The translations under genes and the position numbers were made by a program. A stretch of DNA of 64,000 nucleotides. Source: Leucobacter chromiireducens subsp. solipictus. Lineage in GTDB: Bacteria; Actinomycetota; Actinomycetes; Actinomycetales; Microbacteriaceae. This document shows, piece by piece, positions 1-64,000 of this stretch. Numbering within the stretch: the first letter of the stretch is position 1; each line of letters starts with the position of its first letter. The DNA lies in assembly GCF_016758195.1 (NCBI RefSeq), contig NZ_QYAC01000004.1, positions 1 through 64,000 on the forward strand, in the 5' to 3' direction. The notes beneath the pieces were generated by a model that saw only the letters and a program-made list of their open reading frames with translations, was not told the origin of the DNA and searched no databases.

Positions 1-114
1 CCACCCAACGACGACACACGAAATCGAGCCGGGGGAACATCACCGGGTACCCCGCCACCCGACGGTCACGGGAACTCGGGAACCGCCGACGATTCAGACG
101 ACCACCCGTTCTAA
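1..114 (+). CDS. C-terminal tail of a probable single-stranded DNA-binding protein (partial)
   Basis: An open frame enters from the left edge and stops with TAA at 112-114, giving 37 residues. The tail is disordered, rich in Gly, Pro, Asn and Asp, and ends in the acidic tip DDSDDHPF. Bacterial SSB proteins end in an acidic tip finishing with Pro-Phe (DDDIPF in E. coli, DDEPPF-like in actinobacteria) after a Gly/Pro-rich linker; this tip recruits repair and replication partners. The OB-fold lies outside the window, so identity rests on the tip alone. If correct it is more likely an accessory SSB than the rpsF-ssb-rpsR copy, because no ribosomal gene follows. It could instead be another protein with an acidic tail. 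Confidence 0.45.
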   Translation, partial: PPNDDTRNRAGGTSPGTPPPDGHGNSGTADDSDDHPF

Positions 115-723
115 CACGCAGCCGGGCTGGTACGTGCAAGGAAGGGCCGACCGAGAGTATTCGCTCCATTTTCCGGAAACCACGCCGCACAGATCACCAC
201 GTACCCCAGGTATCAGCATCACGGCCGTTCGCGCCCGCGTCTCCTCAGTCCGGCGCCTGCTATGTCCGGAGTCCGTAGAACCCTGCGTCGGCGAGATCCT
301 GCATCCAGGGGTAACTAATTCTTGCGCCCACCAGCGCTGGCATCCGCAGGCCCGTCCTGCCTAGGTTCGGTCCCAGCCAGGCCCGTCCTACCCAGGCCCG
401 CCCCGCCAAGGTCCGGCCCATCCCACCGAGATCAGGCCCAGCTCAGCGAGATCCAGCCCCGCCCAGCTCGATCCCATCCAGACAGATCCGGTCTCAGCCA
501 GGCCCAGCCCAGCTAGGTCCCACCTTAGCCAGCCCCAGCCCAGGTAGATTCCACGTCAGCTGGCCCAGCTGGCACCAGCCCCAGCCAGCCCTGGCCCAGG
601 CCCAGCCACCCTGGCCCAGCCAGACTCAGCCCAGGCCCAGGCCCAGGTCCAGCCACCCAGGCCCAGCCACCCTGGCCCAGCCAGACTCAGCTCAACCAGA
701 CTCAACCCGAACGAGACCCCCAG
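115..723. other. Long intergenic region with degenerate C-rich repeats
   Basis: This gap of about 600 bp lies between a rightward gene tail and the leftward FAD oxidase. The first 220 bp hold nothing recognisable. The rest is a degenerate repeat of CCAGCC/CCCAG words (separate entry). Short open frames here have no recognisable domain and their composition follows the repeats, so I call none of them a gene. Confidence 0.6.
340..712. repeat. Degenerate CCCAGCC-type repeat array with G-quadruplex potential
   Basis: The plus strand is built from imperfect units of about 10 bp related to CCCAGCCAGG. A 36-bp segment at 595-630 recurs exactly at 656-691. The minus strand therefore carries GGG tracts separated by 3, 5 and 3 nt at 595-617 and again at 656-678, which meets the usual G-quadruplex pattern. 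The array sits between two convergent genes, where it might affect transcription ending or replication. No spacer structure suggests CRISPR. Confidence 0.75.
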
Positions 724-2070
724 CTAGATCCCGCGTTCGGGCGTGAGAATCCCGTGCGGATCCAGCGCCGCCTTAATGGCCCGCTGCACGTCGAGCGCGG
801 CGTCGTCAAGCTGCCACGGGAGTTCGTGCCGTTTGACGGAACCGATGCCGTGCTCGCCGGAGATGGTGCCACCCAGAGAGATCGCGAGCTTGGTGATGTC
901 GTCGATGAGGGCGTCGGCCTCGGCGATACCAGCCACGCTATCGGGGGATTCGACGGTGCAGTGCAGGTTTCCGTCGCCCGCATGCGCGACGGTCGACACC
1001 CGCTTGCCGTGTCGGGCGGCGAGTGCGGCGACGCCCTGAAATACCTCGGAGAGCGCTGCGACGGGCACCCCGACGTCGCAGCTGATCTTGAGTCCGCGCG
1101 CGTTGAGGGCGGGGTTCGAGAGCCTGCGGGCCTCGAGCAGTGAATCGGACTCCGAGATCTCCGTGTCGGTCGCCCCCTCGGCGCGGCAAATAGCGGTGAT
1201 GGTTTCTGCCTTCGCCGCGGCGTCCAGTCCGACCGTTTGCCCCACCAGCATCGCACCGGCGGGCACGGTGAGCCCGCTGGGCTGGAAGGACTCGATGATC
1301 TCCACGCTGAACGCGTCCATGAGCTCGAGCACCTCGGGCTGCGCCGGGCCGTTCACGATCGCGGTGACGGCGGCACCCGCCTCCTCGAGCGTGGTGAAGC
1401 TTGCGCGGAATGTGCGTGGCGTCCCCGGCGGCACCGGCTTGAGCCGCACGGTCGCCTCCGTAATCACGCCCAGTGTGCCCTCGGAGCCGACGAACAGGCT
1501 CGTGAGATCGTAGCCCACCACGTTCTTCCGGGTGCGTGCCCCGGTGCGCATGATGCGCCCATCGGCCAGCACGACAACGAGTGCGGCAATCGAATCGTTG
1601 GTGACGCCGTGCGCCACGCAACGCAGCCCTCCCGCGTTCGTCGCGATGTTGCCGCCAACCGTGCAGGTGCGCGCGCTCGCAGGGTCGGGCGGGAAGAACA
1701 GTCCGGACTCCCGCGCGAGAGCGTCGAGCTCAGCGGTGATGACTCCCGCCTGCACGGTTGCGGTACGGTTTGCCACGTCGAGCTGCAGGACTTCGGTCAT
1801 GTTCGCGAGTGAGATGACCACACCGTCGGGGTACGCGTTCGCGCCGCCAGCGAGCCCGGTCCCGGCACCCCGGACGCTGACGGGCACGCGGTGCTCGGTG
1901 GCCCAGGCGAGGGCGGCTGCCACGTCCTCGGTATCGCGAGCCAGCACCACCGCGAGCGGCTGCCCCTCGGGCTCCGCACGTGAACTATCTCGTGCATACG
2001 GTGCGACGAGCTCCGGATCGCGAATCAGGCGCTCGCCCAGGCGGCTTTCGAGATCCTGCAGCTCCACCAT
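724..2070 (-). CDS. FAD-binding oxidoreductase, GlcD/D-lactate dehydrogenase type
   Basis: This 448-residue flavoprotein probably oxidises a 2-hydroxy acid such as glycolate or D-lactate at the cytoplasmic face. The PP-loop FAD-binding domain shows RGAGTGLAGG near residues 68-77 and TVGGNIATNAGG near 137-148. The C-terminal FAD-oxidase cap has HAGDGNLH near 363 and GGTISGEHGIG near 400, both typical of GlcD. I chose ATG 2070 because AAGGAG lies just upstream; an in-frame TTG at 2088 would put that ribosome site inside the gene. No glcE/glcF partner is adjacent, which favours a single-subunit dehydrogenase. Its substrate cannot be read from the sequence. Confidence 0.9.
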   Translation of the reverse strand: MVELQDLESRLGERLIRDPELVAPYARDSSRAEPEGQPLAVVLARDTEDVAAALAWATEHRVPVSVRGAGTGLAGGANAYPDGVVISLANMTEVLQLDVANRTATVQAGVITAELDALARESGLFFPPDPASARTCTVGGNIATNAGGLRCVAHGVTNDSIAALVVVLADGRIMRTGARTRKNVVGYDLTSLFVGSEGTLGVITEATVRLKPVPPGTPRTFRASFTTLEEAGAAVTAIVNGPAQPEVLELMDAFSVEIIESFQPSGLTVPAGAMLVGQTVGLDAAAKAETITAICRAEGATDTEISESDSLLEARRLSNPALNARGLKISCDVGVPVAALSEVFQGVAALAARHGKRVSTVAHAGDGNLHCTVESPDSVAGIAEADALIDDITKLAISLGGTISGEHGIGSVKRHELPWQLDDAALDVQRAIKAALDPHGILTPERGI

Positions 2071-2213
2071 AGTTGTCTCCTTCGTCAACGCTTCAGCCGT
2101 CGTGCGACGGGCCCGTTCTCGAGTCTATTGACGGCCGCGGCGTGTCGCCCAAACCCGGCCCACGGCAGGGCCGGGAACCGCGGGGTGTGGTGGCACCGTG
2201 GGAAGATGAGGGC

Positions 2214-3167
2214 ATGCCACTGCACACGACGGGCGCCGGGCGGTACGCGCCGAGCCCCTCCGGCGACCTGCACCTGGGGAACCTCCGCACTGCGCTCCTC
2301 GCCTGGATGTTTGCCCGGTCGAGCGGCCGCCGCTTCCTGATGCGCATCGAAGACCTGGACCGCGCCCGCGATGCCGGATCCGGCGCCCGGCAGCTCGCCG
2401 ACCTCGCCAGCCTCGGGCTCGATTGGGACGGCGACGCCGTGATCCAATCGGAGCGCGCCGCCGATCACGCCGCCGCGCTCGCGCAGCTTGCGGCCGCGGG
2501 CTTGGTCTACGAGTGCACTTGCACGCGCAAGGATATCCTTGCGGCGCCGAGCGCGCCCCACGCGCCGCCGGGCGCGTACCCCGGAACCTGCCGTGACCGG
2601 AGCCCCGTGGAACGCGAGGCCGCCCGCGCCGCCATCGCGCCGCGACAGCCGGCGTTGCGGCTGCGTGCACCCGAGGGGCTGCGCTCGCTCGAATTTTCGG
2701 ATCTCGTGCTGGGGAACAGCCGCGGCGACATTGACGACTTCGTGCTGCAGCGCGGCGACGGCACCGTCGCCTACAACCTCGCCGTCGTGGTGGATGATGC
2801 GGCAATGGGCGTGGACCAGATCGTCCGCGGCGACGACCTGGCGCCCTCCACGCCGCGCCAGATCCTGCTGCAACGCCTGCTCGGCCTGCCCACCCCGCCC
2901 GCGGTCGAGTATGCCCACGTGCCGCTCGTCCTCGGCCCGAGCGGTGCGCGGCTCGCGAAGCGCGACGGGGCCGTCACCCTGCAGGATCTCAGCGGCCGCG
3001 GCGTCAACCCCGGCGTGGTGCGCAGCTGGATCGCGAATTCGCTCGGCCTCGCCGCACCCGGAGAGGCCATCACGGCAGGGGAGATGCTGCAGCGCTTCGA
3101 CCCGACGCGCATTCCGCACACGCCATGGACGTGGGATCCGCGCGCACCCGGAGCACCCCGCCAGTAG
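2214..3167 (+). CDS. gluQ: Glutamyl-Q tRNA(Asp) synthetase
   Basis: GluQ attaches glutamate to the queuosine base in the anticodon of tRNA-Asp. The 317-residue protein is a catalytic-domain-only relative of GluRS with no anticodon-binding domain, as the family should be. The HIGH-like motif is HLGN at residues 20-23 and the KMSKS-like motif is LAKRDG near 247-252. The zinc site characteristic of GluQ is visible as Cys101, Cys103, Tyr122 and Cys126. ATG 2214 is preferred because homology starts within ten residues; the frame stays open upstream but has no family features. The gene diverges from the FAD oxidase. Confidence 0.92.
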   Translation: MPLHTTGAGRYAPSPSGDLHLGNLRTALLAWMFARSSGRRFLMRIEDLDRARDAGSGARQLADLASLGLDWDGDAVIQSERAADHAAALAQLAAAGLVYECTCTRKDILAAPSAPHAPPGAYPGTCRDRSPVEREAARAAIAPRQPALRLRAPEGLRSLEFSDLVLGNSRGDIDDFVLQRGDGTVAYNLAVVVDDAAMGVDQIVRGDDLAPSTPRQILLQRLLGLPTPPAVEYAHVPLVLGPSGARLAKRDGAVTLQDLSGRGVNPGVVRSWIANSLGLAAPGEAITAGEMLQRFDPTRIPHTPWTWDPRAPGAPRQ

Positions 3168-3210
3168 GTGCCGCTGATCGGCCCACTGGTGGGCACCGTC
3201 GGCGAACGCG

Positions 3211-3256
3211 ACGACCCGCCCCGGCGGCTCGTCGAGCAGCAGCTGGGGCGGGTCGT
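3211..3256. terminator. Bidirectional hairpin between gluQ and gerW
   Basis: Twelve-base perfect inverted arms (3211-3222 and 3245-3256) enclose a 22-nt loop that itself contains a short hairpin. It lies between convergent genes, so it probably ends transcription from both sides. No clear U-tract follows. Confidence 0.55.
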
Positions 3257-3268
3257 GACCGGGGTGTG

Positions 3269-3622
3269 TTAGCGCTTGAGGGCTCGGATGACCCGGGCGA
3301 GCGCCCGGCCCGCCACCCAGACGAAGGGCACCGCCACGACGAGCAGTGCGATGACGTTCGGCTGGAACCGCGTCACGCCGTCCTGGGTCACGTAGGCACC
3401 GACGGGGACCGACATCCCGCCGCCACCGCCGCCGGAGCCTTCGCCTTGCGCGGGCGCCTGTTCGCCAGTGCCCTCACCCATACCCTCGCCCGCGCCGAAA
3501 CCGTATGTGGTGCACGCGACCGGAAGGATCGTGGCCCCATCGACCTCGACGGGAGCGCCGTAGGCGGAGTGCACCCCGACCTGCGTCACGGTGTCTGCGA
3601 GCTGCTTCGTGAGAGATGCCAT
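3269..3622 (-). CDS. GerW/YtfJ-family protein
   Basis: This 117-residue protein matches the GerW (YtfJ) family, named for a Bacillus spore germination protein but widespread in non-sporulating actinobacteria. It has the family architecture: an N-terminal region with VDGATILPV, a Gly/Glu-rich middle (about residues 42-69), a PVGAYV segment, and a C-terminal membrane helix (about 91-108) followed by basic residues. It starts 4 nt after the stop of the SGNH hydrolase gene, so the two are almost certainly cotranscribed. The function in actinobacteria is not established. Confidence 0.8.
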   Translation of the reverse strand: MASLTKQLADTVTQVGVHSAYGAPVEVDGATILPVACTTYGFGAGEGMGEGTGEQAPAQGEGSGGGGGGMSVPVGAYVTQDGVTRFQPNVIALLVVAVPFVWVAGRALARVIRALKR

Positions 3623-3626
3623 GGCG

Positions 3627-4460
3627 TCAGCCTACCTGCTCGGGCGCATCATCAACAGAGCCGTGGCGCGCGGGGCGCAGCGTTTCCGGCTGCGGCCGCT
3701 TCGGCTCGATGCCGTCGCCCGAGGACACGTGTTTGATGCGCCGGATCACCCACGGGACGAGGTGCTCGCGTGCCCACACCACGTCCTCTTTCCGTGCTTC
3801 GCGCCAGCTCCGTTCGGGAAGCGCCGGAGGATCGAGCGGCGGCAACTCGTGCGGCACGTTGAGTGCGTCGAGGGCCGCCCGGGCGATCGTGTGATGGCCG
3901 AGCGCGTTCAGGTGCAGCCGGTCGCCCGCCCAGAACCGGCTGTCCTGCAGCTCCGAGATCGCCCACTGGTCGACAACCACGCAGTCGTACTTCTGCGCGA
4001 CCTTCCGGACGTTTTCGTTGAAGATCGCGACCTTGCCACGAATACTGCGGAACACCGGCTGGAACGCGGTGTCAACGCCGGTGAAGACGAGGATTGTCGC
4101 ACCCGTGGCGCTCAGGCGAGACACGATGCGTTCGAGCTTCGCCGCCACCTCATCGGGATCGGTGCCGGGGCGGATCACGTCGTTGCCGCCGGCGCACACA
4201 CTGATCAGATCGGGGCGAAGATCCTCGGCGGCGGACAGCTGCTCGTCGGTGATCTGCTGGATCAGCTTGCCCCGCACGGCGAGGTTCGCGTACGAGAAGT
4301 CCTCGCTGTACTCCGCAAGCACCTCGGCGAAGCGATCGGCCCAGCCGCGCAACCCGCCCGGGCTGTCCGCGTCGGGGTCGCCGACACCCTCGGTGAAGGA
4401 ATCGCCGATGGCCACGAAGCGTGACCAGGGAAGCTCAACGCCTGCCCGTTCCTCTGCCAT
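3627..4460 (-). CDS. SGNH/GDSL-family hydrolase
   Basis: A 277-residue esterase-fold protein. Block I is GDSFTEG with nucleophile Ser21, block III is GGND at 91-94, and block V supplies Asp180 and His183 in GDRLHLN, so the catalytic set is complete. No signal peptide is seen, so it is probably cytoplasmic. ATG 4460 is supported by GGAG upstream; the frame stays open further upstream but that part looks non-coding. It leads the two-gene unit with gerW and diverges from the helicase gene across about 70 bp. The substrate is unknown; lipid, acylated sugar or carbohydrate esters are all possible. Confidence 0.88.
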   Translation of the reverse strand: MAEERAGVELPWSRFVAIGDSFTEGVGDPDADSPGGLRGWADRFAEVLAEYSEDFSYANLAVRGKLIQQITDEQLSAAEDLRPDLISVCAGGNDVIRPGTDPDEVAAKLERIVSRLSATGATILVFTGVDTAFQPVFRSIRGKVAIFNENVRKVAQKYDCVVVDQWAISELQDSRFWAGDRLHLNALGHHTIARAALDALNVPHELPPLDPPALPERSWREARKEDVVWAREHLVPWVIRRIKHVSSGDGIEPKRPQPETLRPARHGSVDDAPEQVG

Positions 4461-4528
4461 ACGAAACTCCGATTCTCCTTGGGTGCGACGGTCCTGACGC
4501 ACACACAGTACCGCTAGTCTAGAGCGCT

Positions 4529-6340
4529 GTGACAGATTCGGACCCGGGCCTCCACCTCCCAGGGACGAGTGCCGCTGAGCATCTGCCGCCGGTCTACCCC
4601 GAGCGCGCCGCTCACGGCACCGCCGGCACACTGCGCGCCTGGCAAGAGGAGGCCATCAAGCGCTATCTCGCCGCCGCGCCGCGAGACTTCCTGGCCTCGG
4701 CGACCCCGGGCGCCGGGAAAACGACGTTCGCGCTCCGCCTCGCCGCGATCCTGCGCGCAAATCACACGGTGCGCCAGGTCATCGTGGTCGCACCGACCGA
4801 GCACCTGAAGTCGCAGTGGGCCGACGCCGCGATGCGCGCCGGAATCCGGCTGAATCCGAACTACGCGAACAGCGACGGCCTCGGCTACGGCACCCACTTC
4901 CACGGCGTCGCCGTGACCTACGCGCAGGTCGCGATGAAGCCGGTGCAGCACCGCCTCCTCACGGAGCACACCGACACGCTCGTGATCCTCGACGAGGTGC
5001 ACCACGGCGGTGACGCGCTGAGCTGGGGCGACGCGATCCGCGAAGCGTACGGCACGGCAACCCGCCGGCTCTCCCTCACCGGAACGCCGTTCCGGTCCGA
5101 CGATGCGCCGATCCCGTTTGTCCAGTACGCCCCGCAGGGCGACGGGTCGAGCGTGTCGCTCACCGACTACGACTACGGCTATGGCCGCGCCCTCGCCGAC
5201 GGCATCGTTCGTCCCGTCGTGTTCATGGTCTACGCCGGGAAGATGCGCTGGCAGACCTCCGCGGGGGAGGAGATGGAGGCGAGCCTCGGCGAGGGCAACA
5301 CGAAGGACATCACCTCGCAGGCGTGGCGCACCGCGCTCGATCCCGCGGGAGACTGGATCGCGAAGGTCCTGAAGGCGGCGGATCGCCGGCTCACGGAGGT
5401 CCGCGAGGACATTCCGGACGCGGGCGGACTGGTGATCGCCACGGATCACGCCTCGGCGAAGTCGTATGCGAAGCAGCTGCGTGAGATCACGGGGGAGCAG
5501 GTCGCCCTGATCCTTTCCGACGACGCGGGCGCGAGCGAACGGATCGACGAGTTCTCCCGGGGCGACTCGCGCTGGATGGTTGCCGTGCGCATGGTGTCCG
5601 AGGGCGTCGACGTGCCGCGGCTCGCCGTCGGAGTGTATGCGACGAGCTCCGCGACGCCCCTGTTCTTCGCGCAGGCGATCGGCCGATTCGTGCGGTCCCG
5701 CCGTCGCGGCGAGGTCGCCACGGTGTTTATCCCGAACGTGCCGACGCTGATGCAGCTCGCCGCGGAGCTCGAAAAAGAGCGCGGGCACGTCCTCGAGGGT
5801 CCCGGCAGCGCCGAGGAGATGTGGGACGCGGAGGCGGCGCTCATGAACGCCGCCGAGAAGGAGGACTCCGCGTCTTCCGAGTTGCTCGAGGGCGAAGGGT
5901 TTGTCTATCAGGCGCTCGGATCCGACGCCCACTTCGACCGCGCCGTGTTCGACGGTGCTGAGTTCGGCGGGTACGCCGAGGTCGAGAGCGAGGAAGAACT
6001 CGATTTCCTGGGCTTCCCCGGGCTGCTCGAACCGCAGGAGGTGAAGGCGCTCCTGCAGCAGCGGCAGGCCCGCCAAGCGAAACGCAGCGCCACCAAGCAG
6101 GGCATCCTGGAGCACGCGCCGGATCGGGCGGAAGCCCCCGAAGCGCTGCACCGCACGCTCGGGGAACAGCGGAAGCTGCTCTCCAGCCTGGTCGGGATGT
6201 ACTCGAAGGTGTCGGGGGAGCCGCACAAGGACATTCACACCGAGCTGCGTCGCGTCTGCGGCGGGCCTGCCGTGCCGCAGGCCTCCGTCACGCAGCTGCA
6301 GAAGCGCATCGACCTGCTCCGGCGTCGGCTCCGGCCGTAG
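4529..6340 (+). CDS. DEAD/DEAH-box superfamily 2 helicase
   Basis: A 603-residue SF2 helicase. Motif I is TPGAGKTT (59-66), motif II is DEVH (155-158), motif III is SLTGTPF, and motif VI appears as QAIGRFVRSRR near 390, so both RecA-like lobes are present. The C-terminal 190 residues are acidic then helical, with no recognised domain. The start is GTG 4529 without a clear ribosome site; a TAGTCT hexamer at 4515-4520 ends 8 nt before it, so the mRNA may be leaderless. Related single-gene helicases are common in actinobacteria and resemble UvrB/ComFA-type DNA translocases, but the exact role is not known. Confidence 0.88.
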   Translation: MTDSDPGLHLPGTSAAEHLPPVYPERAAHGTAGTLRAWQEEAIKRYLAAAPRDFLASATPGAGKTTFALRLAAILRANHTVRQVIVVAPTEHLKSQWADAAMRAGIRLNPNYANSDGLGYGTHFHGVAVTYAQVAMKPVQHRLLTEHTDTLVILDEVHHGGDALSWGDAIREAYGTATRRLSLTGTPFRSDDAPIPFVQYAPQGDGSSVSLTDYDYGYGRALADGIVRPVVFMVYAGKMRWQTSAGEEMEASLGEGNTKDITSQAWRTALDPAGDWIAKVLKAADRRLTEVREDIPDAGGLVIATDHASAKSYAKQLREITGEQVALILSDDAGASERIDEFSRGDSRWMVAVRMVSEGVDVPRLAVGVYATSSATPLFFAQAIGRFVRSRRRGEVATVFIPNVPTLMQLAAELEKERGHVLEGPGSAEEMWDAEAALMNAAEKEDSASSELLEGEGFVYQALGSDAHFDRAVFDGAEFGGYAEVESEEELDFLGFPGLLEPQEVKALLQQRQARQAKRSATKQGILEHAPDRAEAPEALHRTLGEQRKLLSSLVGMYSKVSGEPHKDIHTELRRVCGGPAVPQASVTQLQKRIDLLRRRLRP

Positions 6341-6367
6341 CGCAGGGGTGCGGCCGGAGCGCCACCG

Positions 6368-6380
6368 TAAGGTGGATGCC
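6368..6380 (+). promoter_or_regulatory. Leaderless promoter of ybaK
   Basis: TAAGGT at 6368-6373 is separated by 7 nt from ATG 6381. With normal -10 geometry transcription would begin at the start codon. Confidence 0.5.
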
Positions 6381-6872
6381 ATGGCAAAAAAGTCGGCGGG
6401 GTCGACCCCCGCAACGGTCGCGCTCACGCGGCTGGGGATCTCCTTCACGGAGCGGAGCTACGCGCACGACGCGGCGGTGACCGATTTTGGGGCCGAGGCG
6501 GTGTCGGAGCTGGGCGTTCCCGCAGAACGCGTCTTCAAGACCCTGCTCGCGGATGTGGACGGCGTCCTCGCGGTCGGAGTCGTGCCCGTGGCCGGCAAGC
6601 TCGATCTCAAGGCCCTCGCGGCTGCGCTCGGCGGGAAGAAGGCGAGCATGGCCGATCCGGCGCTCGCGGAGCGTCGCACGGGCTACGTGGTCGGTGGCAT
6701 TAGCCCGGTGGGGCAACGTACCCGGCTGCGCACCGTCGTCGACGCCTCCGCGATGGATCACGACACGGTCTTGGTCTCGGGCGGTCGGCGCGGCTTGGAC
6801 CTGGAACTCGCCCCGGCCGCGCTGTGTCGCGCAACCGACGCGATCCTCGCGCCGATCGGCAGAAATACGTGA
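6381..6872 (+). CDS. ybaK: Cys-tRNA(Pro) deacylase, YbaK/EbsC family
   Basis: This 163-residue YbaK-type editing protein hydrolyses Cys-tRNA(Pro) made by mischarging ProRS. Family features are the VFKTLLADVDG strand region, the conserved central segment with GKKASMADPALAERRTGYVVGG, and the GGISPVGQR loop near residue 110. Length matches the family. The start ATG 6381 is chosen because the family begins here and a TANNNT hexamer ends 7 nt upstream; the frame runs on upstream to the helicase end without signals. It follows the helicase gene on the same strand but probably has its own promoter. Confidence 0.92.
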   Translation: MAKKSAGSTPATVALTRLGISFTERSYAHDAAVTDFGAEAVSELGVPAERVFKTLLADVDGVLAVGVVPVAGKLDLKALAAALGGKKASMADPALAERRTGYVVGGISPVGQRTRLRTVVDASAMDHDTVLVSGGRRGLDLELAPAALCRATDAILAPIGRNT

Positions 6873-6877
6873 ATTTT

Positions 6878-6912
6878 GGGAATCTCGCGGGCCGCGACGC
6901 GCGCGAGTTCCC
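6878..6912 (+). terminator. Candidate terminator after ybaK
   Basis: Arms of 11 paired bases (6878-6889 with one bulged T, and 6902-6912) form a GC-rich hairpin just past the ybaK stop. There is no U-run, so the assignment is tentative. Confidence 0.4.
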
Positions 6913-7001
6913 AGAGGAATTGGATGGGGGATCGAGTTCCGTGCTAAGTTATTCCCTGTTCGGCCGGTGAGAAACCGGGAGAACAGAACAACACAACGTG
7001 A

Positions 7002-7086
7002 GCGCGGGTGGCGGAATGGCAGACGCGCTAGCTTGAGGTGCTAGTGCCCGTATTAGGGCGTGGGGGTTCAAGTCCCCCTCCGCGCA
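7002..7086 (+). tRNA. tRNA-Leu(GAG)
   Basis: The 85-nt gene folds as a class II tRNA. The acceptor stem GCGCGGG pairs with TCCGCGC (one G-U pair) and the discriminator base is A7086. The anticodon stem CTAGC/GCTAG holds the loop TTGAGGT, giving anticodon GAG, which reads CUC and CUU. A long variable arm (GCCC/GGGC) and the T arm GGGGG-TTCAAGT-CCCCC are present. The 3' CCA is not encoded and must be added after transcription. Confidence 0.97.
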
Positions 7087-7096
7087 CGTAAACGAG

Positions 7097-7126
7097 AACC
7101 CCCTCTTCTTCGGAAGAGGGGGTTTT
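7097..7126 (+). terminator. Strong intrinsic terminator of tRNA-Leu
   Basis: A perfect 12-bp stem (7097-7108 with 7113-7124) is capped by the very stable tetraloop C(TTCG)G and runs into TTTT. It starts 11 nt after the tRNA 3' end. Confidence 0.93.
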
Positions 7127-7196
7127 CGCATTCCCGGGCCGGTCCGGGCCGGTCACGTGACCGGAGTCTGCGCCGACCGGTTCCGGCATTCACAAG

Positions 7197-7958
7197 TTAC
7201 TGGGCAGACCAGCCGCCATCGGATGCCAGCACGACACCGTTGACGTTCGCGGAATCGTCGCTCAGGAGCCAGGTGATGGCGCTGGCGAGCTGCTCTGGCG
7301 TGGCAATCGGGAGACCGAGCGTCTGGAGCAGGGGACCCATCCGTGCGGCGGCCGCCTCGGACTTGAACGCGCCGTCCACGTTGGTCGCGACGCCGCCGGG
7401 AGCGACGGCGTTCACGCGGATGCCCTGCGGGCCGTACATGAACGCGGCGTGCTTGGTGAAGCCGACCACGGCGTGCTTGGACGAGGTGTACGCGGCGCCA
7501 GCCGCATTCCCGCGGATCCCGGCCGCGCTCGCGGTATTCACGATCGATCCGGTGCCGCGCTCGAGCATGCCGGGCAGCACGGCGCGCGTGAGCCGCATCA
7601 CGCCGGTCACGTTGATGTCGAACACCCGGTCCCATACCTCATCGGTAACCTCGGCGGCGGGGAGGAAACCGTCCATGATCCCCGCGTTGTTCGCGACCGC
7701 GTCGACGGGGCCGTCCGCTGCCGCCACCACCCGCGCGATATCCGCGTCGACCGTGACGTCGCTGACGACGGTGCGCAGCGCGTCGGTGCCGGCCTCCGCG
7801 GCGAACTCCTCCAGCCGCTCCGCGGAGACGTCCGAGGCCACCACGACCCCACCCTCCGCGAGAATGCGCTGCGCAATCGCTTTGCCGATCCCCGATCCCG
7901 CGCCCGTCACGATCACCGTTTTGCCGGCAAAGCGTGCGGGAACACCCTGTGTGCTCAT
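7197..7958 (-). CDS. SDR-family NAD(P)-dependent oxidoreductase
   Basis: A 253-residue classical short-chain dehydrogenase/reductase. It shows the cofactor motif TGAGSGIG (residues 19-26), the NNAG motif near 91, and the active-site Ser followed by YTSSK (Tyr-x3-Lys). Asp at the end of the second strand (VVASDVS) suggests a preference for NAD(H). The start has AAAGCAGG upstream. It runs against the tRNA gene and away from the M20 peptidase, with no operon partner, so the substrate cannot be assigned; 3-oxoacyl-ACP reductase-like or alcohol/sugar substrates are possible. Confidence 0.9.
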   Translation of the reverse strand: MSTQGVPARFAGKTVIVTGAGSGIGKAIAQRILAEGGVVVASDVSAERLEEFAAEAGTDALRTVVSDVTVDADIARVVAAADGPVDAVANNAGIMDGFLPAAEVTDEVWDRVFDINVTGVMRLTRAVLPGMLERGTGSIVNTASAAGIRGNAAGAAYTSSKHAVVGFTKHAAFMYGPQGIRVNAVAPGGVATNVDGAFKSEAAAARMGPLLQTLGLPIATPEQLASAITWLLSDDSANVNGVVLASDGGWSAQ

Positions 7959-8147
7959 CTTGACCTGCTTTCTTGATGTCGAGGGAACCCGAGAAGTCCT
8001 CCGCCCTCACGGCAAGTGTCGACCCGCGGTGCGCCCCATTCCAAGCGGCGGCCTCCCAGGGAAGTCTGATCATGTCGCCCCGGCGCTCCCGCCGCTCCCG
8101 GCGCTGACACAGTTCGTGATCCCGCCCACATTCCGAGGGCTGCCCGG

Positions 8148-8159
8148 TAGCCTGGGGGC
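8148..8159 (+). promoter_or_regulatory. Leaderless promoter of the M20 peptidase gene
   Basis: TAGCCT (8148-8153) lies exactly 6 nt before ATG 8160, which has no Shine-Dalgarno sequence. Confidence 0.55.
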
Positions 8160-9473
8160 ATGACTGTAGAAGCGAACGAGCACGCGCTCTCGGAAACCGT
8201 CCGTATCGCCCGCGATCTGATCCGGATCGACACGTCGAACCGCGGCGGCGGCGACGCGGAGCCGGAGCGCCCCGCCGCGGACTACGTCGCTGCGTTCCTC
8301 CGCGACTTGGGGCTCGACCCCGAGATCATCGAATCGGCACCGGGCCGCGCGAGCGTCGTGGCGCGCGTCACGGGCTCCGATCCGGCGCTGCCCGCGCTCG
8401 TGCTGCACGGCCACCTCGACGTGGTGCCCGCGGACGCCGCCAACTGGACCGTCGACCCGTTCGCAGGCGAGATCCGAGACGGCATGCTCTGGGGCCGCGG
8501 CGCGGTCGACATGAAGGACATGGACGCCATGATCCTGACGGCCATCGCAGAGCTGCTGCGGGCCGGCGAGCGGCCGCGGCGCGACGTGATCCTCGCGTTC
8601 TTCGCCGATGAGGAGAACGGCGGCATTTTCGGCGCTCACCACCTCGTGACGCACCGGCCCGAACTGTTCGCGGGGGCGGGCACGGCGATCAGCGAGGTCG
8701 GCGGGTACTCCATCGACATCGAGGGCACGCGGGCCTACCTGGTGCAGACGGGGGAGAAGTCTCTCGACTGGATCCGACTCCGCGCCCGCGGCACCGCCGC
8801 GCACGGCTCGCGCGTGTGGCACGACAACGCGGTGACGCGGCTCGCCGAGGCGATCGCCGCACTGGGACGCCACGAATGGCCGCTCGCGCTGTGCGATACG
8901 ACGCGCGAACTCGTCGACGCGATCGCCGCCATCCTCGGTGAGGACCCGAAGGAGGTCGCCCCGGAAGAGCTGGTGCTCCGGCTGGGCAAGGGTGGCGGAT
9001 TCATCCAGGCCAGCCTGCGCAACACGAGCAACCCGACGGTGCTCACCGCCGGGTACAAGCACAATGTCATCCCGGACACCGCGGAGGCGCTCGTTGACGT
9101 GCGGTCGCTGCCCTCCGAACAGGCGAACGTGCTCGCCGAGGTGCAGCGGATCGTGGGCGAAGACATCGAGGTGGAGACCGTGCACTCCGACATTGGGCTC
9201 GAAGTGCCCTTCGCGGGTGAGCTCGTCGAGGCAATGACCGCGAGCCTCACGCGACACGATCCCGAGGCGCGCGTGCTGCCCTACCTGCTGTCCGGGGGCA
9301 CCGACAATAAGGCGCTCTCCCGGCTCGGCATCGTGGGGTACGGGTTCGCGCCGCTGCGGCTCCCCGCCGACCTCGACTTCCCGGGCATGTTCCACGGCGT
9401 CGACGAGCGCGTCCCCCTCGACGCACTCGATTTCGGCCATCGCGTCCTCGTGGACCTGCTCCGCACGTACTAG
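8160..9473 (+). CDS. M20-family metallopeptidase/amidohydrolase
   Basis: This 437-residue protein belongs to the M20/M25/M40 zinc-peptidase family (dipeptidase, ArgE/DapE-like or carboxypeptidase G2-like). Zinc-site motifs are LHGHLDVVP near residues 80-88, GRGAVDMKD with the bridging Asp near 120, and the catalytic Glu pair in ADEENGG near 150. The dimerisation domain contains GTAAHGSRVWHDNAV, and the final metal His is in FHGVDERVP close to the C terminus. The protein is cytoplasmic and of full family length. The start codon is probably also the transcription start (TAGCCT, 6 nt upstream). It is monocistronic by context; the substrate is not inferable. Confidence 0.92.
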   Translation: MTVEANEHALSETVRIARDLIRIDTSNRGGGDAEPERPAADYVAAFLRDLGLDPEIIESAPGRASVVARVTGSDPALPALVLHGHLDVVPADAANWTVDPFAGEIRDGMLWGRGAVDMKDMDAMILTAIAELLRAGERPRRDVILAFFADEENGGIFGAHHLVTHRPELFAGAGTAISEVGGYSIDIEGTRAYLVQTGEKSLDWIRLRARGTAAHGSRVWHDNAVTRLAEAIAALGRHEWPLALCDTTRELVDAIAAILGEDPKEVAPEELVLRLGKGGGFIQASLRNTSNPTVLTAGYKHNVIPDTAEALVDVRSLPSEQANVLAEVQRIVGEDIEVETVHSDIGLEVPFAGELVEAMTASLTRHDPEARVLPYLLSGGTDNKALSRLGIVGYGFAPLRLPADLDFPGMFHGVDERVPLDALDFGHRVLVDLLRTY

Positions 9474-9545
9474 CACTGGCACACCCGCGTCTCAGAAGCT
9501 GAGAACACGGCCCCGCGCAACGTGAAGTCGCCCGGGGTCGTGGGC

Positions 9546-9551
9546 TAGTCT
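9546..9551 (+). promoter_or_regulatory. Candidate -10 element for uppP-mshC
   Basis: TAGTCT at 9546-9551 matches the TANNNT hexamers used elsewhere in the window. It would give a leader of about 50 nt with AAGGA before the GTG start of uppP. Confidence 0.4.
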
Positions 9552-9607
9552 GGACGGCGGCCCGTTTTGATGAGGTGCGCCCCGCGTGCCGGCCAGGAAA
9601 GGACATC

Positions 9608-10486
9608 GTGGGAATCTTTGAGGCGATCCTGCTCGGAATCATTCAGGGGCTCACCGAGTTTCTCCCGATTTCCTCGAGCGCACACCTTCGCATCGCGAGC
9701 GAGCTGATGGGGATCGGGGACGCCGGCTCCGCGTTCACCGCCATCACGCAGATCGGCACGGAGGCCGCGGTCATCGTGTTCTTCTGGCGTGACATCGTGC
9801 GGATCATCGGTGCCTGGTTCCGTTCGCTCACCGGCAAGATTCCGCGCAAGGACCCCGACGCGCTCATGGGCTGGTGGATCATCCTCGGCACGCTGCCGAT
9901 CGTGATCCTGGGCCTCCTGTTCCAGGATCAGATCGAGGGCTCGCTCCGCTCGCTGTGGTTCGTCGCCATCAGCCTCATCGTCTTCGGGATCCTGCTGGGA
10001 ATTGCCGACCGCATCGGCCGCAAGCAGCGCCCGCTCGAGCAGCTCACCTGGAAGCACGGCGTCGGTTTCGGCTTCGCCCAGGCGCTGTCCCTGATCCCGG
10101 GCGTCTCCCGCTCCGGTGGCACGATCACCGCGGGCCTGCTCATGGGCTACACCCGTGAGGCCGCGGCACGCTACTCGTTCCTGCTGGCGATCCCCGCCGT
10201 GTTCGGATCGGGCTTCTACCAGCTCGCCAAGGCGCTGCGCGCCCCCGCTGACACGACGCCGATGGGGCTCACCCTCATCGCCACGGTCGTCGCGTTTGTG
10301 ATCGCGCTGTTCGTGATCGGTTTCTTTATGCGCTACATCTCGAAGCGCAGCTTCATGCCGTTTGTGATCTACCGCGTGCTGCTCGGCGCAGTGATCCTCG
10401 TGCTTCTGGGCACCGGGGTACTGACCGCTGAGGGCGGCACCGCCGCCGCTCAGGCCGCGGTCGTTCTGGAAGGACACGCACTGTGA
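9608..10486 (+). CDS. uppP: Undecaprenyl-diphosphatase
   Basis: UppP (BacA) is a polytopic membrane enzyme that dephosphorylates undecaprenyl diphosphate to recycle the carrier lipid for wall synthesis; its overexpression gives bacitracin resistance. The 292-residue protein has the two signature motifs: [13 protein letters not shown] (residues 15-27) with the catalytic Glu and Ser residues, and [10 protein letters not shown] (about 165). Several hydrophobic helices follow. The start is GTG 9608, preceded by AAAGGA. Its stop overlaps the mshC start as GTGA. The uppP-mshC pairing is usual in actinobacteria. Confidence 0.95.
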
Positions 10487-11736
10487 GGACCTGGACCCCG
10501 CCCGAGCTTCCCGAGCTCCCCGGCGTCGGCACCGCCCCGAAACTCTTCAACACCGCGACGCAGCGGATGGAGTACCCGGCGATCCCCGAGGGGAAAGCGC
10601 TGCTGTACGTGTGCGGGATCACCCCGTATGACGCCACCCACCTCGGGCACGCCTTCACCTACCTGACGTTCGACATCATGCAGCGCGCCTGGCGCGACGC
10701 GGGGATCGAAACCGTGTATGCGCAGAACATCACCGATATCGACGATCCGCTGCTCGAGCGGGCCGCAGCGACCGACGTGGATTGGCGCGAGCTCGCCGAC
10801 GACCAGATCGGGCTGTACCGCTCCGACATGCACCGGCTCGGCATGCTCCCGCCGGAGCACTTTGTCGCGGTCACCGAGCAGATCGACGAGATCGCGCAGG
10901 CCGTGTTCGAACTGCGCGCCCGCGGCTTCGCGTACACGGTCGACACCGCGGACGCGGAGGATCCCGCACAGGACGACATCTACTTCGATACGGCCGCGGC
11001 CGAGCGCGACTCCCAGTGGCGCCTCGGCGACGTCGCACCCTACGATCCCGAGCTGATGCGCCGCCTCAGCGCCGAACGCGGCGGCGATCCCGATCGGCCC
11101 GGCAAGCGCGGGCCGCTCGATCCGCTGCTGTGGCGCGCCGCGCGGGCGGGGGAGCCGAGCTGGGATTCGCCCGTGGGGCGCGGCCGGCCGGGCTGGCACA
11201 TCGAGTGTTCAGTGATCGCCACCCGCGCGCTCGGCGGGGCGTTCACCGTGCAGGGCGGCGGGGCGGACCTCGTCTTCCCGCACCACGAGTTCACGGCGGC
11301 CCACGCCACCGCGCTCTCGGGAACGCCACTCGCGCACGCCTACTGCCACGCGGGCCTCGTCGCCTACCAGGGGCACAAGATGTCCAAGTCGCGCGGCAAC
11401 CTGGTCTTCGTGTCCAAGCTGCTCGCCGCCGGGGCCGACCCCTCGGCGATCCGGCTCGGCTTGCTCGTGCACCACTACCGTTCCGAGTGGGAGTGGCAGG
11501 ACGCCGACCTGGCGACCGCGAACCGGCGGCTCGACGCCTGGCGTGCCGGCCTTGAGCGCCCCTGCACGGACCCCGTAGCCGCGGAGACCGTGCTGCAGCA
11601 ACTGCGTGCGGCGCTCGCGAACGATCTCGACACGCCCGTGATGCTCGCGACGCTCGACGCCGCGCTCGACCGCGGCGTGGACCAGCCCGAGCTCATCGCT
11701 GACGCGGTGCTCGCCCTGCTCGGGGTGCGGCTCTAG
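10483..11736 (+). CDS. mshC: L-cysteine:1D-myo-inosityl 2-amino-2-deoxy-glucopyranoside ligase
   Basis: MshC joins cysteine to GlcN-inositol using ATP, the penultimate step of mycothiol synthesis. It is a 417-residue paralogue of cysteinyl-tRNA synthetase: the zinc-binding Cys is in [10 protein letters not shown], the HIGH-like motif is ATHLGHA near residue 50, and the KMSKS loop is intact near residue 298. The tRNA-binding C-terminal domain of CysS is absent, as expected for MshC. Its GTG start overlaps the uppP stop by 4 nt, so translation is probably coupled. It implies that the cell uses mycothiol as its main thiol. Confidence 0.96.
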
Positions 11737-11924
11737 GATTCCCGGGGACGCGGGGGTTCTCGGGGCTTCCGGGCACCCGGGGGGTCCTCCCGGGGACGAG
11801 TGACTCCCCACCAGGCTGTGGAGCGCCGAGAACTCGATCGCGCAGCTGAACGCCGTGGAAAAGCCGCGAAAACGCGAGTTCGGGGTGCACGCCCTCCGGG
11901 TTGCAGCGGCGCGGGCTGGCCCGA

Positions 11925-13148
11925 TCAGCGGGATTCGGGGTTCTCGGAGGAGGGGGTGCCCGCATCGTCAGCCGATGCATCGGATGGGGGAGCGGGTGCT
12001 GCGCCGGGGCCCGCGGCCGGGGCATCAGCGTCCGTCGGGGGCACCGCGGCATCATCTGCATCTGCGTCTGCGTCTGCGTCTGCATCTGCAGCTGCACCTG
12101 CGTCTGCAGCTGCATCATCAATGCCCGCAGGCTCAGCGCCCGAAGCATGAGCGCCCGTAGCAGCGTCGGCCTCGCTCCCGGCCTCAGCGTCGAACGCCGC
12201 CGCCGCGCCCGCATCGATGCCGGTGGTGCTCCCGTCGTGGCTCCCCGCGTGGGCCCCGGACCCCTGGTGCGAACCGTCCTCGAGGAACTTCTCGAACTCC
12301 GCGGCGATCGCGTCGCCGGTGGTCTCCGCCGCGAGCGCCTCGTCGCGTGTCTCTTCCAGGCCCCGAATGTAGCGCGACATGTCCTCGTCGGCGGCGGCGA
12401 TCCGGTTGATGTTCGCCTCCCAGTCGTTCGCCTGCGCGAGCAGCTCCCCGCGCGGGATCACGACGTCGAGGAGTTCCTCGAGCTTGTCGAGGAGCGCGAG
12501 CGTGACCTTCGGCGACGGCGTGCTGTGCACGTAGTGGGGGACCTGCGCCCACAGTGATACGGGCGGAATGCCGGCGGCGGTGAGCGCGAGGTCGACGACC
12601 GTGGCGATCCCGGCGGGGCCCTCATAGGTGCTCCGCGTCGCGCCGGTGAGCTCGCGTCGCTCCGCGCTTTCGCTCGTGATGGTCGTCACGACGGGGCGCG
12701 AGTGCGGCGCGTCGGAGTACATCGAGCCGAGGATGATGACCGTGTCGATCGCCCAAACGTCGACGAGTTCAACGATTTCGTCGGCGAAGCTTTGCCAATC
12801 TCGGGCGGGCTCCACCCCGGAAAGCAGGAACAGCTCGGTGACCCGCCCGCCGTCGATCCGGCGCACGGTGTCGCCCTCGGGGTCGTCATCACTGCCGGGG
12901 CGGTGGAGCGTGCCGAGCAGCCGCGTGTCGGGCCACTCCAGACTGCGATCGCCCGCCTCGTCGAGCACCACCTTGGGGCGATGCACCTGGTAGTCCACGT
13001 ACCCCTCGGAGCCAATCACGTGGAGCACCTGCGCGTCGACAAGTTCGCCGAGGTGCTGGAGGACCTCGGTGGTGGCGTCGCCCGCATCACTCCATCCCTG
13101 GAAGGCGGCAATGAGTACGCGGGGGTACCCGGGGGAGACGTCGGTCAC
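11925..13148 (-). CDS. PAC2-family (proteasome assembly chaperone-like) protein with an Asp-Ala repeat tail
   Basis: The 407-residue protein has an N-terminal PAC2 domain (about residues 5-285), beginning VLIAAFQGWSDAGDA. This family is related to eukaryotic proteasome-assembly chaperone 2 and is conserved next to trmI in actinobacteria. The last 110 residues are low complexity, with an alternating Ala-Asp run encoded by a hexanucleotide repeat. The start is GTG 13148 with AAGGAG upstream. It diverges from the HAD gene and faces mshC. No proteasome subunit is encoded in this window, so the biochemical role is unknown. Confidence 0.88.
   Translation of the reverse strand: MTDVSPGYPRVLIAAFQGWSDAGDATTEVLQHLGELVDAQVLHVIGSEGYVDYQVHRPKVVLDEAGDRSLEWPDTRLLGTLHRPGSDDDPEGDTVRRIDGGRVTELFLLSGVEPARDWQSFADEIVELVDVWAIDTVIILGSMYSDAPHSRPVVTTITSESAERRELTGATRSTYEGPAGIATVVDLALTAAGIPPVSLWAQVPHYVHSTPSPKVTLALLDKLEELLDVVIPRGELLAQANDWEANINRIAAADEDMSRYIRGLEETRDEALAAETTGDAIAAEFEKFLEDGSHQGSGAHAGSHDGSTTGIDAGAAAAFDAEAGSEADAATGAHASGAEPAGIDDAAADAGAAADADADADADADDAAVPPTDADAPAAGPGAAPAPPSDASADDAGTPSSENPESR
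12056..12120 (-). repeat. Hexanucleotide microsatellite in the PAC2 gene
   Basis: About ten imperfect 6-bp units (plus strand TGCATC, TGCGTC, TGCAGC) encode alternating Ala and Asp in the PAC2 protein tail. Unit length is a multiple of three, so slippage would change tail length without a frameshift. Confidence 0.8.
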
Positions 13149-13227
13149 TGCAGGGTGCTCCTTTACGGGTCGACAGGTCTGGCCGCACGCGCGGCGGCCT
13201 GCCTCAAGGATAACGACACCGGGCGGA

Positions 13228-13240
13228 TAGAATGGTGCAG
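13228..13240 (+). promoter_or_regulatory. Leaderless promoter of the HAD gene
   Basis: TAGAAT (13228-13233), a near-consensus -10, ends 7 nt before ATG 13241. An upstream in-frame ATG at 13232 overlaps the hexamer and is therefore an unlikely start. Confidence 0.55.
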
Positions 13241-13957
13241 ATGACCTCGAATCCTGCTCTGCGAACCCCCGCGGCCGTGCTGTGGGACATGGACGGCACC
13301 CTCATCGATTCCGAACCCCTGTGGCTGGAGGCGGAGCTGAGGATGCTCCGCCGCTACGACATCGAGCTCACGGAGCAGGTGCGTGACAGCCTGATCGGCT
13401 CGGGCTTGCGCGCCGCCGCGGCGACCTTCCAGGGGCTCGGCGTGCCACTGACGATCGAGGAGATCATCGCCGAGTGGACGGCGAGCGTCATCGCGGGCCT
13501 GCGCTCCGAGGGGCCGCAGTGGCGGCCCGGCGCGATCGAGCTGCTGGGCTCCCTGCGCGATGCCGGGATCCCGTTCGGCCTGGTCACGATGGCGGTGCGC
13601 GAGATCGCCGACGCGGTGCTCGCGCTGCTCCCGGACGAGCTGCGATTCGCGGCGGTGCTCGGGGGCGACGAGGTCGCGCACGAGAAGCCGCACCCCGAGC
13701 CATATCTGCGGGGTGCCGAGTTGCTTGACGTTTCGATCACGGAGTGCGTCGCGCTCGAAGACTCGCTCACCGGGGTGCGCGCGGCGCGCGCATCCGGCGC
13801 GGTGACGTTCGGGATCCCGAATCTCCTGAACATCGACGCGGCACCGGCCCACGAACACTGGCCCACGCTCGCCGGCGTGGACGCCGACATACTTTCCGAA
13901 CGATTCCGGCGTTATGCGCGCCCGGACACACCCACCCGAGAGGACACACACGCGTGA
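13241..13957 (+). CDS. HAD-family hydrolase (CbbY/beta-phosphoglucomutase-like)
   Basis: A 238-residue haloacid dehalogenase-superfamily phosphatase. Motif I is DMDGTLIDSE with nucleophile Asp16 and acid/base Asp18. Motif II is the Thr in LVTMA, motif III the Lys in EKPHPEP, and motif IV ALEDSLTG. A helical cap lies between motifs I and II, as in the CbbY/Gph subfamily. The start at ATG 13241 is set by the -10 hexamer. Its stop overlaps the GTG of trmI (GTGA), so the two genes are coupled. HAD genes in this position are common in actinobacteria; the substrate is unknown. Confidence 0.92.
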   Translation: MTSNPALRTPAAVLWDMDGTLIDSEPLWLEAELRMLRRYDIELTEQVRDSLIGSGLRAAAATFQGLGVPLTIEEIIAEWTASVIAGLRSEGPQWRPGAIELLGSLRDAGIPFGLVTMAVREIADAVLALLPDELRFAAVLGGDEVAHEKPHPEPYLRGAELLDVSITECVALEDSLTGVRAARASGAVTFGIPNLLNIDAAPAHEHWPTLAGVDADILSERFRRYARPDTPTREDTHA

Positions 13958-15024
13958 GCGAACAGGAAGCGGTCATGGGGACCCCGGCACCGAGCGGCCC
14001 GCTGGGCTACGGGGACCGACTGCAGTTGACCGGCCCGAAGGGGCGGTTGAACACGATCACGCTCGTGCCGGGCGGCGAGTTCCACAGCCATCGCGGCGTC
14101 ATCCCGCACGCGGACATGGTGGGCCTCCCGGACGCCTCCGTCGTCGTGAACAGTAGCGGCGAAGAGTACCTGCTGCTGCGCCCGCTGCTCTCGGACTTCG
14201 TCATGTCGATGCCGCGCGGCGCCGCGATCGTGTACCCGAAGGATGCGGCGCAGATTCTGTCGCTCGCGGACATCTTCCCCGGCGCGCGCGTCGTAGAAGC
14301 CGGCGTCGGATCCGGCGCACTCTCGCTCCACCTGCTGCGCGGGATCGGCGCGACCGGTGAGCTGTTCTCGTTCGAACGCCGCGACGAGTTCGCGGATGTC
14401 GCGCGCGCAAACGTCGCTGCCTACTCGGGCGCTGCCCCGGAGAACTGGACGCTGTCGGTGGGCGATCTGCAGGACACGCTGCCCGCCGTGTGCCCGGACG
14501 GCACGGTGGATCGTGTGGTGCTCGACATGCTCGCACCCTGGGAGTGCGTCGATGTCGCCGCGAACGCGCTCCAGCCCGGCGGCGTGCTGATTTGCTACGT
14601 CGCGACGGTGACCCAGCTGTCGCGCACGGCGGAGCAGATTCGGCGCAGCGGCCTGTTCACCCACCCGCAGTCCTCCGAGACGATGGTGCGCGGGTGGCAT
14701 GTTGAGGGGCTCGCGGTCCGCCCGGATCACCGGATGGTTGCGCACACGGGCTTCCTTATCACCGCCCGCCGGCTCGCTCCCAACACGGTGATGCCGAGCC
14801 TGAAGCGCCGCGCCTCGAAGGGGGAGTTCAGCGACGAGGACCTGGCGACCTGGCTGCCCGATCTGGCCGGCGAGGCGAGCGGGGACGAGGTGTGGACCCC
14901 GGAAGCGATGGGGGAGCGACCCAAGAGCGAGAAGGTGCTCCGAAAGAAGGTGCGCGAAGCCCGCACGCTGGCCGACGAGCGCGGTGCCGAGGCGGCCGCA
15001 TACGGTGGCGACACGGACGCGTGA
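13954..15024 (+). CDS. trmI: tRNA (adenine-N1-)-methyltransferase
   Basis: TrmI methylates A58 in the T-loop of tRNAs. The 356-residue protein has the N-terminal beta domain (GDRLQLTGPKGR), a Rossmann SAM-binding motif VEAGVGSGALS near residue 113, a motif with VVLDMLAPWE near 190, and the family's basic C-terminal region. Length matches actinobacterial TrmI such as Rv2118c. The GTG start overlaps the HAD stop by 3 nt. In most actinobacteria the Pup-proteasome genes follow directly; here an FKBP lipoprotein gene follows instead. Confidence 0.94.
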   Translation: MSEQEAVMGTPAPSGPLGYGDRLQLTGPKGRLNTITLVPGGEFHSHRGVIPHADMVGLPDASVVVNSSGEEYLLLRPLLSDFVMSMPRGAAIVYPKDAAQILSLADIFPGARVVEAGVGSGALSLHLLRGIGATGELFSFERRDEFADVARANVAAYSGAAPENWTLSVGDLQDTLPAVCPDGTVDRVVLDMLAPWECVDVAANALQPGGVLICYVATVTQLSRTAEQIRRSGLFTHPQSSETMVRGWHVEGLAVRPDHRMVAHTGFLITARRLAPNTVMPSLKRRASKGEFSDEDLATWLPDLAGEASGDEVWTPEAMGERPKSEKVLRKKVREARTLADERGAEAAAYGGDTDA

Positions 15025-15068
15025 TCGCCGTTCGGGGTGGGGTGCGCGGATGCGCAGCCGAGGTTCGA

Positions 15069-15074
15069 TAGGAT
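15069..15074 (+). promoter_or_regulatory. Candidate -10 element for the FKBP-pafB-pafC unit
   Basis: TAGGAT lies 37 nt before ATG 15112. Unlike its neighbours this promoter would leave a leader of about 30 nt, which contains the GAGAGG ribosome site. Confidence 0.4.
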
Positions 15075-15111
15075 GGCGGAGTTCACACTGAGGCTTCCGC
15101 GAGAGGTGCAT

Positions 15112-16035
15112 ATGCTTCGTCGACTTGTTCCCGCAACCGCAGTGGCGACGCTGCTTATCGCCGGGGTCACCGGGTGCACCGCGCAGAGCGCGGCGAGTGC
15201 AGACTGCGCCCCCTCGATGTCGCCCGGTGCGCTCAGCGACAACGTGGTGGTGCTTGGCGAGTTCGGCCAGAGCCCGCAGATCACCGCACCCGAGGGCACG
15301 GAGATCCTGTCCTCGCAGCGCACCGTGATCACGGAAGCGGCGGATCGCAGCTCGATTGCCTCCGAGAATTCGCTGGTCGGCGTGAACATGGCCTTCGTGG
15401 ATGCGGAGAGCGGGAAGAAGCTCTATGAGAGCCCCGGCTTCGTGGATGGCGACATGGCCCCCGAGTACCTGCTCGTCTCGGAAGACATGGCGAACCCGCT
15501 GAGCGAGGCCGTACGCTGCGCCGCCGAGGGGGACCGAGTCGCCCTCGCGCTCTCCCCGGAGGAGAGCATGCAGCTCGCCATGCAGCTCGGCGGCACCCCG
15601 GGCAGTGCGCTCGTGGGCGTCATCGACGTGACCTCCACCTCGCCGCTCGCGGCGCAGGGACCCGTCCGCGGCCTGCCGAACGGCTACCCCGCGGTCGTGA
15701 CGAACGAAGATGGCGTCCCGGGTGTCGTGCTGCCGCCGCGCGCCGCGCCGAAGGGCACGACCTCGGCCACGCGCATCGAGGGTGACGGCGTGGTCGTGCA
15801 GGCCGACGACAACGTCATCGGCCAGGTCCTGGCGGTCGGCTGGGACGGTACGCCGCAGCAGAATACGTGGAACACGGGCCTCATGGCGCTCGGTTCCGAG
15901 GACCAGATCTCGCAGTCCGGCAACACGTTCCGCACGGAGCTTACGGGCGCACAGCTCGGCTCCCAGGTGGTGATCGTCGAGAACGAGGGCGGCGCTGCAC
16001 GCGTAGTGGTCGTCGACGTCCTCGGGGTGAACTAG
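15112..16035 (+). CDS. FKBP-type peptidyl-prolyl isomerase-like lipoprotein
   Basis: A 307-residue exported lipoprotein. The signal peptide MLRRLVPATAVATLLIAGVT is followed by lipobox Cys22 (GVTGC), so it should be anchored on the outer face of the membrane. The mature part has two FKBP-like halves: residues about 40-145 and about 185-305, the latter ending VVIVENEGGAARVVVVDVLGV. Key FKBP residues are only partly kept, so it may be a chaperone rather than an active isomerase. ATG 15112 has GAGAGG upstream. It lies upstream of pafB, the usual position in Micrococcales, and is probably cotranscribed with pafBC. Confidence 0.82.
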   Translation: MLRRLVPATAVATLLIAGVTGCTAQSAASADCAPSMSPGALSDNVVVLGEFGQSPQITAPEGTEILSSQRTVITEAADRSSIASENSLVGVNMAFVDAESGKKLYESPGFVDGDMAPEYLLVSEDMANPLSEAVRCAAEGDRVALALSPEESMQLAMQLGGTPGSALVGVIDVTSTSPLAAQGPVRGLPNGYPAVVTNEDGVPGVVLPPRAAPKGTTSATRIEGDGVVVQADDNVIGQVLAVGWDGTPQQNTWNTGLMALGSEDQISQSGNTFRTELTGAQLGSQVVIVENEGGAARVVVVDVLGVN

Positions 16036-16042
16036 GCGCCGA

Positions 16043-17143
16043 GTGGCGGGCCGTTCGACGGTACCGAGCGAGCAGCGGGTGTTCAGCCTGGTGCTCGCTC
16101 TTGTCGTGAGTCCCGAGGGGCTCACGAAGCGTGAACTCCTCTCCTCGGTGTACGGGTATGCCGGCCGGGACCAGCGCGGCGCGGGCATGGCGGCACTCGA
16201 ACGCCAGTTTGAGCGCGACAAGGAGCAGCTCCGGAGTCTCGGCATCCAGATCGAGACACGCGACTCACCGCTGGAACCGGGCAACAATCAGCTCACGCGG
16301 TACCGAATCTCGAAGGAACGGCTTGAGTTCCCGCGGGAACTGCGCTTCAGCGAACGCGAGCTCGTGCTCTTGCGACTGGCGGCCCTCGCCTGGCAAGAGG
16401 GGAGCCTGAGCGCGGAGTCGCGCCGGGCCGCGATGAAGCTTGAGGCGCTCGGCGCCGGCCTCGACGTGCAGCACCTCGGTGTCGCGCCGCGCCTCGGCAC
16501 GCTGGAACCCGCGGCCGCGCCGCTGCAGGACGCGATCACCCAGGGCCGGATCGTGCGCTTCGACTACACGCTTCCGGGGCGTGATGCGCCACTCGAGCGG
16601 CGTGTTGCCCCGCTCCGACTGCACCGGGCCGACGGCCGCTGGCACCTTCTTTCATGGGACCTCGATCGGGAAGCGGATCGGGTGTTTCTGCTCGCCCGGA
16701 TCGACGGTCCCGTCACGCTTGAGAAGCAGGAGTTCGATCCCGAACTCCGGGCACGGGTCCCCGCCGCGGAGGCCGAGCTCGCCGCGCTGCGCGAGCAGCA
16801 GCGCGCCACCGTGCGGGTGCGGCGCGGATCCATTGCGGAGGCGCGGCTCGCACCGCGCGCACGCACGCACGCCGAGGCCGACCCGGCGCTGGACCCGGAG
16901 CTGACGCTGGAACTGTCGCTGGGCATGCTCGATCCGCATCTGCTGGCGGCCGAGCTGCTGAGCTTTGGCGCGGACGTTGCCGTGGTCGCCCCGCCCGCGC
17001 TGCGCGAGCTCGTGACGACCGGCCTGCGCCGGATCGCGGCGACGCACGGGGCGGAAACGCACGCGGCGACGGCACCGACGGCACCCGGAAGTGACCCGGC
17101 CACAGGCCCGGGGGACCGTTCGGTAGATACCGGGGAGGTGTAA
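16043..17143 (+). CDS. pafB: WYL-domain transcriptional regulator PafB
   Basis: PafB forms a heterodimeric regulator with PafC that activates the LexA-independent DNA-damage response in mycobacteria. The 366-residue protein has an N-terminal helix-turn-helix (about 10-95, with LTKRELLSSVYGY), a central WYL domain (about 175-240, FDYTLPGR and RWHLLSWDLDREADRVFLLARI), and a WCX C-terminal region that may sense a ligand or nucleic acid. It starts with GTG 7 nt after the FKBP stop and ends 1 nt before pafC. The name comes from its position near pafA in other actinobacteria; pafA is not here. Confidence 0.92.
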   Translation: MAGRSTVPSEQRVFSLVLALVVSPEGLTKRELLSSVYGYAGRDQRGAGMAALERQFERDKEQLRSLGIQIETRDSPLEPGNNQLTRYRISKERLEFPRELRFSERELVLLRLAALAWQEGSLSAESRRAAMKLEALGAGLDVQHLGVAPRLGTLEPAAAPLQDAITQGRIVRFDYTLPGRDAPLERRVAPLRLHRADGRWHLLSWDLDREADRVFLLARIDGPVTLEKQEFDPELRARVPAAEAELAALREQQRATVRVRRGSIAEARLAPRARTHAEADPALDPELTLELSLGMLDPHLLAAELLSFGADVAVVAPPALRELVTTGLRRIAATHGAETHAATAPTAPGSDPATGPGDRSVDTGEV

Positions 17144-17144
17144 C

Positions 17145-18131
17145 GTGCGGAAACCCGTGCTGGGCCCGGACCGGGTGCTGCTGCTCCTGTCGCTCGTCCC
17201 GTACCTGCGTGAACATGGGGCGGTGCCCGTGGCAGAGCTTGCCGAGCGCTTTGACGTGACCCCGGAACTCCTCCGGTCGCTCGTGCGGTTCCTCGGCACC
17301 GCGGGCGTGCCCGGAGAGACGCTGAGCTACCAGGACGAAGACCTGTTCGACATCGACTGGGACGCCCTTGAGCTCTATGACGAGGTCAGCCTGACGCGCA
17401 CGGTCGCGGTGGAGGAGGCCCCGCGGTTCTCGCCCGCGGAGACCGCGGCGCTCGTCGCGGGCCTCCAAGCGATCACGGCGATGCTCCCCGAGGCGGACGC
17501 TGAGCTTGCGCGCGGGATCGCCGCGAAGCTGGGCGCCGCGCTCGGCGGGGCGGAACCCACGATGACCGTGAGCGTCGAGCCGGAAGATCCGCGGGTGCCG
17601 CGCCTCGTTGCCGCGATCGACGCTGGGCAGCCGGTGCAGTTCGTGTACCGCGACGCCGCCGGTGCGACGACGCTGCGGCGCGTCGCCCCGATCGCGCTCA
17701 CACAGCGCGCGGGCGGTTGGTACCTGCGCGCCCACTGCGTCGACCGACAGGCGGAGCGCACCTTCCGCGTGGAGCAGATGTCGGAGCTGCGCGAACTCGA
17801 CGGGGCGATTCCCGCCGATCCGGCACCCGCCGATCCGGCACCCGCCGATCCGGCACCCACCGATCCGGCACCGGGCGCCACGCCCGTGCTCTCCGCGATC
17901 GTCGCTCGGGTCGCGGCCCGCGCCGTGCCCCGGCTCGCCGGATTCCAGCCGACGATCCTGCAGGAGCACGCGGACGGTTCCGTGCAGCTCCGCGTGGACG
18001 CCTGGCACCGGGACACCGCGATCCGACTGGTGCAACTCGCGCCGGGGGAGATCGCGATCGTGTCGCCCGAGTCCGCGCGCGATGCCGTCCGGATGTGGGC
18101 CGATCGCGCGCTCGCGAGCTACGACGCGTAG
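17145..18131 (+). CDS. pafC: WYL-domain transcriptional regulator PafC
   Basis: Partner of PafB in the DNA-damage regulator. The 328-residue protein has an N-terminal winged-helix-like region (AELAERFDVTPELLRSLV, about 27-46), the WYL domain (about 160-210, VQFVYRD and GGWYLRAHCVDRQAERTFRV), and a C-terminal WCX part. An insert of four Pro-Ala-Asp-Pro-Ala-type repeats (about 223-242) separates them and is unusual for the family. The GTG start has GGGGAGG seven nucleotides upstream. The missing tatA gene would normally come next. Confidence 0.9.
   Translation: MRKPVLGPDRVLLLLSLVPYLREHGAVPVAELAERFDVTPELLRSLVRFLGTAGVPGETLSYQDEDLFDIDWDALELYDEVSLTRTVAVEEAPRFSPAETAALVAGLQAITAMLPEADAELARGIAAKLGAALGGAEPTMTVSVEPEDPRVPRLVAAIDAGQPVQFVYRDAAGATTLRRVAPIALTQRAGGWYLRAHCVDRQAERTFRVEQMSELRELDGAIPADPAPADPAPADPAPTDPAPGATPVLSAIVARVAARAVPRLAGFQPTILQEHADGSVQLRVDAWHRDTAIRLVQLAPGEIAIVSPESARDAVRMWADRALASYDA
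17811..17870 (+). repeat. Four tandem 15-bp units inside pafC
   Basis: The unit CCCGCCGATCCGGCA occurs three times exactly and once with one change, encoding Pro-Ala-Asp-Pro-Ala repeats between the WYL and C-terminal domains. Confidence 0.85.
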
Positions 18132-18179
18132 TGCCCCGGCTCACCGGCGACGCGCGACGGGGCGCGCCCCGTCCTGAGA

Positions 18180-18191
18180 TACACTGATCGA
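18180..18191 (+). promoter_or_regulatory. Leaderless promoter of tatC-helY-lnt
   Basis: TACACT (18180-18185) ends 6 nt before ATG 18192, with no Shine-Dalgarno sequence between. Confidence 0.5.
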
Positions 18192-19010
18192 ATGGCACGA
18201 GAGCCTCGCACGAAGCGTTCCCCGGACGGGCGCATGACCCTTGGCGACCACCTGGTTGAGCTGCGCAAGCGCCTCATGATCTCCGCAATCGCGATCGTCG
18301 TTGCGCTCGTCGCCGGCTGGTTCCTCTCGGACTGGGTGTGGGACATGCTGCGCCGCCCGATCGAACAGCTCGGGGAGCAGGGCCGGGACGCGATCATCGC
18401 CTATGGCGACATCACGGGGGCGTTCGACACCAAGGTGCAGATCGCGCTGTTTATCGCCATCCTCATCGCGTCTCCCGTTTGGCTCTACCAGATTTGGGCG
18501 TTCCTTGCCCCCGGCCTCACGAAGCGCGAAAAGCTGTACGGCGTGGGGTTCCTCGGCGCGGCGGTTCCCCTGTTCCTGGGCGGCGCGTTCGCCGGGTGGA
18601 TGGTGATGCCCAACATCGTCCGGCTGCTCGCGAGCTTCCAGCCCGACGAGGACGCGTTTTACCTGCAGGCGCGGCTCTACCTGGACTTCGCCGTCAAGCT
18701 GCTGCTCGCGGTCGGGATCGGCTTCGTCATGCCGGCGCTCCTCGTGATGCTGAACTTCATGGGCGTGCTGCGCGGCCAGTCGATTCTGAAGAGCTGGCGG
18801 ATCGCGATCCTGCTGATCATCCTGTTCGCGGGGATCACGACCCCGGCCGCTGACCTCATGAGCATGTTCCTGCTCGCGGCCCCCATCGCGGTGCTGTATT
18901 TCGCGGCCGCGGGCATCGCGATCCTGCACGATCGTCGGGCGGATAAACGCCGCGCCGCCGAGTTCGCGGAATACGACCTCGATCCCGTAGCCACAAAGGA
19001 CGACGAATGA
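18192..19010 (+). CDS. tatC: Sec-independent protein translocase subunit TatC
   Basis: TatC is the twin-arginine signal receptor of the Tat export pathway. The 272-residue membrane protein has the cytoplasmic N-terminal motif GDHLVELRKR, followed by six predicted helices. The conserved IWAFLAPGLTKREK loop after helix 2 is present. tatA usually lies just upstream in actinobacteria, but only 60 nt separate pafC and tatC here, so TatA must be encoded elsewhere. The TGA stop overlaps the ATG of the helicase gene. The Rieske protein QcrA in this window is a likely Tat client. Confidence 0.95.
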   Translation: MAREPRTKRSPDGRMTLGDHLVELRKRLMISAIAIVVALVAGWFLSDWVWDMLRRPIEQLGEQGRDAIIAYGDITGAFDTKVQIALFIAILIASPVWLYQIWAFLAPGLTKREKLYGVGFLGAAVPLFLGGAFAGWMVMPNIVRLLASFQPDEDAFYLQARLYLDFAVKLLLAVGIGFVMPALLVMLNFMGVLRGQSILKSWRIAILLIILFAGITTPAADLMSMFLLAAPIAVLYFAAAGIAILHDRRADKRRAAEFAEYDLDPVATKDDE

Positions 19011-21274
19011 CCGAGACTGCAGCGCCCACCACCACCCCCGAAGAGACGGCGCTGCAGTTCTTTGCCGGCCGTCTCGACTATCCGCTTGACTCCTTCCAGG
19101 TCACGGCCTGTCAGCGACTCGAAGAGGGACGCAGCGTGCTCGTTGCCGCCCCCACGGGATCCGGGAAAACCACCATCGCCGAGTTCGCGGTGTATCTCGC
19201 GCGCCGTGAGCGCGACGCGCGCATCTTCTACACGGCCCCCATCAAAGCGCTCTCGAACCAGAAGTTCCGGGAACTGTGCGCCGAGTACGGCGAGGACGAG
19301 GTGGGACTCCTGACGGGGGATCTGAACATCCGCGGCGACGCCCCCATCGTGGTGATGACCACGGAGGTGCTGCGGAACATGATCTACGCGGAATCGGACG
19401 CGCTCACGGATCTCGCCTTTGTCGTGCTCGACGAGGTGCACTACCTGGGCGACCGCTTCCGCGGCGCGGTGTGGGAAGAGATCATCCTGCACCTGCCGCG
19501 GGAGGTGCGGCTCGTCGCGCTCTCGGCCACGGTCTCGAACGCCGAGGAGTTCGGCGATTGGATGCACGCGGTGCGCGGCGACACGGACGTGGTGCTCTCG
19601 GAGCACCGCCCCGTCCCGCTCTACCAGCACGTGCTCACGCCCAAGGAGCTGATGCCGCTCTACGTAGGGCGCGACGGCGGCCTCGCGGAGCGCGGGCGGC
19701 TGAACCCCGAGCTGCGGATGTTGGAGGCCGGGGGCCGGGGCTCCGGGCGCGGCGGGCGCGATCGGGCGCGGGGCCGGGCCCCGCAGCGCCGGGGTCGCCG
19801 GGTGTCCCGCGCCGACATCGTGCGTGCGCTCGACGAGACCGAGCTGCTGCCCGCGATCGTGTTCATCTTCAGCCGGAACGGCTGCGATCAGGCGGTGCGG
19901 CAGTGCCTGTTCGAGGGCATCACGCTCACCACCCGGGAGGAGCGCGAGGAGATCCGGCGCATCGCTCGGGCCGAGACGCGCGACATGAGCGAGGAGGAGC
20001 GTCGAGTCCTCGGCGTGCGCGAGTGGATCGCGGGCCTGGAGCGGGGGATCGCGGCCCACCACGCCGGGCTGCTGCCCGCGTTCAAGGCCGTCGTGGAGCG
20101 GCTCTTTCAGCAGCGGCTCGTGAAGGTCGTGTTCGCGACGGAGACGCTTGCGCTCGGCATCAACATGCCCGCTCGGGCGGTCGCGATCGAGCGGCTCGAC
20201 AAGTTCAACGGCGAGCAGCGGGTGCCCCTGACCTCGGGGGAGTACACGCAGCTCACCGGGCGTGCCGGCCGCCGCGGCATCGACGTCGAGGGGCACGCCG
20301 TGGTCGTGTGGAGCGACAGCGTCGAGCTTGAAGCGCTCGCGCACCTCGCCGGGGCGCGGTCGTTTCCCGTGAAGTCCAGCTTCCGGCCCACCCCGAATAT
20401 GGCGGTCAACCTGTTGCAGCGGATGGACGAGGAGCGCGTGCGGGAGACGCTCGAACTGTCCTTCGCGCAGTTCCAAGCGGACCGCGCGGTGGTGGATCAG
20501 GCGCGGGAACTCCGCGCCGAGCAAGACTCGCTCGCCGGATACGACCGGGCCGCCGCGAAGGCACAGGGAGCCGACCGCAAGCGCTGGGAGGATCGGGCCC
20601 GCAAGCTGCGGCGCCGGATCGAGCGCGGCCGTCGCCAGGTTGCCTCGCGCACCGGCACGATCGCGCGCACCTTCGACCGGGTGGTGCACATGCTGCTCGA
20701 ACTCGGGTACCTCGATCGCATCGCGGGCGAACCCCAGGTCACCATCTGGGGTGAGCTGCTGCGACGGATCTACGGCGAACGCGACCTGCTGGTGGCCGAG
20801 TGCCTCCGCGCGGACGCGTTCCGCGGCCTCGACGCCCCCGGCCTCGCGGCGATGTGCTGCGTGCTGAGCTACGAGGCGCGCCGCGACGAGGAAGGCTCAC
20901 CGCGGCTTCCTGGCGGCGCCTTCCTCGCCGCGCACGATCGCGTTCTCGAGATCTGGGAGCGCCTGGACGATCTCGCGGAGCGCTCGCGCCTGCCGCGCAG
21001 CGAAATGCCCGACGCGGGCCTCGCCGGTACGATGCACGCCTGGGCCTCCGGCCAGCCGATCGAACGGGTGCTCGAAGAGGCAGGTCTCGGCGCTGGGGAC
21101 TTCGTGCGCTGGACCAAGCAGACCATCGACCTGCTCGATCAGATCGCACAGGCCTGCGAAGCGGGCGTCCGGGCCGGCCTGACGAGCCCGGACCTCGGGG
21201 ACCTTGCACAGCTGGCACGCTCCGCGAAGCGCTCGGTGCGCCGCGGCATCGTGGAAGCGTCGAGTACGTCGTGA
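19007..21274 (+). CDS. helY: HelY-type superfamily 2 RNA/DNA helicase
   Basis: A 755-residue Ski2/Mtr4-like helicase, homologous in context and motifs to mycobacterial HelY (Rv2092c). Motif I is PTGSGKTT (49-56), motif Ia TAPIKALSNQKF, motif II DEVH (141-144), motif III LSATVSN, and motif VI QLTGRAGRRGID near 420. A low-complexity Arg/Gly insert lies near 245-265. It overlaps tatC (ATGA) and lnt (GTGA) at its two ends, so tatC-helY-lnt form a tight operon. A role in RNA turnover is inferred from the Mtr4 relationship. Confidence 0.92.
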   Translation: MTETAAPTTTPEETALQFFAGRLDYPLDSFQVTACQRLEEGRSVLVAAPTGSGKTTIAEFAVYLARRERDARIFYTAPIKALSNQKFRELCAEYGEDEVGLLTGDLNIRGDAPIVVMTTEVLRNMIYAESDALTDLAFVVLDEVHYLGDRFRGAVWEEIILHLPREVRLVALSATVSNAEEFGDWMHAVRGDTDVVLSEHRPVPLYQHVLTPKELMPLYVGRDGGLAERGRLNPELRMLEAGGRGSGRGGRDRARGRAPQRRGRRVSRADIVRALDETELLPAIVFIFSRNGCDQAVRQCLFEGITLTTREEREEIRRIARAETRDMSEEERRVLGVREWIAGLERGIAAHHAGLLPAFKAVVERLFQQRLVKVVFATETLALGINMPARAVAIERLDKFNGEQRVPLTSGEYTQLTGRAGRRGIDVEGHAVVVWSDSVELEALAHLAGARSFPVKSSFRPTPNMAVNLLQRMDEERVRETLELSFAQFQADRAVVDQARELRAEQDSLAGYDRAAAKAQGADRKRWEDRARKLRRRIERGRRQVASRTGTIARTFDRVVHMLLELGYLDRIAGEPQVTIWGELLRRIYGERDLLVAECLRADAFRGLDAPGLAAMCCVLSYEARRDEEGSPRLPGGAFLAAHDRVLEIWERLDDLAERSRLPRSEMPDAGLAGTMHAWASGQPIERVLEEAGLGAGDFVRWTKQTIDLLDQIAQACEAGVRAGLTSPDLGDLAQLARSAKRSVRRGIVEASSTS

Positions 21275-22974
21275 GCGGGGCGCATGCCACGGGGGCAGTG
21301 ACCGGGGCTGGCTCTCCGCTGAGCACGGCCCCCGTTCTCGGCAGCGCGCGCGCCGACGACGCGCACCCCGACGACGCGCGTGCGCCGCGCAGGCTGCGGT
21401 GGTGGACGTCCCTGCTTGCCGCCGCCGGGGGCGGGCTGGTGCTCGACGCGGCCGGCCCCGGACTGGGATGGTGGCCGCTTGCGCTGCCCGCGGCGGCACT
21501 GATCCTCCTCGCCGTGTGGCAGCAGCGCGCACGGTGGGGCCTGCTCGCCGGCGCCGTCGCCGGGTGCGCGTTCTGGGGTCCGCACATCTCCTGGCTGACG
21601 CTGTACCTGGGACTCGTGCCCTGGGCCGGACTCACCGCCGTGATGACGGCGTGGTTCGCGCTGTTCGGTGCGCTCGTGGCCGCCGGCACGCGCGGGCTTG
21701 CCCGGGCCGCCGTGTTCCGCTCGCGCCCGAACCTGCTCCTCGGGGCGCAGGCGGCGACAGCCGCCGGCCTGTGGGTGCTGCGTGAATCCGTGCAGGGGTC
21801 CTGGCCCTACGGCGGCTTCGCCTGGGGGCGGCTCGCCCACACGCAAGCAACGGGTTGGCTCGCGGAGTCCGTATCGTGGCTGGGGTTTTCCGGGTTGAGC
21901 GGGGCGATCGCCTGCGTCGCGGCCCTCTGCGTGGCGGCCGGAATGGCGGCGTGGGGCGCGCGTGGCGGCGGCCCCGGTGTCCGGACGCGCACGACGGCGG
22001 CCGTCGCGGGCGCCGTCGCGCTGCTCGCGGTGATGATGCTCGTCCCGGCGGCGCCGCTGCCCCAGGACGGCACGCTTCGGGTGGCCGCGATCCAGGGAAA
22101 CTCGAAGTCCGCGATCTTCGATGATCGCGAATCGGGGGCGGTGTTCCGCGATCATGCCCGGGCCACAACGCGCCTGCTCGACGAGCTTGACGCTGCGGGG
22201 GAGCGCGTTGACCTCATCGTGTGGCCCGAGAACAGCGCCGAGTTCGACCTGCCCGGCAACACGCTTCGCGACTTCGAGGTTGCGGGGCTCGCTCGCCGGG
22301 CGGGGGCCCCGATCGTGGCGGGATCGATCCTCCAGGATCCGGACGGCAGCTACACGAACAGCGCCGTGGTGTGGGACGCGCGTGGCGACACGGGCGCGCG
22401 CTACGATAAGCGCTTCCCCGTGCCCTTCGCGGAGTACATGCCGAATCGGGACTTCTTCCACATGCTCGCGCCGGACCTCGTGGACCTGGTGCAGCTCGAA
22501 TACACGGCGGGCACACGGTCCACCGTGCTCGAGCTGGACACGCCCGCGGGCACGGTCGCCGCGGGCCTCGCGATCTGCTTCGACATCATCTTCGACGCTC
22601 AGGCGGATGCGATGGTGGACGGGGGTGCGCAGGTGATCCTCGCCCCCACGAACAACGCGGACTTCGGGCGTACGGACGAGAGCGCCCAGCAGCTCCAGAT
22701 CGCCCGGTTGCGTGCCACTGAAACGGGCCGGCCGCTCGTGAACATTTCCACTGTCGGCACGAGTGCGGTGGTGTCGCCCGCCGGCGAAACGCTCACCGGG
22801 CTCACTCCCTTCACCGCCGACGCGATGGTCGCGGAGATTCCGCTCGTGAGCGGCACGACGCCCGCGGTGCGTTTCGGTGCGGTGATTGCGGGTGCGTGGA
22901 TGCTGATCGGCGCGATGGGTGCGGCGATCGGTGTGGTGCTCGGCTACGAGCCGCGGCGCTTGCGCAGGAGCTGA
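21271..22974 (+). CDS. lnt: Apolipoprotein N-acyltransferase
   Basis: Lnt adds the third acyl chain to the N-terminal Cys of lipoproteins. The 567-residue protein has a long N-terminal membrane region (about six helices between residues 45 and 265) and a C-terminal nitrilase domain. The catalytic triad is visible: Glu in WPENS near 320, Lys in YDKRFPVPF near 380, and Cys in ICFDIIF near 436. The GTG start overlaps the helY stop. Its 3' end overlaps the 3' end of rbpA on the other strand by 31 nt. Substrates here would include CtaC and the FKBP lipoprotein. Confidence 0.93.
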   Translation: MSGAHATGAVTGAGSPLSTAPVLGSARADDAHPDDARAPRRLRWWTSLLAAAGGGLVLDAAGPGLGWWPLALPAAALILLAVWQQRARWGLLAGAVAGCAFWGPHISWLTLYLGLVPWAGLTAVMTAWFALFGALVAAGTRGLARAAVFRSRPNLLLGAQAATAAGLWVLRESVQGSWPYGGFAWGRLAHTQATGWLAESVSWLGFSGLSGAIACVAALCVAAGMAAWGARGGGPGVRTRTTAAVAGAVALLAVMMLVPAAPLPQDGTLRVAAIQGNSKSAIFDDRESGAVFRDHARATTRLLDELDAAGERVDLIVWPENSAEFDLPGNTLRDFEVAGLARRAGAPIVAGSILQDPDGSYTNSAVVWDARGDTGARYDKRFPVPFAEYMPNRDFFHMLAPDLVDLVQLEYTAGTRSTVLELDTPAGTVAAGLAICFDIIFDAQADAMVDGGAQVILAPTNNADFGRTDESAQQLQIARLRATETGRPLVNISTVGTSAVVSPAGETLTGLTPFTADAMVAEIPLVSGTTPAVRFGAVIAGAWMLIGAMGAAIGVVLGYEPRRLRRS

Positions 22975-23297
22975 AGCCGCTCCTCCAGCAGTTCTTCGAG
23001 CTCTTCGCGCGTGCGGCGTTCGATGAGCATGTCCCACGGGGTGCGCTGCGAGGACTCCTTCTCCTCGAACTCGGCGCGCGCGGTGCGACCCGCCTCGTCA
23101 TCCAGGAACCCGAGTTCGCCACTCTTTTGGTCGAGCCATTCGGCGGGCGGCTCGGCGTCCGCGTCGAAGAGCACCGAAAAGCGGGTGCCCCGGTCGGTCA
23201 GGTATTCGACGGTGCGACGCGGCGAGAGCTCCACGCCCTCTTCGCCCTGCAGGCTGGTCGCGCCGATGCGCGTCCCGCGAAGTGTTCGATCGGCCAT
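22944..23297 (-). CDS. rbpA: RNA polymerase-binding protein RbpA
   Basis: RbpA is an actinobacterial transcription factor that binds RNA polymerase and the principal sigma factor and stabilises open complexes. The 117-residue protein has the family layout: an N-terminal tail (MADRTLRGTRIGATS), a core domain with ELSPRRTVEYLTDRGTRFSV, a basic linker, and the sigma-interacting helix containing RTPWDMLIERRTREELEELLEERLQ. ATG 23297 has AGGAGG upstream; the frame continues upstream without features. The gene is convergent with lnt and overlaps it. RbpA acts in the promoter opening on which the TANNNT promoters noted here depend. Confidence 0.95.
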   Translation of the reverse strand: MADRTLRGTRIGATSLQGEEGVELSPRRTVEYLTDRGTRFSVLFDADAEPPAEWLDQKSGELGFLDDEAGRTARAEFEEKESSQRTPWDMLIERRTREELEELLEERLQLLRKRRGS

Positions 23298-23531
23298 GCT
23301 GGACCTCCTCACCTTCGGGGCCGGTCTGGACGGCCCCTCCCGTGCCTCGCAGCCTACTCCGTCGGGCACCCCCGCCGAAAGCCCCCCTGGAGCGAACCGG
23401 AGGCGCGGCCGTGGGGCTGGACACGGGGCCGGACACGGGACTGGCGCGCGACTTCGCCCGGTCATGCCCCGGGGGCGCGCCCGCCTCCACTACCCTGGAG
23501 TACGTTCACTTCGTCGATGTGAGGAGCACTA

Positions 23532-24293
23532 GTGACACAGAATCTTGAGCCGGGAAGTCTTTCCGGCCGCCGCGCGCTCGTAACCGGTTCGTCCCGCGGG
23601 GTCGGGGCCGACACGGTCCGGATCTTCGCCGAGGCCGGGGCCGACGTCGTCGTGAACTTCCGGAACAAGGCGCCCCGCGCCGAGAAGCTCGCCACGCAGC
23701 TCCGTGAACTCGGCGTGCGCGCGCTCGTGCAGGGGGCGGATCTCACGGATCCGGCCTCGGTGGCGGGCATGATGGACGCGATCCGCGAGGAGTTTGGCGG
23801 GCTCGACATCCTCGTCCTGAACGCATCCGGTGGCATGGAGGGCGGCATGGCCGAGGACTATGCGCTCCAGCTGAACCGGGACGCGCAGCTTTCCGTGCTC
23901 GAGGCGGCACTTCCGCTGATGGCTGAGGGGGGTCGCGTGGTGTTTGTGACGAGCCACCAGGCGCACTTCATCAACACCACGCCCACGATGCCCGAGTACG
24001 AGCCTGTGGCGCGCTCGAAGCGTGCCGGCGAGGACGCGCTGCGCGAGCGCATTCCGGCGCTTGCCGAGCGCGGCATCGAGTTCGCCGTGGTCTCCGGGGA
24101 CATGATCGAGGGCACCGTCACCGCGACCCTGCTCAACCGCCTGAACCCGGGCGCCATCGAGGAGCGCCGCGAGCAGGCCGGACGCCTGTACAACGTCGCG
24201 GAGTTCGCGGCCGAGGTCGCCCTCGCCGCCGTCGAGCCCGTCCCCGCGGACCACACCCGCCTCGTGGGGGACACGAGCAGCTTCGGCGGCTAA
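23532..24293 (+). CDS. SDR-family oxidoreductase with Tyr-x6-Lys active site
   Basis: A 253-residue short-chain dehydrogenase/reductase. The N-terminal Rossmann motif TGSSRGVG is of the classical type. The active-site region reads SHQAHF followed by YEPVARSK, so Tyr and Lys are seven positions apart (Tyr-x6-Lys) instead of the classical Tyr-x3-Lys. That spacing is known from the divergent SDRs such as enoyl-ACP reductase FabI. The start is GTG 23532 with GAGGAG seven nucleotides upstream. It is monocistronic and followed by a large hairpin. The substrate is unknown. Confidence 0.88.
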   Translation: MTQNLEPGSLSGRRALVTGSSRGVGADTVRIFAEAGADVVVNFRNKAPRAEKLATQLRELGVRALVQGADLTDPASVAGMMDAIREEFGGLDILVLNASGGMEGGMAEDYALQLNRDAQLSVLEAALPLMAEGGRVVFVTSHQAHFINTTPTMPEYEPVARSKRAGEDALRERIPALAERGIEFAVVSGDMIEGTVTATLLNRLNPGAIEERREQAGRLYNVAEFAAEVALAAVEPVPADHTRLVGDTSSFGG

Positions 24294-24704
24294 CGCGTCC
24301 CGCACCATTCTTTTCGCGCGGTGCCCCCTCCCGCGCGCGAGCTTCGAAGGGTGAGGTGTGACCGCTTCCGCGTACGGAAGCGGCCACACCTCACCCTTCG
24401 GCGTTTCGGACCGGTGCATGCGGCCGGCCGCGACGTGTTCGATAGTTGGCACGAGCTGGGGCGTGGTTTCAGGTATCGGATTCGACCGCGCTACGGCCTG
24501 CTCGGGCGCGATTTCCGTGGCGAAACGGTTGTGTTTCGGGCGTGTTACGGGCGCGTCAGACCTGCGGTGCCCGGGCGGCATGATCGCATGATCTGCGACA
24601 ACTCCCGGGTGTCCACCGAATGCTCCGCAGGAACTGCGTTCAAGTGGTCAAAACGCCGAAGAAACGAGTGTTAGATTCGAAGTCCCCGAACAGTGAGGAC
24701 CTCG
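24294..24704. other. Intergenic region upstream of gltB
   Basis: About 410 bp without a gene. It holds the large hairpin (separate entry), an inverted repeat CGAAAC-N6-GTTTCG at 24521-24538, a tandem 8-mer GCATGATC at 24578-24593, and a candidate -10 TAGATT at 24672-24677 before gltB. Its AT content is higher than the flanking genes. The short frames here show no domain. Confidence 0.6.
24345..24400. terminator. Long hairpin after the SDR gene
   Basis: Arms of 26 bases (24345-24370 and 24375-24400) pair with a single mismatch around a CGTA loop. It lies 51 bp past the SDR stop. It probably ends transcription, though only a short T-run (GTTTC) follows. Confidence 0.65.
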
Positions 24705-27700
24705 ATGAGCGCACGCACCCCCTCAGAACACCCCGCTGCGGTCGGGCTCTACGATCCCGCGGACGAGCGCGACGCCTGCGGCCTCGCGGCCGTCGTGACG
24801 CTGACGGGGACCCCGGATCACGAGATCGTCACCCTCGCGCTGCGGGCACTCGAACACCTGGAGCATCGGGGGGCCGTCGGCTCCGACGCGGGGACCGGGG
24901 ACGGTGCGGGGATCCTGTGCGATCTCCCCGACGGGTTGATCCGGGCCGAGCTGGCCGCGCAAGATCCCGCGCTCGAGCTCCCGCCACTCGGGGGCTACGC
25001 CGCGGGCCTCGCGTTCCTGCCGACCCAGTCCACCGAGCGTCGCGCCGTGCAGTTCCGGATCGCGGCCCTCGCGGCCGAGGAGGGCCTCGCCGTGTTGAGC
25101 TGGCGGCCCGTCGCCGTGCGACCCGAGGTGCTGGGCGAGAGCGCGCGCGCCGCAGCGCCCACGATCACGCAGCTCATCGTGGCACCGGGCCACGCCACCC
25201 CGCTGTCCCCGGAGGAACTCGAGCGCCGCGCGTTTCGTCTCCGCAAGCGTGCGCAGCACGACACAGGCACCTACCTGCCCTCGCTCTCGGCCCGCACCAT
25301 CGTCTACAAGGGGATGGTCACGACGCTCCAGCTCGCGGAGTTCTACCCCGAGCTGCGCGATCCCCGCTTCACGTCTCGCTTCGCGATCGTGCACTCCCGC
25401 TACTCCACGAATACCTTCCCATCGTGGCACCTGGCCCAGCCGCTGCGCCTGGTCGCCCACAACGGCGAGATCAACACGGTCCGCGGGAATCGGAACTGGA
25501 TGCGCGCCCGGGAGGCGCAGCTCGAGTCCGATCGCCTGGGGGATGTGCGGCAGCTGCTCCCGATCTGCACGCCCGGCGGGAGCGATTCAGTGAGCTTCGA
25601 TGAGGTCCTCGAGCTGCTGGTCATGGCGGGGCGTTCGCTGCCGCACGCCCTCGCGATGATGGTCCCCGAGGCGTGGGAGTCGGAGACGGGCCTCAGCGCC
25701 GAGCTCACGGACTTCCTCGAGTACCACTCCCTCCTCATGGAGCCGTGGGATGGCCCGGCCGCGATGATCGCGACCGACGGGAACGAACTCGTCGCCCTGC
25801 TGGATCGCAACGGGCTTCGCCCCGGCCGCACCCTGACCACGACGGATGGCCTGCTCGTGATCGCGAGCGAGGCGGGCGTGCTCGACATCGCGCCGGAACG
25901 CGTGGCCCACCGGGGCCGGCTCCGCCCCGGCCGGATGCTCGCCGTCGATCTCGCGACCGGACAGATCCGCGAGGACGCCGAGGTCAAGCAGGATCTCGCC
26001 ACGAGCGCGCCGTGGGGACAGTGGCTGGACGAGGGCCGGATCCGGCTCGCCGAACAGCCCGAACGCGAACACCTGGTCCACCCGCCGGCCTCGATCAACC
26101 GCCGCCAGCGCACGTTTGGCTTCACCGAGGAAGAGCTCCGCCTCGTCCTGACGCCCATGGCGCGCGACGGCGTGGAGCCCCTCGCGGCGATGGGCACCGA
26201 CACCCCGATCGCGGCGCTCTCCGATCGGCCGCGCCACCTGCACGATTACTTCGTGCAGCAGTTCGCGCAGGTCACGAACCCGCCGCTCGACGCGCTCCGT
26301 GAAGAGCTCGTCACGAGTCTGCGCGCGGGCATGGGGCCGCAAGAAAATCTTCTGACCCAGTCCGCGGCGCACGCCCGCCAGGTGATCCTCGACTTCCCGG
26401 TGATCAATAATGACGCGCTGGCGCGGATCCAGCACTTTGGTGACGATCCGCTCCGCGAGCGCGCGGTGACCCTGCGCGGCCTGTACCCGGTGGAGCGGGG
26501 GGCCGCGGGGCTCGCCGAGCGCTTGGACGCCATGTGCGCGGAGGCCGACGCCGCCATCGCGGCCGGGGCCGAGTTTCTGATTATCTCGGACCGCGACTCC
26601 ACCCGGGCCCTCGCGCCCGTGCCGTCGCTGCTCGCCGTTTCGGCCGTGCACCATCACCTGATCCGGGCGGGATCGCGCATGCGCGTCGCCCTGATCGCGG
26701 AGTCCGGCGATGTGCGGGAGGTGCACCACGTCGCCGTGCTGATCGGCTACGGGGCCGCCGCCGTCAACCCCTACCTCGCGATGGAAACCGTCGAGCTTTT
26801 GGTGCGCGACGGCTCGATCACGGGCGTGGACGAGACGCGGGCCGTGGCGAACCTGATCACCGCGCTCGGCAAGGGCATGCTCAAGGTGATGAGCAAGATG
26901 GGGATCTCCACGGTCGCCTCGTACTGCGGGGCCCAGACCTTCGAGGCGATCGGCCTGGGCCAGCCCGTGGTCGATCGGTACTTCACGGGCACGGCGTCCC
27001 GGCTCGGCGGGGTCGGCCTCGACGTGCTCGCGGAGGAGATCGCCGCCCGGCATCGCACCGCCTACCCCGACGACGCGGCGGCGCTGGCCCACGAGCGCCT
27101 CGAGACCGGCGGCGAGTACCGCTGGCGGCGCGATGAAGCCCCGCACCTGTTCGACCCGCACACCGTGTTCACGCTGCAACACGCGACGCGGACGGGCCGC
27201 CGCGACGTGTTCGCCGACTACACGGCGCGCGTGAACGAGCAAGAGCAGCGGCTCATGACGTTGCGCGGCCTGTTCCGTTTCGCACCGCAGCGCCCGGCCG
27301 TGCCGCTCGCCGAGGTGGAGCCGGCCGAGTCGATCGTGCGGCGCTTCGCCACCGGCGCGATGAGCTACGGCTCGATCTCGCCCGAGGCGCACGAGACGCT
27401 CGCGATCGCGATGAACCAGCTCGGCGGGCGATCCAACACCGGCGAGGGCGGAGAGAGCACGGACCGCCTCGACGATCCGGCGCGGCGCAGCGCGATCAAG
27501 CAGGTCGCCTCGGGCCGCTTCGGGGTGACGAGCCACTATCTCACGAGCGCGGACGAGATCCAGATCAAGCTCGCGCAGGGCGCGAAGCCCGGCGAGGGCG
27601 GGCAGTTGCCGCCCGGCAAGATGTACCCGTGGATCGCCCGCACGCGGCATGCCACCCCGGGCGTGGGGCTGATCTCCCCGCCGCCGCACCACGACATCTA

Positions 27701-29318
27701 CTCCATCGAGGATCTGAAGCAGCTCATATTCGACCTGAAGCGCGCCAACCCGGCGGCGCGGATCTCGACGAAGCTCGTCGCCCAGAGCGGGATCGGCCCG
27801 GTCGCGGCCGGCGTCGCCAAGGCGCTGTCCGACGTGATTCTCGTGTCCGGCCACGACGGGGGCACCGGTGCGAGCCCGATGAACTCGCTCAAGCACGCGG
27901 GGAGCCCGTGGGAACTCGGCCTCGCCGAGGCGCAGCAGACCCTCATGCTGAACGGGCTGCGCGAGCGCGTGGTGTTGCAGGCGGACGGTCAGCTGAAGAC
28001 CGGGCGCGACGTGGTCATCGCTGCGCTGCTCGGGGCGGAGGAGTTCGGCTTCGCGACCGCCCCACTCGTGGTGTCCGGCTGCATCATGATGCGGGTGTGC
28101 CACCTGGATACCTGCCCGGTCGGGGTGGCCACGCAGAACCCCGAGCTGCGGGATCGCTTCACCGGGAAGGCCGCCCACATCGTGAACTTCTTCACCTTCA
28201 TCGCGGAGGAGGTGCGTGAGATCCTCGCCGGGCTCGGCTACCGCACGCTCGCCGAGGCGGTCGGCGACACGGCCTCCCTCGACGTGAGCGAAGCGATCTC
28301 GCACTGGAAAGCGTCGGGGCTCGACCTCACGCCGATCCTGCGCGGCCCCGCGTTCGGCCCGGACGCCCCCCGCCGCCACGGCATCGAGCAGGATCACGAA
28401 CTCGAAACGCACTTCGACGTGCCCGTGATCGCGCTCGCCGAGGACGCGCTCACCGCGCGGCGGCCCGTCGTCTTCGACCTGCCGGTGCGCAACGTCGACC
28501 GCGCGGTCGGCACCCTGCTCGGACACGAGGTGACGCGCCGCTTCGGTGCGGCCGGGCTCGCGCCCGAAACGATCGACCTCACCCTGCAGGGCTCCGCCGG
28601 GCAGTCGCTCGGCGCGTTCCTGCCCGCTGGGATCACCCTGCGCCTCCTGGGGGAGGCGAACGACTACGTCGGGAAGGGGCTCTCGGGCGGCGAAATCACG
28701 ATCCGCCCCCACCCGCGCGCCGCGCACACGGCGGCGGGGAACGTGATCGCCGGCAACGTCATCGGCTACGGGGCGACGAGCGGCGCCCTGTGGATCGCGG
28801 GCGTGGTGGGCGAACGGTTCCTCGTGCGCGGGTCCGGGGCCACCGCGGTGGTGGAGGGCACCGGGGACCACGCGCTCGAGTACTTCACGGGCGGCTTCGC
28901 GCTGATCCTCGGCCCGACGGGCCGGAACATCGGGGCGGGCATGTCGGGCGGCGAGGCCGTGATCCTGGACCTGGATCCCGCCGACGTCAACGCGGCGGAA
29001 CTCGCCTCGGGGGCGCTCCAGCTGCAGCCGCTGGGCGCGCAGGGCGAGGGCGCGATCCCGGATGGCGAGGCCCGAGCCCTTCGCGCCCGGATTCGGGAAC
29101 TGCTGGAGCGGCACGTGGAGCAGACGGACTCCGCCCGGGCCGTCGCCCTGCTCGCCGAGCTGGACACCGATCCGGAACGCGGCTTTGCCCGCTTCACCCG
29201 GCTCATCCCGCGCGGCTACGCCCGCGTGCTCACCATCCGCGCACGCGCGCACGCCGCCGGGGCCGACCCGGACGGGGCACCCGTGTGGAACGAGATCTTG
29301 GAGGCAACACATGGCTGA
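24705..29318 (+). CDS. gltB: Glutamate synthase (NADPH) large subunit
   Basis: GltB takes the amide nitrogen of glutamine to make glutamate from 2-oxoglutarate. The 1537-residue protein has a class II glutaminase domain whose nucleophile is Cys25 in DERDACGLAA, so a 24-residue propeptide must be removed. The central and FMN-binding domains follow, with GEGGESTDR and GAKPGEGGQLPPGK. The [3Fe-4S] cysteines are at about 1126, 1132 and 1137 (CIMMRVCHLDTCPVG), and the C-terminal beta-helix domain ends the protein. ATG 24705 is preferred over GTG 24693 because GAGGAC lies just upstream. It overlaps gltD by 8 nt. Confidence 0.97.
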   Translation: MSARTPSEHPAAVGLYDPADERDACGLAAVVTLTGTPDHEIVTLALRALEHLEHRGAVGSDAGTGDGAGILCDLPDGLIRAELAAQDPALELPPLGGYAAGLAFLPTQSTERRAVQFRIAALAAEEGLAVLSWRPVAVRPEVLGESARAAAPTITQLIVAPGHATPLSPEELERRAFRLRKRAQHDTGTYLPSLSARTIVYKGMVTTLQLAEFYPELRDPRFTSRFAIVHSRYSTNTFPSWHLAQPLRLVAHNGEINTVRGNRNWMRAREAQLESDRLGDVRQLLPICTPGGSDSVSFDEVLELLVMAGRSLPHALAMMVPEAWESETGLSAELTDFLEYHSLLMEPWDGPAAMIATDGNELVALLDRNGLRPGRTLTTTDGLLVIASEAGVLDIAPERVAHRGRLRPGRMLAVDLATGQIREDAEVKQDLATSAPWGQWLDEGRIRLAEQPEREHLVHPPASINRRQRTFGFTEEELRLVLTPMARDGVEPLAAMGTDTPIAALSDRPRHLHDYFVQQFAQVTNPPLDALREELVTSLRAGMGPQENLLTQSAAHARQVILDFPVINNDALARIQHFGDDPLRERAVTLRGLYPVERGAAGLAERLDAMCAEADAAIAAGAEFLIISDRDSTRALAPVPSLLAVSAVHHHLIRAGSRMRVALIAESGDVREVHHVAVLIGYGAAAVNPYLAMETVELLVRDGSITGVDETRAVANLITALGKGMLKVMSKMGISTVASYCGAQTFEAIGLGQPVVDRYFTGTASRLGGVGLDVLAEEIAARHRTAYPDDAAALAHERLETGGEYRWRRDEAPHLFDPHTVFTLQHATRTGRRDVFADYTARVNEQEQRLMTLRGLFRFAPQRPAVPLAEVEPAESIVRRFATGAMSYGSISPEAHETLAIAMNQLGGRSNTGEGGESTDRLDDPARRSAIKQVASGRFGVTSHYLTSADEIQIKLAQGAKPGEGGQLPPGKMYPWIARTRHATPGVGLISPPPHHDIYSIEDLKQLIFDLKRANPAARISTKLVAQSGIGPVAAGVAKALSDVILVSGHDGGTGASPMNSLKHAGSPWELGLAEAQQTLMLNGLRERVVLQADGQLKTGRDVVIAALLGAEEFGFATAPLVVSGCIMMRVCHLDTCPVGVATQNPELRDRFTGKAAHIVNFFTFIAEEVREILAGLGYRTLAEAVGDTASLDVSEAISHWKASGLDLTPILRGPAFGPDAPRRHGIEQDHELETHFDVPVIALAEDALTARRPVVFDLPVRNVDRAVGTLLGHEVTRRFGAAGLAPETIDLTLQGSAGQSLGAFLPAGITLRLLGEANDYVGKGLSGGEITIRPHPRAAHTAAGNVIAGNVIGYGATSGALWIAGVVGERFLVRGSGATAVVEGTGDHALEYFTGGFALILGPTGRNIGAGMSGGEAVILDLDPADVNAAELASGALQLQPLGAQGEGAIPDGEARALRARIRELLERHVEQTDSARAVALLAELDTDPERGFARFTRLIPRGYARVLTIRARAHAAGADPDGAPVWNEILEATHG

Positions 29319-30786
29319 TCCGCGCGGATTCCTCACGGTGCGGGAACGGGAACTCCAGCCGAAGCGTCCGGTGGCCCTGCGGCTGCTGGACTGGCGCGAG
29401 GTCGTCGACCCCGCCGACCCGACGCTCGTGGCGCGCCAGGCGTCCCGCTGCATGGACTGCGGGGTGGCGTTCTGCCACCAGGGGTGCCCGCTCGGGAACC
29501 TCATCCCCGAGTGGAACGACCTGGTGCACCGGGGCCGCGGCCGTGAGGCCATCGAACGGCTCCACGCGACCAACAACTTCCCCGAGTTCACCGGGCGGGC
29601 CTGCCCGGCGCCCTGCGAATCCGCGTGCGTGCTCGGGATCTCCGAACCCGCGGTGACGATCAAGCAGGTCGAGAACCACATCATCAACACCGCATTTGCG
29701 GAGGGGTGGGTCGTGCCGCACCCGCCCGAGCGGCTCACCGGGAAGACCGTCGCCGTGGTGGGGTCCGGCCCCGCGGGCCTCGCGGCCGCGCAGCAGCTCA
29801 CCCGCGCCGGACACACGGTCGCCGTGTACGAGCGCGACGAGGCCCCCGGCGGCCTGCTGCGGTTCGGGATCCCGGACTTCAAGCTCGAGAAGTCGCTCGT
29901 GACGCGCCGGATCGAGCAGCTCAAAGCCGAGGGCACGCGCTTCCGCTGCGGCGTGGAGATCGGCGTGGACATGAGCTGGGCGGAGCTCCGGCGCCGCTTC
30001 GACGCCGTGATCGTGGCGACCGGCGCGACCGTCCCGCGGGCGCTCGGGGTGCCAGGCGAGGAGCTCGGCGGGGTGCTCCCCGCGATGCAGTTCCTCACCG
30101 CCGCGAACCGGGCGCAGCAGGGGGAGCCGGGAGACGTCGTCCCGCCGGAGCTGTCGGCCGCGGGCAAACACGTGATCGTGATCGGTGGCGGCGACACGGG
30201 TGCCGACTGCGTGGGCACGGCGCACCGGCAGGGGGCGCGTTCGGTGACGAGCCTCGCGATCGGCGCCCAGCCCCCGGAGACCCGCGCGGCGGGTCAGCCC
30301 TGGCCGGTACATCCCACCCTGTTCGAGGTGTCTAGTTCGCACGAGGAGGGCGGCGAGCGACGCTACCTCGCCGCCACGGTCGAGTGCGTGGGGGAGGACG
30401 GCCGGGTCACGGGGCTGCGCGTCGCCGAGACCGGATTCACCGAGCACGGGCGCGCCCCGATCCCCGGGACCGAGCAACGGTTCGCGGCGGATCTCGTGCT
30501 CGTCGCGCTCGGGTTCAGCGGCCCCGAACCGATCGCGGATCCGGCGCTCTCGCTCCCCGCTGGCCCGCGCGGCGCGCTGCTGCGCGGGGACGACTACGCG
30601 ACCGAAATCCCCGGCGTGTTTGTGGCCGGCGACGCCGGTCGGGGCCAGTCGCTCATCGTCTGGGCGATCGCCGAGGGCCGTTCCGCCGCGGCCGCCGCCG
30701 ACCGTTTCCTGACGGGCAGCACCGTGCTTCCCAGCCCGGTTGGCGCCCAGGAACGCGCCTTTGCCGTGCCAGCTGCGCGGGAATAG
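29311..30786 (+). CDS. gltD: Glutamate synthase small subunit
   Basis: GltD passes electrons from NADPH through FAD and [4Fe-4S] clusters to GltB. The 491-residue protein shows the N-terminal Fe-S cysteines (CMDCGVAFCHQGCP and CPAPCESAC), the FAD-binding motif VVGSGPAGLAAA, and the NADPH-binding motif VIGGGDTGADC. The C-terminal FAD motif FVAGDAGRGQSL is intact. Its ATG lies inside the 3' end of gltB, which implies coupled translation and equal stoichiometry. Ammonium assimilation by the GS-GOGAT route is implied; the glutamine synthetase gene is outside the window. Confidence 0.97.
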   Translation: MADPRGFLTVRERELQPKRPVALRLLDWREVVDPADPTLVARQASRCMDCGVAFCHQGCPLGNLIPEWNDLVHRGRGREAIERLHATNNFPEFTGRACPAPCESACVLGISEPAVTIKQVENHIINTAFAEGWVVPHPPERLTGKTVAVVGSGPAGLAAAQQLTRAGHTVAVYERDEAPGGLLRFGIPDFKLEKSLVTRRIEQLKAEGTRFRCGVEIGVDMSWAELRRRFDAVIVATGATVPRALGVPGEELGGVLPAMQFLTAANRAQQGEPGDVVPPELSAAGKHVIVIGGGDTGADCVGTAHRQGARSVTSLAIGAQPPETRAAGQPWPVHPTLFEVSSSHEEGGERRYLAATVECVGEDGRVTGLRVAETGFTEHGRAPIPGTEQRFAADLVLVALGFSGPEPIADPALSLPAGPRGALLRGDDYATEIPGVFVAGDAGRGQSLIVWAIAEGRSAAAAADRFLTGSTVLPSPVGAQERAFAVPAARE

Positions 30787-30859
30787 GCTGAGCCCAGGCG
30801 CGGTTGCCTGACACGAGCGCCGCGAACCACGCGACGCAGCCGAACGAAGGGAAATACCC

Positions 30860-31513
30860 ATGACTCGAGTGACCATTGTCGGCGGGAGCGGCTACGCGGG
30901 GGCACACATCGCGGAGGCCGCGGCCGTCCGCGGCTTCGCGGTGACGAGCGTGACGCGCGGCGAAGTGGCGCAGCAGATTGGCGGGGTCACCTACACCCGC
31001 GGTTCGATCCTCGATCCCGCGGATCGCGCGCGCTGGATCGCCGGATCCGACGTCATCGTGGTCGCGATCTCGCCGCGCGGGGACATGTCCGGCGAGACGC
31101 GCCGCGCAATCGCGGAACTCGCGACGGAAGTTGCGGACGCCGCCGCACCGGGCGTGCGGCTCGGCGTCGTGGGCGGTGCCGGATCACTCCTGCAGGCACC
31201 CGGCGGCCCGCGCGTGATGGACGGCCCGGACTTCCCGGCCGAGATCCAGGCGGAGGCCGCCGAGATGGGCGACGTGCTCGAGGACCTCCGCGCCACCCCC
31301 GAACGGCTCGATTGGTTCTACGTCAGCCCGGCCGGCGGCTTCGGCCCCTGGGCGGCTGGCGAGTACACCGGCGAGTACCGCCTGGGCGGCGACGTGATCC
31401 TCACCGACGACGCGGGCAACTCGAACATCTCGGGTGCCGACTTCGGGGTGGCCGTGGTCGACGAGATCGAGACGCCGGAGCACCGCCGCCAGCGCTTCAC
31501 GCTCGCGTACTAG
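30860..31513 (+). CDS. NAD(P)-binding Rossmann-fold protein (atypical SDR)
   Basis: A 217-residue protein with a GGSGYAG nucleotide-binding loop at residues 8-14, like the NmrA/YwnB group of atypical SDRs (NAD(P)H-binding family PF13460). An Arg-Gly pair after strand 2 (VTRGE) suggests NADPH. There is no classical Tyr-x3-Lys, so it may bind rather than oxidise NAD(P)H, or reduce quinones or flavins. The start has GAAGGGAAA upstream. It follows gltD by 73 nt and may be read through from that operon. Confidence 0.85.
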   Translation: MTRVTIVGGSGYAGAHIAEAAAVRGFAVTSVTRGEVAQQIGGVTYTRGSILDPADRARWIAGSDVIVVAISPRGDMSGETRRAIAELATEVADAAAPGVRLGVVGGAGSLLQAPGGPRVMDGPDFPAEIQAEAAEMGDVLEDLRATPERLDWFYVSPAGGFGPWAAGEYTGEYRLGGDVILTDDAGNSNISGADFGVAVVDEIETPEHRRQRFTLAY

Positions 31514-31537
31514 GACCGGAAGGTCCCGGCCCGGCTC

Positions 31538-31549
31538 TACGCTAGAGGG
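31538..31549 (+). promoter_or_regulatory. Leaderless promoter of the methyltransferase gene
   Basis: TACGCT (31538-31543) ends 6 nt before ATG 31550. Confidence 0.45.
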
Positions 31550-33115
31550 ATGGACCTCGAACTGATCCGTCATCTCCGCGCAGACCTCCGTGCCGCAGAC
31601 TACCGATCGGCCGCCGTCCGCGGCCTCCTCGGCGAGGACGCGGACGCGGCGCGGCGGCGGGGCGTATTTGTCCCCGCCGCGCGCGCCCTCGCGGAGCGGG
31701 ACGCGTCGCCACTGGCCACGCTGATCCGCGTGTTCCTCCTGGGGGAGGCGGTGTCCGCCGAGCTGCTCGACGCGGCGCTGCCGACGCTCGGCGCCCAGGG
31801 CGCCCGAGAACTCGAGCTCGTGGCCGACACGCCGACCGGGCTGCGCGCCGCGCTGTCGCTGAACCCCGAGACGGTGCCCGACGCGCGGGCGGACACGCCG
31901 CCGGAGTGGTGGATCCTTTCCGACCTCGACGATCAGCTGCGCCGCGGCCCCGCCCGCCCCGATCACGTCATGGGCGTGGGCGGGGCCACCCGCTCGCTGA
32001 TCGCGCAGGCACCCACCAGCGATGCCGCGCTCAGCCTCGACCTCGGGACCGGCTGCGGCATCGTCGCCCTGCACCTCGCGCTGCGCGGTGGCCGCGTCAT
32101 CGCGACCGACATCTCCGATCGCGCCCTCCGGCTGGCCGCGGCGAATGCGGTGCTGAACCGCATGGAGCACGCAATCGAGTTCCGGCGGGGGAGCCTTCTG
32201 ACGCCGGTCGCCGGGGAGCGCTTCGACCTGATCCTCTCCAATCCGCCGTTTGTGATCACCCCGCGCACGGGTGACGGGCCGGTCTACGAGTACCGCGACG
32301 GGGGCCTCGTCGGCGACGCGCTCGCGGCGGCCGTCGTGCGCGAGGCGCCGGCCGCGCTCGCGCCGGACGGGACGCTCCTCTGCCTCGCGAACTGGGAGAC
32401 CCCGTGGGGCGGGAACGGATTGCAGCGTGTCGGCGAGTGGCTCACCGCCGCGGCGGTGCCGCTGACGGCGTGGGTGATCGAGCGCGACCGGGTGAGCCCC
32501 GCGCAGTACGCCGAAACCTGGGCGCGAGACGGGGGCGCGCGGCCCGGCAGTGCGGAATTCGATGCCCTGCTGACGGGCTGGCTTGACGACTTCGCGGCGC
32601 GCCGGATCGTGGCGATCGGCCTCGGATCGATCCGGATTCGACGCGAAGACGCCGCGGCGGATCACGCCGCCGAGTCCGTGATTCACGTTGAGCAGGCCAC
32701 CGGGGCGTGGAGCGAGGACGCGCTCGGTCAGGCCCTGGAACGCGCCTTTGCCGCCGGGTCCACCGCCGCACGGTTCAGCGATACGGAGGTGCTCGCGCAC
32801 CGGTGGCTGGTGAGCGATTCGGTCGCTGAGGAGCGTGTGCACGATCCCGGATCGGACGCACCCCGGGCGATCACCCTGGTCACGGACCGGCCGATCGCGC
32901 GGCGGGTGATGGCGGATCCGCTGCTTGCCGCTGCGGTGGGCGCGAGCGACGGGGACCTCACACTCGGCCAGATTGCGGACGCCCTCGCGCAGCTCCTGGA
33001 GGTGGCCCCGGCGGCCGCCCGCGCCGCGGTGGTGGCGGGCGCCCGGGAGCTCGCCTGGCTCGGAATGCTGCGGCCCGCACTACCCGACGAGGTCGACGAT
33101 CCCGCGAATCAGTGA
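31550..33115 (+). CDS. Class I SAM-dependent methyltransferase (NPPF-motif type)
   Basis: A 521-residue protein with three parts: a helical N-terminal domain, a SAM-binding Rossmann domain (DLGTGCGIVALHLA near residue 165, then NPPF near 230), and a C-terminal winged-helix-like region. The NPPF motif is typical of enzymes that methylate an amide or exocyclic amine, such as PrmC/HemK, RsmC and N6-adenine methyltransferases. This large form is recurrent in actinobacteria; the target could be rRNA, tRNA or a release factor. The 3' end overlaps the opposing permease gene by 36 nt. Confidence 0.88.
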   Translation: MDLELIRHLRADLRAADYRSAAVRGLLGEDADAARRRGVFVPAARALAERDASPLATLIRVFLLGEAVSAELLDAALPTLGAQGARELELVADTPTGLRAALSLNPETVPDARADTPPEWWILSDLDDQLRRGPARPDHVMGVGGATRSLIAQAPTSDAALSLDLGTGCGIVALHLALRGGRVIATDISDRALRLAAANAVLNRMEHAIEFRRGSLLTPVAGERFDLILSNPPFVITPRTGDGPVYEYRDGGLVGDALAAAVVREAPAALAPDGTLLCLANWETPWGGNGLQRVGEWLTAAAVPLTAWVIERDRVSPAQYAETWARDGGARPGSAEFDALLTGWLDDFAARRIVAIGLGSIRIRREDAAADHAAESVIHVEQATGAWSEDALGQALERAFAAGSTAARFSDTEVLAHRWLVSDSVAEERVHDPGSDAPRAITLVTDRPIARRVMADPLLAAAVGASDGDLTLGQIADALAQLLEVAPAAARAAVVAGARELAWLGMLRPALPDEVDDPANQ

Positions 33116-33832
33116 GGCGGTCGCCCCGGCGAACGCCAGGAGGATGACGAAGCGCCGCACCTGTGCGGGCGTGACGACCCGCAGCAGCCGCTCGCCGAGC
33201 ACGATCCCGCCGATGACCGAGACGAACACGAGCACCCAGAACCACCACTCCATGCGCGGCAGCGCGACCGGGTCCAGCAGCAGCTTCGTGACCACGGAGA
33301 CGCCGCCCGTCAGGATGAAGTACGGCTGGAGCGTCGCCGCGAACGCGGTCTGGTTCCAGCGCGTGAGCACCGCATAGGCGCTGACCGCCGGCCCGCCGAC
33401 CCCGGCGAGCGAGTTGGTGAGGCCGGAGAGAAACCCCGCGGCGGCGCGGGGCGAGCGGAGATCCGTCGCGAAGCGGTTCCCCGAGAGCACCAGCGACGCT
33501 CCGAGCGCCACGATCACGATCACCCCGACGGCCACCGCCATCACCGCGGGAGAGAACTGCAGCGCGAGCCAGGATCCGAGCACGGCCCCCACCACCGCGA
33601 AGGCCCCCAACCAGCGGAACATCGACCAGTCGACGGATCGCCACACCCGCGGCAGGATCAGCACGCTCGAGATCACGCCGAGCACGTTCACGAGCAGCAC
33701 GCCGGAGTGCGCGCCCAGGAGCAGCGTCATGAACGGGGCAACGAGCAGCGCAAAGCCGAGGCCGGCCATCCGTTGGGCCGCGGAACCGACGACGACCAGC
33801 CCGATGATCAGGATCGCCGTTGCGAGCGTCAC
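33080..33832 (-). CDS. TauE/SafE (TSUP) family membrane permease
   Basis: A polytopic membrane protein of about 250 residues with eight hydrophobic segments in two repeats, including ILIIGLVVVGSAAQRMAGLGFALLV at the N terminus and SGLTNSLAGVGGPAVSAYAV in the second half. The GxGGP-type loop in each half is characteristic of TSUP anion exporters (sulfite, sulfoacetate and organosulfur anions). I chose GTG 33832 since the first membrane helix starts four residues later; an in-frame ATG at 33907 would add 25 hydrophilic residues. The gene is convergent with the methyltransferase and overlaps it. Confidence 0.87.
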   Translation of the reverse strand: MTLATAILIIGLVVVGSAAQRMAGLGFALLVAPFMTLLLGAHSGVLLVNVLGVISSVLILPRVWRSVDWSMFRWLGAFAVVGAVLGSWLALQFSPAVMAVAVGVIVIVALGASLVLSGNRFATDLRSPRAAAGFLSGLTNSLAGVGGPAVSAYAVLTRWNQTAFAATLQPYFILTGGVSVVTKLLLDPVALPRMEWWFWVLVFVSVIGGIVLGERLLRVVTPAQVRRFVILLAFAGATASLIRGIVDLVG

Positions 33833-33949
33833 CGGGGACCCCCGATGCTCAGTGTTCGGTGCGTGTGTGACTCGCGCATGTGCCGCCTTCCGTCGTGCCC
33901 CACCCATCCTCGCAGACGCGTGATGCCGGGCAGTCCCCGCCCCCTTCGG

Positions 33950-33962
33950 TAGGATGGACGCC
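33950..33962 (+). promoter_or_regulatory. Leaderless promoter of hisD-nrdR-pyrD
   Basis: TAGGAT (33950-33955) ends 7 nt before GTG 33963 and 10 nt before ATG 33966. Confidence 0.5.
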
Positions 33963-35279
33963 GTGATGCGAACGATTGACCTTCGAGGGCGCGAGCTCTC
34001 CCGCAGCGATCTCCTGCAACTCGTGCCGCGCGCGGCGCTGAGCGCCGACGTCGCCGTCGAGCGGGTGCGCCCGCTCGTGGCCGCGGTCGCGGAGCACGGC
34101 GAGGCCGCGCTCCGCGATCAGGCCCGGGATTTCGATGGGGTCACCGGGCACGCCCTGCGCGTCCCCGCCGAGGCGATCACCTCCTCTCTGGACGCGTGCC
34201 CCGTGGACGTGCGGGAGGCGCTGACGGAGCTGATCACCCGGCTGCGCCTCGGCTCGGCCGCGCAGGTGCCCGCGGCGCAGGAGACGCGGATTGGCGACGG
34301 AGCCGTGATCCGGCAGCGCTGGCAGCCGGTCTCGCGCGTGGGGCTGTACGCCCCGGGCGGCAAGGCCGCGTATCCGTCGTCCGTGATCATGAACGCCGTT
34401 TCCGCGCAAACCGCGGGCGTCCCGAGCCTGGCCCTCGCCTCGCCGGCGCAACGCGACCACGCCGGACTGCCGCACCCGGCCGTCCTGTGGGCGGCAGCGC
34501 TGTGCGGCATCGAGGAGGTGTACGCGATCGGCGGTGCCGGTGCGATCGCCGCCTTCGCTCATGGCGTCCCCGAGATCGGTCTGGAGCCCGTCGACGTGGT
34601 CACCGGCCCCGGGAACGTGTTTGTCGCCGCGGCGAAGCGCGTGGTGAGCGGCCTGGTCGGCATCGACTCCGAGGCGGGCACCACCGAGATCCTCGTCATC
34701 GCCGACGAGTCCGCCGACCCCCGGTTCGTGGCCGCCGACCTGATCAGCCAGGCCGAGCACGACGAGGCCGCCGCATCGGTGCTCGTCACCGATTCGATGG
34801 AGTTCGCCGCCCGCGTGCAGGCGGAGGTGGCGGCGCGCGCCCCGCGCACCGCGCACGCCGACCGCGTCGCGACCGCGCTCGCTGGCCCGCAGTCCGCGGT
34901 GATCCTCGTCGACAGCCTCGCGGATGCGGTGCGCGTGAGCAACGCATACGGCCCGGAGCACCTCGAGATCCAAACCCGCGACGACGAGGGCGTGCTCGCC
35001 GGCATCGCCGACGCGGGCGCGATCTTCGTCGGTGGCTTCACGCCGGTGAGTCTCGGGGACTACCTCGCCGGATCGAACCACGTGCTCCCCACCGGCGGCA
35101 CGGCGCGCTTCGCGTCCGGGCTCGGTGCCCACACGTTCCTGCGCCCGCAGCAGATCGTCAGCTACGACCGCGCCGCGCTCGCCCGGGCCGAGGCACCGCT
35201 GCTCGCGCTCGCCGGCGCCGAGGGGCTGCCCGCGCACGGCGAGGCCGTCAGCACCCGTTTTGAGGAAGAGACCGCGTAA
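33963..35279 (+). CDS. hisD: Histidinol dehydrogenase
   Basis: HisD carries out the last two steps of histidine synthesis, oxidising L-histidinol to L-histidine with NAD+ and zinc. The protein of about 438 residues has the conserved [15 protein letters not shown] segment, [25 protein letters not shown], and the zinc/catalytic region SQAEHDE. PEHLEI and [15 protein letters not shown] lie near the C terminus. GTG 33963 is favoured because the -10 hexamer ends 7 nt before it; ATG 33966 would remove one residue. The stop overlaps nrdR by 1 nt (TAATG). No other his gene is adjacent, so hisD has been separated from the rest of its pathway here. Confidence 0.95.
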
Positions 35280-35782
35280 TGCACTGTCCGTTCTGCCGCC
35301 ACCCCGATTCCCGGGTCATCGACTCGCGCACCGCCGACGACGGCCTCTCGATCCGCCGCCGGCGCCAGTGCCCCGAGTGTGGGCGACGCTTCACCACGAC
35401 CGAGACGGCGAGCCTCACCGTGATCAAGCGCTCCGGCGTGGTCGAACCCTTCAGCCGCTCCAAGGTGATGAGCGGCGTTCGGAAGGCCTGCCAGGGGCGC
35501 CCCGTCACCGAAGCCGATCTCGCGGTGCTCGCGCAGCAGGTCGAGGAGTCCGTGCGCTCCAGCGGCATCGCCCAGTTCGACGCGAACGAGATCGGGCTCG
35601 CGATCCTGCCGCACCTGCGCGAGCTCGACGAGGTCGCGTATCTGCGCTTCGCGAGCGTGTACCAGGCGTTTGAATCGCTCGCGGACTTTGACGCCGCCAT
35701 TTCCGAGCTCCGCGCGCACCCGCCCGTGGCCGCCGATCCCGCCGACCGCACGACCGGGTCACCGGCCGCGACCCAGGAGTAG
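35279..35782 (+). CDS. nrdR: Transcriptional repressor NrdR
   Basis: NrdR represses ribonucleotide reductase genes in response to ATP/dATP. The 167-residue protein begins with a zinc ribbon (Cys3, Cys6, Cys31, Cys34) with the basic [17 protein letters not shown] segment, followed by the ATP-cone domain ([16 protein letters not shown] to about residue 140). Length is typical. It shares one base with the hisD stop and lies 2 nt before pyrD, so all three are cotranscribed. No nrd gene lies in the window, so its targets are elsewhere. Confidence 0.96.
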
Positions 35783-35784
35783 TC

Positions 35785-36834
35785 ATGCGCCTCTATCCGA
35801 TGCTGTTCTCGACCGTGCTGCGCCGCATGGATCCCGAAACCGCCCACCACCTGGCGTTTCGGGTGATCCAGGCAACGCCGTTCCTCGGCGGGCTGGTGCG
35901 CCGGTTCTGCCGCCCCGCCCCGCAGCTGCGGGTGCGTGCGCTCGGGCTCGAATTCCCGAGTCCGTTCGGGCTTGCGGCGGGCTTTGATAAGAACGCGATC
36001 GGAATCGCGGGCCTCGGCGAGATCGGCTTCGGCCACGTCGAGGTGGGGACGCTCACGCGCCACGCGCAGGACGGCAACCCGCAGCCGCGCATGTTCCGCC
36101 TCGTGGGGGATCGCGCCCTGATCAACCGCATGGGCTTCAACAATGGCGGATCCGCCGCGGCCGTCCCCCGGATCGAGCGCGCACGGCTGCGCCGCAACCG
36201 GCCGGTGATCGGGGTGAACATCGGCAAGAGCCGGATCACCGAGGTCGACGACGCCCAGCAGGACTACGTCTGGAGCACGGAGCGCCTGGCACCGATCGCG
36301 GACTACCTCGCGGTGAACGTCAGCTCGCCGAACACGCCCGGGCTGCGCGGGCTCCAAGAACTCGAACTGCTCGAACCGCTGCTCGCGGCGGTCCGGGACG
36401 CGGCGGGGGGCACGCCGCTGCTCGTGAAGATCGCACCCGACATGGAGGACGCGCAGATCGACGGGATCGTCGAGCTCGCGGTCCGGCTCGGGCTCGACGG
36501 GATCATCGCGACGAACACGACGGTCTCTCGCGAGGGCCTCATGGCGTCTGCGGGCGAGCTCGAGCGGATGGGGGCCGGGGGAGTGTCCGGGGCACCGCTG
36601 AAGCACCGCTCGCTCGCCGTCCTGCGGCGCATCCGGGAGACCGCGCCGGATCCAGACTTCTGCGTCATCTCCGTCGGCGGCGTGACCACCGCCACCGACG
36701 TGCACGATCGCCTCTTGGCGGGTGCCACGCTGGTGCAGGGGTTCACCGCCTTTATCTACGAGGGGCCGCTGTGGGCGCGCGCGATCAACCGCGGGCTCGC
36801 CCGGATCGGATATCGCGGGAACGCCGCCGCCTAA
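35785..36834 (+). CDS. pyrD: Dihydroorotate dehydrogenase (quinone), class 2
   Basis: PyrD oxidises dihydroorotate to orotate in pyrimidine synthesis and passes electrons to the quinone pool. The 349-residue length with an N-terminal amphipathic extension (MLFSTVLRRMDPETAHHLAF) marks the membrane-associated class 2 enzyme. FGLAAGFDKN and GHVEVGTLTRHAQDGNPQPR bind FMN, and NVSSPNTPGLR near 175-185 contains the catalytic Ser of this class. ISVGGVTTATD near the end closes the FMN site. It ends an operon with hisD and nrdR and is followed by a strong terminator. Confidence 0.96.
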   Translation: MRLYPMLFSTVLRRMDPETAHHLAFRVIQATPFLGGLVRRFCRPAPQLRVRALGLEFPSPFGLAAGFDKNAIGIAGLGEIGFGHVEVGTLTRHAQDGNPQPRMFRLVGDRALINRMGFNNGGSAAAVPRIERARLRRNRPVIGVNIGKSRITEVDDAQQDYVWSTERLAPIADYLAVNVSSPNTPGLRGLQELELLEPLLAAVRDAAGGTPLLVKIAPDMEDAQIDGIVELAVRLGLDGIIATNTTVSREGLMASAGELERMGAGGVSGAPLKHRSLAVLRRIRETAPDPDFCVISVGGVTTATDVHDRLLAGATLVQGFTAFIYEGPLWARAINRGLARIGYRGNAAA

Positions 36835-36849
36835 CCGGGTTCACCACGA

Positions 36850-36890
36850 GAAACGGCCCCGCTTCGATCGGATCGAAGCGGGGCCGTTTC
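36850..36890. terminator. Bidirectional terminator between pyrD and the DUF3043 gene
   Basis: A perfect 20-bp inverted repeat (36850-36869 and 36871-36890), opening with GAAACGGCCCCGC and closing with the complementary GTTTC, lies between convergent genes. Confidence 0.88.
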
Positions 36891-36909
36891 TGGCTGCGGT
36901 GGGGGAGTC

Positions 36910-37482
36910 CTACTCGGGACGCTGCCCGCGCTTGACCTGCGGCTTGGGCATCCGCAGCGGGCGGAACTGGAACGCGCGCATCGCGGCGTACCAGCGGAAG
37001 CCGGGCTGCACCCGATCCTCGCCGAACTTCTCGCCCAGAATGCGCTTCAGCCGCATGCCGAGGAACACGGCATCGAGCACCGCAAGCGCCACGAAGGCCC
37101 AGATCACCACAAGGCTGATCACCTGGACGATGCCGGGGATAAACGTCATCACCAGGACCACCAGCATCATCGGGATGAGCATCTCGCCGATGTTCCACCG
37201 AGCGTCGACGTAGTCGCGCACGAAGCGGCGCTGCGGGCCGCGATCGCGCACCGTGAGGTACCGCTCGTCGCCCTCCATCATGCCCAGGCGGGCGCGCTCG
37301 CGCGCGTCGGCCTGCTGGCGGCGCTGCTCCTTCTGGAGGGCCTTGTCCTTCGATCCCACGATGGGGCGCGCGTTGGCGGCCTGGGCCTGCTTCCGCGACG
37401 GCGTTGGCCGGCCCTTGCCGACCGGGGCGGCCGCGTCCTGCTCGTTCGTGCCCGCCGCGCCTGCAGCGTCCTTCTTCGACAC
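36910..37482 (-). CDS. DUF3043 membrane protein
   Basis: A 190-residue actinobacterial protein of unknown function. It has a basic, Ala/Lys-rich cytoplasmic N terminus (about residues 1-90, with RKQAQAANARPIVGSKDKALQKEQRR), two closely spaced membrane helices (about 100-120 and 125-142), and a basic C terminus ending RPLRMPKPQVKRGQRPE. The RDYVDARWNIGE segment is the DUF3043 signature. The start is GTG 37482 with GAGAGGA upstream. It diverges from erpA and is convergent with pyrD, a common position in actinobacteria. No biochemical role is known. Confidence 0.88.
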   Translation of the reverse strand: MSKKDAAGAAGTNEQDAAAPVGKGRPTPSRKQAQAANARPIVGSKDKALQKEQRRQQADARERARLGMMEGDERYLTVRDRGPQRRFVRDYVDARWNIGEMLIPMMLVVLVMTFIPGIVQVISLVVIWAFVALAVLDAVFLGMRLKRILGEKFGEDRVQPGFRWYAAMRAFQFRPLRMPKPQVKRGQRPE

Positions 37483-37599
37483 GCCTGTCCTCTCGATCTG
37501 GTGCGCACAGCTGCGCCCGGTCCTTGACCCACACGCGTGGGCTCACTGCGCCCCAGAATACCGTGTTGCTTCGAGGGTTTCCTGCCGACGCCGCAGCGG

Positions 37600-37605
37600 T
37601 AGACT
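37600..37605 (+). promoter_or_regulatory. Candidate -10 element of erpA
   Basis: TAGACT ends 38 nt before ATG 37644. It predicts a short leader that carries the GAGGAG ribosome site. Confidence 0.4.
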
Positions 37606-37643
37606 AGAGGCATCTCTATTTACTGCGCGAGCGAGGAGAAGTC

Positions 37644-38021
37644 ATGAGTACTGAGACGATCGCGGCGGACGCCGCAACGACCGGCGTGGAGCCGGCGCAC
37701 GGGGTGGCACTGAGTGACGCGGCACAGGACAAGGTCCGGAGCCTGCTGGCCCAGGAGGGCCGTGACGATCTGCGCCTGCGGATCGCCGTGCAGCCCGGTG
37801 GCTGCTCGGGGCTGATTTATCAGTTGTTCTTTGACGAGCGTGAGCTTGACAACGACTCGGTCGTGGACTTCACGGGCGTCCAGGTCGTCGTCGACCAGAT
37901 GAGCATCCCCTACCTGAACGGGGCCACGATTGACTTCGAGGACACGATTCAGAAGCAGGGCTTCACCATCGACAACCCCAATGCGCAGGGGAGCTGCGCC
38001 TGCGGCGACAGCTTCGGGTAA
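37644..38021 (+). CDS. erpA: Iron-sulfur cluster insertion protein ErpA/HesB (A-type carrier)
   Basis: A 125-residue A-type carrier that receives Fe-S clusters and passes them to apoproteins. The three cluster ligands are Cys54 in GGCSG and Cys118 and Cys120 in the C-terminal GSCACG. Length and fold motifs (LRIAVQPGGCSGLIY, DFEDT) fit the family. ATG 37644 has GAGGAG upstream. Placement just before the cytochrome oxidase genes is conserved in actinobacteria (Rv2204c in mycobacteria). QcrA, FdxA, GltB/GltD and SoxR are possible clients in this window. Confidence 0.94.
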   Translation: MSTETIAADAATTGVEPAHGVALSDAAQDKVRSLLAQEGRDDLRLRIAVQPGGCSGLIYQLFFDERELDNDSVVDFTGVQVVVDQMSIPYLNGATIDFEDTIQKQGFTIDNPNAQGSCACGDSFG

Positions 38022-38152
38022 GCGAATTGCGCACCGATATTCCGCGACACCCTGCGTTGGTTCGGGGAACGCCTCGGTTCGCGCTAAGCTAACAGGGAGT
38101 AATCAGCTTCGCCTGCATTCCGGGCGGCACGAAACATTTCGAAAGGTATGCG

Positions 38153-39019
38153 GTGCGTTCCAATCGTCGAATGAAATGGGTTGCGGCCCCGGTAGCGCTC
38201 TCGGCAGCGTTGCTCTTGGCAGGCTGCACCCCGGAGCAGCAGCGAGGCTTCTTGCCCGCAGGCTCTGAGGGAGCTACGAACCACACGGACGGCATCACCG
38301 GGCTGTGGGTGACCTCATGGACCGTGCTGCTCGCCGTCGGCGTGCTCACCTGGGCCTTGATCATCTGGGCCACGATCGCCTACCGTCGCCGCAAGGGCCA
38401 GACCGGACTTCCGGTCCAGCTGCGGTACAACATGCCGATCGAGACCTTCTTCACGGTGGTTCCCGTGATCCTCGTGCTCGGCTTCTTCGCGTTCACCGCG
38501 CAGGAGCAGAGCAAGATCGAGTCGCGGTACGAGAACCCCGAGAACGTCGTCGAGGTCATCGGCAAGCGCTGGGCGTGGGACTTCAACTACACAAACGAGG
38601 ACGTCTTCTTCTCCGGCGTGCAGGTGCAGACCGACGCCGAGGGTGAGCCGACGGAAGAGACCATGCCGGTGCTCTACCTCCCCGTCGACAAGACCACCGA
38701 GATTCGTCTTGAGACCCGTGACGTCATTCACTCCTTCTGGGTGGTGGAGTTCCTCTACAAGAAGGACATGATCCCGGGCCAGACGAACTACATGAGCTTC
38801 ACGCCGACGAAGACGGGCACCTTCATGGGCAAGTGTGCCGAGCTCTGCGGCGAGTACCACTCGATGATGCTCTTCGAAGTCAAGGTCGTTGAGCAGGACG
38901 AGTACGACGCCTACATCGCGTCGCTGCGCGAGGCTGGAAACACCGGCGAGGCCGGAATTGACCTGAACCCGAACCAGGATCGCTTCTACGGCGACCAGGC
39001 CAAGGCTCAGAACGAGTAA
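38153..39019 (+). CDS. ctaC: Cytochrome c oxidase (aa3) subunit II
   Basis: CtaC carries the CuA centre that accepts electrons from cytochrome c1 in the bcc:aa3 supercomplex. The 288-residue protein is a lipoprotein: signal with lipobox LLLAGC (Cys25), two membrane helices (about 50-75 and 95-115), then an outer cupredoxin domain. CuA ligands are the His in VIHSFW near 194 and [12 protein letters not shown] near 228-239. The start is GTG 38153 with GAAAGG upstream; a candidate -10 TAAGCT lies at 38085-38090. The stop overlaps the ctaD ATG by one base (TAATG). Confidence 0.96.
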
Positions 39020-40674
39020 TGAGGGATATCAAGAACATGAAGAAGGGCAACGTCATCGTCTCGTGGCTGACGTCCACGGACCACAAGGTGATCGGATACA
39101 TGTATCTGATCAGCTCCTTCGTGTGGTTCCTCATCGGCGGCCTCATGGCCCTCGTGATCCGCGCGCAGCTGTTCGCCCCCGGCCTTGAGGTCGTGGCGAC
39201 GAAGGAACAGTACAACCAGCTGTTCACCATGCACGGCACCATCATGCTGCTGATGTTCGCCACCCCGCTGTTCGCGGGTTTTGCGAACGTCATCATGCCG
39301 CTCCAGATCGGTGCCCCCGACGTCGCCTTCCCGCGACTCAACGGGTTCGCGTTCTGGCTCTACACCTTCGGCTCGCTCATCGCGGTTGGCGGCTTCCTCA
39401 CCCCGCAGGGCGCGGCATCGTTCGGCTGGTTCGCTTACGCGCCCCTGTCTGACATGACCTACTCCCCGGGCGTGGGCGGCAACCTCTGGGTGCTCGGCCT
39501 CGGTATTGCCGGCTTCGGCACGATCATGGGCGGCGTGAACTTCATCACGACGATCATCACGATGCGCGCTCCCGGCATGACCATGTGGCGCATGTCGGTG
39601 TTCACCTGGAACACGCTCGTGACCTCGATCCTCGTGCTCCTCGTCTTCCCGGTGCTCGCGGCTGCGTTCTTCGGCCTTGCCGCGGACCGTATCTTCGGCG
39701 CACAGATCTACAGCGGCGAGGGTGGCGCGATCCTCTGGCAGCACCTCTTCTGGTTCTTCGGCCACCCCGAGGTCTACATCATCGCGCTGCCGTTCTTCGG
39801 CATCGTCTCCGAGATCTTCCCGGTGTTCAGCCGTAAGCCGATCTTTGGTTACAAGACCCTGATCTACGCAACCATCGCGATCGCTGCACTGTCGATGACG
39901 GTGTGGGCGCACCACATGTACGTCACCGGCTCCGTGCTGCTGCCGTTCTTCTCGCTGATGACCATGCTCATCGCGGTTCCCACCGGTGTGAAGATCTTCA
40001 ACTGGCTCGGCACCATGTGGCGCGGCTCGATCACCTTCGAGACCCCCATGCTGTGGTCGCTCGGCTTCCTCGTCACCTTCGTGTTCGGTGGTCTCACCGG
40101 CGTGATCCTGGCATCGCCCCCGCTCGACTTCCACATCTCCGACACCTACTTCGTCGTGGCGCACTTCCACTACGTCGTGTTCGGCACCGTGGTCTTCGCA
40201 ATGTTCGCCGGCTTCTACTTCTGGTGGCCGAAGTGGACGGGCAAGATGCTCGACGAGCGTCTCGGCAAGATCCACTTCTGGGTCCTCTTCATCGGCTTCC
40301 ACATGACCTTCCTCGTGCAGCACTGGCTGGGCGTCATGGCCATGCCGCGCCGGTACTACACGTACCTGCCGTCGGACGGCATCACCTGGGGCAACCAGCT
40401 CTCCACCGTCGGTGCCATGATCCTCGGTGCGTCGATGATCCCGTTCCTCCTGAACGTGTACATCACCTCGCGTCGCGGGTCCAAGGTCACGGTCAACGAC
40501 CCGTGGGGCTACGGCCGCTCGCTCGAGTGGGCCACGTCCTGCCCGCCGCCGCGTCACAACTTCACCTCGATTCCGCGCATCCGCTCCGAGTCTCCGGCAT
40601 TCGACCTCAACCACCCCGAGGTCAGCGGAGTGGAGCAGCCGACACCGGCTCCCGCGCTCTCCGAGCAGAAGTGA
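39019..40674 (+). CDS. ctaD: Cytochrome c oxidase (aa3) subunit I
   Basis: CtaD is the catalytic subunit holding heme a and the heme a3-CuB centre where oxygen is reduced. The 551-residue protein has about twelve membrane helices. Conserved segments are [10 protein letters not shown] (heme a His), [10 protein letters not shown] (CuB His with the cross-linked Tyr), WAHHMYVTG (CuB His pair), and HFHYVVFG near the heme a3 ligand. ATG 39019 shares a base with the ctaC stop; a second in-frame ATG at 39037 is a possible alternative. It lies in the ctaC-ctaD-ctaF operon. Confidence 0.97.
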
Positions 40675-40691
40675 TCTGAGGAGCACTCACT

Positions 40692-41114
40692 ATGAAATCC
40701 AACATTGTCATCTTCTGGATCCTGACCGCCTACATGGTCTTGCTCGCCTCGGTGTACACCGTCTGGAACATCATCGAGCACGGCTACATTGAGTGGGCCG
40801 GATCGACCACGATCCTGCTCTCGGGCGGCCTGACGGCGTTCATCGCGGTCTACCTGATGCTGGTGCAGCGCAAGCAGGGCGGCGTCCTCACCGAGGACCT
40901 GCTCGACTCCGACATCGACGACGGGGACCCTGAGCTCGGCGAGTTCAGCCCCTGGAGCTGGTGGCCGCTGTTCCTGGCGCTCGCGATCTCGCTCGTGATT
41001 CTGGGCATGTGCATCGGCTTCAACTTCTGGTTCTCGTTCCTGACGATCCCGCTGGTGCTCGTCGGTGTCGTGGGCTGGGTCTACGAGTACTACCGTGGCA
41101 ACTTCGCCCGATAA
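40692..41114 (+). CDS. ctaF: Cytochrome c oxidase subunit IV (actinobacterial CtaF)
   Basis: CtaF is the small actinobacteria-specific subunit of the aa3 oxidase. The 140-residue protein has four hydrophobic helices (about 4-25, 40-58, 92-108, 112-132), an acidic loop LDSDIDDGDPELGEFSPWSWWP, and the typical C-terminal VVGWVYEYYRGNFAR. The GAGGAG ribosome site lies 7 nt before the ATG. It is separated from ctaD by 17 nt and overlaps the GNAT gene. Confidence 0.95.
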   Translation: MKSNIVIFWILTAYMVLLASVYTVWNIIEHGYIEWAGSTTILLSGGLTAFIAVYLMLVQRKQGGVLTEDLLDSDIDDGDPELGEFSPWSWWPLFLALAISLVILGMCIGFNFWFSFLTIPLVLVGVVGWVYEYYRGNFAR

Positions 41115-41571
41115 GTCGGCGTCCGAGTCACGTATCGTGATTCGCCGCGCGCAGAGCGAGGACGGCCGCGCCGTCCTCGCTCTCGCCCGGCAGTTCACGA
41201 CGGGACGCGAGTCGATCGGGAGCGACGAGTTCCTGGTCGCCTTCGACAACGTCCTGCGCCACCGCGATCAGGAGACGAACGTCCTGTTCGTCGCCGAAGC
41301 GGGAGACACCGTCGTGGGCTACTCGCTCCTCACCGTCTCGCGCCTGCTGCACGCTCCGGGTCTCACGGCTCACCTCCAGGAGATCGTCGTCGACGAAGCG
41401 TCACGGGGTCTCGGGATCGGGGATCGCCTGATGCAGGCGAACGAGCACTACTGCATGGGTCGCGGCGTTCGGCAGTTGTCGACCGCGACCGCGCGGATTG
41501 GCTCCTTCTACAACCACCGTGGCTTCGAGCCCGTGGGTGAGCACTACCGTAAGATTCTTGACCTGGGATAA
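41095..41571 (+). CDS. GNAT-family N-acetyltransferase
   Basis: A 158-residue acetyltransferase with the acetyl-CoA pyrophosphate loop region EIVVDEASRGLGIGDRLMQ (about 103-120) and a C-terminal NHRGFEPVGEHY strand-helix typical of the family. I chose GTG 41095, which lies inside the last 20 nt of ctaF; there is no clear ribosome site, so translation may be coupled to ctaF. The acetyl acceptor is unknown. The gene is followed 4 nt later by a short TetR-like gene, so the two may form one transcript with ctaCDF. Confidence 0.85.
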   Translation: MATSPDKSASESRIVIRRAQSEDGRAVLALARQFTTGRESIGSDEFLVAFDNVLRHRDQETNVLFVAEAGDTVVGYSLLTVSRLLHAPGLTAHLQEIVVDEASRGLGIGDRLMQANEHYCMGRGVRQLSTATARIGSFYNHRGFEPVGEHYRKILDLG

Positions 41572-41575
41572 CCGG

Positions 41576-41965
41576 ATGCCGGAGCGCCGCTCTCGCCGGC
41601 GGCCCGGTGAGAATCGTGAATACCTGATTGAGGCCGGACTCGAAGAGTTCGGCCTCTCGGGCTATCACGGGACCTCGACCGCCCGCATTGCCGCCCGCGC
41701 CCAGGTCCCTCAACCGCACGTGTACACGAATTTCCGCACGAAGCGCGAGCTGTTCCTCGCCTGTGTCGACGCCGCGGTGGGACGACTCCTCGCGGGTGAC
41801 GGACAGACCGCAGACGAACGCCTCGTGCTCCAGGCGATCGCGGCGGTCCCCGAGCCGAGCCTGAGTGAACCGCTGCGGGCGCAGTTGGCCCCACTCTTCA
41901 CAGCGGTGGATGCAGCGCGTATGGGCGAGCTCCTGAGTCGAGCGGCGACAGAGCTGCTCAGCTAG
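41576..41965 (+). CDS. Short TetR-like regulator (129 aa)
   Basis: The first 60 residues are a typical TetR DNA-binding domain: LIEAGLEEFGLSGYHGTSTARIAARA with the recognition helix VPQPHVYTNFRTKRELF. The remainder is only about 65 residues, against about 140 in normal TetR proteins, so most of the ligand-binding domain is missing. The frame ends in a clean TAG with no remnant beyond. It follows the GNAT gene by 4 nt. It could be a compact functional regulator or a truncated copy; its position before mntH does not by itself make it the mntH regulator. Confidence 0.75.
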   Translation: MPERRSRRRPGENREYLIEAGLEEFGLSGYHGTSTARIAARAQVPQPHVYTNFRTKRELFLACVDAAVGRLLAGDGQTADERLVLQAIAAVPEPSLSEPLRAQLAPLFTAVDAARMGELLSRAATELLS

Positions 41966-42035
41966 CCAGCGCTTCGCCCGTTTCGCCGAAAGGTGCACTC
42001 AGCCTCGGGCGAACTCGACACTCAGCTCGCAATTG

Positions 42036-42054
42036 TTCGGCTAGTCTAACTTTA
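42036..42054. promoter_or_regulatory. DtxR/MntR-like operator overlapping the mntH -10
   Basis: The 19-mer TTCGGCTAGTCTAACTTTA matches the DtxR consensus TTAGGTTAGCCTAACCTAA at 14 of 19 positions, and its core GGCTAGTCTAAC matches at 10 of 12. It covers the -10 hexamer TAGTCT (42042-42047), which ends 6 nt before the mntH ATG. A metal-loaded repressor bound here would block the promoter. The repressor gene itself is not in the window. Confidence 0.6.
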
Positions 42055-43328
42055 TGACGCGCCACCGCGAAGCTTCGGCTTTTCCCCGCACCGGCCCGGC
42101 CACCGGTCGCCCCGCGCGCCGGGCGAGCGGGGTGGGCCTCCTCGGCCCCGCCTTCGTCGCCGCGATCGCATACGTCGACCCCGGGAATGTCGCCGCGAAC
42201 CTCACCGCCGGCGCCGAGTACGGATACCTGCTCCTGTGGGTCCTGGTGGCCGCGAACGTGATGGCGATGCTCGTGCAGTACCTCTCGGCGAAGGTCGGCT
42301 TGGTGACCGGGCAGAGCCTGCCTGAACTCCTGGGTGGCCGGCTGCGGAAGTGGCCCCGTCGCCTCTACTGGCTGCAGGCCGAACTCGTTGCCGCGGCCAC
42401 CGACGTCGCCGAGGTGATCGGCGGCGCCCTCGCGCTGTACCTGTTGTTCGGGGTGCCCCTGCCCGTGGGCGGGCTCATCGTCGGGCTCGTCTCCATGCTT
42501 CTGCTCGCGGTCCAGTCGCGTCGTGGGCAGCGTACCTTCGAGTTCGTGGTGATCGGTCTCCTCGGGATCATCACGATCGGCTTCCTTGCGGGCCTCCTGT
42601 TCAGCCCGCTCGACGGACCCGGGATGCTTGAGGGCCTGGTCCCGCGCTTCCAGGGCACGCAGACGGTGCTGCTCGCTGCGAGCATGCTCGGCGCCACGGT
42701 GATGCCGCATGCCGTCTACCTGCACTCCGCGCTCGCTCGGGACCGTCACGGCGCCGCGCACACGCCCCGTGGCCTGAAACGCCTCCTGTCGGTGACGCGC
42801 TGGGATGTCGCGCTCTCACTCGTCGTCGCCGGGGGAGTGAACATCGCGATGCTGCTCCTCGCCGCGGCCAGTCTTCGCGGCGTCGAGGGCACCGACACCA
42901 TCGCGGGCGCGCACGCGGCCATCACGGACGCGCTCGGCCCGACGATCGGCGTGATCTTCGCGGTGGGCTTGCTCGCCTCCGGCCTCGCCTCCACGTCGGT
43001 GGGCTGCTACGCGGGCGCGACGATCATGTCAGGCCTCCTCCGCGTCCGGATTCCCATGGTCGCCCGTCGCGCCATCACGCTCGTTCCCGCGCTCATCATC
43101 CTCGCGATGGGCGTCGATCCGACGTGGGCGCTCGTCATGAGCCAGGTGTTGCTCTCGCTCGGCCTGCCCTTCGCGTTGATCCCGCTCGCGCGGCTCACCG
43201 AGAACCGGACACTCATGGGCGTGTTCCGCAACGGCACCGCGCTGCGCGTGGTCACCTGGATCGTGATCGGGCTGATCGTGACCCTCAACCTGCTCCTCAT
43301 CTGGCTGATCGCCACCGGGCAGGCGTAG
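42054..43328 (+). CDS. mntH: Nramp-family divalent metal transporter (Mn2+/Fe2+ uptake)
   Basis: A proton-coupled manganese or iron importer of 424 residues with about eleven membrane helices. The metal-binding helix 1 motif is present as YVDPGNVAANLTAG (the Nramp DPGN motif), and helix 6 has MLGATVMPHAVYLHSAL with the conserved MPH motif. The start codon is probably the transcription start (TAGTCT 6 nt upstream), overlapped by a DtxR/MntR-like box. The SodA encoded at 53.5 kb may be a consumer of the imported manganese. It faces the qcr operon across a 640-bp gap. Confidence 0.96.
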   Translation: MTRHREASAFPRTGPATGRPARRASGVGLLGPAFVAAIAYVDPGNVAANLTAGAEYGYLLLWVLVAANVMAMLVQYLSAKVGLVTGQSLPELLGGRLRKWPRRLYWLQAELVAAATDVAEVIGGALALYLLFGVPLPVGGLIVGLVSMLLLAVQSRRGQRTFEFVVIGLLGIITIGFLAGLLFSPLDGPGMLEGLVPRFQGTQTVLLAASMLGATVMPHAVYLHSALARDRHGAAHTPRGLKRLLSVTRWDVALSLVVAGGVNIAMLLLAAASLRGVEGTDTIAGAHAAITDALGPTIGVIFAVGLLASGLASTSVGCYAGATIMSGLLRVRIPMVARRAITLVPALIILAMGVDPTWALVMSQVLLSLGLPFALIPLARLTENRTLMGVFRNGTALRVVTWIVIGLIVTLNLLLIWLIATGQA

Positions 43329-43416
43329 GGGTCGAGCGAGCCCGGGCACAACCCGGCGCGCCGGGGGGAGCCCACGGCGAGATCTGAGCCGCGGGTGACA
43401 CGCCCCGCCCGCCCCC

Positions 43417-43464
43417 GCACAAGCCCCCGCCCAAACCCCCGCACAAGCCCCCGCGCAAAGCCCC
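43417..43464 (+). repeat. Tandem 24-bp C-rich repeat
   Basis: Two adjacent units beginning GCACAAGCCCCCGC differ at two positions and are followed by a partial third unit. Confidence 0.7.
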
Positions 43465-43471
43465 GCCCAAA

Positions 43472-43539
43472 CCTAGGCATTTTCGCCAGAACGAGTGAAT
43501 TTCTCCCGTATTTGACTCGCTCTAGATAAAACGCCTGGG
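43472..43539. repeat. Imperfect inverted repeat, AT-richer than surroundings
   Basis: Arms 43472-43498 and 43513-43539 agree at 20 of 27 positions around a 14-nt spacer. Shared blocks include AGGC, TTTT, AGA and CGAGT. It could be a mntH terminator or the end remnant of a small element. Confidence 0.5.
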
Positions 43540-43921
43540 TGGAGGTGGCGGGGCGGGGGAGCCGGGGGCCCGGGGCGTCGGGTTCAGGGGCCCGTGACCG
43601 GGGAGCCGGAGCGAGCCCAGTGAGATCGAACGCGCCACTGGTGGGGTACCGGGATAGCCGGGCCGGCCGGTCGTGTGAGGGGGGATGGCGCGGGGATGTG
43701 CGCCGGGGAACCGCGGTGCCTCACCCCAGCAGAGGGCTGCTGCGCTGCCCGGGTCTCCTTGCGCGAGAACCGCGTGGGGTGCGGGACCGGGCCGCGGGTG
43801 GCGTGGCTGGGTGAGGGCATGGCGCGCAGGATGCTCCGGGGCCTCCGCCTACCCGAGGCCGCGGAGGGTCGCGGGCTGTCGCCCGAGCTCGCCAACGACT
43901 GCGCGAACGCGGCCGAAACGA

Positions 43922-43959
43922 CGCTGGCCCCCACAGGACGAATCCTGTGGGGGCCAGCG
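43922..43959 (-). terminator. Terminator of the ctaE-qcrCAB operon
   Basis: A perfect 17-bp stem (43922-43938 with 43943-43959) with a four-base loop lies 14 bp beyond the qcrB stop. On the minus strand it is followed by CGTTTC. Confidence 0.85.
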
Positions 43960-43972
43960 GGGAAGCGGAGGG

Positions 43973-45586
43973 TTAGTGGCCCTCGTGCTTGCTCTGTTCG
44001 ATCTCACCCTGCGACGGGGGAACGATCCGATCCTCGAAGAACCAGCGGCTGAAGCCAGCACGCAGGCGCTCGGAGAACGGGATACGACCGTCGTCGTTCG
44101 GGCGGAGCATGAGCGGAGCGTAGTCGTGGTAGCTCACGAGCTCCCACTTCTCGTACTCGTCGAGCGGCTTGTGCACCTCGACGAACTCGCCGCCGGGCAT
44201 CCGGACGATGCGGCCGGACTCGTAGCCGTGGAGGGCGATGCTGCGGTCCTTCTTCTGGAGCGCGAGGCAGATGCGCTTCGTCACGATGTACGCGACGATC
44301 GGGCCCAGAATCAGGAGCGCCTGGAGTGCGTGGATCACGCCTTCCATGGAGAGCTGGAAGTGGGTGGCCATGAGGTCGGAGCTTGCTCCGGCCCACATCA
44401 CCGCGTAGAACGTCACACCGGCGGCACCGATCGCGGTACGGGTCGGTGCGTTGCGGGGGCGGTCCAGCAGGTGGTGCTCGCGCTTGTCTCCGGTGACCCA
44501 CGCCTCAATGAAGGGGTAGGCGGCAACGGCGACCAGGAAGATGCCGATGATGATCAGCGGCAGGAGCATGTTCCAGGACCAGGTGTAGCCGAACCACTCG
44601 GTCTCGAGCCCCGGCGGCACCAGACGCAGCATGCCGTCCGCGAAGCCGATGTACCAGTCAGGCTGGGTACCGGCGGACACGGGGGAGGGATCGTACGGGC
44701 CGTACGCCCAGATCGGGTTGATGCCCACGATGGAGGCGATCAGCACGATCACGCCGAACACGATGAAGAAGAAGCCACCGGCCTTCGCCGCGTACACGGG
44801 GAGGATCGGGAAGCCAACAACGTTCTGCTGGGTCTTGCCCGGGCCGGGGTACTGCGCGTGCTTGTGGATGACCACAAACGCGAGGTGCAGTGCCACGAAG
44901 AGGATCACCAGGGCAGGCAGCAGCATGATGTGCAGCATGTACAAGCGGCCAACGATGTCGGTACCCGGGAACTCGCCTCCGAAGAAGAAGTACGAGAGGT
45001 AGGTGCCGATCACGGGGATCGCCTTGATGATGCCGTCGATGATGCGGAGGCCGTTGCCGGAGAGCACGTCATCGGGGAGCGAGTAGCCGGTGAAGCCCTC
45101 AGCCATTGCGAGGACGAACAGGACGAAGCCGATCATCCAGTTGAGCTCGCGCGGCTTGCGGAATGCACCCGTGAAGAAGATCCGGAGCATGTGCAGGCCG
45201 ATGGATGCGACGAAGAGCAGTGCCGCCCAGTGGTGCACGTGGCGCATGAGCAGACCACCGCGGACCGAGAACGAGATATCGAGAGTCGACGCCATCGCGC
45301 CGGACATCTCGACGCCCTTCATCGGCACGTAGGGGCCGGTGTAGACGGTCTCGATCATCGTTGCCTGGAAGAACAGCGTCAGGAACGTACCCGACAGCAG
45401 GATGACAACGAAGCTGTAGAGCGCGACCTCGCCGAGGAGGAACGACCAGTGGTCAGGGAAGACCTTACGGCCGAACTCCTTGACCGCGACGCCGATCTTC
45501 GTGCGCTCATCGATATAGTTCGCCGCAGCGGCAGTGAAACGGCTGGAGCCGTTCCGCGCGGGCGCTTCGGTTACGGTGCTGCTCAC
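43973..45586 (-). CDS. qcrB: Cytochrome bc1 complex (bcc) subunit b
   Basis: QcrB is the quinol-oxidising membrane subunit with two b hemes. The 537-residue protein has the heme-binding histidines in LLMRHVHHWAALLF and in LHIMLLPALVILFVALH, the quinol-site PDWYIGF segment in place of PEWY, and a long actinobacterial C-terminal extension ending QSKHEGH. The GTG start overlaps the qcrA stop (GTGA). The operon order ctaE-qcrC-qcrA-qcrB is standard for the actinobacterial bcc:aa3 supercomplex. The substitution PDWY for PEWY is typical of menaquinol-using complexes. Confidence 0.96.
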   Translation of the reverse strand: MSSTVTEAPARNGSSRFTAAAANYIDERTKIGVAVKEFGRKVFPDHWSFLLGEVALYSFVVILLSGTFLTLFFQATMIETVYTGPYVPMKGVEMSGAMASTLDISFSVRGGLLMRHVHHWAALLFVASIGLHMLRIFFTGAFRKPRELNWMIGFVLFVLAMAEGFTGYSLPDDVLSGNGLRIIDGIIKAIPVIGTYLSYFFFGGEFPGTDIVGRLYMLHIMLLPALVILFVALHLAFVVIHKHAQYPGPGKTQQNVVGFPILPVYAAKAGGFFFIVFGVIVLIASIVGINPIWAYGPYDPSPVSAGTQPDWYIGFADGMLRLVPPGLETEWFGYTWSWNMLLPLIIIGIFLVAVAAYPFIEAWVTGDKREHHLLDRPRNAPTRTAIGAAGVTFYAVMWAGASSDLMATHFQLSMEGVIHALQALLILGPIVAYIVTKRICLALQKKDRSIALHGYESGRIVRMPGGEFVEVHKPLDEYEKWELVSYHDYAPLMLRPNDDGRIPFSERLRAGFSRWFFEDRIVPPSQGEIEQSKHEGH

Positions 45587-46698
45587 TTGAGGCGCTCCCA
45601 GTAGCTCGGGCCGACAGGTTCATGGAAATCACTCTGGGCGACGAGGTAGCCCTCGTCATCCACGGTGATGGGCAGCTGCGGAAGGGGGCGCTTGGCGGGG
45701 CCAAAGACGACCTTCGCGTGCTCCGACACGTCGAACTGCGACTGGTGGCAGGGGCACAGCAGGTGGTGCGTGTGCTGCTCGTACAGGGCGACGGGGCAGC
45801 CGACGTGGGTGCAGACCTTCGAGTACGCGACGATGCCGTCGTACGACCAGCTCTCGCGCTCGGGGAGCTCCTTGAGCTCGGCCTGGTCCAGGCGCATGAG
45901 GAGCACGATGGCCTTGGCCTTCGCGTCGAGGAAGTTGTCGCTTCCGCCGCGCTCGTCGAGCGTCATCTCGGAGAACTGCTCGTGCGTGAGCGTTTCGGGG
46001 ATGACGTGGAACGCCGAACCGATGGTGACGTCGCTCGCCTTGATCGGCACACCGGAGGGGTCGCGCGCCAGGCGCACACCCTTCGTCCACATGGTGTGCT
46101 TCAGCATCTGCACCGGATCGCGATCCTGCGGGGCGAGGCCGCGCAGGAGGGTGATGCCGGGCAGCGGGAAGGCGATCAGCGCGCCGATGAGGCTGTTGCG
46201 CACGAGCGAGCGGCGGGAGAACCCGGACTCTTCGTCGGCGACCTTGAAGATCTCAGCGGACGCCTCGCGCGTCTCCTCGTCGCTGGGGACGGGGTGACGC
46301 ATGTCGATGGACTCGTGGTCCGCCATCAGGGCCTTGCCCCAGTGGACGGCACCGATTCCGACCGCGAGCAGGCCCAGCGCCATGCCCAGACCCACGAACA
46401 GCGTGTGCAACCGGATCGCCATCGGGTCGCCCGACTCGATCGGGAAGAACATGTACGCGAGTACCGCACCGAGGCTGCCGGCGATCGAGATGTAGAAGAG
46501 GGTGTAGACGGTGCGCTCCGCACTCTTCGCCTTCTTCGGGTCCAGATCCGTGACGCGCTTGCGGTGCGGCGGAAGGCCCGGATTCTGCACAGCGTCGGCC
46601 GCGATGACCGCGGTACCACCCGCAGCTTCAGCCGAGCTGTGGCTCTGGGCGGCAACAACGGCACCCGTGCCGCCGCTGTTTTTCGCTTCCTCTGCCAT
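45583..46698 (-). CDS. qcrA: Rieske iron-sulfur subunit of cytochrome bc1
   Basis: QcrA carries the [2Fe-2S] cluster that takes the first electron from menaquinol. The 371-residue protein has three predicted N-terminal membrane helices, an actinobacterial feature, and a C-terminal Rieske domain. Cluster ligands are Cys296 and His298 (CTHVGC) with Cys315 and His318 (CPCH); Cys301 and Cys317 form the disulfide. The FSRRSLVRNS segment before the last helix is the Tat-type signal recognised in these proteins. ATG 46698 has AAGGAG upstream and is preferred over ATG 46722. Confidence 0.95.
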   Translation of the reverse strand: MAEEAKNSGGTGAVVAAQSHSSAEAAGGTAVIAADAVQNPGLPPHRKRVTDLDPKKAKSAERTVYTLFYISIAGSLGAVLAYMFFPIESGDPMAIRLHTLFVGLGMALGLLAVGIGAVHWGKALMADHESIDMRHPVPSDEETREASAEIFKVADEESGFSRRSLVRNSLIGALIAFPLPGITLLRGLAPQDRDPVQMLKHTMWTKGVRLARDPSGVPIKASDVTIGSAFHVIPETLTHEQFSEMTLDERGGSDNFLDAKAKAIVLLMRLDQAELKELPERESWSYDGIVAYSKVCTHVGCPVALYEQHTHHLLCPCHQSQFDVSEHAKVVFGPAKRPLPQLPITVDDEGYLVAQSDFHEPVGPSYWERLK

Positions 46699-46744
46699 GT
46701 TGCTCCTTGACTCCTGACTCATGAACGTTGTGCGCTGTCGAGCG

Positions 46745-47554
46745 CTAGTTCGACTTCGCCGTGACCCAGACGGTGAGGCCGATAATGGCGCCCAGTCCGA
46801 TCACCCAGATGAAGAGGCCCTCAGCCACGGGACCGATGGACCCGAGAGCCACACCGCCGATCGCGGGCTTCTCTTCGATGTACTTGAGGTACGAGATGAT
46901 GTCGGCCTTCTCCTGCGGCGAGATGTTCGCGTCGCTGAAGACGGGCATGTTCTGCGGCCCGGTGACCATTGCCTCGTAGATGTGGTTCGGTGCAACGCCG
47001 CCCAGCTTCGGAGCGAACTTGCCCTGCGTCAGCGCGCCACCGGCGGCGGAGACGTTGTGGCACATGGCGCAGTTGATGCGGAAGAGATCCCCGCCGCGCG
47101 CAATGCCCTCGTCGTCGCTGTCTGCCTGGAGGTACTGGGACTCGGGGAGCCCGGGTCCCGGCGCGAGCGAGGCCACGTAGGCCGCCATCTGCAGCGTCTG
47201 CTCGTCGGTGAACTGCGTCGGCTTCACCATGCCCTGCGGGCCCTGGAAGGCGAGGGGCATACGGCCGGTGCTGACCTGGAAGTCCACCGACGCCGCGCCG
47301 ACACCGATCAGGGTGGGGCCGTCAGGAGTGCCCTGCGCAGCGGCACCGTGACAGGTGGCGCAGTTGGCACCGAACAGCTTCTCGCCGGCCTCGATGGTCG
47401 CGGGGGCCTCGAGGTCGATCTCCGCGGTCGCGGAGGTCTGGCTGAAGCCTGCGTATGCGCCGCCCGTGACGAGCAGGCCGACCGCGATCAGCGCGGCAGT
47501 TGCAAGGGGGTGGCGACGGCCACTCTTGCGGACGTTCTTCTTGGCGCGAGCCAT
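46745..47554 (-). CDS. qcrC: Di-heme cytochrome c1 subunit of cytochrome bc1
   Basis: QcrC carries two covalently bound hemes and delivers electrons directly to CtaC, replacing soluble cytochrome c. The 269-residue protein has an N-terminal membrane helix (about 17-36) and two CxxCH sites: CATCH (65-69) and CAMCH (162-166). A C-terminal membrane anchor (about 245-265) follows. ATG 47554 has AGGAG ten nucleotides upstream. It is followed by qcrA after 46 nt and preceded by ctaE after 19 nt. Confidence 0.96.
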   Translation of the reverse strand: MARAKKNVRKSGRRHPLATAALIAVGLLVTGGAYAGFSQTSATAEIDLEAPATIEAGEKLFGANCATCHGAAAQGTPDGPTLIGVGAASVDFQVSTGRMPLAFQGPQGMVKPTQFTDEQTLQMAAYVASLAPGPGLPESQYLQADSDDEGIARGGDLFRINCAMCHNVSAAGGALTQGKFAPKLGGVAPNHIYEAMVTGPQNMPVFSDANISPQEKADIISYLKYIEEKPAIGGVALGSIGPVAEGLFIWVIGLGAIIGLTVWVTAKSN

Positions 47555-47573
47555 GATGTCGATACTCCTGACG

Positions 47574-48194
47574 CTACTTGAGGACGTAGATGATGATGAA
47601 GAGGATGATCCACACGATGTCGACGAAGTGCCAGTAGTAGGACACAACGATCGCCGTGGTCTCTTCCTTGTGCGTGAAGTTCTTGACCGCGTAGAGGCGA
47701 CCGATCACGAGGAGGAAGGCCACGAGGCCGAGCGCCACGTGAATTCCGTGGAAGCCGGTGGTCATGTAGAAGGCGGAACCGTAGGGATCGGAACCGAGCG
47801 TGATGCCCTCAGAGACGAAGGTCGCGTACTCGTAGATCTGGCCCGAGACGAAGACGGCACCCATGAAGAAGGTGAGGTAGAACCACTCCACCGTTCCCCA
47901 CTTGCCACCGCTCCGACGGGGACGGCCGTTCTCGGCGGCGAAGACGCCGGCCTGAGCCGTGAAGGATGAGGCGACCAGGATCAAGGTATTGATCAGGGCG
48001 AAGGTGAAGTTGTGCTTCGCGGTCTGCTCGGCCCACAGCTCGGGGTTCATCGCGCGCAGCGTGAAGTAAATCGCGAACAGGCCGGCGAAGAACATCACCT
48101 CGCTGCCGAGCCACACGATCGTGCCGACGGCGACGATGTTCGGTCGCTTGACCGACGGCACGGCTGACTTGGTATTCATAGTGGTCGTTGTCAC
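47574..48194 (-). CDS. ctaE: Cytochrome c oxidase (aa3) subunit III
   Basis: CtaE is the non-redox core subunit III of the aa3 oxidase. The 206-residue protein has five predicted helices, starting [25 protein letters not shown], the conserved [13 protein letters not shown] segment, and a C-terminal [14 protein letters not shown] helix. GTG 48194 is taken as the start: CATAAT lies 6 nt upstream on the minus strand, consistent with a leaderless message. An in-frame ATG at 48179 is an alternative. It leads the qcr operon and diverges from trpD. Confidence 0.95.
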
Positions 48195-48206
48195 CCCTCC
48201 ATTATG
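48195..48206 (-). promoter_or_regulatory. Leaderless promoter of ctaE-qcrCAB
   Basis: On the minus strand CATAAT (48206-48201) ends 6 nt before GTG 48194. The six spacer bases GGAGGG would be too close to the GTG to serve as a normal ribosome site. Confidence 0.5.
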
Positions 48207-48424
48207 GCTGAAAGTTTGGTGTGCGTTTTCACTGGTAACCGGCGCGCCGAACTTTCTGCGAGATTCCTGACAAGCCTACCGCTTCGCGGGGGTGGTCAAA
48301 GCCAGCACGCCGTGCTTTTCGGCTCTGGGTGTCCTTTTTTCGGCATTCTTGAGTGGCGACACGCGGCCGGCCGCGCGGGAATCCGCCCGGGGGTCGCGGC
48401 GCCCGCGCGTGGCGTGCTCCTCGC

Positions 48425-48436
48425 TAGACTTGAGTA
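48425..48436 (+). promoter_or_regulatory. Leaderless promoter of trpD
   Basis: TAGACT (48425-48430) ends 6 nt before ATG 48437. A leaderless transcript leaves no room for trp-type attenuation. Confidence 0.55.
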
Positions 48437-49498
48437 ATGATTGATGAGCGCACCTGGCCGACCGTTCTCACGACCCTGCTCGAGCGGGAGAATCTGAGTG
48501 TGTCTCAGGCCGAGTGGGCGATGTCCCGGTTCATGACGGGCGAGGCGAGCGGTGCGCAGATCGGCGCCTTCCTGGTCGCGCTCAACGCGAAGGGGATCAC
48601 CGTCGACGAGGTGATCGGATTCCGCGACGCGATCCTCGCCGAGGCGATGCCGCTCGCGCTTCCGGCGATGTCGCTGGACATCGTCGGCACCGGTGGCGAC
48701 CGCTTCGGCACCGTGAACGTGTCGACGATGGCGTCCATCACCGCCGCCGCGGCCGGCGTTCCCGTCGTGAAGCACGGAAACCGGGCGGCGAGCAGCCAGT
48801 CCGGCTCCTCCGATGTGCTCAGCGCGCTCGGCGTCGAGCTCGAACTCGACGCGGCACAGCTCCAGGAGACCTTCGAACGCGTGGGCATCGCCTTCGTCCA
48901 CGCTGCCCGGTTCCTCCCCGGCTTCCGGCACGTGGCACCCGCCCGCGCCGAGCTGGGGATTCCCACGGTCTTCAACTTCCTCGGGCCCCTGTGCAACCCG
49001 GTCCGCCCCGAGGCCTCGGCGGTCGGGGTCGCCGACATCGATCGTGTCCCGATCTTCGTGGGCGTGTTCCGGCTCCGTGGGGCCTCCGCGCTCGTGTTCC
49101 GTGGCGATGACGGGCTGGACGAGCTCACGACCACCGGCCACTCGCGCCTGTGGGAGGTCAGCCGTGGGGGCCTGACCGAGCACGACATCGATCCGCGCGA
49201 GCTCGGTATTGCGCGCGCCGAGATTCAGGACCTCGTGGGCGGCACGCCCGAAGAGAACTCGCAGGTGGTGCACCGCGTGTTCCAGGGGGAGCGCGGCCCG
49301 GTGCGCGACATTGTGCTCCTGAACGCGGCCGCCGGCCTCGTCGCCTATGACCTCGCGAAGCATCCCGAGAGCGTGGAGCGCGCGCTGCTCGAGCGGCTGC
49401 AGGAAAAGCTCACCATCGCCGAGGCCGCCATTGATTCGGGTCGCGGGGCGGCGAAGCTCGCCGAGTGGTCTGCGGCGACGAGCGCCGTCCGCGCTTAA
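48437..49498 (+). CDS. trpD: Anthranilate phosphoribosyltransferase
   Basis: TrpD transfers phosphoribose from PRPP to anthranilate in tryptophan synthesis. The 353-residue protein has the PRPP-binding loop GTGGDRFGTVNVST (near residue 80), the KHGNRAASSQSGSSD anthranilate/PRPP segment, and the NFLGPLCNP motif near 180. It lies next to ctaE in a divergent pair, as in other actinobacteria, rather than in a trp operon. trpF is also present at 52.8 kb, but no other trp gene is in the window. Confidence 0.95.
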   Translation: MIDERTWPTVLTTLLERENLSVSQAEWAMSRFMTGEASGAQIGAFLVALNAKGITVDEVIGFRDAILAEAMPLALPAMSLDIVGTGGDRFGTVNVSTMASITAAAAGVPVVKHGNRAASSQSGSSDVLSALGVELELDAAQLQETFERVGIAFVHAARFLPGFRHVAPARAELGIPTVFNFLGPLCNPVRPEASAVGVADIDRVPIFVGVFRLRGASALVFRGDDGLDELTTTGHSRLWEVSRGGLTEHDIDPRELGIARAEIQDLVGGTPEENSQVVHRVFQGERGPVRDIVLLNAAAGLVAYDLAKHPESVERALLERLQEKLTIAEAAIDSGRGAAKLAEWSAATSAVRA

Positions 49499-49528
49499 CT
49501 CGGCGGGGCTGCGAGGTCACCTCGCGCC

Positions 49529-49572
49529 GCATGAGGCCCGCGCCACTCAGCTGAGTGGCGTGGGCCTCATGC
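49529..49572. terminator. Bidirectional terminator between trpD and the M23 gene
   Basis: A 22-bp palindrome (49529-49550 and 49551-49572) pairs completely apart from one G-T wobble. It lies 30 bp after trpD and 15 bp before the end of the opposing gene. Confidence 0.85.
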
Positions 49573-49587
49573 GTGTGGCGAAAGCGC

Positions 49588-50619
49588 CTAGTCCGCAGCG
49601 GGCGTGGGGACCGGCACGGGAGTCGTCGTCGGAGCGACGGCCTTCTCGTCGCGATCCATCTGGCTGTACTTGGCGAGGAACGGCATCGGATCGACGGGCT
49701 CGTCATCCACGCGCAGCGCGAGATGCAGGTGCGCGCCGAAGGCCATTCCGGTCGCGCCGACGCGGCCTGCCGGATCGCCCATCTTGATCTCGTCACCCAC
49801 CTGGTAACTGTGGGAGGCGTCCTGCATGTGGCAGTAGCGGCTCGTGACCGTCTTGCCGTCGATGTCGTGCTCGAGCTTGAGGCCGAACCCGCACCCATCG
49901 GTGGTGGAGCCTGCCTCGAGGACCTTGCCGTCGGCGATCGCCTGGATCGGGGTGCCCGCGGCCGCGCCGAAGTCCTGCGCGTCGTGGAACTGCTCGACGG
50001 GTGCCGTGCGGTATCCGAAGGGGTCAGTCAGCAGCACGGTCTCCGTGAACGGATAGTTCACGAGGGAGCGCGCGCGGAAGGCGTAGCTGCCCGGGATCGG
50101 CTTGTCGACGTCGACGGCCGTGATCTCGGAGAGGCTTCCGGGGATCTCGTCGGCAGACACCTCGGAGAACAGCTGCTGCTGTGCGGCGGCGACCTGCGTG
50201 TCCTCGCTGTCCTGCAGCAGCGGCACCGCCGCGGAGAGGAACAAGCCGCCCACGCTCGCCGCCGCGACCACTCCGGCGACGCGGCGGCGGAAGGACCACC
50301 GAGCGCGCGGCGCGGCCGGAGTCGTGGCCGCCTCGGAGGGCACCGCGGGGACGTGCTCGCGCACGGGCACGCGGACGTACTCCGCGGCACCGTTCACCAG
50401 GTGGCTCGGTGCCGGATCCTGCGCGGGTGCTGGATCCTGCGCGGGTGCTGGATCCTGGGAGGCTGCCGGATCCTGGGAGGCGGCCGGGGCCGCCGACGCG
50501 GCAGAGGCGTCGGGGGTCGCCGGGGCCTCGGGGCGCGCCTCAGGGGTGCTGGAATGCACCGCGCGAAGTGATCTGCGGGACGGGAACGGGCTGCGTTCGC
50601 CCGTGGGTGAGTCGGTCAT
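49588..50619 (-). CDS. M23-family peptidoglycan endopeptidase, membrane anchored
   Basis: A 343-residue secreted or membrane-anchored peptidoglycan hydrolase. An N-terminal Pro/Ala/Asp-rich cytoplasmic part (about 1-95) contains AQDPAP repeats; a membrane helix follows near 108-125, then an extracytoplasmic M23 (LytM) domain. Zinc-site residues are in FHDAQDFGA and GAHLHLAL (His-x-His), which fits the family though the first motif is a variant. The chosen ATG 50619 has only a weak ribosome site; ATG 50643 is possible. It likely cleaves cross-links or has a regulatory role in the wall. Confidence 0.87.
   Translation of the reverse strand: MTDSPTGERSPFPSRRSLRAVHSSTPEARPEAPATPDASAASAAPAASQDPAASQDPAPAQDPAPAQDPAPSHLVNGAAEYVRVPVREHVPAVPSEAATTPAAPRARWSFRRRVAGVVAAASVGGLFLSAAVPLLQDSEDTQVAAAQQQLFSEVSADEIPGSLSEITAVDVDKPIPGSYAFRARSLVNYPFTETVLLTDPFGYRTAPVEQFHDAQDFGAAAGTPIQAIADGKVLEAGSTTDGCGFGLKLEHDIDGKTVTSRYCHMQDASHSYQVGDEIKMGDPAGRVGATGMAFGAHLHLALRVDDEPVDPMPFLAKYSQMDRDEKAVAPTTTPVPVPTPAAD
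50413..50487 (-). repeat. Tandem 18-bp units in the M23 gene
   Basis: GGATCCTGCGCGGGTGCT recurs with small changes about four times, encoding Ala-Gln-Asp-Pro-Ala-Pro units in the cytoplasmic N-terminal region. Confidence 0.75.
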
Positions 50620-50723
50620 GCACACTTTCGGTTGGCGGAGCATCGGTCGTGCGGCCGTGCTGAAGATAACGAACAGGTTACAGTTCGCTCCTGAAAATTG
50701 CGAACTTTTTGTTCATTCCCTGA

Positions 50724-52688
50724 TCACGCCCCATCCTTCGGCGGGACTTCTGGGTCCTCCGGGAGGTGATCCACGCGCTCGCCGACCGTGAGTGAAGCGT
50801 CACCGGAGGCGGCGTGATCCGGGCGATCCGGACCCTTGGGCTGGATCCGACCTGGCTCAAGCGTGCGCTGCACGTCCTCGGGGGTGACCTGTTCGATCGG
50901 CCCGGTGGTCGCGTCAACGTACCACTCGGTGAGCACCGGATCCGCGCTGTCGAAGCCCGCACCCGCGCCCTCGTCCGCCGGGACCTCGCTCGTGCCGAAC
51001 ACGAAGTCGTCGCCGTACTCGTCGATCCCGCGCCGCACGCCCTGCGCGATCGCGGCCTGTGCGTACTTGCGGCGGATGATGTAGGGGTCGGTCTTGAGAT
51101 CCTTCGCCCACGCGATCATGATCCCGATCACCACAAACGCGAAGGGCAGCGCGGAAACGACCATGAGGGATTGCAGCCCGCCGAGGGTGCCGCGCCCGCC
51201 GGCCAGGAGCAGTGAGATCGCGATGAGGCTGAGGAGGAGGCCCCACATAATGGTGACCCACTTCGACGGTTCCGGCCGGCCGGCCTGCGACATCGACGCC
51301 ATCACGATGGAGGCCGAGTCGGCGGCGGTCACGAAGAACACGACGACCGCGATCATCGCGATCACCGAGGTCAGCATGCCGAGCGGGAGGCGCTGCAGCA
51401 GGTGGAAGAGGACCTCCTCGCCGGAATCGCCGGTCTGCAGGTTCACCCCGTTCAGGCTCATGTAGATCGCGGTGCCGCCGTACACGACGAACCAGGCGAT
51501 CACGATGGCGGAGGGAACGAGCACCACCGTAGTGACGAACTCGCGCAGCGTGCGGCCGCGGGAGATCTTCGCGATGAACATCCCCACGAACGGCGTCCAG
51601 GAGACCCACCACGCCCAGTAGTAGGTGGTCCATGACGCGAGGAACTCCGCCGTGGGCGCCCCCTGATTCGGGTTGCGGGCGAGCATCATCGGGAGTTGCT
51701 GGAAGAACTCCACAAGCGACGAGGGGACGAAGTTGAGGAGGAACACGGTGGGGCCGAGCACGAGGACGAAGAGCCCGAGGCTGCCGGTGAGCACCATGTT
51801 CAGATTCGAGAGGCGCCGGATCCCGCGCTTCACGCCCGACACTGCGGACGCGATGAACAGCGCCGTGAGCACGGAGATCGCGCCCACCAGGAAGGTGTTC
51901 CCCAGTGGTCCGAGTCCCGTGACCATCCGGAAGCCGCTCTCGATCTGGAGCGCGCCGATTCCGAGCGACACGGCCGTGCCGAACAGCGTCACGATGATCG
52001 CGAAGATGTCGATGGTGCGGCCGAGCGCGCGGTGCGTGGCCCCGGGGAAAACGGGTTCGAAGAGGGCCGAAATGAGCGGGGCGCGGCCGCGGCGGTACGC
52101 GCTGTACGCGATGGCCCCGCCGACGAGCGCGTAAAACGCCCACGCGATCGGTCCCCAGTGCAGGATCGTCTGGGCGAGCGCTGGGAGCGCGGCGTCCGCG
52201 GTGCCGCTGGCCTCGCTGAGCCCCGGCGGCGGGTTCAGGAAGTAGGTGAGCGGCTCCAGCGGGCCATAGAAGAGGAGGCCGATGCCGAGTCCGGCGGCAA
52301 AGAGCATGGAGATCCACGAGGGGGTGGAGAACTCGGGGGCCTCGTCGTCCGCGCCCAACCGGATGCCGCCCGTACGGCCGTAGCCGACGACGAGCATGAA
52401 CAGTGCGACGGCGATGGCCAGCGCCCCGAAGAGCCAGCTGAAGTTCTCGGTGACCCAGGCCAGGGAGGTGGCCCCCACCTCGGCGAGCATGTCGGGGGCG
52501 ATGAACGCCCACGCGATCACACCGACCGTGAGGCTCAGGGCCACGATCAACACCACCCAGTTGGTGGGGAAGCGCATCCCGGTCTGCTCGACGCCGATCC
52601 CGGGGATCAGGCCGGGGTGTGGCAGCGGCGGTGGCGTCGGCAGCGTAATTTTGCGCGTGCGTTTGCCTGGCTGTTGCGGTTCGGGCAT
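50724..52688 (-). CDS. BCCT-family betaine/carnitine/choline transporter
   Basis: A 654-residue secondary transporter of the BCCT family, which moves quaternary amines such as glycine betaine with Na+ or H+. It has twelve predicted helices and the family signature near residues 355-385, WAWWVSWTPFVGMFIAKISR. A Gly-rich SWISMLFAAGLGIGLLFYGPLEPL stretch marks helix 3. The 120-residue acidic C-terminal cytoplasmic tail is typical of osmotically regulated members. ATG 52688 is preceded by GGAGGCGGAGG. It is likely an osmoprotectant importer, but the substrate is not certain. Confidence 0.93.
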   Translation of the reverse strand: MPEPQQPGKRTRKITLPTPPPLPHPGLIPGIGVEQTGMRFPTNWVVLIVALSLTVGVIAWAFIAPDMLAEVGATSLAWVTENFSWLFGALAIAVALFMLVVGYGRTGGIRLGADDEAPEFSTPSWISMLFAAGLGIGLLFYGPLEPLTYFLNPPPGLSEASGTADAALPALAQTILHWGPIAWAFYALVGGAIAYSAYRRGRAPLISALFEPVFPGATHRALGRTIDIFAIIVTLFGTAVSLGIGALQIESGFRMVTGLGPLGNTFLVGAISVLTALFIASAVSGVKRGIRRLSNLNMVLTGSLGLFVLVLGPTVFLLNFVPSSLVEFFQQLPMMLARNPNQGAPTAEFLASWTTYYWAWWVSWTPFVGMFIAKISRGRTLREFVTTVVLVPSAIVIAWFVVYGGTAIYMSLNGVNLQTGDSGEEVLFHLLQRLPLGMLTSVIAMIAVVVFFVTAADSASIVMASMSQAGRPEPSKWVTIMWGLLLSLIAISLLLAGGRGTLGGLQSLMVVSALPFAFVVIGIMIAWAKDLKTDPYIIRRKYAQAAIAQGVRRGIDEYGDDFVFGTSEVPADEGAGAGFDSADPVLTEWYVDATTGPIEQVTPEDVQRTLEPGRIQPKGPDRPDHAASGDASLTVGERVDHLPEDPEVPPKDGA

Positions 52689-52843
52689 GGCCTCCGCCTC
52701 CGTTCCTCACGCAGTCGGGGCGGTCGGGATCGACGTGCCCCCTCAGGCCACGCTAGTGAGGCGAGTGCCGGAACCGGCGTCAATTCTGCGCGGTTCGCGA
52801 AAGTCGCGGGCGGGATCAGACCCGGGATCGGGAATTTCTTCCG

Positions 52844-53470
52844 CTATGTGGTCGGGGCGAGCCCCTGGCGCGCCGCCGCGATGAACCGCGTGATCCGCTC
52901 CAGGTCCTTCTCGCCGGGGGCAGATTCGACGCCGCTTGACACGTCGACGCCGCCCGGACGCACCGCCGCGATCGCCTCGGCCACGTTCTCGGGCGAGAGG
53001 CCGCCCGCGAGGAGCCAGTCCGTGCCCAGCCGCGCCGGATCGAGCTGGCTCAGGTCCCAGGTGCTGCCCGAGCCGGGCTCGGCGCCGTCCACCAGGAGGC
53101 GTTCTTCGCCGTACGCGCCGGCGGTGAGCGCAGGATCGTCGGTGAGTGAGGTGGCGCGCCACACCCGCGGGATCAGTTCCTGCGCGGCCCGCACGTCGGC
53201 GGCGCGGTATCGGCCGTGGAGCTGCAGCACGTCGAAGCCGAGGTCGCGGGCCAGCGCGGCGGCCTCCGCCGCGGCCATGCGATTCACTACGAGCACCGTA
53301 TCGACGTCGGCGCGTGCGGAGCGGGCCGCGGCGAGCACCACGCGCGCCTGCTCGGGCGTCGCGTGGCGGGGGCTGCGCGGGCTCATGACCACGCCGATCG
53401 CGTCCGCCCCCGCGCGTACCGCGTGCCGCGCGGACTCGGGCGTGCGCAGTCCGCAGATCTTGACGTACAT
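52844..53470 (-). CDS. trpF: Phosphoribosylanthranilate isomerase
   Basis: TrpF converts phosphoribosylanthranilate to CdRP in tryptophan synthesis. The 208-residue TIM barrel begins MYVKICGLRTPESA with catalytic Cys near residue 6, followed by IGVVMSPRSPR and LQLHG. The catalytic Asp is in LLVDGAEPGSG, and the phosphate-binding segment is LLAGGLSPENV and GVDVSSGVESAPGEKD at the end. ATG 53470 has GAGGAGG upstream. Many actinobacteria lack trpF because PriA is bifunctional, so a separate TrpF is informative for this lineage. Confidence 0.93.
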   Translation of the reverse strand: MYVKICGLRTPESARHAVRAGADAIGVVMSPRSPRHATPEQARVVLAAARSARADVDTVLVVNRMAAAEAAALARDLGFDVLQLHGRYRAADVRAAQELIPRVWRATSLTDDPALTAGAYGEERLLVDGAEPGSGSTWDLSQLDPARLGTDWLLAGGLSPENVAEAIAAVRPGGVDVSSGVESAPGEKDLERITRFIAAARQGLAPTT

Positions 53471-53488
53471 GGGAGCCTCCTCGGTGAC

Positions 53489-53513
53489 GCTCCCAGCGTA
53501 CTGCGCTGGGAGC
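53489..53513 (-). terminator. Hairpin between sodA and trpF
   Basis: Ten-base perfect arms (53489-53498 and 53504-53513) around a 5-nt loop lie between these two leftward genes. No U-run follows. Confidence 0.45.
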
Positions 53514-53541
53514 CGCGGTGACCGCGGCCCCCAGCCTGGCG

Positions 53542-54171
53542 CTACTTCGCGGGCGCGATCAGCCCGGAGGTCTGGGCCTGCGCGGCAGTGAAGCGGCGCT
53601 GCACATCGGCCCAGTTGACCACGTTCCAGAACGCCTTCACGTAGTCGGCGCGCACGTTCTGGTAGTCGAGGTAGTAGGCGTGTTCCCACACGTCGAGCTG
53701 CAGCAGCGGGGTGACGCCGAGCGGCGCGTTGCCCTGCTGATCGAAGAGCTGGAACACGACCGGGCGCGCGCCCACCGAATCCCAGGCCAGCACCGACCAA
53801 CCGGATCCCTGGACCCCCAGAGCGGTGGCTTCGAAGTGGGCGCGGAACGCGTCGATCGACCCGAAGTTCGCGCCGAGCGCCTCCGCGAGATCGCCCTCGG
53901 GCTCGCCCCCGCCGTTCGGTGACATGTTCTCCCAGAACACGCTGTGGTTGATGTGGCCGCCCAGGTTGAAGGCGAGGTCCTTCTCGAGCTTGTTGACGTT
54001 GCGGAGGTCGCCGGACTCGCGGGCCTCGGCAAGCTGGGCCAGTGCGGTGTTTGCGCCCGTCACGTAAGCCTGGTGGTGCTTGGAGTGATGCAGTTCCATG
54101 ATGCGGCCGGAAATGTGCGGCGCGAGCGCGGCGTAGTCGTAGGGCAGGTCGGGGAGCGTGTATTCAGCCAT
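53542..54171 (-). CDS. sodA: Superoxide dismutase, Mn/Fe family
   Basis: SodA converts superoxide to oxygen and hydrogen peroxide. The 209-residue protein has the complete metal site: His28 (MELHHSKHH), His76 (HINHSVFW), Asp160 and His164 (DVWEHAYY). A Gln in the [18 protein letters not shown] region and the Gly-Gly-His-Ile segment favour manganese, but metal choice cannot be settled from the sequence. ATG 54171 has GAAAGGA upstream. It lies 89 bp downstream of fdxA on the same strand, after the SoxR-type promoter. Confidence 0.95.
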
Positions 54172-54260
54172 GACAGCATTCCTTTCGGTGGGCGCGGCGC
54201 GGGATCGCGGGGCGCGTGGTGTGGCGTTGCGGTGGTCTGGATCGGGGCGGGGCCCCGCGG

Positions 54261-54590
54261 CTAGTGAGCTTCGCTGAGCTGCGGCGGGAGTGCGGCGACG
54301 ATCGGGTGATCGAAGTCGTACGCCCCGGCCTTCGCGGCACCGCCGGGGGAGCCGATCTCATCGAAGAAGGCGACGTTGGCGGTGTAGTAGTCCGCCCACT
54401 CGCTCGGGAGGTCGTCCTCGTAGTAGATGGCCTCGACGGGGCAGACGGGTTCACAGGCGCCGCAGTCGACGCACTCGTCCGGGTGGATGTAGAGCATCCG
54501 GTCGCCCTCGTAGATACAGTCCACGGGGCACTCGTCGATGCAAGCGCGGTCTTTTAGGTCAACGCAGGGGAGCGCAATAACGTACGTCAT
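54261..54590 (-). CDS. fdxA: 7Fe ferredoxin FdxA
   Basis: A 109-residue low-potential electron carrier holding one [3Fe-4S] and one [4Fe-4S] cluster. The eight motif cysteines are at 9, 17, 21, 25, 40, 43, 46 and 50 ([17 protein letters not shown], then [12 protein letters not shown]), very like mycobacterial FdxA, which starts MTYVIA as here. ATG 54590 is chosen from this homology; the ribosome site is weak. Its promoter carries a SoxR box in a 19-bp spacer. It may supply electrons to oxidoreductases such as P450s or GltB-type enzymes; partners are not known. Confidence 0.93.
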
Positions 54591-54622
54591 CGGGACTCTG
54601 TGGGGGAAACGTGCATGACTCC

Positions 54623-54653
54623 ACCGTAGAACCTCAAGTACACTTGAGGTCAA
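54623..54653 (-). promoter_or_regulatory. SoxR-activated-type promoter of fdxA with perfect SoxR box
   Basis: On the minus strand -35 TTGACC (54653-54648) and -10 TACGGT (54628-54623) are separated by 19 bp, longer than the usual 17. The palindrome CCTCAAGTACACTTGAGG (54632-54649) fills the spacer. It matches the E. coli SoxR box at the soxS promoter except for the two central bases. An over-long spacer centred on the operator is the hallmark of MerR-family activated promoters. On the plus strand, TACACT (54639-54644) inside the same box is a possible soxR -10. Confidence 0.88.
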
Positions 54654-54667
54654 GCGGAAGGAGTCGC

Positions 54668-55144
54668 ATGTCAGACGCGGTCGAGCCGGTCCTCGGGGGC
54701 GCGCACGTGCCCGAGGAACTCCTCACGGTGGGGGAGATGAGCCGCCGCACGGGCGTCGCCGTGTCCGCGCTGCACTACTACGAGGAGCTGGGGCTCATCG
54801 CGTCCAGGCGCACCGCCGGCAACCAGCGCCGCTACCCCCGGTACATGCTGCGCCGGGTCGCGCTCATCTCGGTCGCCAAGCGGCTCGGCATCCCGCTCGC
54901 CGACGTGCAGGAGAGCTTTTCGGGGGTGCCGCTCGAAACCCCACCGAGCCACGAGGACTGGCAGCGCGCCTCCCGCAAGTGGAAGCGCACGCTCGAGCTG
55001 CGGCGCCAGGGGATCGAAGAGCTGGAGCGTGAGCTCACCGGCTGCATCGGCTGCGGCTGCCTGTCCATGAAGGCGTGCCGGCTCCTGAACCCCGACGACG
55101 AACTCGGAGACAGCGGATCCGGCGCGCGTCGCATTCGCGTGTGA
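54668..55144 (+). CDS. soxR: Redox-sensitive transcriptional activator SoxR
   Basis: SoxR is a MerR-family [2Fe-2S] sensor of superoxide and redox-active compounds. The 158-residue protein has a winged helix-turn-helix ([27 protein letters not shown], about 19-44), a dimerisation helix (about 95-124), and the cluster ligands Cys126, Cys129, Cys131 and Cys137 in the exact Cys-x2-Cys-x-Cys-x5-Cys arrangement. ATG 54668 has GGAAGGAG upstream. Its operator lies in the shared intergenic region with fdxA, so it likely controls itself and fdxA. Confidence 0.96.
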
Positions 55145-55179
55145 GGGCGGCGCCGTGCCCCGGACGCGGGCCGGGTGGA

Positions 55180-55191
55180 TAGGCTGCCCAC
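55180..55191 (+). promoter_or_regulatory. Leaderless promoter of the AlkZ-like gene
   Basis: TAGGCT (55180-55185) ends 6 nt before ATG 55192. Confidence 0.5.
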
Positions 55192-56439
55192 ATGCGGGTG
55201 CGTGTGAGTGTCGAGCAGATCCGGGCGTTCCGGCTGCGCGGGCACGGACTGGATCGGGACGGGGGTGAGCGGCCTCCCGAAACCGCGATGCTCGACGCCG
55301 CGAGCCGCTGCGGCGTGCAGAACAGTCCGCCGGGTGCCGCGCTCCTCGCGCTCGGCGCCCGCGTGGAGGACACGAGCATCGCGCACCTCGAGCATGCCCT
55401 CGCGAATGAGCGCTCGCTGCTGCAGACGTGGAGCCTGCGCGGCGCGCCCTATATCTTTCCCACCGCGGATGCCGCGCTGTTCACGAGCGGAGTGCGGCCA
55501 CCCAGCGAGGACGCGGCGCGGCGATTCTTGCCCGGGGTGGTGCCGGCGCTCGACACGCTCGGCATCACGCTGACCGAGATGACCGATCGGTTGGCCGCCG
55601 AACTGCCCGCGGTGCTCGCCGGGCGGCAGCTCGACATCCACGAGTTGGGGACGGCGCTCGCGCCGCGGGTCGAACCGCGCCTCAGCGCCGCACAGCGCGC
55701 CTTCTGGAGCGAGGAGGGGCCGCACGCGCCGGGGCAATCGCAGGGCGAGGCCGTGGTCCACTTCGTGGTGCGGCTGCTCGCGCTGCGGGGGCTCATCTGC
55801 ATCGCGCCGCGCACCGAAGCCCGGGCACAGTTCGTGCTGGTGCGCGAGTTCCTCGGGGCCGAACTCCCGCAGGGTGATCCGGCGCTCGCGCGTGCGGAGT
55901 TGCTGCGCCGCTACCTGCGCTGCTCCGGTCCCGCGACCCGCGCGGACTTCGCGGATTGGGTGGGTGTCGGATCCCGCGACGCGGAATCCTGGTGGGGGCT
56001 CTGCGCGGACGAGCTCGCGCCCGTGCGCACCGAGGCCGGGGAGCGGTGGCTCCTGGCCACGGATGTGCCAGCGCTAACGCGGGCGGCGCCCGGGGCTGCG
56101 TCGGGGCCGGTGTCGGGAGCACTGTCGGATGGTGCCGAGGGGGTGCGCCTGCTGCCGCCGAGCGACCCGTATCTGCGCCAGCCGGATCGCGAGGTGATCG
56201 TGCCGCGGGAGCGCCACGCCGAGGTGTGGCGGACGGTCGGCGCGCCCGGGGTGGCGTTGCGCGACGGGATCGCGGTGGCGAGCTGGCGCGCCAGGCTCCG
56301 GGGGCGTCGGCTCGACGTGACCTTCGCCCCGTGGGGCGCGCTGAGTCGTCAGGCACGGGATCAGCTCGCGGACGCCGCCGAACGCATGGCGCGGCTCCGG
56401 GGCGCGGCGCGCGCCCGCGTCGAGTGTGCGGCAGGCTGA
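55192..56439 (+). CDS. Winged-helix DNA-binding protein, AlkZ/YcaQ-like
   Basis: A 415-residue protein of the HTH_42 (DUF1006) superfamily, which includes the AlkZ/YcaQ interstrand cross-link and alkylpurine DNA glycosylases. It contains three winged-helix-type segments, for example QTWSLRGAPYIF, a conserved family motif, near residue 80-91. The catalytic Gln-x-Gln motif of AlkZ is not clear; GVQNSPPGAALL sits at the corresponding position, so activity may differ. The start is defined by the promoter hexamer. It follows soxR by 47 nt but has its own promoter. A repair role is inferred from family only. Confidence 0.78.
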   Translation: MRVRVSVEQIRAFRLRGHGLDRDGGERPPETAMLDAASRCGVQNSPPGAALLALGARVEDTSIAHLEHALANERSLLQTWSLRGAPYIFPTADAALFTSGVRPPSEDAARRFLPGVVPALDTLGITLTEMTDRLAAELPAVLAGRQLDIHELGTALAPRVEPRLSAAQRAFWSEEGPHAPGQSQGEAVVHFVVRLLALRGLICIAPRTEARAQFVLVREFLGAELPQGDPALARAELLRRYLRCSGPATRADFADWVGVGSRDAESWWGLCADELAPVRTEAGERWLLATDVPALTRAAPGAASGPVSGALSDGAEGVRLLPPSDPYLRQPDREVIVPRERHAEVWRTVGAPGVALRDGIAVASWRARLRGRRLDVTFAPWGALSRQARDQLADAAERMARLRGAARARVECAAG

Positions 56440-56490
56440 TCCGACACCAAATCCGAACACGCCGCACCTGAGTTCCGGAGCGCCGTGCCG

Positions 56491-56496
56491 TAGCAT
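56491..56496 (+). promoter_or_regulatory. Candidate -10 element of the GatB/YqeY gene
   Basis: TAGCAT lies 77 nt before ATG 56574. Unlike most genes here this start has a leader with an AAGGG ribosome site. Confidence 0.35.
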
Positions 56497-56573
56497 TTCG
56501 TGTACGGTGCATCGCACCCGATGCGTGGCCCGCGGAGGCCCGAGCACGCACGACCACCGACGAAGGGCACCCG

Positions 56574-57056
56574 ATGGGTATCAAGACCGAGCTCGAGACT
56601 GCACAGCCGACCGCGATGAAGGAGCGCGCGGCCGCCACGGGCGAAGCGCGCGAAGTCGCCGACCGCCGCCTGCTCGCGATCCGTGGCGCCCTCGGTGCTC
56701 TGGGAGAGGCCGAAACCGCGGGCAAGGAACGCCGCGAGCTTGACGATGCCGAGCAGCTCGCCATCGTGAAGAAGGAGGTCGCGAAGCGCGAGCAGAGCGC
56801 CGCGATTTACGACGAGGCTAACGAAGCCGAGCGTGCTCGCGCCGAGCGCCTCGAGGCCGATGCGTTGCGCGCATTCCTCCCGGCCGAAACCTCAGAGGCA
56901 GAGATCCGCGCTGCGGTCGAGCAGATCATCGCGGAGCAGGGCCTCGCAGGCCAGGGTGGCCGCGCCATCGGCGTCGTCATGGCTGAGCTGAAGACCCGTT
57001 TCGAGAACTTTGACTCCCGCGCGGCCTCCGCGCTGGTGAAGGAGCTCGTCTCCTAG
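56574..57056 (+). CDS. GatB/YqeY-domain protein
   Basis: A 160-residue helical protein of the YqeY family, which resembles the C-terminal tRNA-interacting domain of GatB but stands alone. It starts with GIKTELETAQPTAMKERAA, has long charged helices rich in Glu and Ala, and ends with GQGGRAIGVVMAELKTRFENFDSRAASALVKELV, the conserved YqeY C-terminal motif. ATG 56574 has AAGGG upstream. It has no operon partner. A role in tRNA-dependent amidation has been suggested for the family but is not shown. Confidence 0.92.
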   Translation: MGIKTELETAQPTAMKERAAATGEAREVADRRLLAIRGALGALGEAETAGKERRELDDAEQLAIVKKEVAKREQSAAIYDEANEAERARAERLEADALRAFLPAETSEAEIRAAVEQIIAEQGLAGQGGRAIGVVMAELKTRFENFDSRAASALVKELVS

Positions 57057-57148
57057 TTCGCGGCGCTCGCGGGGCGGCCCGGCGGTGTTCTGCTGGGTCT
57101 CCCGCGCCCGCGCGCGCGGGGCTTCCGTGCTGCGATCCTGCCCAGGGG

Positions 57149-57610
57149 CTACGGCTCGAGATACGCGGCAAGATTCGCGAGCGAGGACGTGAGCCCCGCG
57201 GCGTGATCGCGCGCGCGGACCCCGGCGGGAACGTTGCGCGCGACCACCTCGACGTCGGTGCCATCCTCGGTGCGGCGAAGCGTCCACTCCATCCGCATCG
57301 TGCCGTGAAACGCCGGGTCCTCCGACTCGAAATCCACCTCCTGCACCACGCGCTCTCCCGGCACGAGCTCCGCGATGCGCACCTCCGCCACGTCGGAGGC
57401 GTCCGAGGTCTTGCCTGGGGCGCCCGAGGTGTCCTCGTAGCTGAGCACGAGGCGGAACGAGCCGCCCTCGCGCATGTCGAACCGCTCGAAGTGACCACGC
57501 ATCCCCTGTGGTGGAAGCCAGGCCGCCAGCGCGTCAGAACTCGTGAGCGCCGCGAACACCTCCGCCGCGTCCAGGTGGATCAGGAGACTCGCGCGATCTG
57601 TTCTGCTCAT
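57149..57610 (-). CDS. AHSA1/SRPBCC-family protein
   Basis: A 153-residue START-like (AHSA1, Activator of Hsp90 ATPase 1-like) protein with a hydrophobic ligand pocket. Family markers are LDAAEVFAALTSSDALAAWLPP near the start, the RFDMREGGSFR strand, and the C-terminal helix HAAGLTSSLANLAAYLEP. No partner gene such as an ArsR regulator is adjacent. The function is unknown; members bind lipids or aromatics, or act in stress responses. Confidence 0.88.
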   Translation of the reverse strand: MSRTDRASLLIHLDAAEVFAALTSSDALAAWLPPQGMRGHFERFDMREGGSFRLVLSYEDTSGAPGKTSDASDVAEVRIAELVPGERVVQEVDFESEDPAFHGTMRMEWTLRRTEDGTDVEVVARNVPAGVRARDHAAGLTSSLANLAAYLEP

Positions 57611-57790
57611 GACGCCACCGTATGCGCTGGTGCCGACTGAGCGCCAGAGTCAATGCCACCTGAGCGTAGGAACGCACTGTACGCAAGATCTCCGGAGGAG
57701 TACGCGAGGCCGCTGCGTGCGCACGCTGCCGCCGCGCCACGGAATCGCACGACGGTCATTGTTGGGGTGGGAGCGTGGGGGAGCCTGGCG

Positions 57791-58231
57791 TTACGCCCCC
57801 TCGCCAACGCCGCTTCGCCCCGAGGCACTCGCCGGCGGCAGCACCAGGTCGAATGCCCACGCAAACACGAAGGTGTAGACGAAGAAGAACGCGAGGATGC
57901 CGAGCTCCAAGACGAAGGCGTCCAGCAGCGAGATCCCGAGGATCCACGAGAGCACGGGGATGAGAAACACCACGAGGCCGCCCTCAAAACCCAGCGCGTG
58001 GGCGATCCGGCGCGGCACCGTGCGGGTCTGCGACGCCTGGCGCTTCTCCCACGCCTCGAACAGCGAGGTGCAGACGAAGTTCCACATCAGCGCGACCGTG
58101 GAAGATGCCACCGCGACCAGGCCGGAGCCTCCGCCGCCATGACCGAGAGCGAGCAGTCCGAGCGTGATGAACAGGATCGCGAGCGCTTCGTAGCTCACGA
58201 CGTAGATGATCCGGCGAACAATTGCAGACAT
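57791..58231 (-). CDS. PACE-family multidrug/biocide efflux protein
   Basis: A 146-residue membrane protein of the proteobacterial antimicrobial compound efflux (PACE) family, whose prototype AceI exports chlorhexidine. It has four helices in two BTP-type repeats: RRIIYVVSYEALAILFITLGLLAL with STVALMWNFVCTSLFEAWE, then RRIAHALGFEGGLVVFLIPVL with LDAFVLELGILAFFFVYTFVFAWAFD. Glu15, equivalent to the essential AceI Glu15, is conserved. ATG 58231 has AGGAGG six bases upstream. Upstream is a pair of CCCTGATCA direct repeats. Substrates cannot be inferred. Confidence 0.85.
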   Translation of the reverse strand: MSAIVRRIIYVVSYEALAILFITLGLLALGHGGGGSGLVAVASSTVALMWNFVCTSLFEAWEKRQASQTRTVPRRIAHALGFEGGLVVFLIPVLSWILGISLLDAFVLELGILAFFFVYTFVFAWAFDLVLPPASASGRSGVGEGA

Positions 58232-58349
58232 AGATGTCCTCCTGAGATGAGTCCATGGGAAGTCCTCAGAGGTTCACGTCCATGAAGTGAGTCACACGTT
58301 CGATCGCGCAGGGCGATGCGTGCGCGATGGGTGCAAAGCTACTCACATT

Positions 58350-58391
58350 CCCTGATCACCCCCTGATCAGACCGTGGTCATGTCCTGACCA
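58350..58391. promoter_or_regulatory. Direct repeats upstream of the PACE gene
   Basis: CCCTGATCA occurs at 58350-58358 and 58361-58369, one helical turn apart, with a related TCCTGACCA at 58383-58391. This could be an activator site for the leftward PACE gene; no regulator gene is adjacent. Confidence 0.35.
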
Positions 58392-58427
58392 GGTGGCGCA
58401 CGCGCGGCGGAGCGGCGTGCGTGCGCA

Positions 58428-58453
58428 ATTAATGGGGGTGTGCACCCATTAAT
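58428..58453. promoter_or_regulatory. Inverted-repeat operator of the MFS/TetR operon
   Basis: Arms ATTAATGGG (58428-58436) and CCCATTAAT (58445-58453) are perfect complements with an 8-nt centre. A candidate -10, TACGGT (58458-58463), follows directly. The AT-rich arms in GC-rich DNA and the adjacent TetR gene make it a likely TetR repressor site. Confidence 0.7.
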
Positions 58454-58509
58454 GTGTTACGGTGTTTCCGGCCCGCCGCGCGGGCATCATGTCGAGCCTC
58501 CGGAGATCC

Positions 58510-59736
58510 ATGCACCGCAGCCCTGCAACGCCCCGCCCACAGATCCCGCTCCTGCTGTCCGCGGTATTCCTCGCGTACCTCGCGCAGATGACGCTCAACC
58601 CGATCATCGCACCGCTCGCGCGGGAGGTGGGGCTCGCGGAGTGGCAGGTGGGCGTGACGATCAGCACCGCGGCCGTCATGGTGGTCGCCACCAGCCAGTT
58701 GTGGGGGAGACGCTCGCAGTCCTGGGGGCGCAGAGCCGTGCTCGTCGCCGCCCTCGCCCTCGCCGCAGTGACGATGACGGGCTTCGCAGTGACGGCGGCC
58801 GCGGGCATGCGCGGCGCCCTGACCGGGACCGCTCTGTTCGCGCTCTTCGTCCTTCTCCGCGGGATCGGGTTCGGCACTGCGATCGCGGCGATCCCACCCA
58901 CCGCACAGGCCTATATCGCGGACGTGACGCCGGGTGAAGCGGCCCGCGTGAAGGGAATGGCGGGTGTGGGCGCCGTCCAAGGCGTCGCGATGATGGCGGG
59001 CGCGGTCGTCGGCGGTGCCCTCGCGGGATTCGGGCTCCTCACGCCACTCATCGTCGTCCCGGCGCTGCTCGTGATCGGACTCGGGATCGTGGCGTTCGGG
59101 CTGCGGCGTGAGCCCCGACACGAACGCATCGCCGATCCGCCCCGCGTCCGCGTCACCGACCCCCGCGTGTGGCCGTTCCTCCTCACTGGGTTCGGCATGA
59201 TGACCGCGCTCGGGTGCATCCAGGTGATCGCGGGCTTCATCGTGCAAGACCGCTTCGGACTCGATGCGGCGCGCACCGGGCTTGCGACCGGCGGCGTGCT
59301 GCTTGCCGCCGGCGCCGGCATGGTCGTCGCCCAGGCCGTGATCGTGCCGCGCAGCGGCTGGGCACCCACGCGTCTCCTGCGGGTGGGAACCGCGGGGGCT
59401 GTCGCGGGGTTCCTGATCCTCATTCCGAACGTCGGTGCCGTGGCGCTGGCCGCTGCGATGCTCCTGATCGGTCTCGGCCTGGGGGTTGCGATGCCTGGGT
59501 ACTCGGCCGGCCCGTCGCTCCTGATGCGCCGCGACGAACAGGGCGCCCTCGCCGGGCTCATCGGTGCCACGAACGGACTCACCTTTGTCGTTGCACCCAC
59601 CGTGAGCACCGCGCTCTACGGAATCTGGCACCCGCTCCCCGTTATTCTGGGCACAGTGATCATGGCCGGGGTGTTCGGCTTCGTGTGCGTGCACCCCCGC
59701 TTCAGGCAGCTCGTGGGAACACCCACTCGCGGGTGA
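58510..59736 (+). CDS. MFS transporter (drug efflux type)
   Basis: A 408-residue major facilitator with twelve predicted helices. The A-motif loop between helices 2 and 3 reads GRRSQSWGRRAV, with the usual Arg residues. Helix 4-5 features AYIADVTPGEAARVKGMAGVGAVQGVAMMAG, like tetracycline and multidrug antiporters of the DHA1 group. ATG 58510 is preferred because GGAG lies five bases upstream and the predicted -10 would start transcription near 58470; earlier starts have no ribosome site. It is followed by its TetR regulator after 23 nt. Confidence 0.9.
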   Translation: MHRSPATPRPQIPLLLSAVFLAYLAQMTLNPIIAPLAREVGLAEWQVGVTISTAAVMVVATSQLWGRRSQSWGRRAVLVAALALAAVTMTGFAVTAAAGMRGALTGTALFALFVLLRGIGFGTAIAAIPPTAQAYIADVTPGEAARVKGMAGVGAVQGVAMMAGAVVGGALAGFGLLTPLIVVPALLVIGLGIVAFGLRREPRHERIADPPRVRVTDPRVWPFLLTGFGMMTALGCIQVIAGFIVQDRFGLDAARTGLATGGVLLAAGAGMVVAQAVIVPRSGWAPTRLLRVGTAGAVAGFLILIPNVGAVALAAAMLLIGLGLGVAMPGYSAGPSLLMRRDEQGALAGLIGATNGLTFVVAPTVSTALYGIWHPLPVILGTVIMAGVFGFVCVHPRFRQLVGTPTRG

Positions 59737-59759
59737 CGGTGGAGAACAGGGGACGCAAC

Positions 59760-60491
59760 ATGAGCGAAGGACCGCGGCGCGGGCGCCCGCCGCGCATCGG
59801 TCGCGAGGATATCGCCGCCGCCGTGCTCGACGTTGGCTTTTCGGAGCTCACCTTCGCGGCGGTGCGGGAGCGGCTCGGCGTGGGGGAGAGCACCCTGTAC
59901 CGTCATGCGCCGGATCGCGACGCGCTCGTGCGGATCGGCCTGGATCGCGCCCTTGCCGAGATCTCCTGGCCACCGCTCGACGCACCTTGGCGTCAGCTCC
60001 TCGAAAGCTACGCGCACGCCGCCTGGCACGCGCTCGCCGCGCATCCCGGCTCGGCGACGGAGATCGCGCGCGGCGTCGTCCCGCCGCGCATGACCGGCCT
60101 GTTCGCGCGCGTCGGCACCGCCCTGATGCGCGAGGGATTCACCGCCGAACACGCGGTCTTGAGCGGTGACCTCGTGTTCGATCTGGTGACCGATAACCGG
60201 CGCGGGATCGAGCAGCTCGACGCCCTCGTGGGGGCCGCGGGGCCGGGGCGCGCCGGGGTCGCTGAGCAGTGGGCGGCCGGTGAGGTCGCGGATGGTGCGG
60301 GCGGCGGCGAGCCCGAGGCGGCGAGCCACGCTCCAGAGACCGCGGAACTCCACACGCGGGTGCACGCCGCGATCGCCGCCGAGCCGTTCGCGTGGTTCGT
60401 CTCAAAGCTGGGCGTCGTGCTGGCGGGGATCGACGTGACGCTCGCCCCGCCGCGAGGCGACACATCGAAAGCCGGCCCGGACCGAGCCTGA
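59760..60491 (+). CDS. TetR-family transcriptional repressor
   Basis: A 243-residue regulator. The N-terminal DNA-binding domain begins MSEGPRRGRPPRIGREDIAAAVLDVGFSELTFAAVRERL, with the recognition helix VGESTLYRHAPDRDALV. The C-terminal domain is of the TetR_C type seen in tetracycline repressors, with a Gly/Ala/Glu-rich insert near 170-195. It follows the MFS gene by 23 nt in the same direction, so it probably represses the operon including itself through the inverted repeat at 58428-58453. The inducer is unknown. Confidence 0.9.
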   Translation: MSEGPRRGRPPRIGREDIAAAVLDVGFSELTFAAVRERLGVGESTLYRHAPDRDALVRIGLDRALAEISWPPLDAPWRQLLESYAHAAWHALAAHPGSATEIARGVVPPRMTGLFARVGTALMREGFTAEHAVLSGDLVFDLVTDNRRGIEQLDALVGAAGPGRAGVAEQWAAGEVADGAGGGEPEAASHAPETAELHTRVHAAIAAEPFAWFVSKLGVVLAGIDVTLAPPRGDTSKAGPDRA

Positions 60492-60516
60492 GCGCCGAAC
60501 GGTCCGCAGCGCCGGA

Positions 60517-61725
60517 TCAGGCGGTCCCGGGCGCCAGCGGCCCGACGGCCGCGTGAGCGTCGGCGTCGCCCGGATCGACGAGCGCGCGGGCCCCGAGCTC
60601 GAAGCCCACCGCGGGGGAGAGCGCCGCGTGGCGGGTGATCACGTGCGCGTCGCGCCACAGTCGACCCACGGTGTCGCCCTCCAGGCAGGCGCGGGATCCG
60701 GCGACGAGGCTCAGCTCGTGCGTCGCGGCGGCGACGTCGGCGGTGACACGGCCCAGTATCATCCGGGCCGCGGTCAACTGCGCCGCCGGAAGCAGCTCGC
60801 CGTGCGCGACCGCGGCATCGAGTTCGTCCGCGGCGGCGAAGAGCACCGCCCGTGCCCCCGCGACGCGCGCGTGTGCGGCCCCGAGCGTCTGTGCCACGCC
60901 GGGCCGGTTGATCCCGCGCCCCGGCAGCGCGGCGACGCGCGCGCGATCCGCGTCACCCCGGACCGCTGCGGCGAGCCCCGCGACGAGTGCCTCCGCGGCA
61001 CCCACCCCCACCGCGGCGAGGCCGAGCGCGGTGCGGAGGCGGCTCGGGACGCGCAGCGCGAGCGGGCCATCCGGTTCGGGCGCGAACAGCACCGAGGTCG
61101 GGAGGAATCCGGCGCTCGGCACCACCAGCTGTGCGGCGGCGAGCGTGTGGCTGCCGGTGGCGCGCAAGCCGAGCGCCGCCCAGCGTGCGTGTACAGTCAG
61201 CGCCGCGCGCGGCACCCAGACGAACCCCGCGCCGTGCTCCGCGGTGGCGACGTTCAGGAGCGCCCACTCGGCCAGCTCGCTGTTCGACGCGTACCGCCAC
61301 ACGCCGTCGACCACCCAGTCCGGGGAGCCCGCACCCTGCGGGGCCGCGTGCGCCTCGGTGCTCGCAAACACGCCGCACCACTGGGTATCGGGATCCGCGG
61401 GGAACGCGGTCCCGCTAAGACGTGCAAATGACTGCGCGAGCAGGCTGTTGGTGTGCGAGACCACCAGGTTCCAGGCGGCCGCCGCGTGCACGCGGGCGAG
61501 CCCGGCCGCGACGCGAACCAGCCCGGCACCCCCGAACTCGCCGCCCGCCGAGAGCCGGTACCCGCCCGCCTCCCGGATCGCCGCTGTGACCGCGGGGGCA
61601 ATCTCACCGGAGGTATCGGCCGCTTCGGCGTCGGCACGGAGCAGGCCGTCGACCGCGGCGAGTCGCCCCAGAACGTCATTCGCGCGCGCAACGCCGGTCT
61701 CGACGGCGGGTGTGTGGTGGATCAT
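60517..61725 (-). CDS. Acyl-CoA dehydrogenase-fold flavoprotein (DszC/SfnC-like monooxygenase candidate)
   Basis: A 402-residue protein with the acyl-CoA dehydrogenase fold: helical N-terminal domain, beta-barrel centre (about 120-220), and C-terminal helical bundle. Several residues follow the flavin-dependent monooxygenase group (DszC, SfnC, group D) rather than true acyl-CoA dehydrogenases: the catalytic Glu region is not obvious and the C terminus ends with HVITRHAALSPAVGFELG. It lies in an operon with a sulfonate-type ABC transporter, so a role in organosulfur or nitrogen scavenging is plausible. The substrate is not proven. Confidence 0.75.
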   Translation of the reverse strand: MIHHTPAVETGVARANDVLGRLAAVDGLLRADAEAADTSGEIAPAVTAAIREAGGYRLSAGGEFGGAGLVRVAAGLARVHAAAAWNLVVSHTNSLLAQSFARLSGTAFPADPDTQWCGVFASTEAHAAPQGAGSPDWVVDGVWRYASNSELAEWALLNVATAEHGAGFVWVPRAALTVHARWAALGLRATGSHTLAAAQLVVPSAGFLPTSVLFAPEPDGPLALRVPSRLRTALGLAAVGVGAAEALVAGLAAAVRGDADRARVAALPGRGINRPGVAQTLGAAHARVAGARAVLFAAADELDAAVAHGELLPAAQLTAARMILGRVTADVAAATHELSLVAGSRACLEGDTVGRLWRDAHVITRHAALSPAVGFELGARALVDPGDADAHAAVGPLAPGTA

Positions 61726-61778
61726 CGCTGACTTCCTTCGCTGGGGGATTAGGGCTGGGTGGATCAGGGGTGGGTGCT

Positions 61779-63383
61779 TCAGAGCTGGGACTGCGGCGTC
61801 GGGAGCGCATCGGAGGTGTGGAGGAGCGCGGCGAGCAGGGCGCGGCGCGGCGCGGTCAGCGCCGGATCATCGAGCGCGCGATCCCTGCCGAGGTGGCGCA
61901 GATCGAGCTGTTCCGTGATGCGGGCCACCGGCGCGCCACCGAGCACGAGCGCGCGATCCGCGAGGGCGAGCGCATCGTCGACGTCGTGGGTCACGAAGAC
62001 GATGGTGCGGGGCCGCTCGCGCTGCATGGCCTGCACGTCGTGGATCAGCGCGCGCCGCCGCCGCACGTCGAGCCCGGCGAAGGGTTCATCGAGGAGCAGC
62101 AGGCCGCTGTCGCGCAGGAAGCCGCGGGCGAGCGCCCCGCGCTGCCGCATTCCACCCGACAATTCGGCGGGTCGGCGATGCGCGGCGTCCGCGAGCCCGA
62201 GCGCCGCGAGCTGCGCGCGCGCCGCGTCGGAGGAGACGCCCGCGAACAGCGCGACGTTGTGCTCCAGGGTGCGCCACGGCAGGAGCCGATCCTCCTGGAA
62301 TACCCACGCGGTGCGCGTGTCCGGCGCGCGCTCGACGGTGCCGTGTGCGGGCCGGGCGGTGCCCCCGAGCACGCGCAGCAGTGACGACTTTCCGATGCCC
62401 GAGGCACCCAGGATGGCGGTGATACTGCCCGGCGCCGCGGAGAAGCTCAGGTGCTCGGCGAAGAGACGTTCGCCGTGCGCAAGAGACACCTCCCGGCAGG
62501 CAATCGCGTCGGGCTGAGCCGGTGCCCGCGAGGGCTCGGGTCGTTCCGGCCCACCGCACCCCCGGCTGCTGGGGCGTACGCGCGCCGCGTCCGGCGTGCT
62601 CCGGTGCCCGGTGCCCCGAAGCCCCGTGAGCAGCCGGATCCCACCCTCGATCACCACCCACGTGCAGACGAGCACCACGGTGATCGCGATCACTCGGTCG
62701 GTCTGCATGTGCGCCTTCGCGACGACCAGCTGCTCGCCGAGCCCGCGCGAGGCCGTCAGGAATTCGCCCATCACGGTGAGTTTCCACCCGAGCCCCGCCA
62801 TGGCGAGCAGCGCGGCGCGCGCGGAGCTGAGGAGAGGCGGCAGGGTCACGTGTCGGAACCGGGTGGTGCGGGGGAGCTCGAACGCGTCGGCGAGTTCGTC
62901 GAAGCCGGGGTCGCGATCCCGCACCGCGTGCTGCAGCGCCGCGGCGAGGATCGGGGCGCTCGTGACCACAACGAGGAACACGGTGGGGCCCGCGCCGAGC
63001 CCGAACCAGATCATGGCGAGGCCCATCCAGGCCACGCTCGGGACGGCGTTGAGGATCGCGATGAGCGGCGCGAGCGCGGCGCGCGCGGCGTCGCTGAGAC
63101 CCGCGAGGAGCCCCAGCGCACCGCCCAGTACGGCGGCAACGAGGAGGCCGCCCGCGAATGTCGTGAGCGATTCGCCGAGCGCGGCGTAGGTGTCGGGCTC
63201 CCGGAGCAGGCCCCCGACCGCGGCCGCCGTAGCACCGAGGCCGGGCAGAACGATCGCGGGGAGTGCGCGTGCGGTGATCCACCACACGAGCCCGAGCACG
63301 AGCACGCTGGCGAACGACCAGATCCACGGCGCGGGGAACCCGGACCTCGGATTCCCCGCGCAGGGCGAGCGACGCGGGATCAC
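61779..63383 (-). CDS. Fused ABC transporter permease-ATPase, SsuCB/TauCB type
   Basis: A 534-residue single polypeptide joins two usually separate proteins. Residues about 15-265 are a permease with five or six helices and the EAA loop region (ELPRTTRFRHVTLPPLLSSA). After a 45-residue linker, residues about 310-530 are an ATPase with Walker A GASGIGKSS, Q-loop FQEDRLLPW, signature LSGGMRQR, Walker B LLLLDEPFAGLD and the switch His in VTHD. GTG 63383 overlaps the stop of the binding-protein gene (GTGA). It resembles alkanesulfonate, taurine or nitrate importers. Confidence 0.88.
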   Translation of the reverse strand: MIPRRSPCAGNPRSGFPAPWIWSFASVLVLGLVWWITARALPAIVLPGLGATAAAVGGLLREPDTYAALGESLTTFAGGLLVAAVLGGALGLLAGLSDAARAALAPLIAILNAVPSVAWMGLAMIWFGLGAGPTVFLVVVTSAPILAAALQHAVRDRDPGFDELADAFELPRTTRFRHVTLPPLLSSARAALLAMAGLGWKLTVMGEFLTASRGLGEQLVVAKAHMQTDRVIAITVVLVCTWVVIEGGIRLLTGLRGTGHRSTPDAARVRPSSRGCGGPERPEPSRAPAQPDAIACREVSLAHGERLFAEHLSFSAAPGSITAILGASGIGKSSLLRVLGGTARPAHGTVERAPDTRTAWVFQEDRLLPWRTLEHNVALFAGVSSDAARAQLAALGLADAAHRRPAELSGGMRQRGALARGFLRDSGLLLLDEPFAGLDVRRRRALIHDVQAMQRERPRTIVFVTHDVDDALALADRALVLGGAPVARITEQLDLRHLGRDRALDDPALTAPRRALLAALLHTSDALPTPQSQL

Positions 63384-64000
63384 CGCTGGTAGAAGCTCGC
63401 CTCGGGCAGCGCGCCGCCGACGCTCTCCGGCCAGCGCGTGAGGAGTGTGCTGAAGTACTGTTCCACCGCCGGGCGCGCTTCGGACGCGGCCTGCGCATCC
63501 CACGCGATCCTGGGGATTGCGGCGGCCACGATGGCTCCCGGGAGGCCCAGCTCACGCTCGGCGAGCGCTCCCGCTTCCTCCGGATGCTCTGACACCCAGG
63601 TTGCCGCCTCGGCGTACGCCTCCTGGAACGCGGCGGTGGTCTCCTCGTGTTCCGCGGCGAAGCTGCCGTTGACGAAGGTGCCGGCGGTGGGGAGCGGCAG
63701 CTTCGAGTCGGTGAGATCCGCCCACTCGGCAGCGAAGTCGATCAGGTTTCGCGCTTCGGGGTCCCGGGCCTGGAGCATCGTGACCTGGGGTTCGACGGTG
63801 ACGAGCGAGGAAATCTGGCCGGAGAGGAACTGTTCGGGGCCGTTCATCGGGTCGACGTAGACGATGTCCACACTGTCCGAGAGCCCGTGTTGTTCGAGTA
63901 TGAGCTGCATGGTGTAGTCGACCGCGGAGGCGCGCATGGCGATGTGCAACTGGGTCCCCGCGAGATCCGCGACCGACTGGATCGCCGGATCGTGGGTGAC
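63380..64000 (-). CDS. ABC transporter substrate-binding protein (partial; C-terminal 206 aa)
   Basis: The gene runs off the right edge. The visible part begins VTHDPAIQSVADLAGTQLHI, the lobe-switch segment usual in SsuA/TauA/NitT-type binding proteins (SVADLxG), followed by VDIVYVDPMNGPEQFLSGQISSLVTVEPQ. The N-terminal signal peptide and first lobe lie beyond 64000. It is the first gene of this operon in view and overlaps the fused permease-ATPase by 4 nt. The family binds sulfonates, taurine, nitrate or thiamine precursors; with the downstream flavoprotein, sulfonates are the best guess. Confidence 0.85.
   Translation of the reverse strand, partial: VTHDPAIQSVADLAGTQLHIAMRASAVDYTMQLILEQHGLSDSVDIVYVDPMNGPEQFLSGQISSLVTVEPQVTMLQARDPEARNLIDFAAEWADLTDSKLPLPTAGTFVNGSFAAEHEETTAAFQEAYAEAATWVSEHPEEAGALAERELGLPGAIVAAAIPRIAWDAQAASEARPAVEQYFSTLLTRWPESVGGALPEASFYQR

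Follow-up and report, generated by a model that had tools for sequence, protein, structure and literature searches.

A divergent soxR/fdxA-sodA locus in Leucobacter chromiireducens subsp. solipictus and a predicted direct SoxR promoter for superoxide-defence genes in Microbacteriaceae

A divergent soxR/fdxA-sodA locus is present in the window analysed here, a stretch of 64,000 nucleotides from the genome of Leucobacter chromiireducens subsp. solipictus (3.54 Mb, 11 contigs): soxR starts 18 bp beyond a SoxR box, on the strand opposite to that of fdxA and sodA (Table 1). We consider it likely, with a probability of roughly 0.82, that the locus is a divergent SoxR switch in which a redox-controlled promoter would directly drive fdxA and then sodA, and we read it as one-step control of superoxide defence by SoxR, without SoxS. 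The parts of this proposal that rest on sequence are the anatomy of the locus, the geometry and conservation of the promoter, the recurrence of the arrangement and the presence of second gene copies.

Table 1. Features of the soxR/fdxA-sodA locus, with positions in the window.
Feature	Position	Strand	Remarks
SoxR box CCTCAAGTACACTTGAGG	54632..54649		0 mismatches to CCTCAAGNNNNCTTGAGG
fdxA promoter -35, TTGACC	54648..54653	-	overlaps the box by two bases, the last two of TTGACC and the first two of the box
fdxA promoter -10, TACGGT	54623..54628	-	19-bp spacer from TTGACC
Possible soxR -10, TACACT	54639..54644	+	predicted, within the box centre
soxR	54668..55144	+	158 aa, [2Fe-2S] sensor of the MerR family; GGAAGGAG precedes the ATG
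fdxA	54261..54590	-	109-aa 7Fe-type ferredoxin, second genomic copy
fdxA-sodA gap	54172..54260	-	89 bp
sodA	53542..54171	-	209-aa Fe/Mn superoxide dismutase, second genomic copy

The soxR product scored 178.2 bits against TIGR01950 (cutoff 116.9), which places it in the SoxR family, and it matched E. coli SoxR (PDB 2zhg) at E=2e-42 with the cluster cysteines aligned, including the CX2CXCX5C [2Fe-2S] motif. The closest named SoxR is that of Leucobacter sp. 7(1), which was 92% identical in the tblastn match and 96% identical across 142 compared columns of the alignment for the tree described below. The fdxA product is an actinobacterial FdxA of the 7Fe type (NF045480, 192 bits, cutoff 125) and matched the ferredoxin PDB 2v2k at E=3e-50, and the sodA product contains both Sod_Fe domains (PF00081 and PF02777) over cutoff, the NCBIfam models that it matched being under cutoff. 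The divergent gene at the locus is fdxA and not an AraC-type soxS. The first-pass annotation of this DNA was right about the identities and minus-strand placement of fdxA and sodA, and its account of the locus holds for these genes and their promoter, but it left out the divergent soxR and the second-copy status of both genes. On the soxR strand, a gene for an AlkZ-like DNA glycosylase (PF06224, 55192-56439, +) starts 47 bp after the soxR stop, and this DNA-repair gene is possibly read together with soxR. Just downstream of sodA and on its strand, a reading frame (52844-53800, -) contains a trpF-type domain (PF00697); its start is probably nearer 53470, because the upstream part of the open frame overlaps sodA.

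The fdxA promoter has the geometry of MerR-type promoters, an 18-bp box in an overlong spacer of 19-20 bp. The intergenic DNA between fdxA and soxR spans 77 bp. Reading of the sequence bore out the minus-strand TTGACC and TACGGT, 19 bp apart with the SoxR box in between, that had been annotated here, while the description of the box as a perfect 18-bp SoxR palindrome holds for its arms only: neither 7-bp arm departs from the SoxR consensus at any position, but the central two bases are asymmetric, leaving eight of nine pairs. In a visual comparison, 16 of the 18 letters are shared with the E. coli box given in PMC4411124. A genome search for further SoxR promoters, which the first-pass annotation had proposed, was run and returned none besides the fdxA promoter. 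No other two-arm box site at 0, 1 or 2 mismatches occurs in the whole genome, and sites with three mismatches in the arms can be regarded as noise, because 42 were found elsewhere in the genome vs. 123 for the reversed-pattern control; in the window alone, arms at up to three mismatches occur in 2 places vs. 2.0 expected. When the full promoter pattern was used at up to three mismatches, the fdxA promoter was the sole match in 3.54 Mb. Therefore, the predicted SoxR regulon of this genome is confined to this region, barring targets with strongly degenerate sites.

Searching 398 Microbacteriaceae genomes for SoxR over the family cutoff gave 93 loci in 88 genomes, the window included. All 93 were fetched, 12 of them with no more than 1.5 kb on each side, together with 27 named loci; 18 first-fetched loci, of which longer copies were kept, and five identical named copies were dropped before counting, leaving a final set of 115 SoxR loci (93 from the family and 22 named). 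The first divergent gene was fdxA in 27 of these, a flavin reductase gene (flvR) in 20, sodA in 11, an MFS exporter gene in 28 and no listed gene in 29, the corresponding numbers for the 93 family loci being 20, 14, 10, 25 and 24. Within the fetched stretches of the family loci (up to 3.3 kb from soxR), sodA was present at 29, fdxA at 23, flvR at 29 and any cassette gene at 46, while a rough estimate from two copies per 3.5 Mb puts the chance expectation for sodA near soxR at less than 1% of loci. In the genus group of the window, five of ten genomes have no SoxR over the cutoff; two of the four SoxR loci besides the window face an MFS gene and two face nothing listed, and elsewhere in two of these four genomes a cassette unit has a promoter of the SoxR type (L204, L244).

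The promoter is conserved together with these partners. At loci with fdxA first, TTGA abuts the box in 26 of 27 and TANNNT follows it by 3 bp in all 27, with both present in 26, and at loci with flvR, sodA or an MFS gene first, each element and the combination are found throughout (20/20, 11/11 and 28/28, respectively). The 29 loci without a listed partner serve as an internal control, because the script takes the best-scoring place near soxR; here, TTGA was seen in eight, TANNNT in one and both together in one. Across the 58 cassette loci, the 31-bp promoter is a conserved footprint, with 1.43 bits of information per base inside it vs. 0.21 in the flanks. In genome G280, where soxR and fdxA are about 2.4 kb apart and a box is found at both ends, the -35 and -10 are kept at the fdxA end. 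This comparison thus supports the earlier suggestion that SoxR acts directly on the promoter of fdxA, behind which sodA follows.

Two other groups of SoxR loci have a different appearance. Plantibacter-type SoxR proteins (L047, L049, L052-L054, L057 and L059) are close to the lineage of the window, and at their loci the box lies over soxR with no -35 and -10 facing away from it, the exporter and flvR promoters of SoxR type in these genomes being located elsewhere. At L091-L093, L095 and L096, only a diverged palindrome (ATCTCGACCATGGTCGAGAT and variants) is found near the start of soxR, and four of these five genomes contain flvR-sodA with an exact SoxR-type promoter elsewhere (L232-L235).

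An open scan of 396 family genomes with the pattern TTGACCTCAANNNNNNTTGAGGTNNTANNNT, made without reference to soxR, returned 52 exact sites in 42 genomes, and 0 matches for the reversed control. For every site, a queried gene counted as faced when its start lay no more than about 330 bp away (L274 and L275 repeat L250 and L251). An MFS gene is faced by 24 sites, flvR by 17, fdxA by six, sodA by two, fprA by one and none of these by two, so that 50 of the 52 exact promoters face a gene of this set. The fetched stretch had no SoxR match at 29 of the 52 sites, one of which (G208, L267) is about 4.2 kb from soxR, and the unlinked sites constitute an independent test, because the gene list had been derived from soxR-linked loci. 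The two exact sites that face no gene of the queried set (L274 in G210 and L275 in G098, the latter with an SDR-like frame on the other strand) are perhaps promoters orphaned by gene loss, the congener G160 having sodA at this place (L252). At L261 (G120), a SoxR-type promoter is followed by a stub matching about 30 FdxA residues and then by fprA, which resembles a decayed ferredoxin gene.

The genes of the divergent unit always follow the order fdxA-(fprA)-(flvR)-(sodA), and the units differ in which members are present. The fullest, fdxA-fprA-flvR-sodA, is found at L063, L064 and L134; fdxA-flvR-sodA occurs at L084 and L126-L128, fdxA-sodA at the window, L125 and L151, fdxA-flvR at L044, L056, L066 and nine loci of one genus group, and fdxA alone at L045, L048 and L060, with L089 and L135 cut by contig ends. 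The longer units L128 and L134 come from L. luti RF6 and L. komagatae. Units starting with flvR comprise flvR-sodA (L067, L070, L080, L083, L086, L088, L090 and L102-L106) and flvR alone (Arthrobacter and Glutamicibacter, L140-L142 and L144-L146), and sodA is alone at 11 loci (e.g., L027, L075, L107 and L136). At L058 and L062, the gene after flvR is PNPOx-like (PF01243 for L058) and may be another member of the cassette. Six loci have a cassette gene downstream of soxR, namely sodA (L045, L050 and L060), fprA (L048) or fdxA (L102 and L103). FprA at L063 was identified by its match to the solved FprA structure PDB 1lqt (E=1e-83), PF01613 identified the flavin reductases at L063 and L067, and the remaining cassette genes were identified by tblastn with cassette proteins as queries.

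Both target genes of the window have another copy in the same genome, fdxA at C1:474979-475305 (91% identical, upstream of dapC) and sodA at C6:99584-100198 (72% identical). A further fdxA copy is present in 20 of the 21 genomes with a divergent soxR-linked fdxA, although some copies in G280 are fragments, and the exception, G056, has only an 18-residue second match in place of a full second gene. By comparison, five of the six genomes with another soxR partner hold one fdxA copy, and the sixth, G376 from the genus group of the window, has a soxR facing an exporter gene and a separate fdxA-fprA-flvR unit whose SoxR-type promoter is one mismatch off (L204). Among 30 examined fdxA copies not beside soxR, including that of the window genome, 22 have dapC downstream. 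These sequence comparisons would fit a role of the second copies as inducible doubles of housekeeping proteins. In addition, L206 and L219 have an extra fdxA in reversed order, directly behind an fprA-like gene, and no SoxR-type promoter was seen within 130 bp before it.

We infer that fdxA and sodA are probably co-transcribed from the SoxR promoter. It is also possible, though unlikely, that SoxR controls fdxA only and that sodA has a promoter of its own and is simply located downstream. The 89-bp gap between the genes would allow for this, and the link of sodA to the SoxR unit is looser than that of fdxA, because sodA closes the divergent unit in only 10 of the 27 fdxA-first loci; of the 17 others, two end early at a contig boundary and another two carry sodA downstream of soxR. 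However, a consensus scan of 53400-54800, limited to spacers of 16-18 bp, called no promoter in the gap, and no terminator-like site was called there either, the folding being no better than that of shuffles (z -0.35). Further, many loci have sodA as the last gene of the unit, after fdxA, fprA or flvR, and in 11 of 115 loci sodA comes first at the SoxR promoter. Where sodA lies downstream of soxR in G058 (L237, exact) or unlinked to soxR in G160 (L252), it has its own SoxR-type promoter.

A second alternative assigns the locus to an export and detoxification regulon like that of Streptomyces, with FdxA supplying the electrons for the modification of redox-active metabolites by a monooxygenase. 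MFS exporters are indeed the commonest soxR partner in the family (25/93), and the SoxR targets described outside the enteric bacteria comprise transporters and modifying enzymes, according to PMC4146615. We nevertheless consider this reading improbable, since the sole promoter of this kind in the genome is that of fdxA, and relatives have sodA, flvR and fprA as their other partners.

The box might also serve soxR itself. In 59 of the 86 loci with a classified partner, box positions 8-9 read TA in the soxR sense, and in 0 of the 86 they do so in the target sense. This would place a TANNNT -10 of soxR inside the box and hence imply autorepression. Autorepression by way of a soxR -10 hidden in the box centre is therefore possible, as judged from the base pattern; a consensus scan requiring 9 of 12 matches and a spacer of 16-18 bp did not call a soxR promoter at the box. 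It is very improbable, however, that the box serves autoregulation only and that fdxA is constitutive. Only 18 bp separate the box from soxR, whose -10 it seems to contain, as such a reading would have it, but 26 of 27 loci retain the -35 and -10 toward fdxA, and fdxA also has SoxR-type promoters at places away from soxR (L153, exact, and L204) and downstream of soxR in G230 and G129 (L102 and L103), where it has its own one-mismatch promoter and flvR-sodA occupies the divergent one.

The promoter motif is not exclusive to SoxR, so far as sequence neighbourhoods tell. A class-wide motif scan gave a match in 64 of 394 genomes, and among 30 fetched Actinomycetes loci, 11 had SoxR, 16 had neither SoxR nor queried genes and three had other matches only; distant exporters may have been missed, because the exporter queries came from Microbacteriaceae. 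The motif alone is therefore no proof of SoxR, given the 16 loci without SoxR nearby, but it seems hardly credible that the motif of the window is the site of a different MerR-family regulator and has soxR beside it by accident, with soxR only 18 bp away, soxR paired with fdxA in 27 of 115 SoxR loci, and 0 of 20 MerR-family loci below the SoxR cutoff having fdxA, flvR or sodA within 3 kb.

On a SoxR tree (115 rows, built by a quick method from few columns, with SH-aLRT support only), the distribution of partners takes 19 changes of partner label vs. 67 when labels were shuffled. The sodA-first label changes four times, each time forced by well-supported branches. This suggests repeated recruitment of partners to the SoxR promoter, a reading kept at that strength because gains and losses are indistinguishable and sodA-first loci may come from the loss of preceding genes. 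A single specialised lineage of SoxR-linked ferredoxins was not seen in the FdxA tree (60 rows, eight label changes); one of the eight changes is forced by well-supported branches, which is too weak to tell one recruitment from many.

Taken together, we propose that SoxR encoded by soxR (54668) occupies the box between soxR and fdxA, and that the reduced protein would hold the overlong 19-bp fdxA promoter closed and probably limit expression of its own gene. Redox-cycling compounds would oxidise the [2Fe-2S] cluster of SoxR, the spacer would be distorted, and RNA polymerase could then use TTGACC and TACGGT, transcribing fdxA and subsequently sodA. Activation on oxidation is presumed by analogy: since characterised SoxR proteins activate in the oxidised form, redox cyclers would be expected to induce fdxA and sodA in a SoxR-dependent manner. 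The two products may be stress-dedicated second copies, SodA clearing superoxide, and FdxA, whose function at the locus we infer, carrying electrons for Fe-S upkeep and possibly for re-reduction of SoxR; in relatives with fuller units, the electrons of FdxA may come from NADPH via FprA. In this way, the locus would do in one step what enteric SoxR does via SoxS.

A subunit of the Rsx/Rnf/Nqr type (PF02508) was not found in this genome by a search that was positive in E. coli, and FdxA-FprA is a candidate SoxR reductase, such as the locus could offer for bacteria without Rsx. It is conceivable, albeit doubtful, that the redox loop is closed, with FprA-fed FdxA resetting SoxR and the first product thereby switching the promoter off, in replacement of the membrane Rsx complex. 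If this were true, the family would hold a self-resetting one-step superoxide circuit made from movable SoxR-promoter modules.

Characterised SoxR proteins bind promoters of this type whether reduced or oxidised, but only the oxidised form activates (PMC4411124, PMC4146615). According to PMC4146615, an oxidative-stress response in which SoxR works by way of SoxS may be confined to the enteric bacteria, and no putative non-enteric target is a typical gene of oxidative-stress detoxification or repair, the targets instead exporting or modifying small molecules; the terms "superoxide dismutase" and "ferredoxin" are absent from the text of that paper. Direct action of Arthrobacter SoxR on superoxide-defence targets is offered only as a guess in the accessible part of PMC4326396. 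Among the matches listed in literature searches for SoxR with fdxA, Microbacteriaceae or Leucobacter, as judged by titles and the beginnings of abstracts, there was no such locus.

In the actinobacterial family described here, by contrast, promoters of the SoxR type have genes for ferredoxin, ferredoxin reductase, flavin reductase and superoxide dismutase placed directly at them, an arrangement seen in several genera and in the form of movable modules. The window genome, with one such promoter found in the whole genome, would be a small natural system for asking what SoxR protects against. An exception to the non-enteric rule is reportedly Agrobacterium tumefaciens, whose SoxR is said to act on the superoxide dismutase gene sodBII; this resembles the window in that SoxR acts on a superoxide dismutase, but it belongs to a different phylum, and to our knowledge the Agrobacterium unit is without a ferredoxin, FprA or flavin reductase.

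The closest match in promoter form is soxR-mfsA of Stenotrophomonas maltophilia, which has the TTGACC -35, the 19-bp spacer with the box inside and the divergent soxR of the window, and whose SoxR represses its own gene (PMC4411124, passages available). Its target is an exporter, unlike that of the window, and rather resembles the 25 MFS loci of the family. Streptomyces coelicolor provides an actinobacterial SoxR that acts directly on few genes, as predicted for the window, its targets being a transporter, four redox enzymes and a sixth gene (PMC4146615, in part). In Pseudomonas aeruginosa, finR-fprA likewise has a superoxide-responsive regulator beside a ferredoxin-NADP reductase gene (PMC5302815, in part), but FinR is a LysR-type regulator, unlike the SoxR of the window. 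Finally, in E. coli, soxR and soxS are divergently transcribed (PMC11729352), as soxR and fdxA are in the window, the box is located between -35 and -10 with an unusual spacer (PMC4411124), again as in the window, and sodA and fpr are members of the SoxRS regulon (PMC8859910), as far as the excerpts of these sources go. In contrast to E. coli, the window locus has no soxS step, and the effector genes themselves stand at the predicted SoxR promoter.
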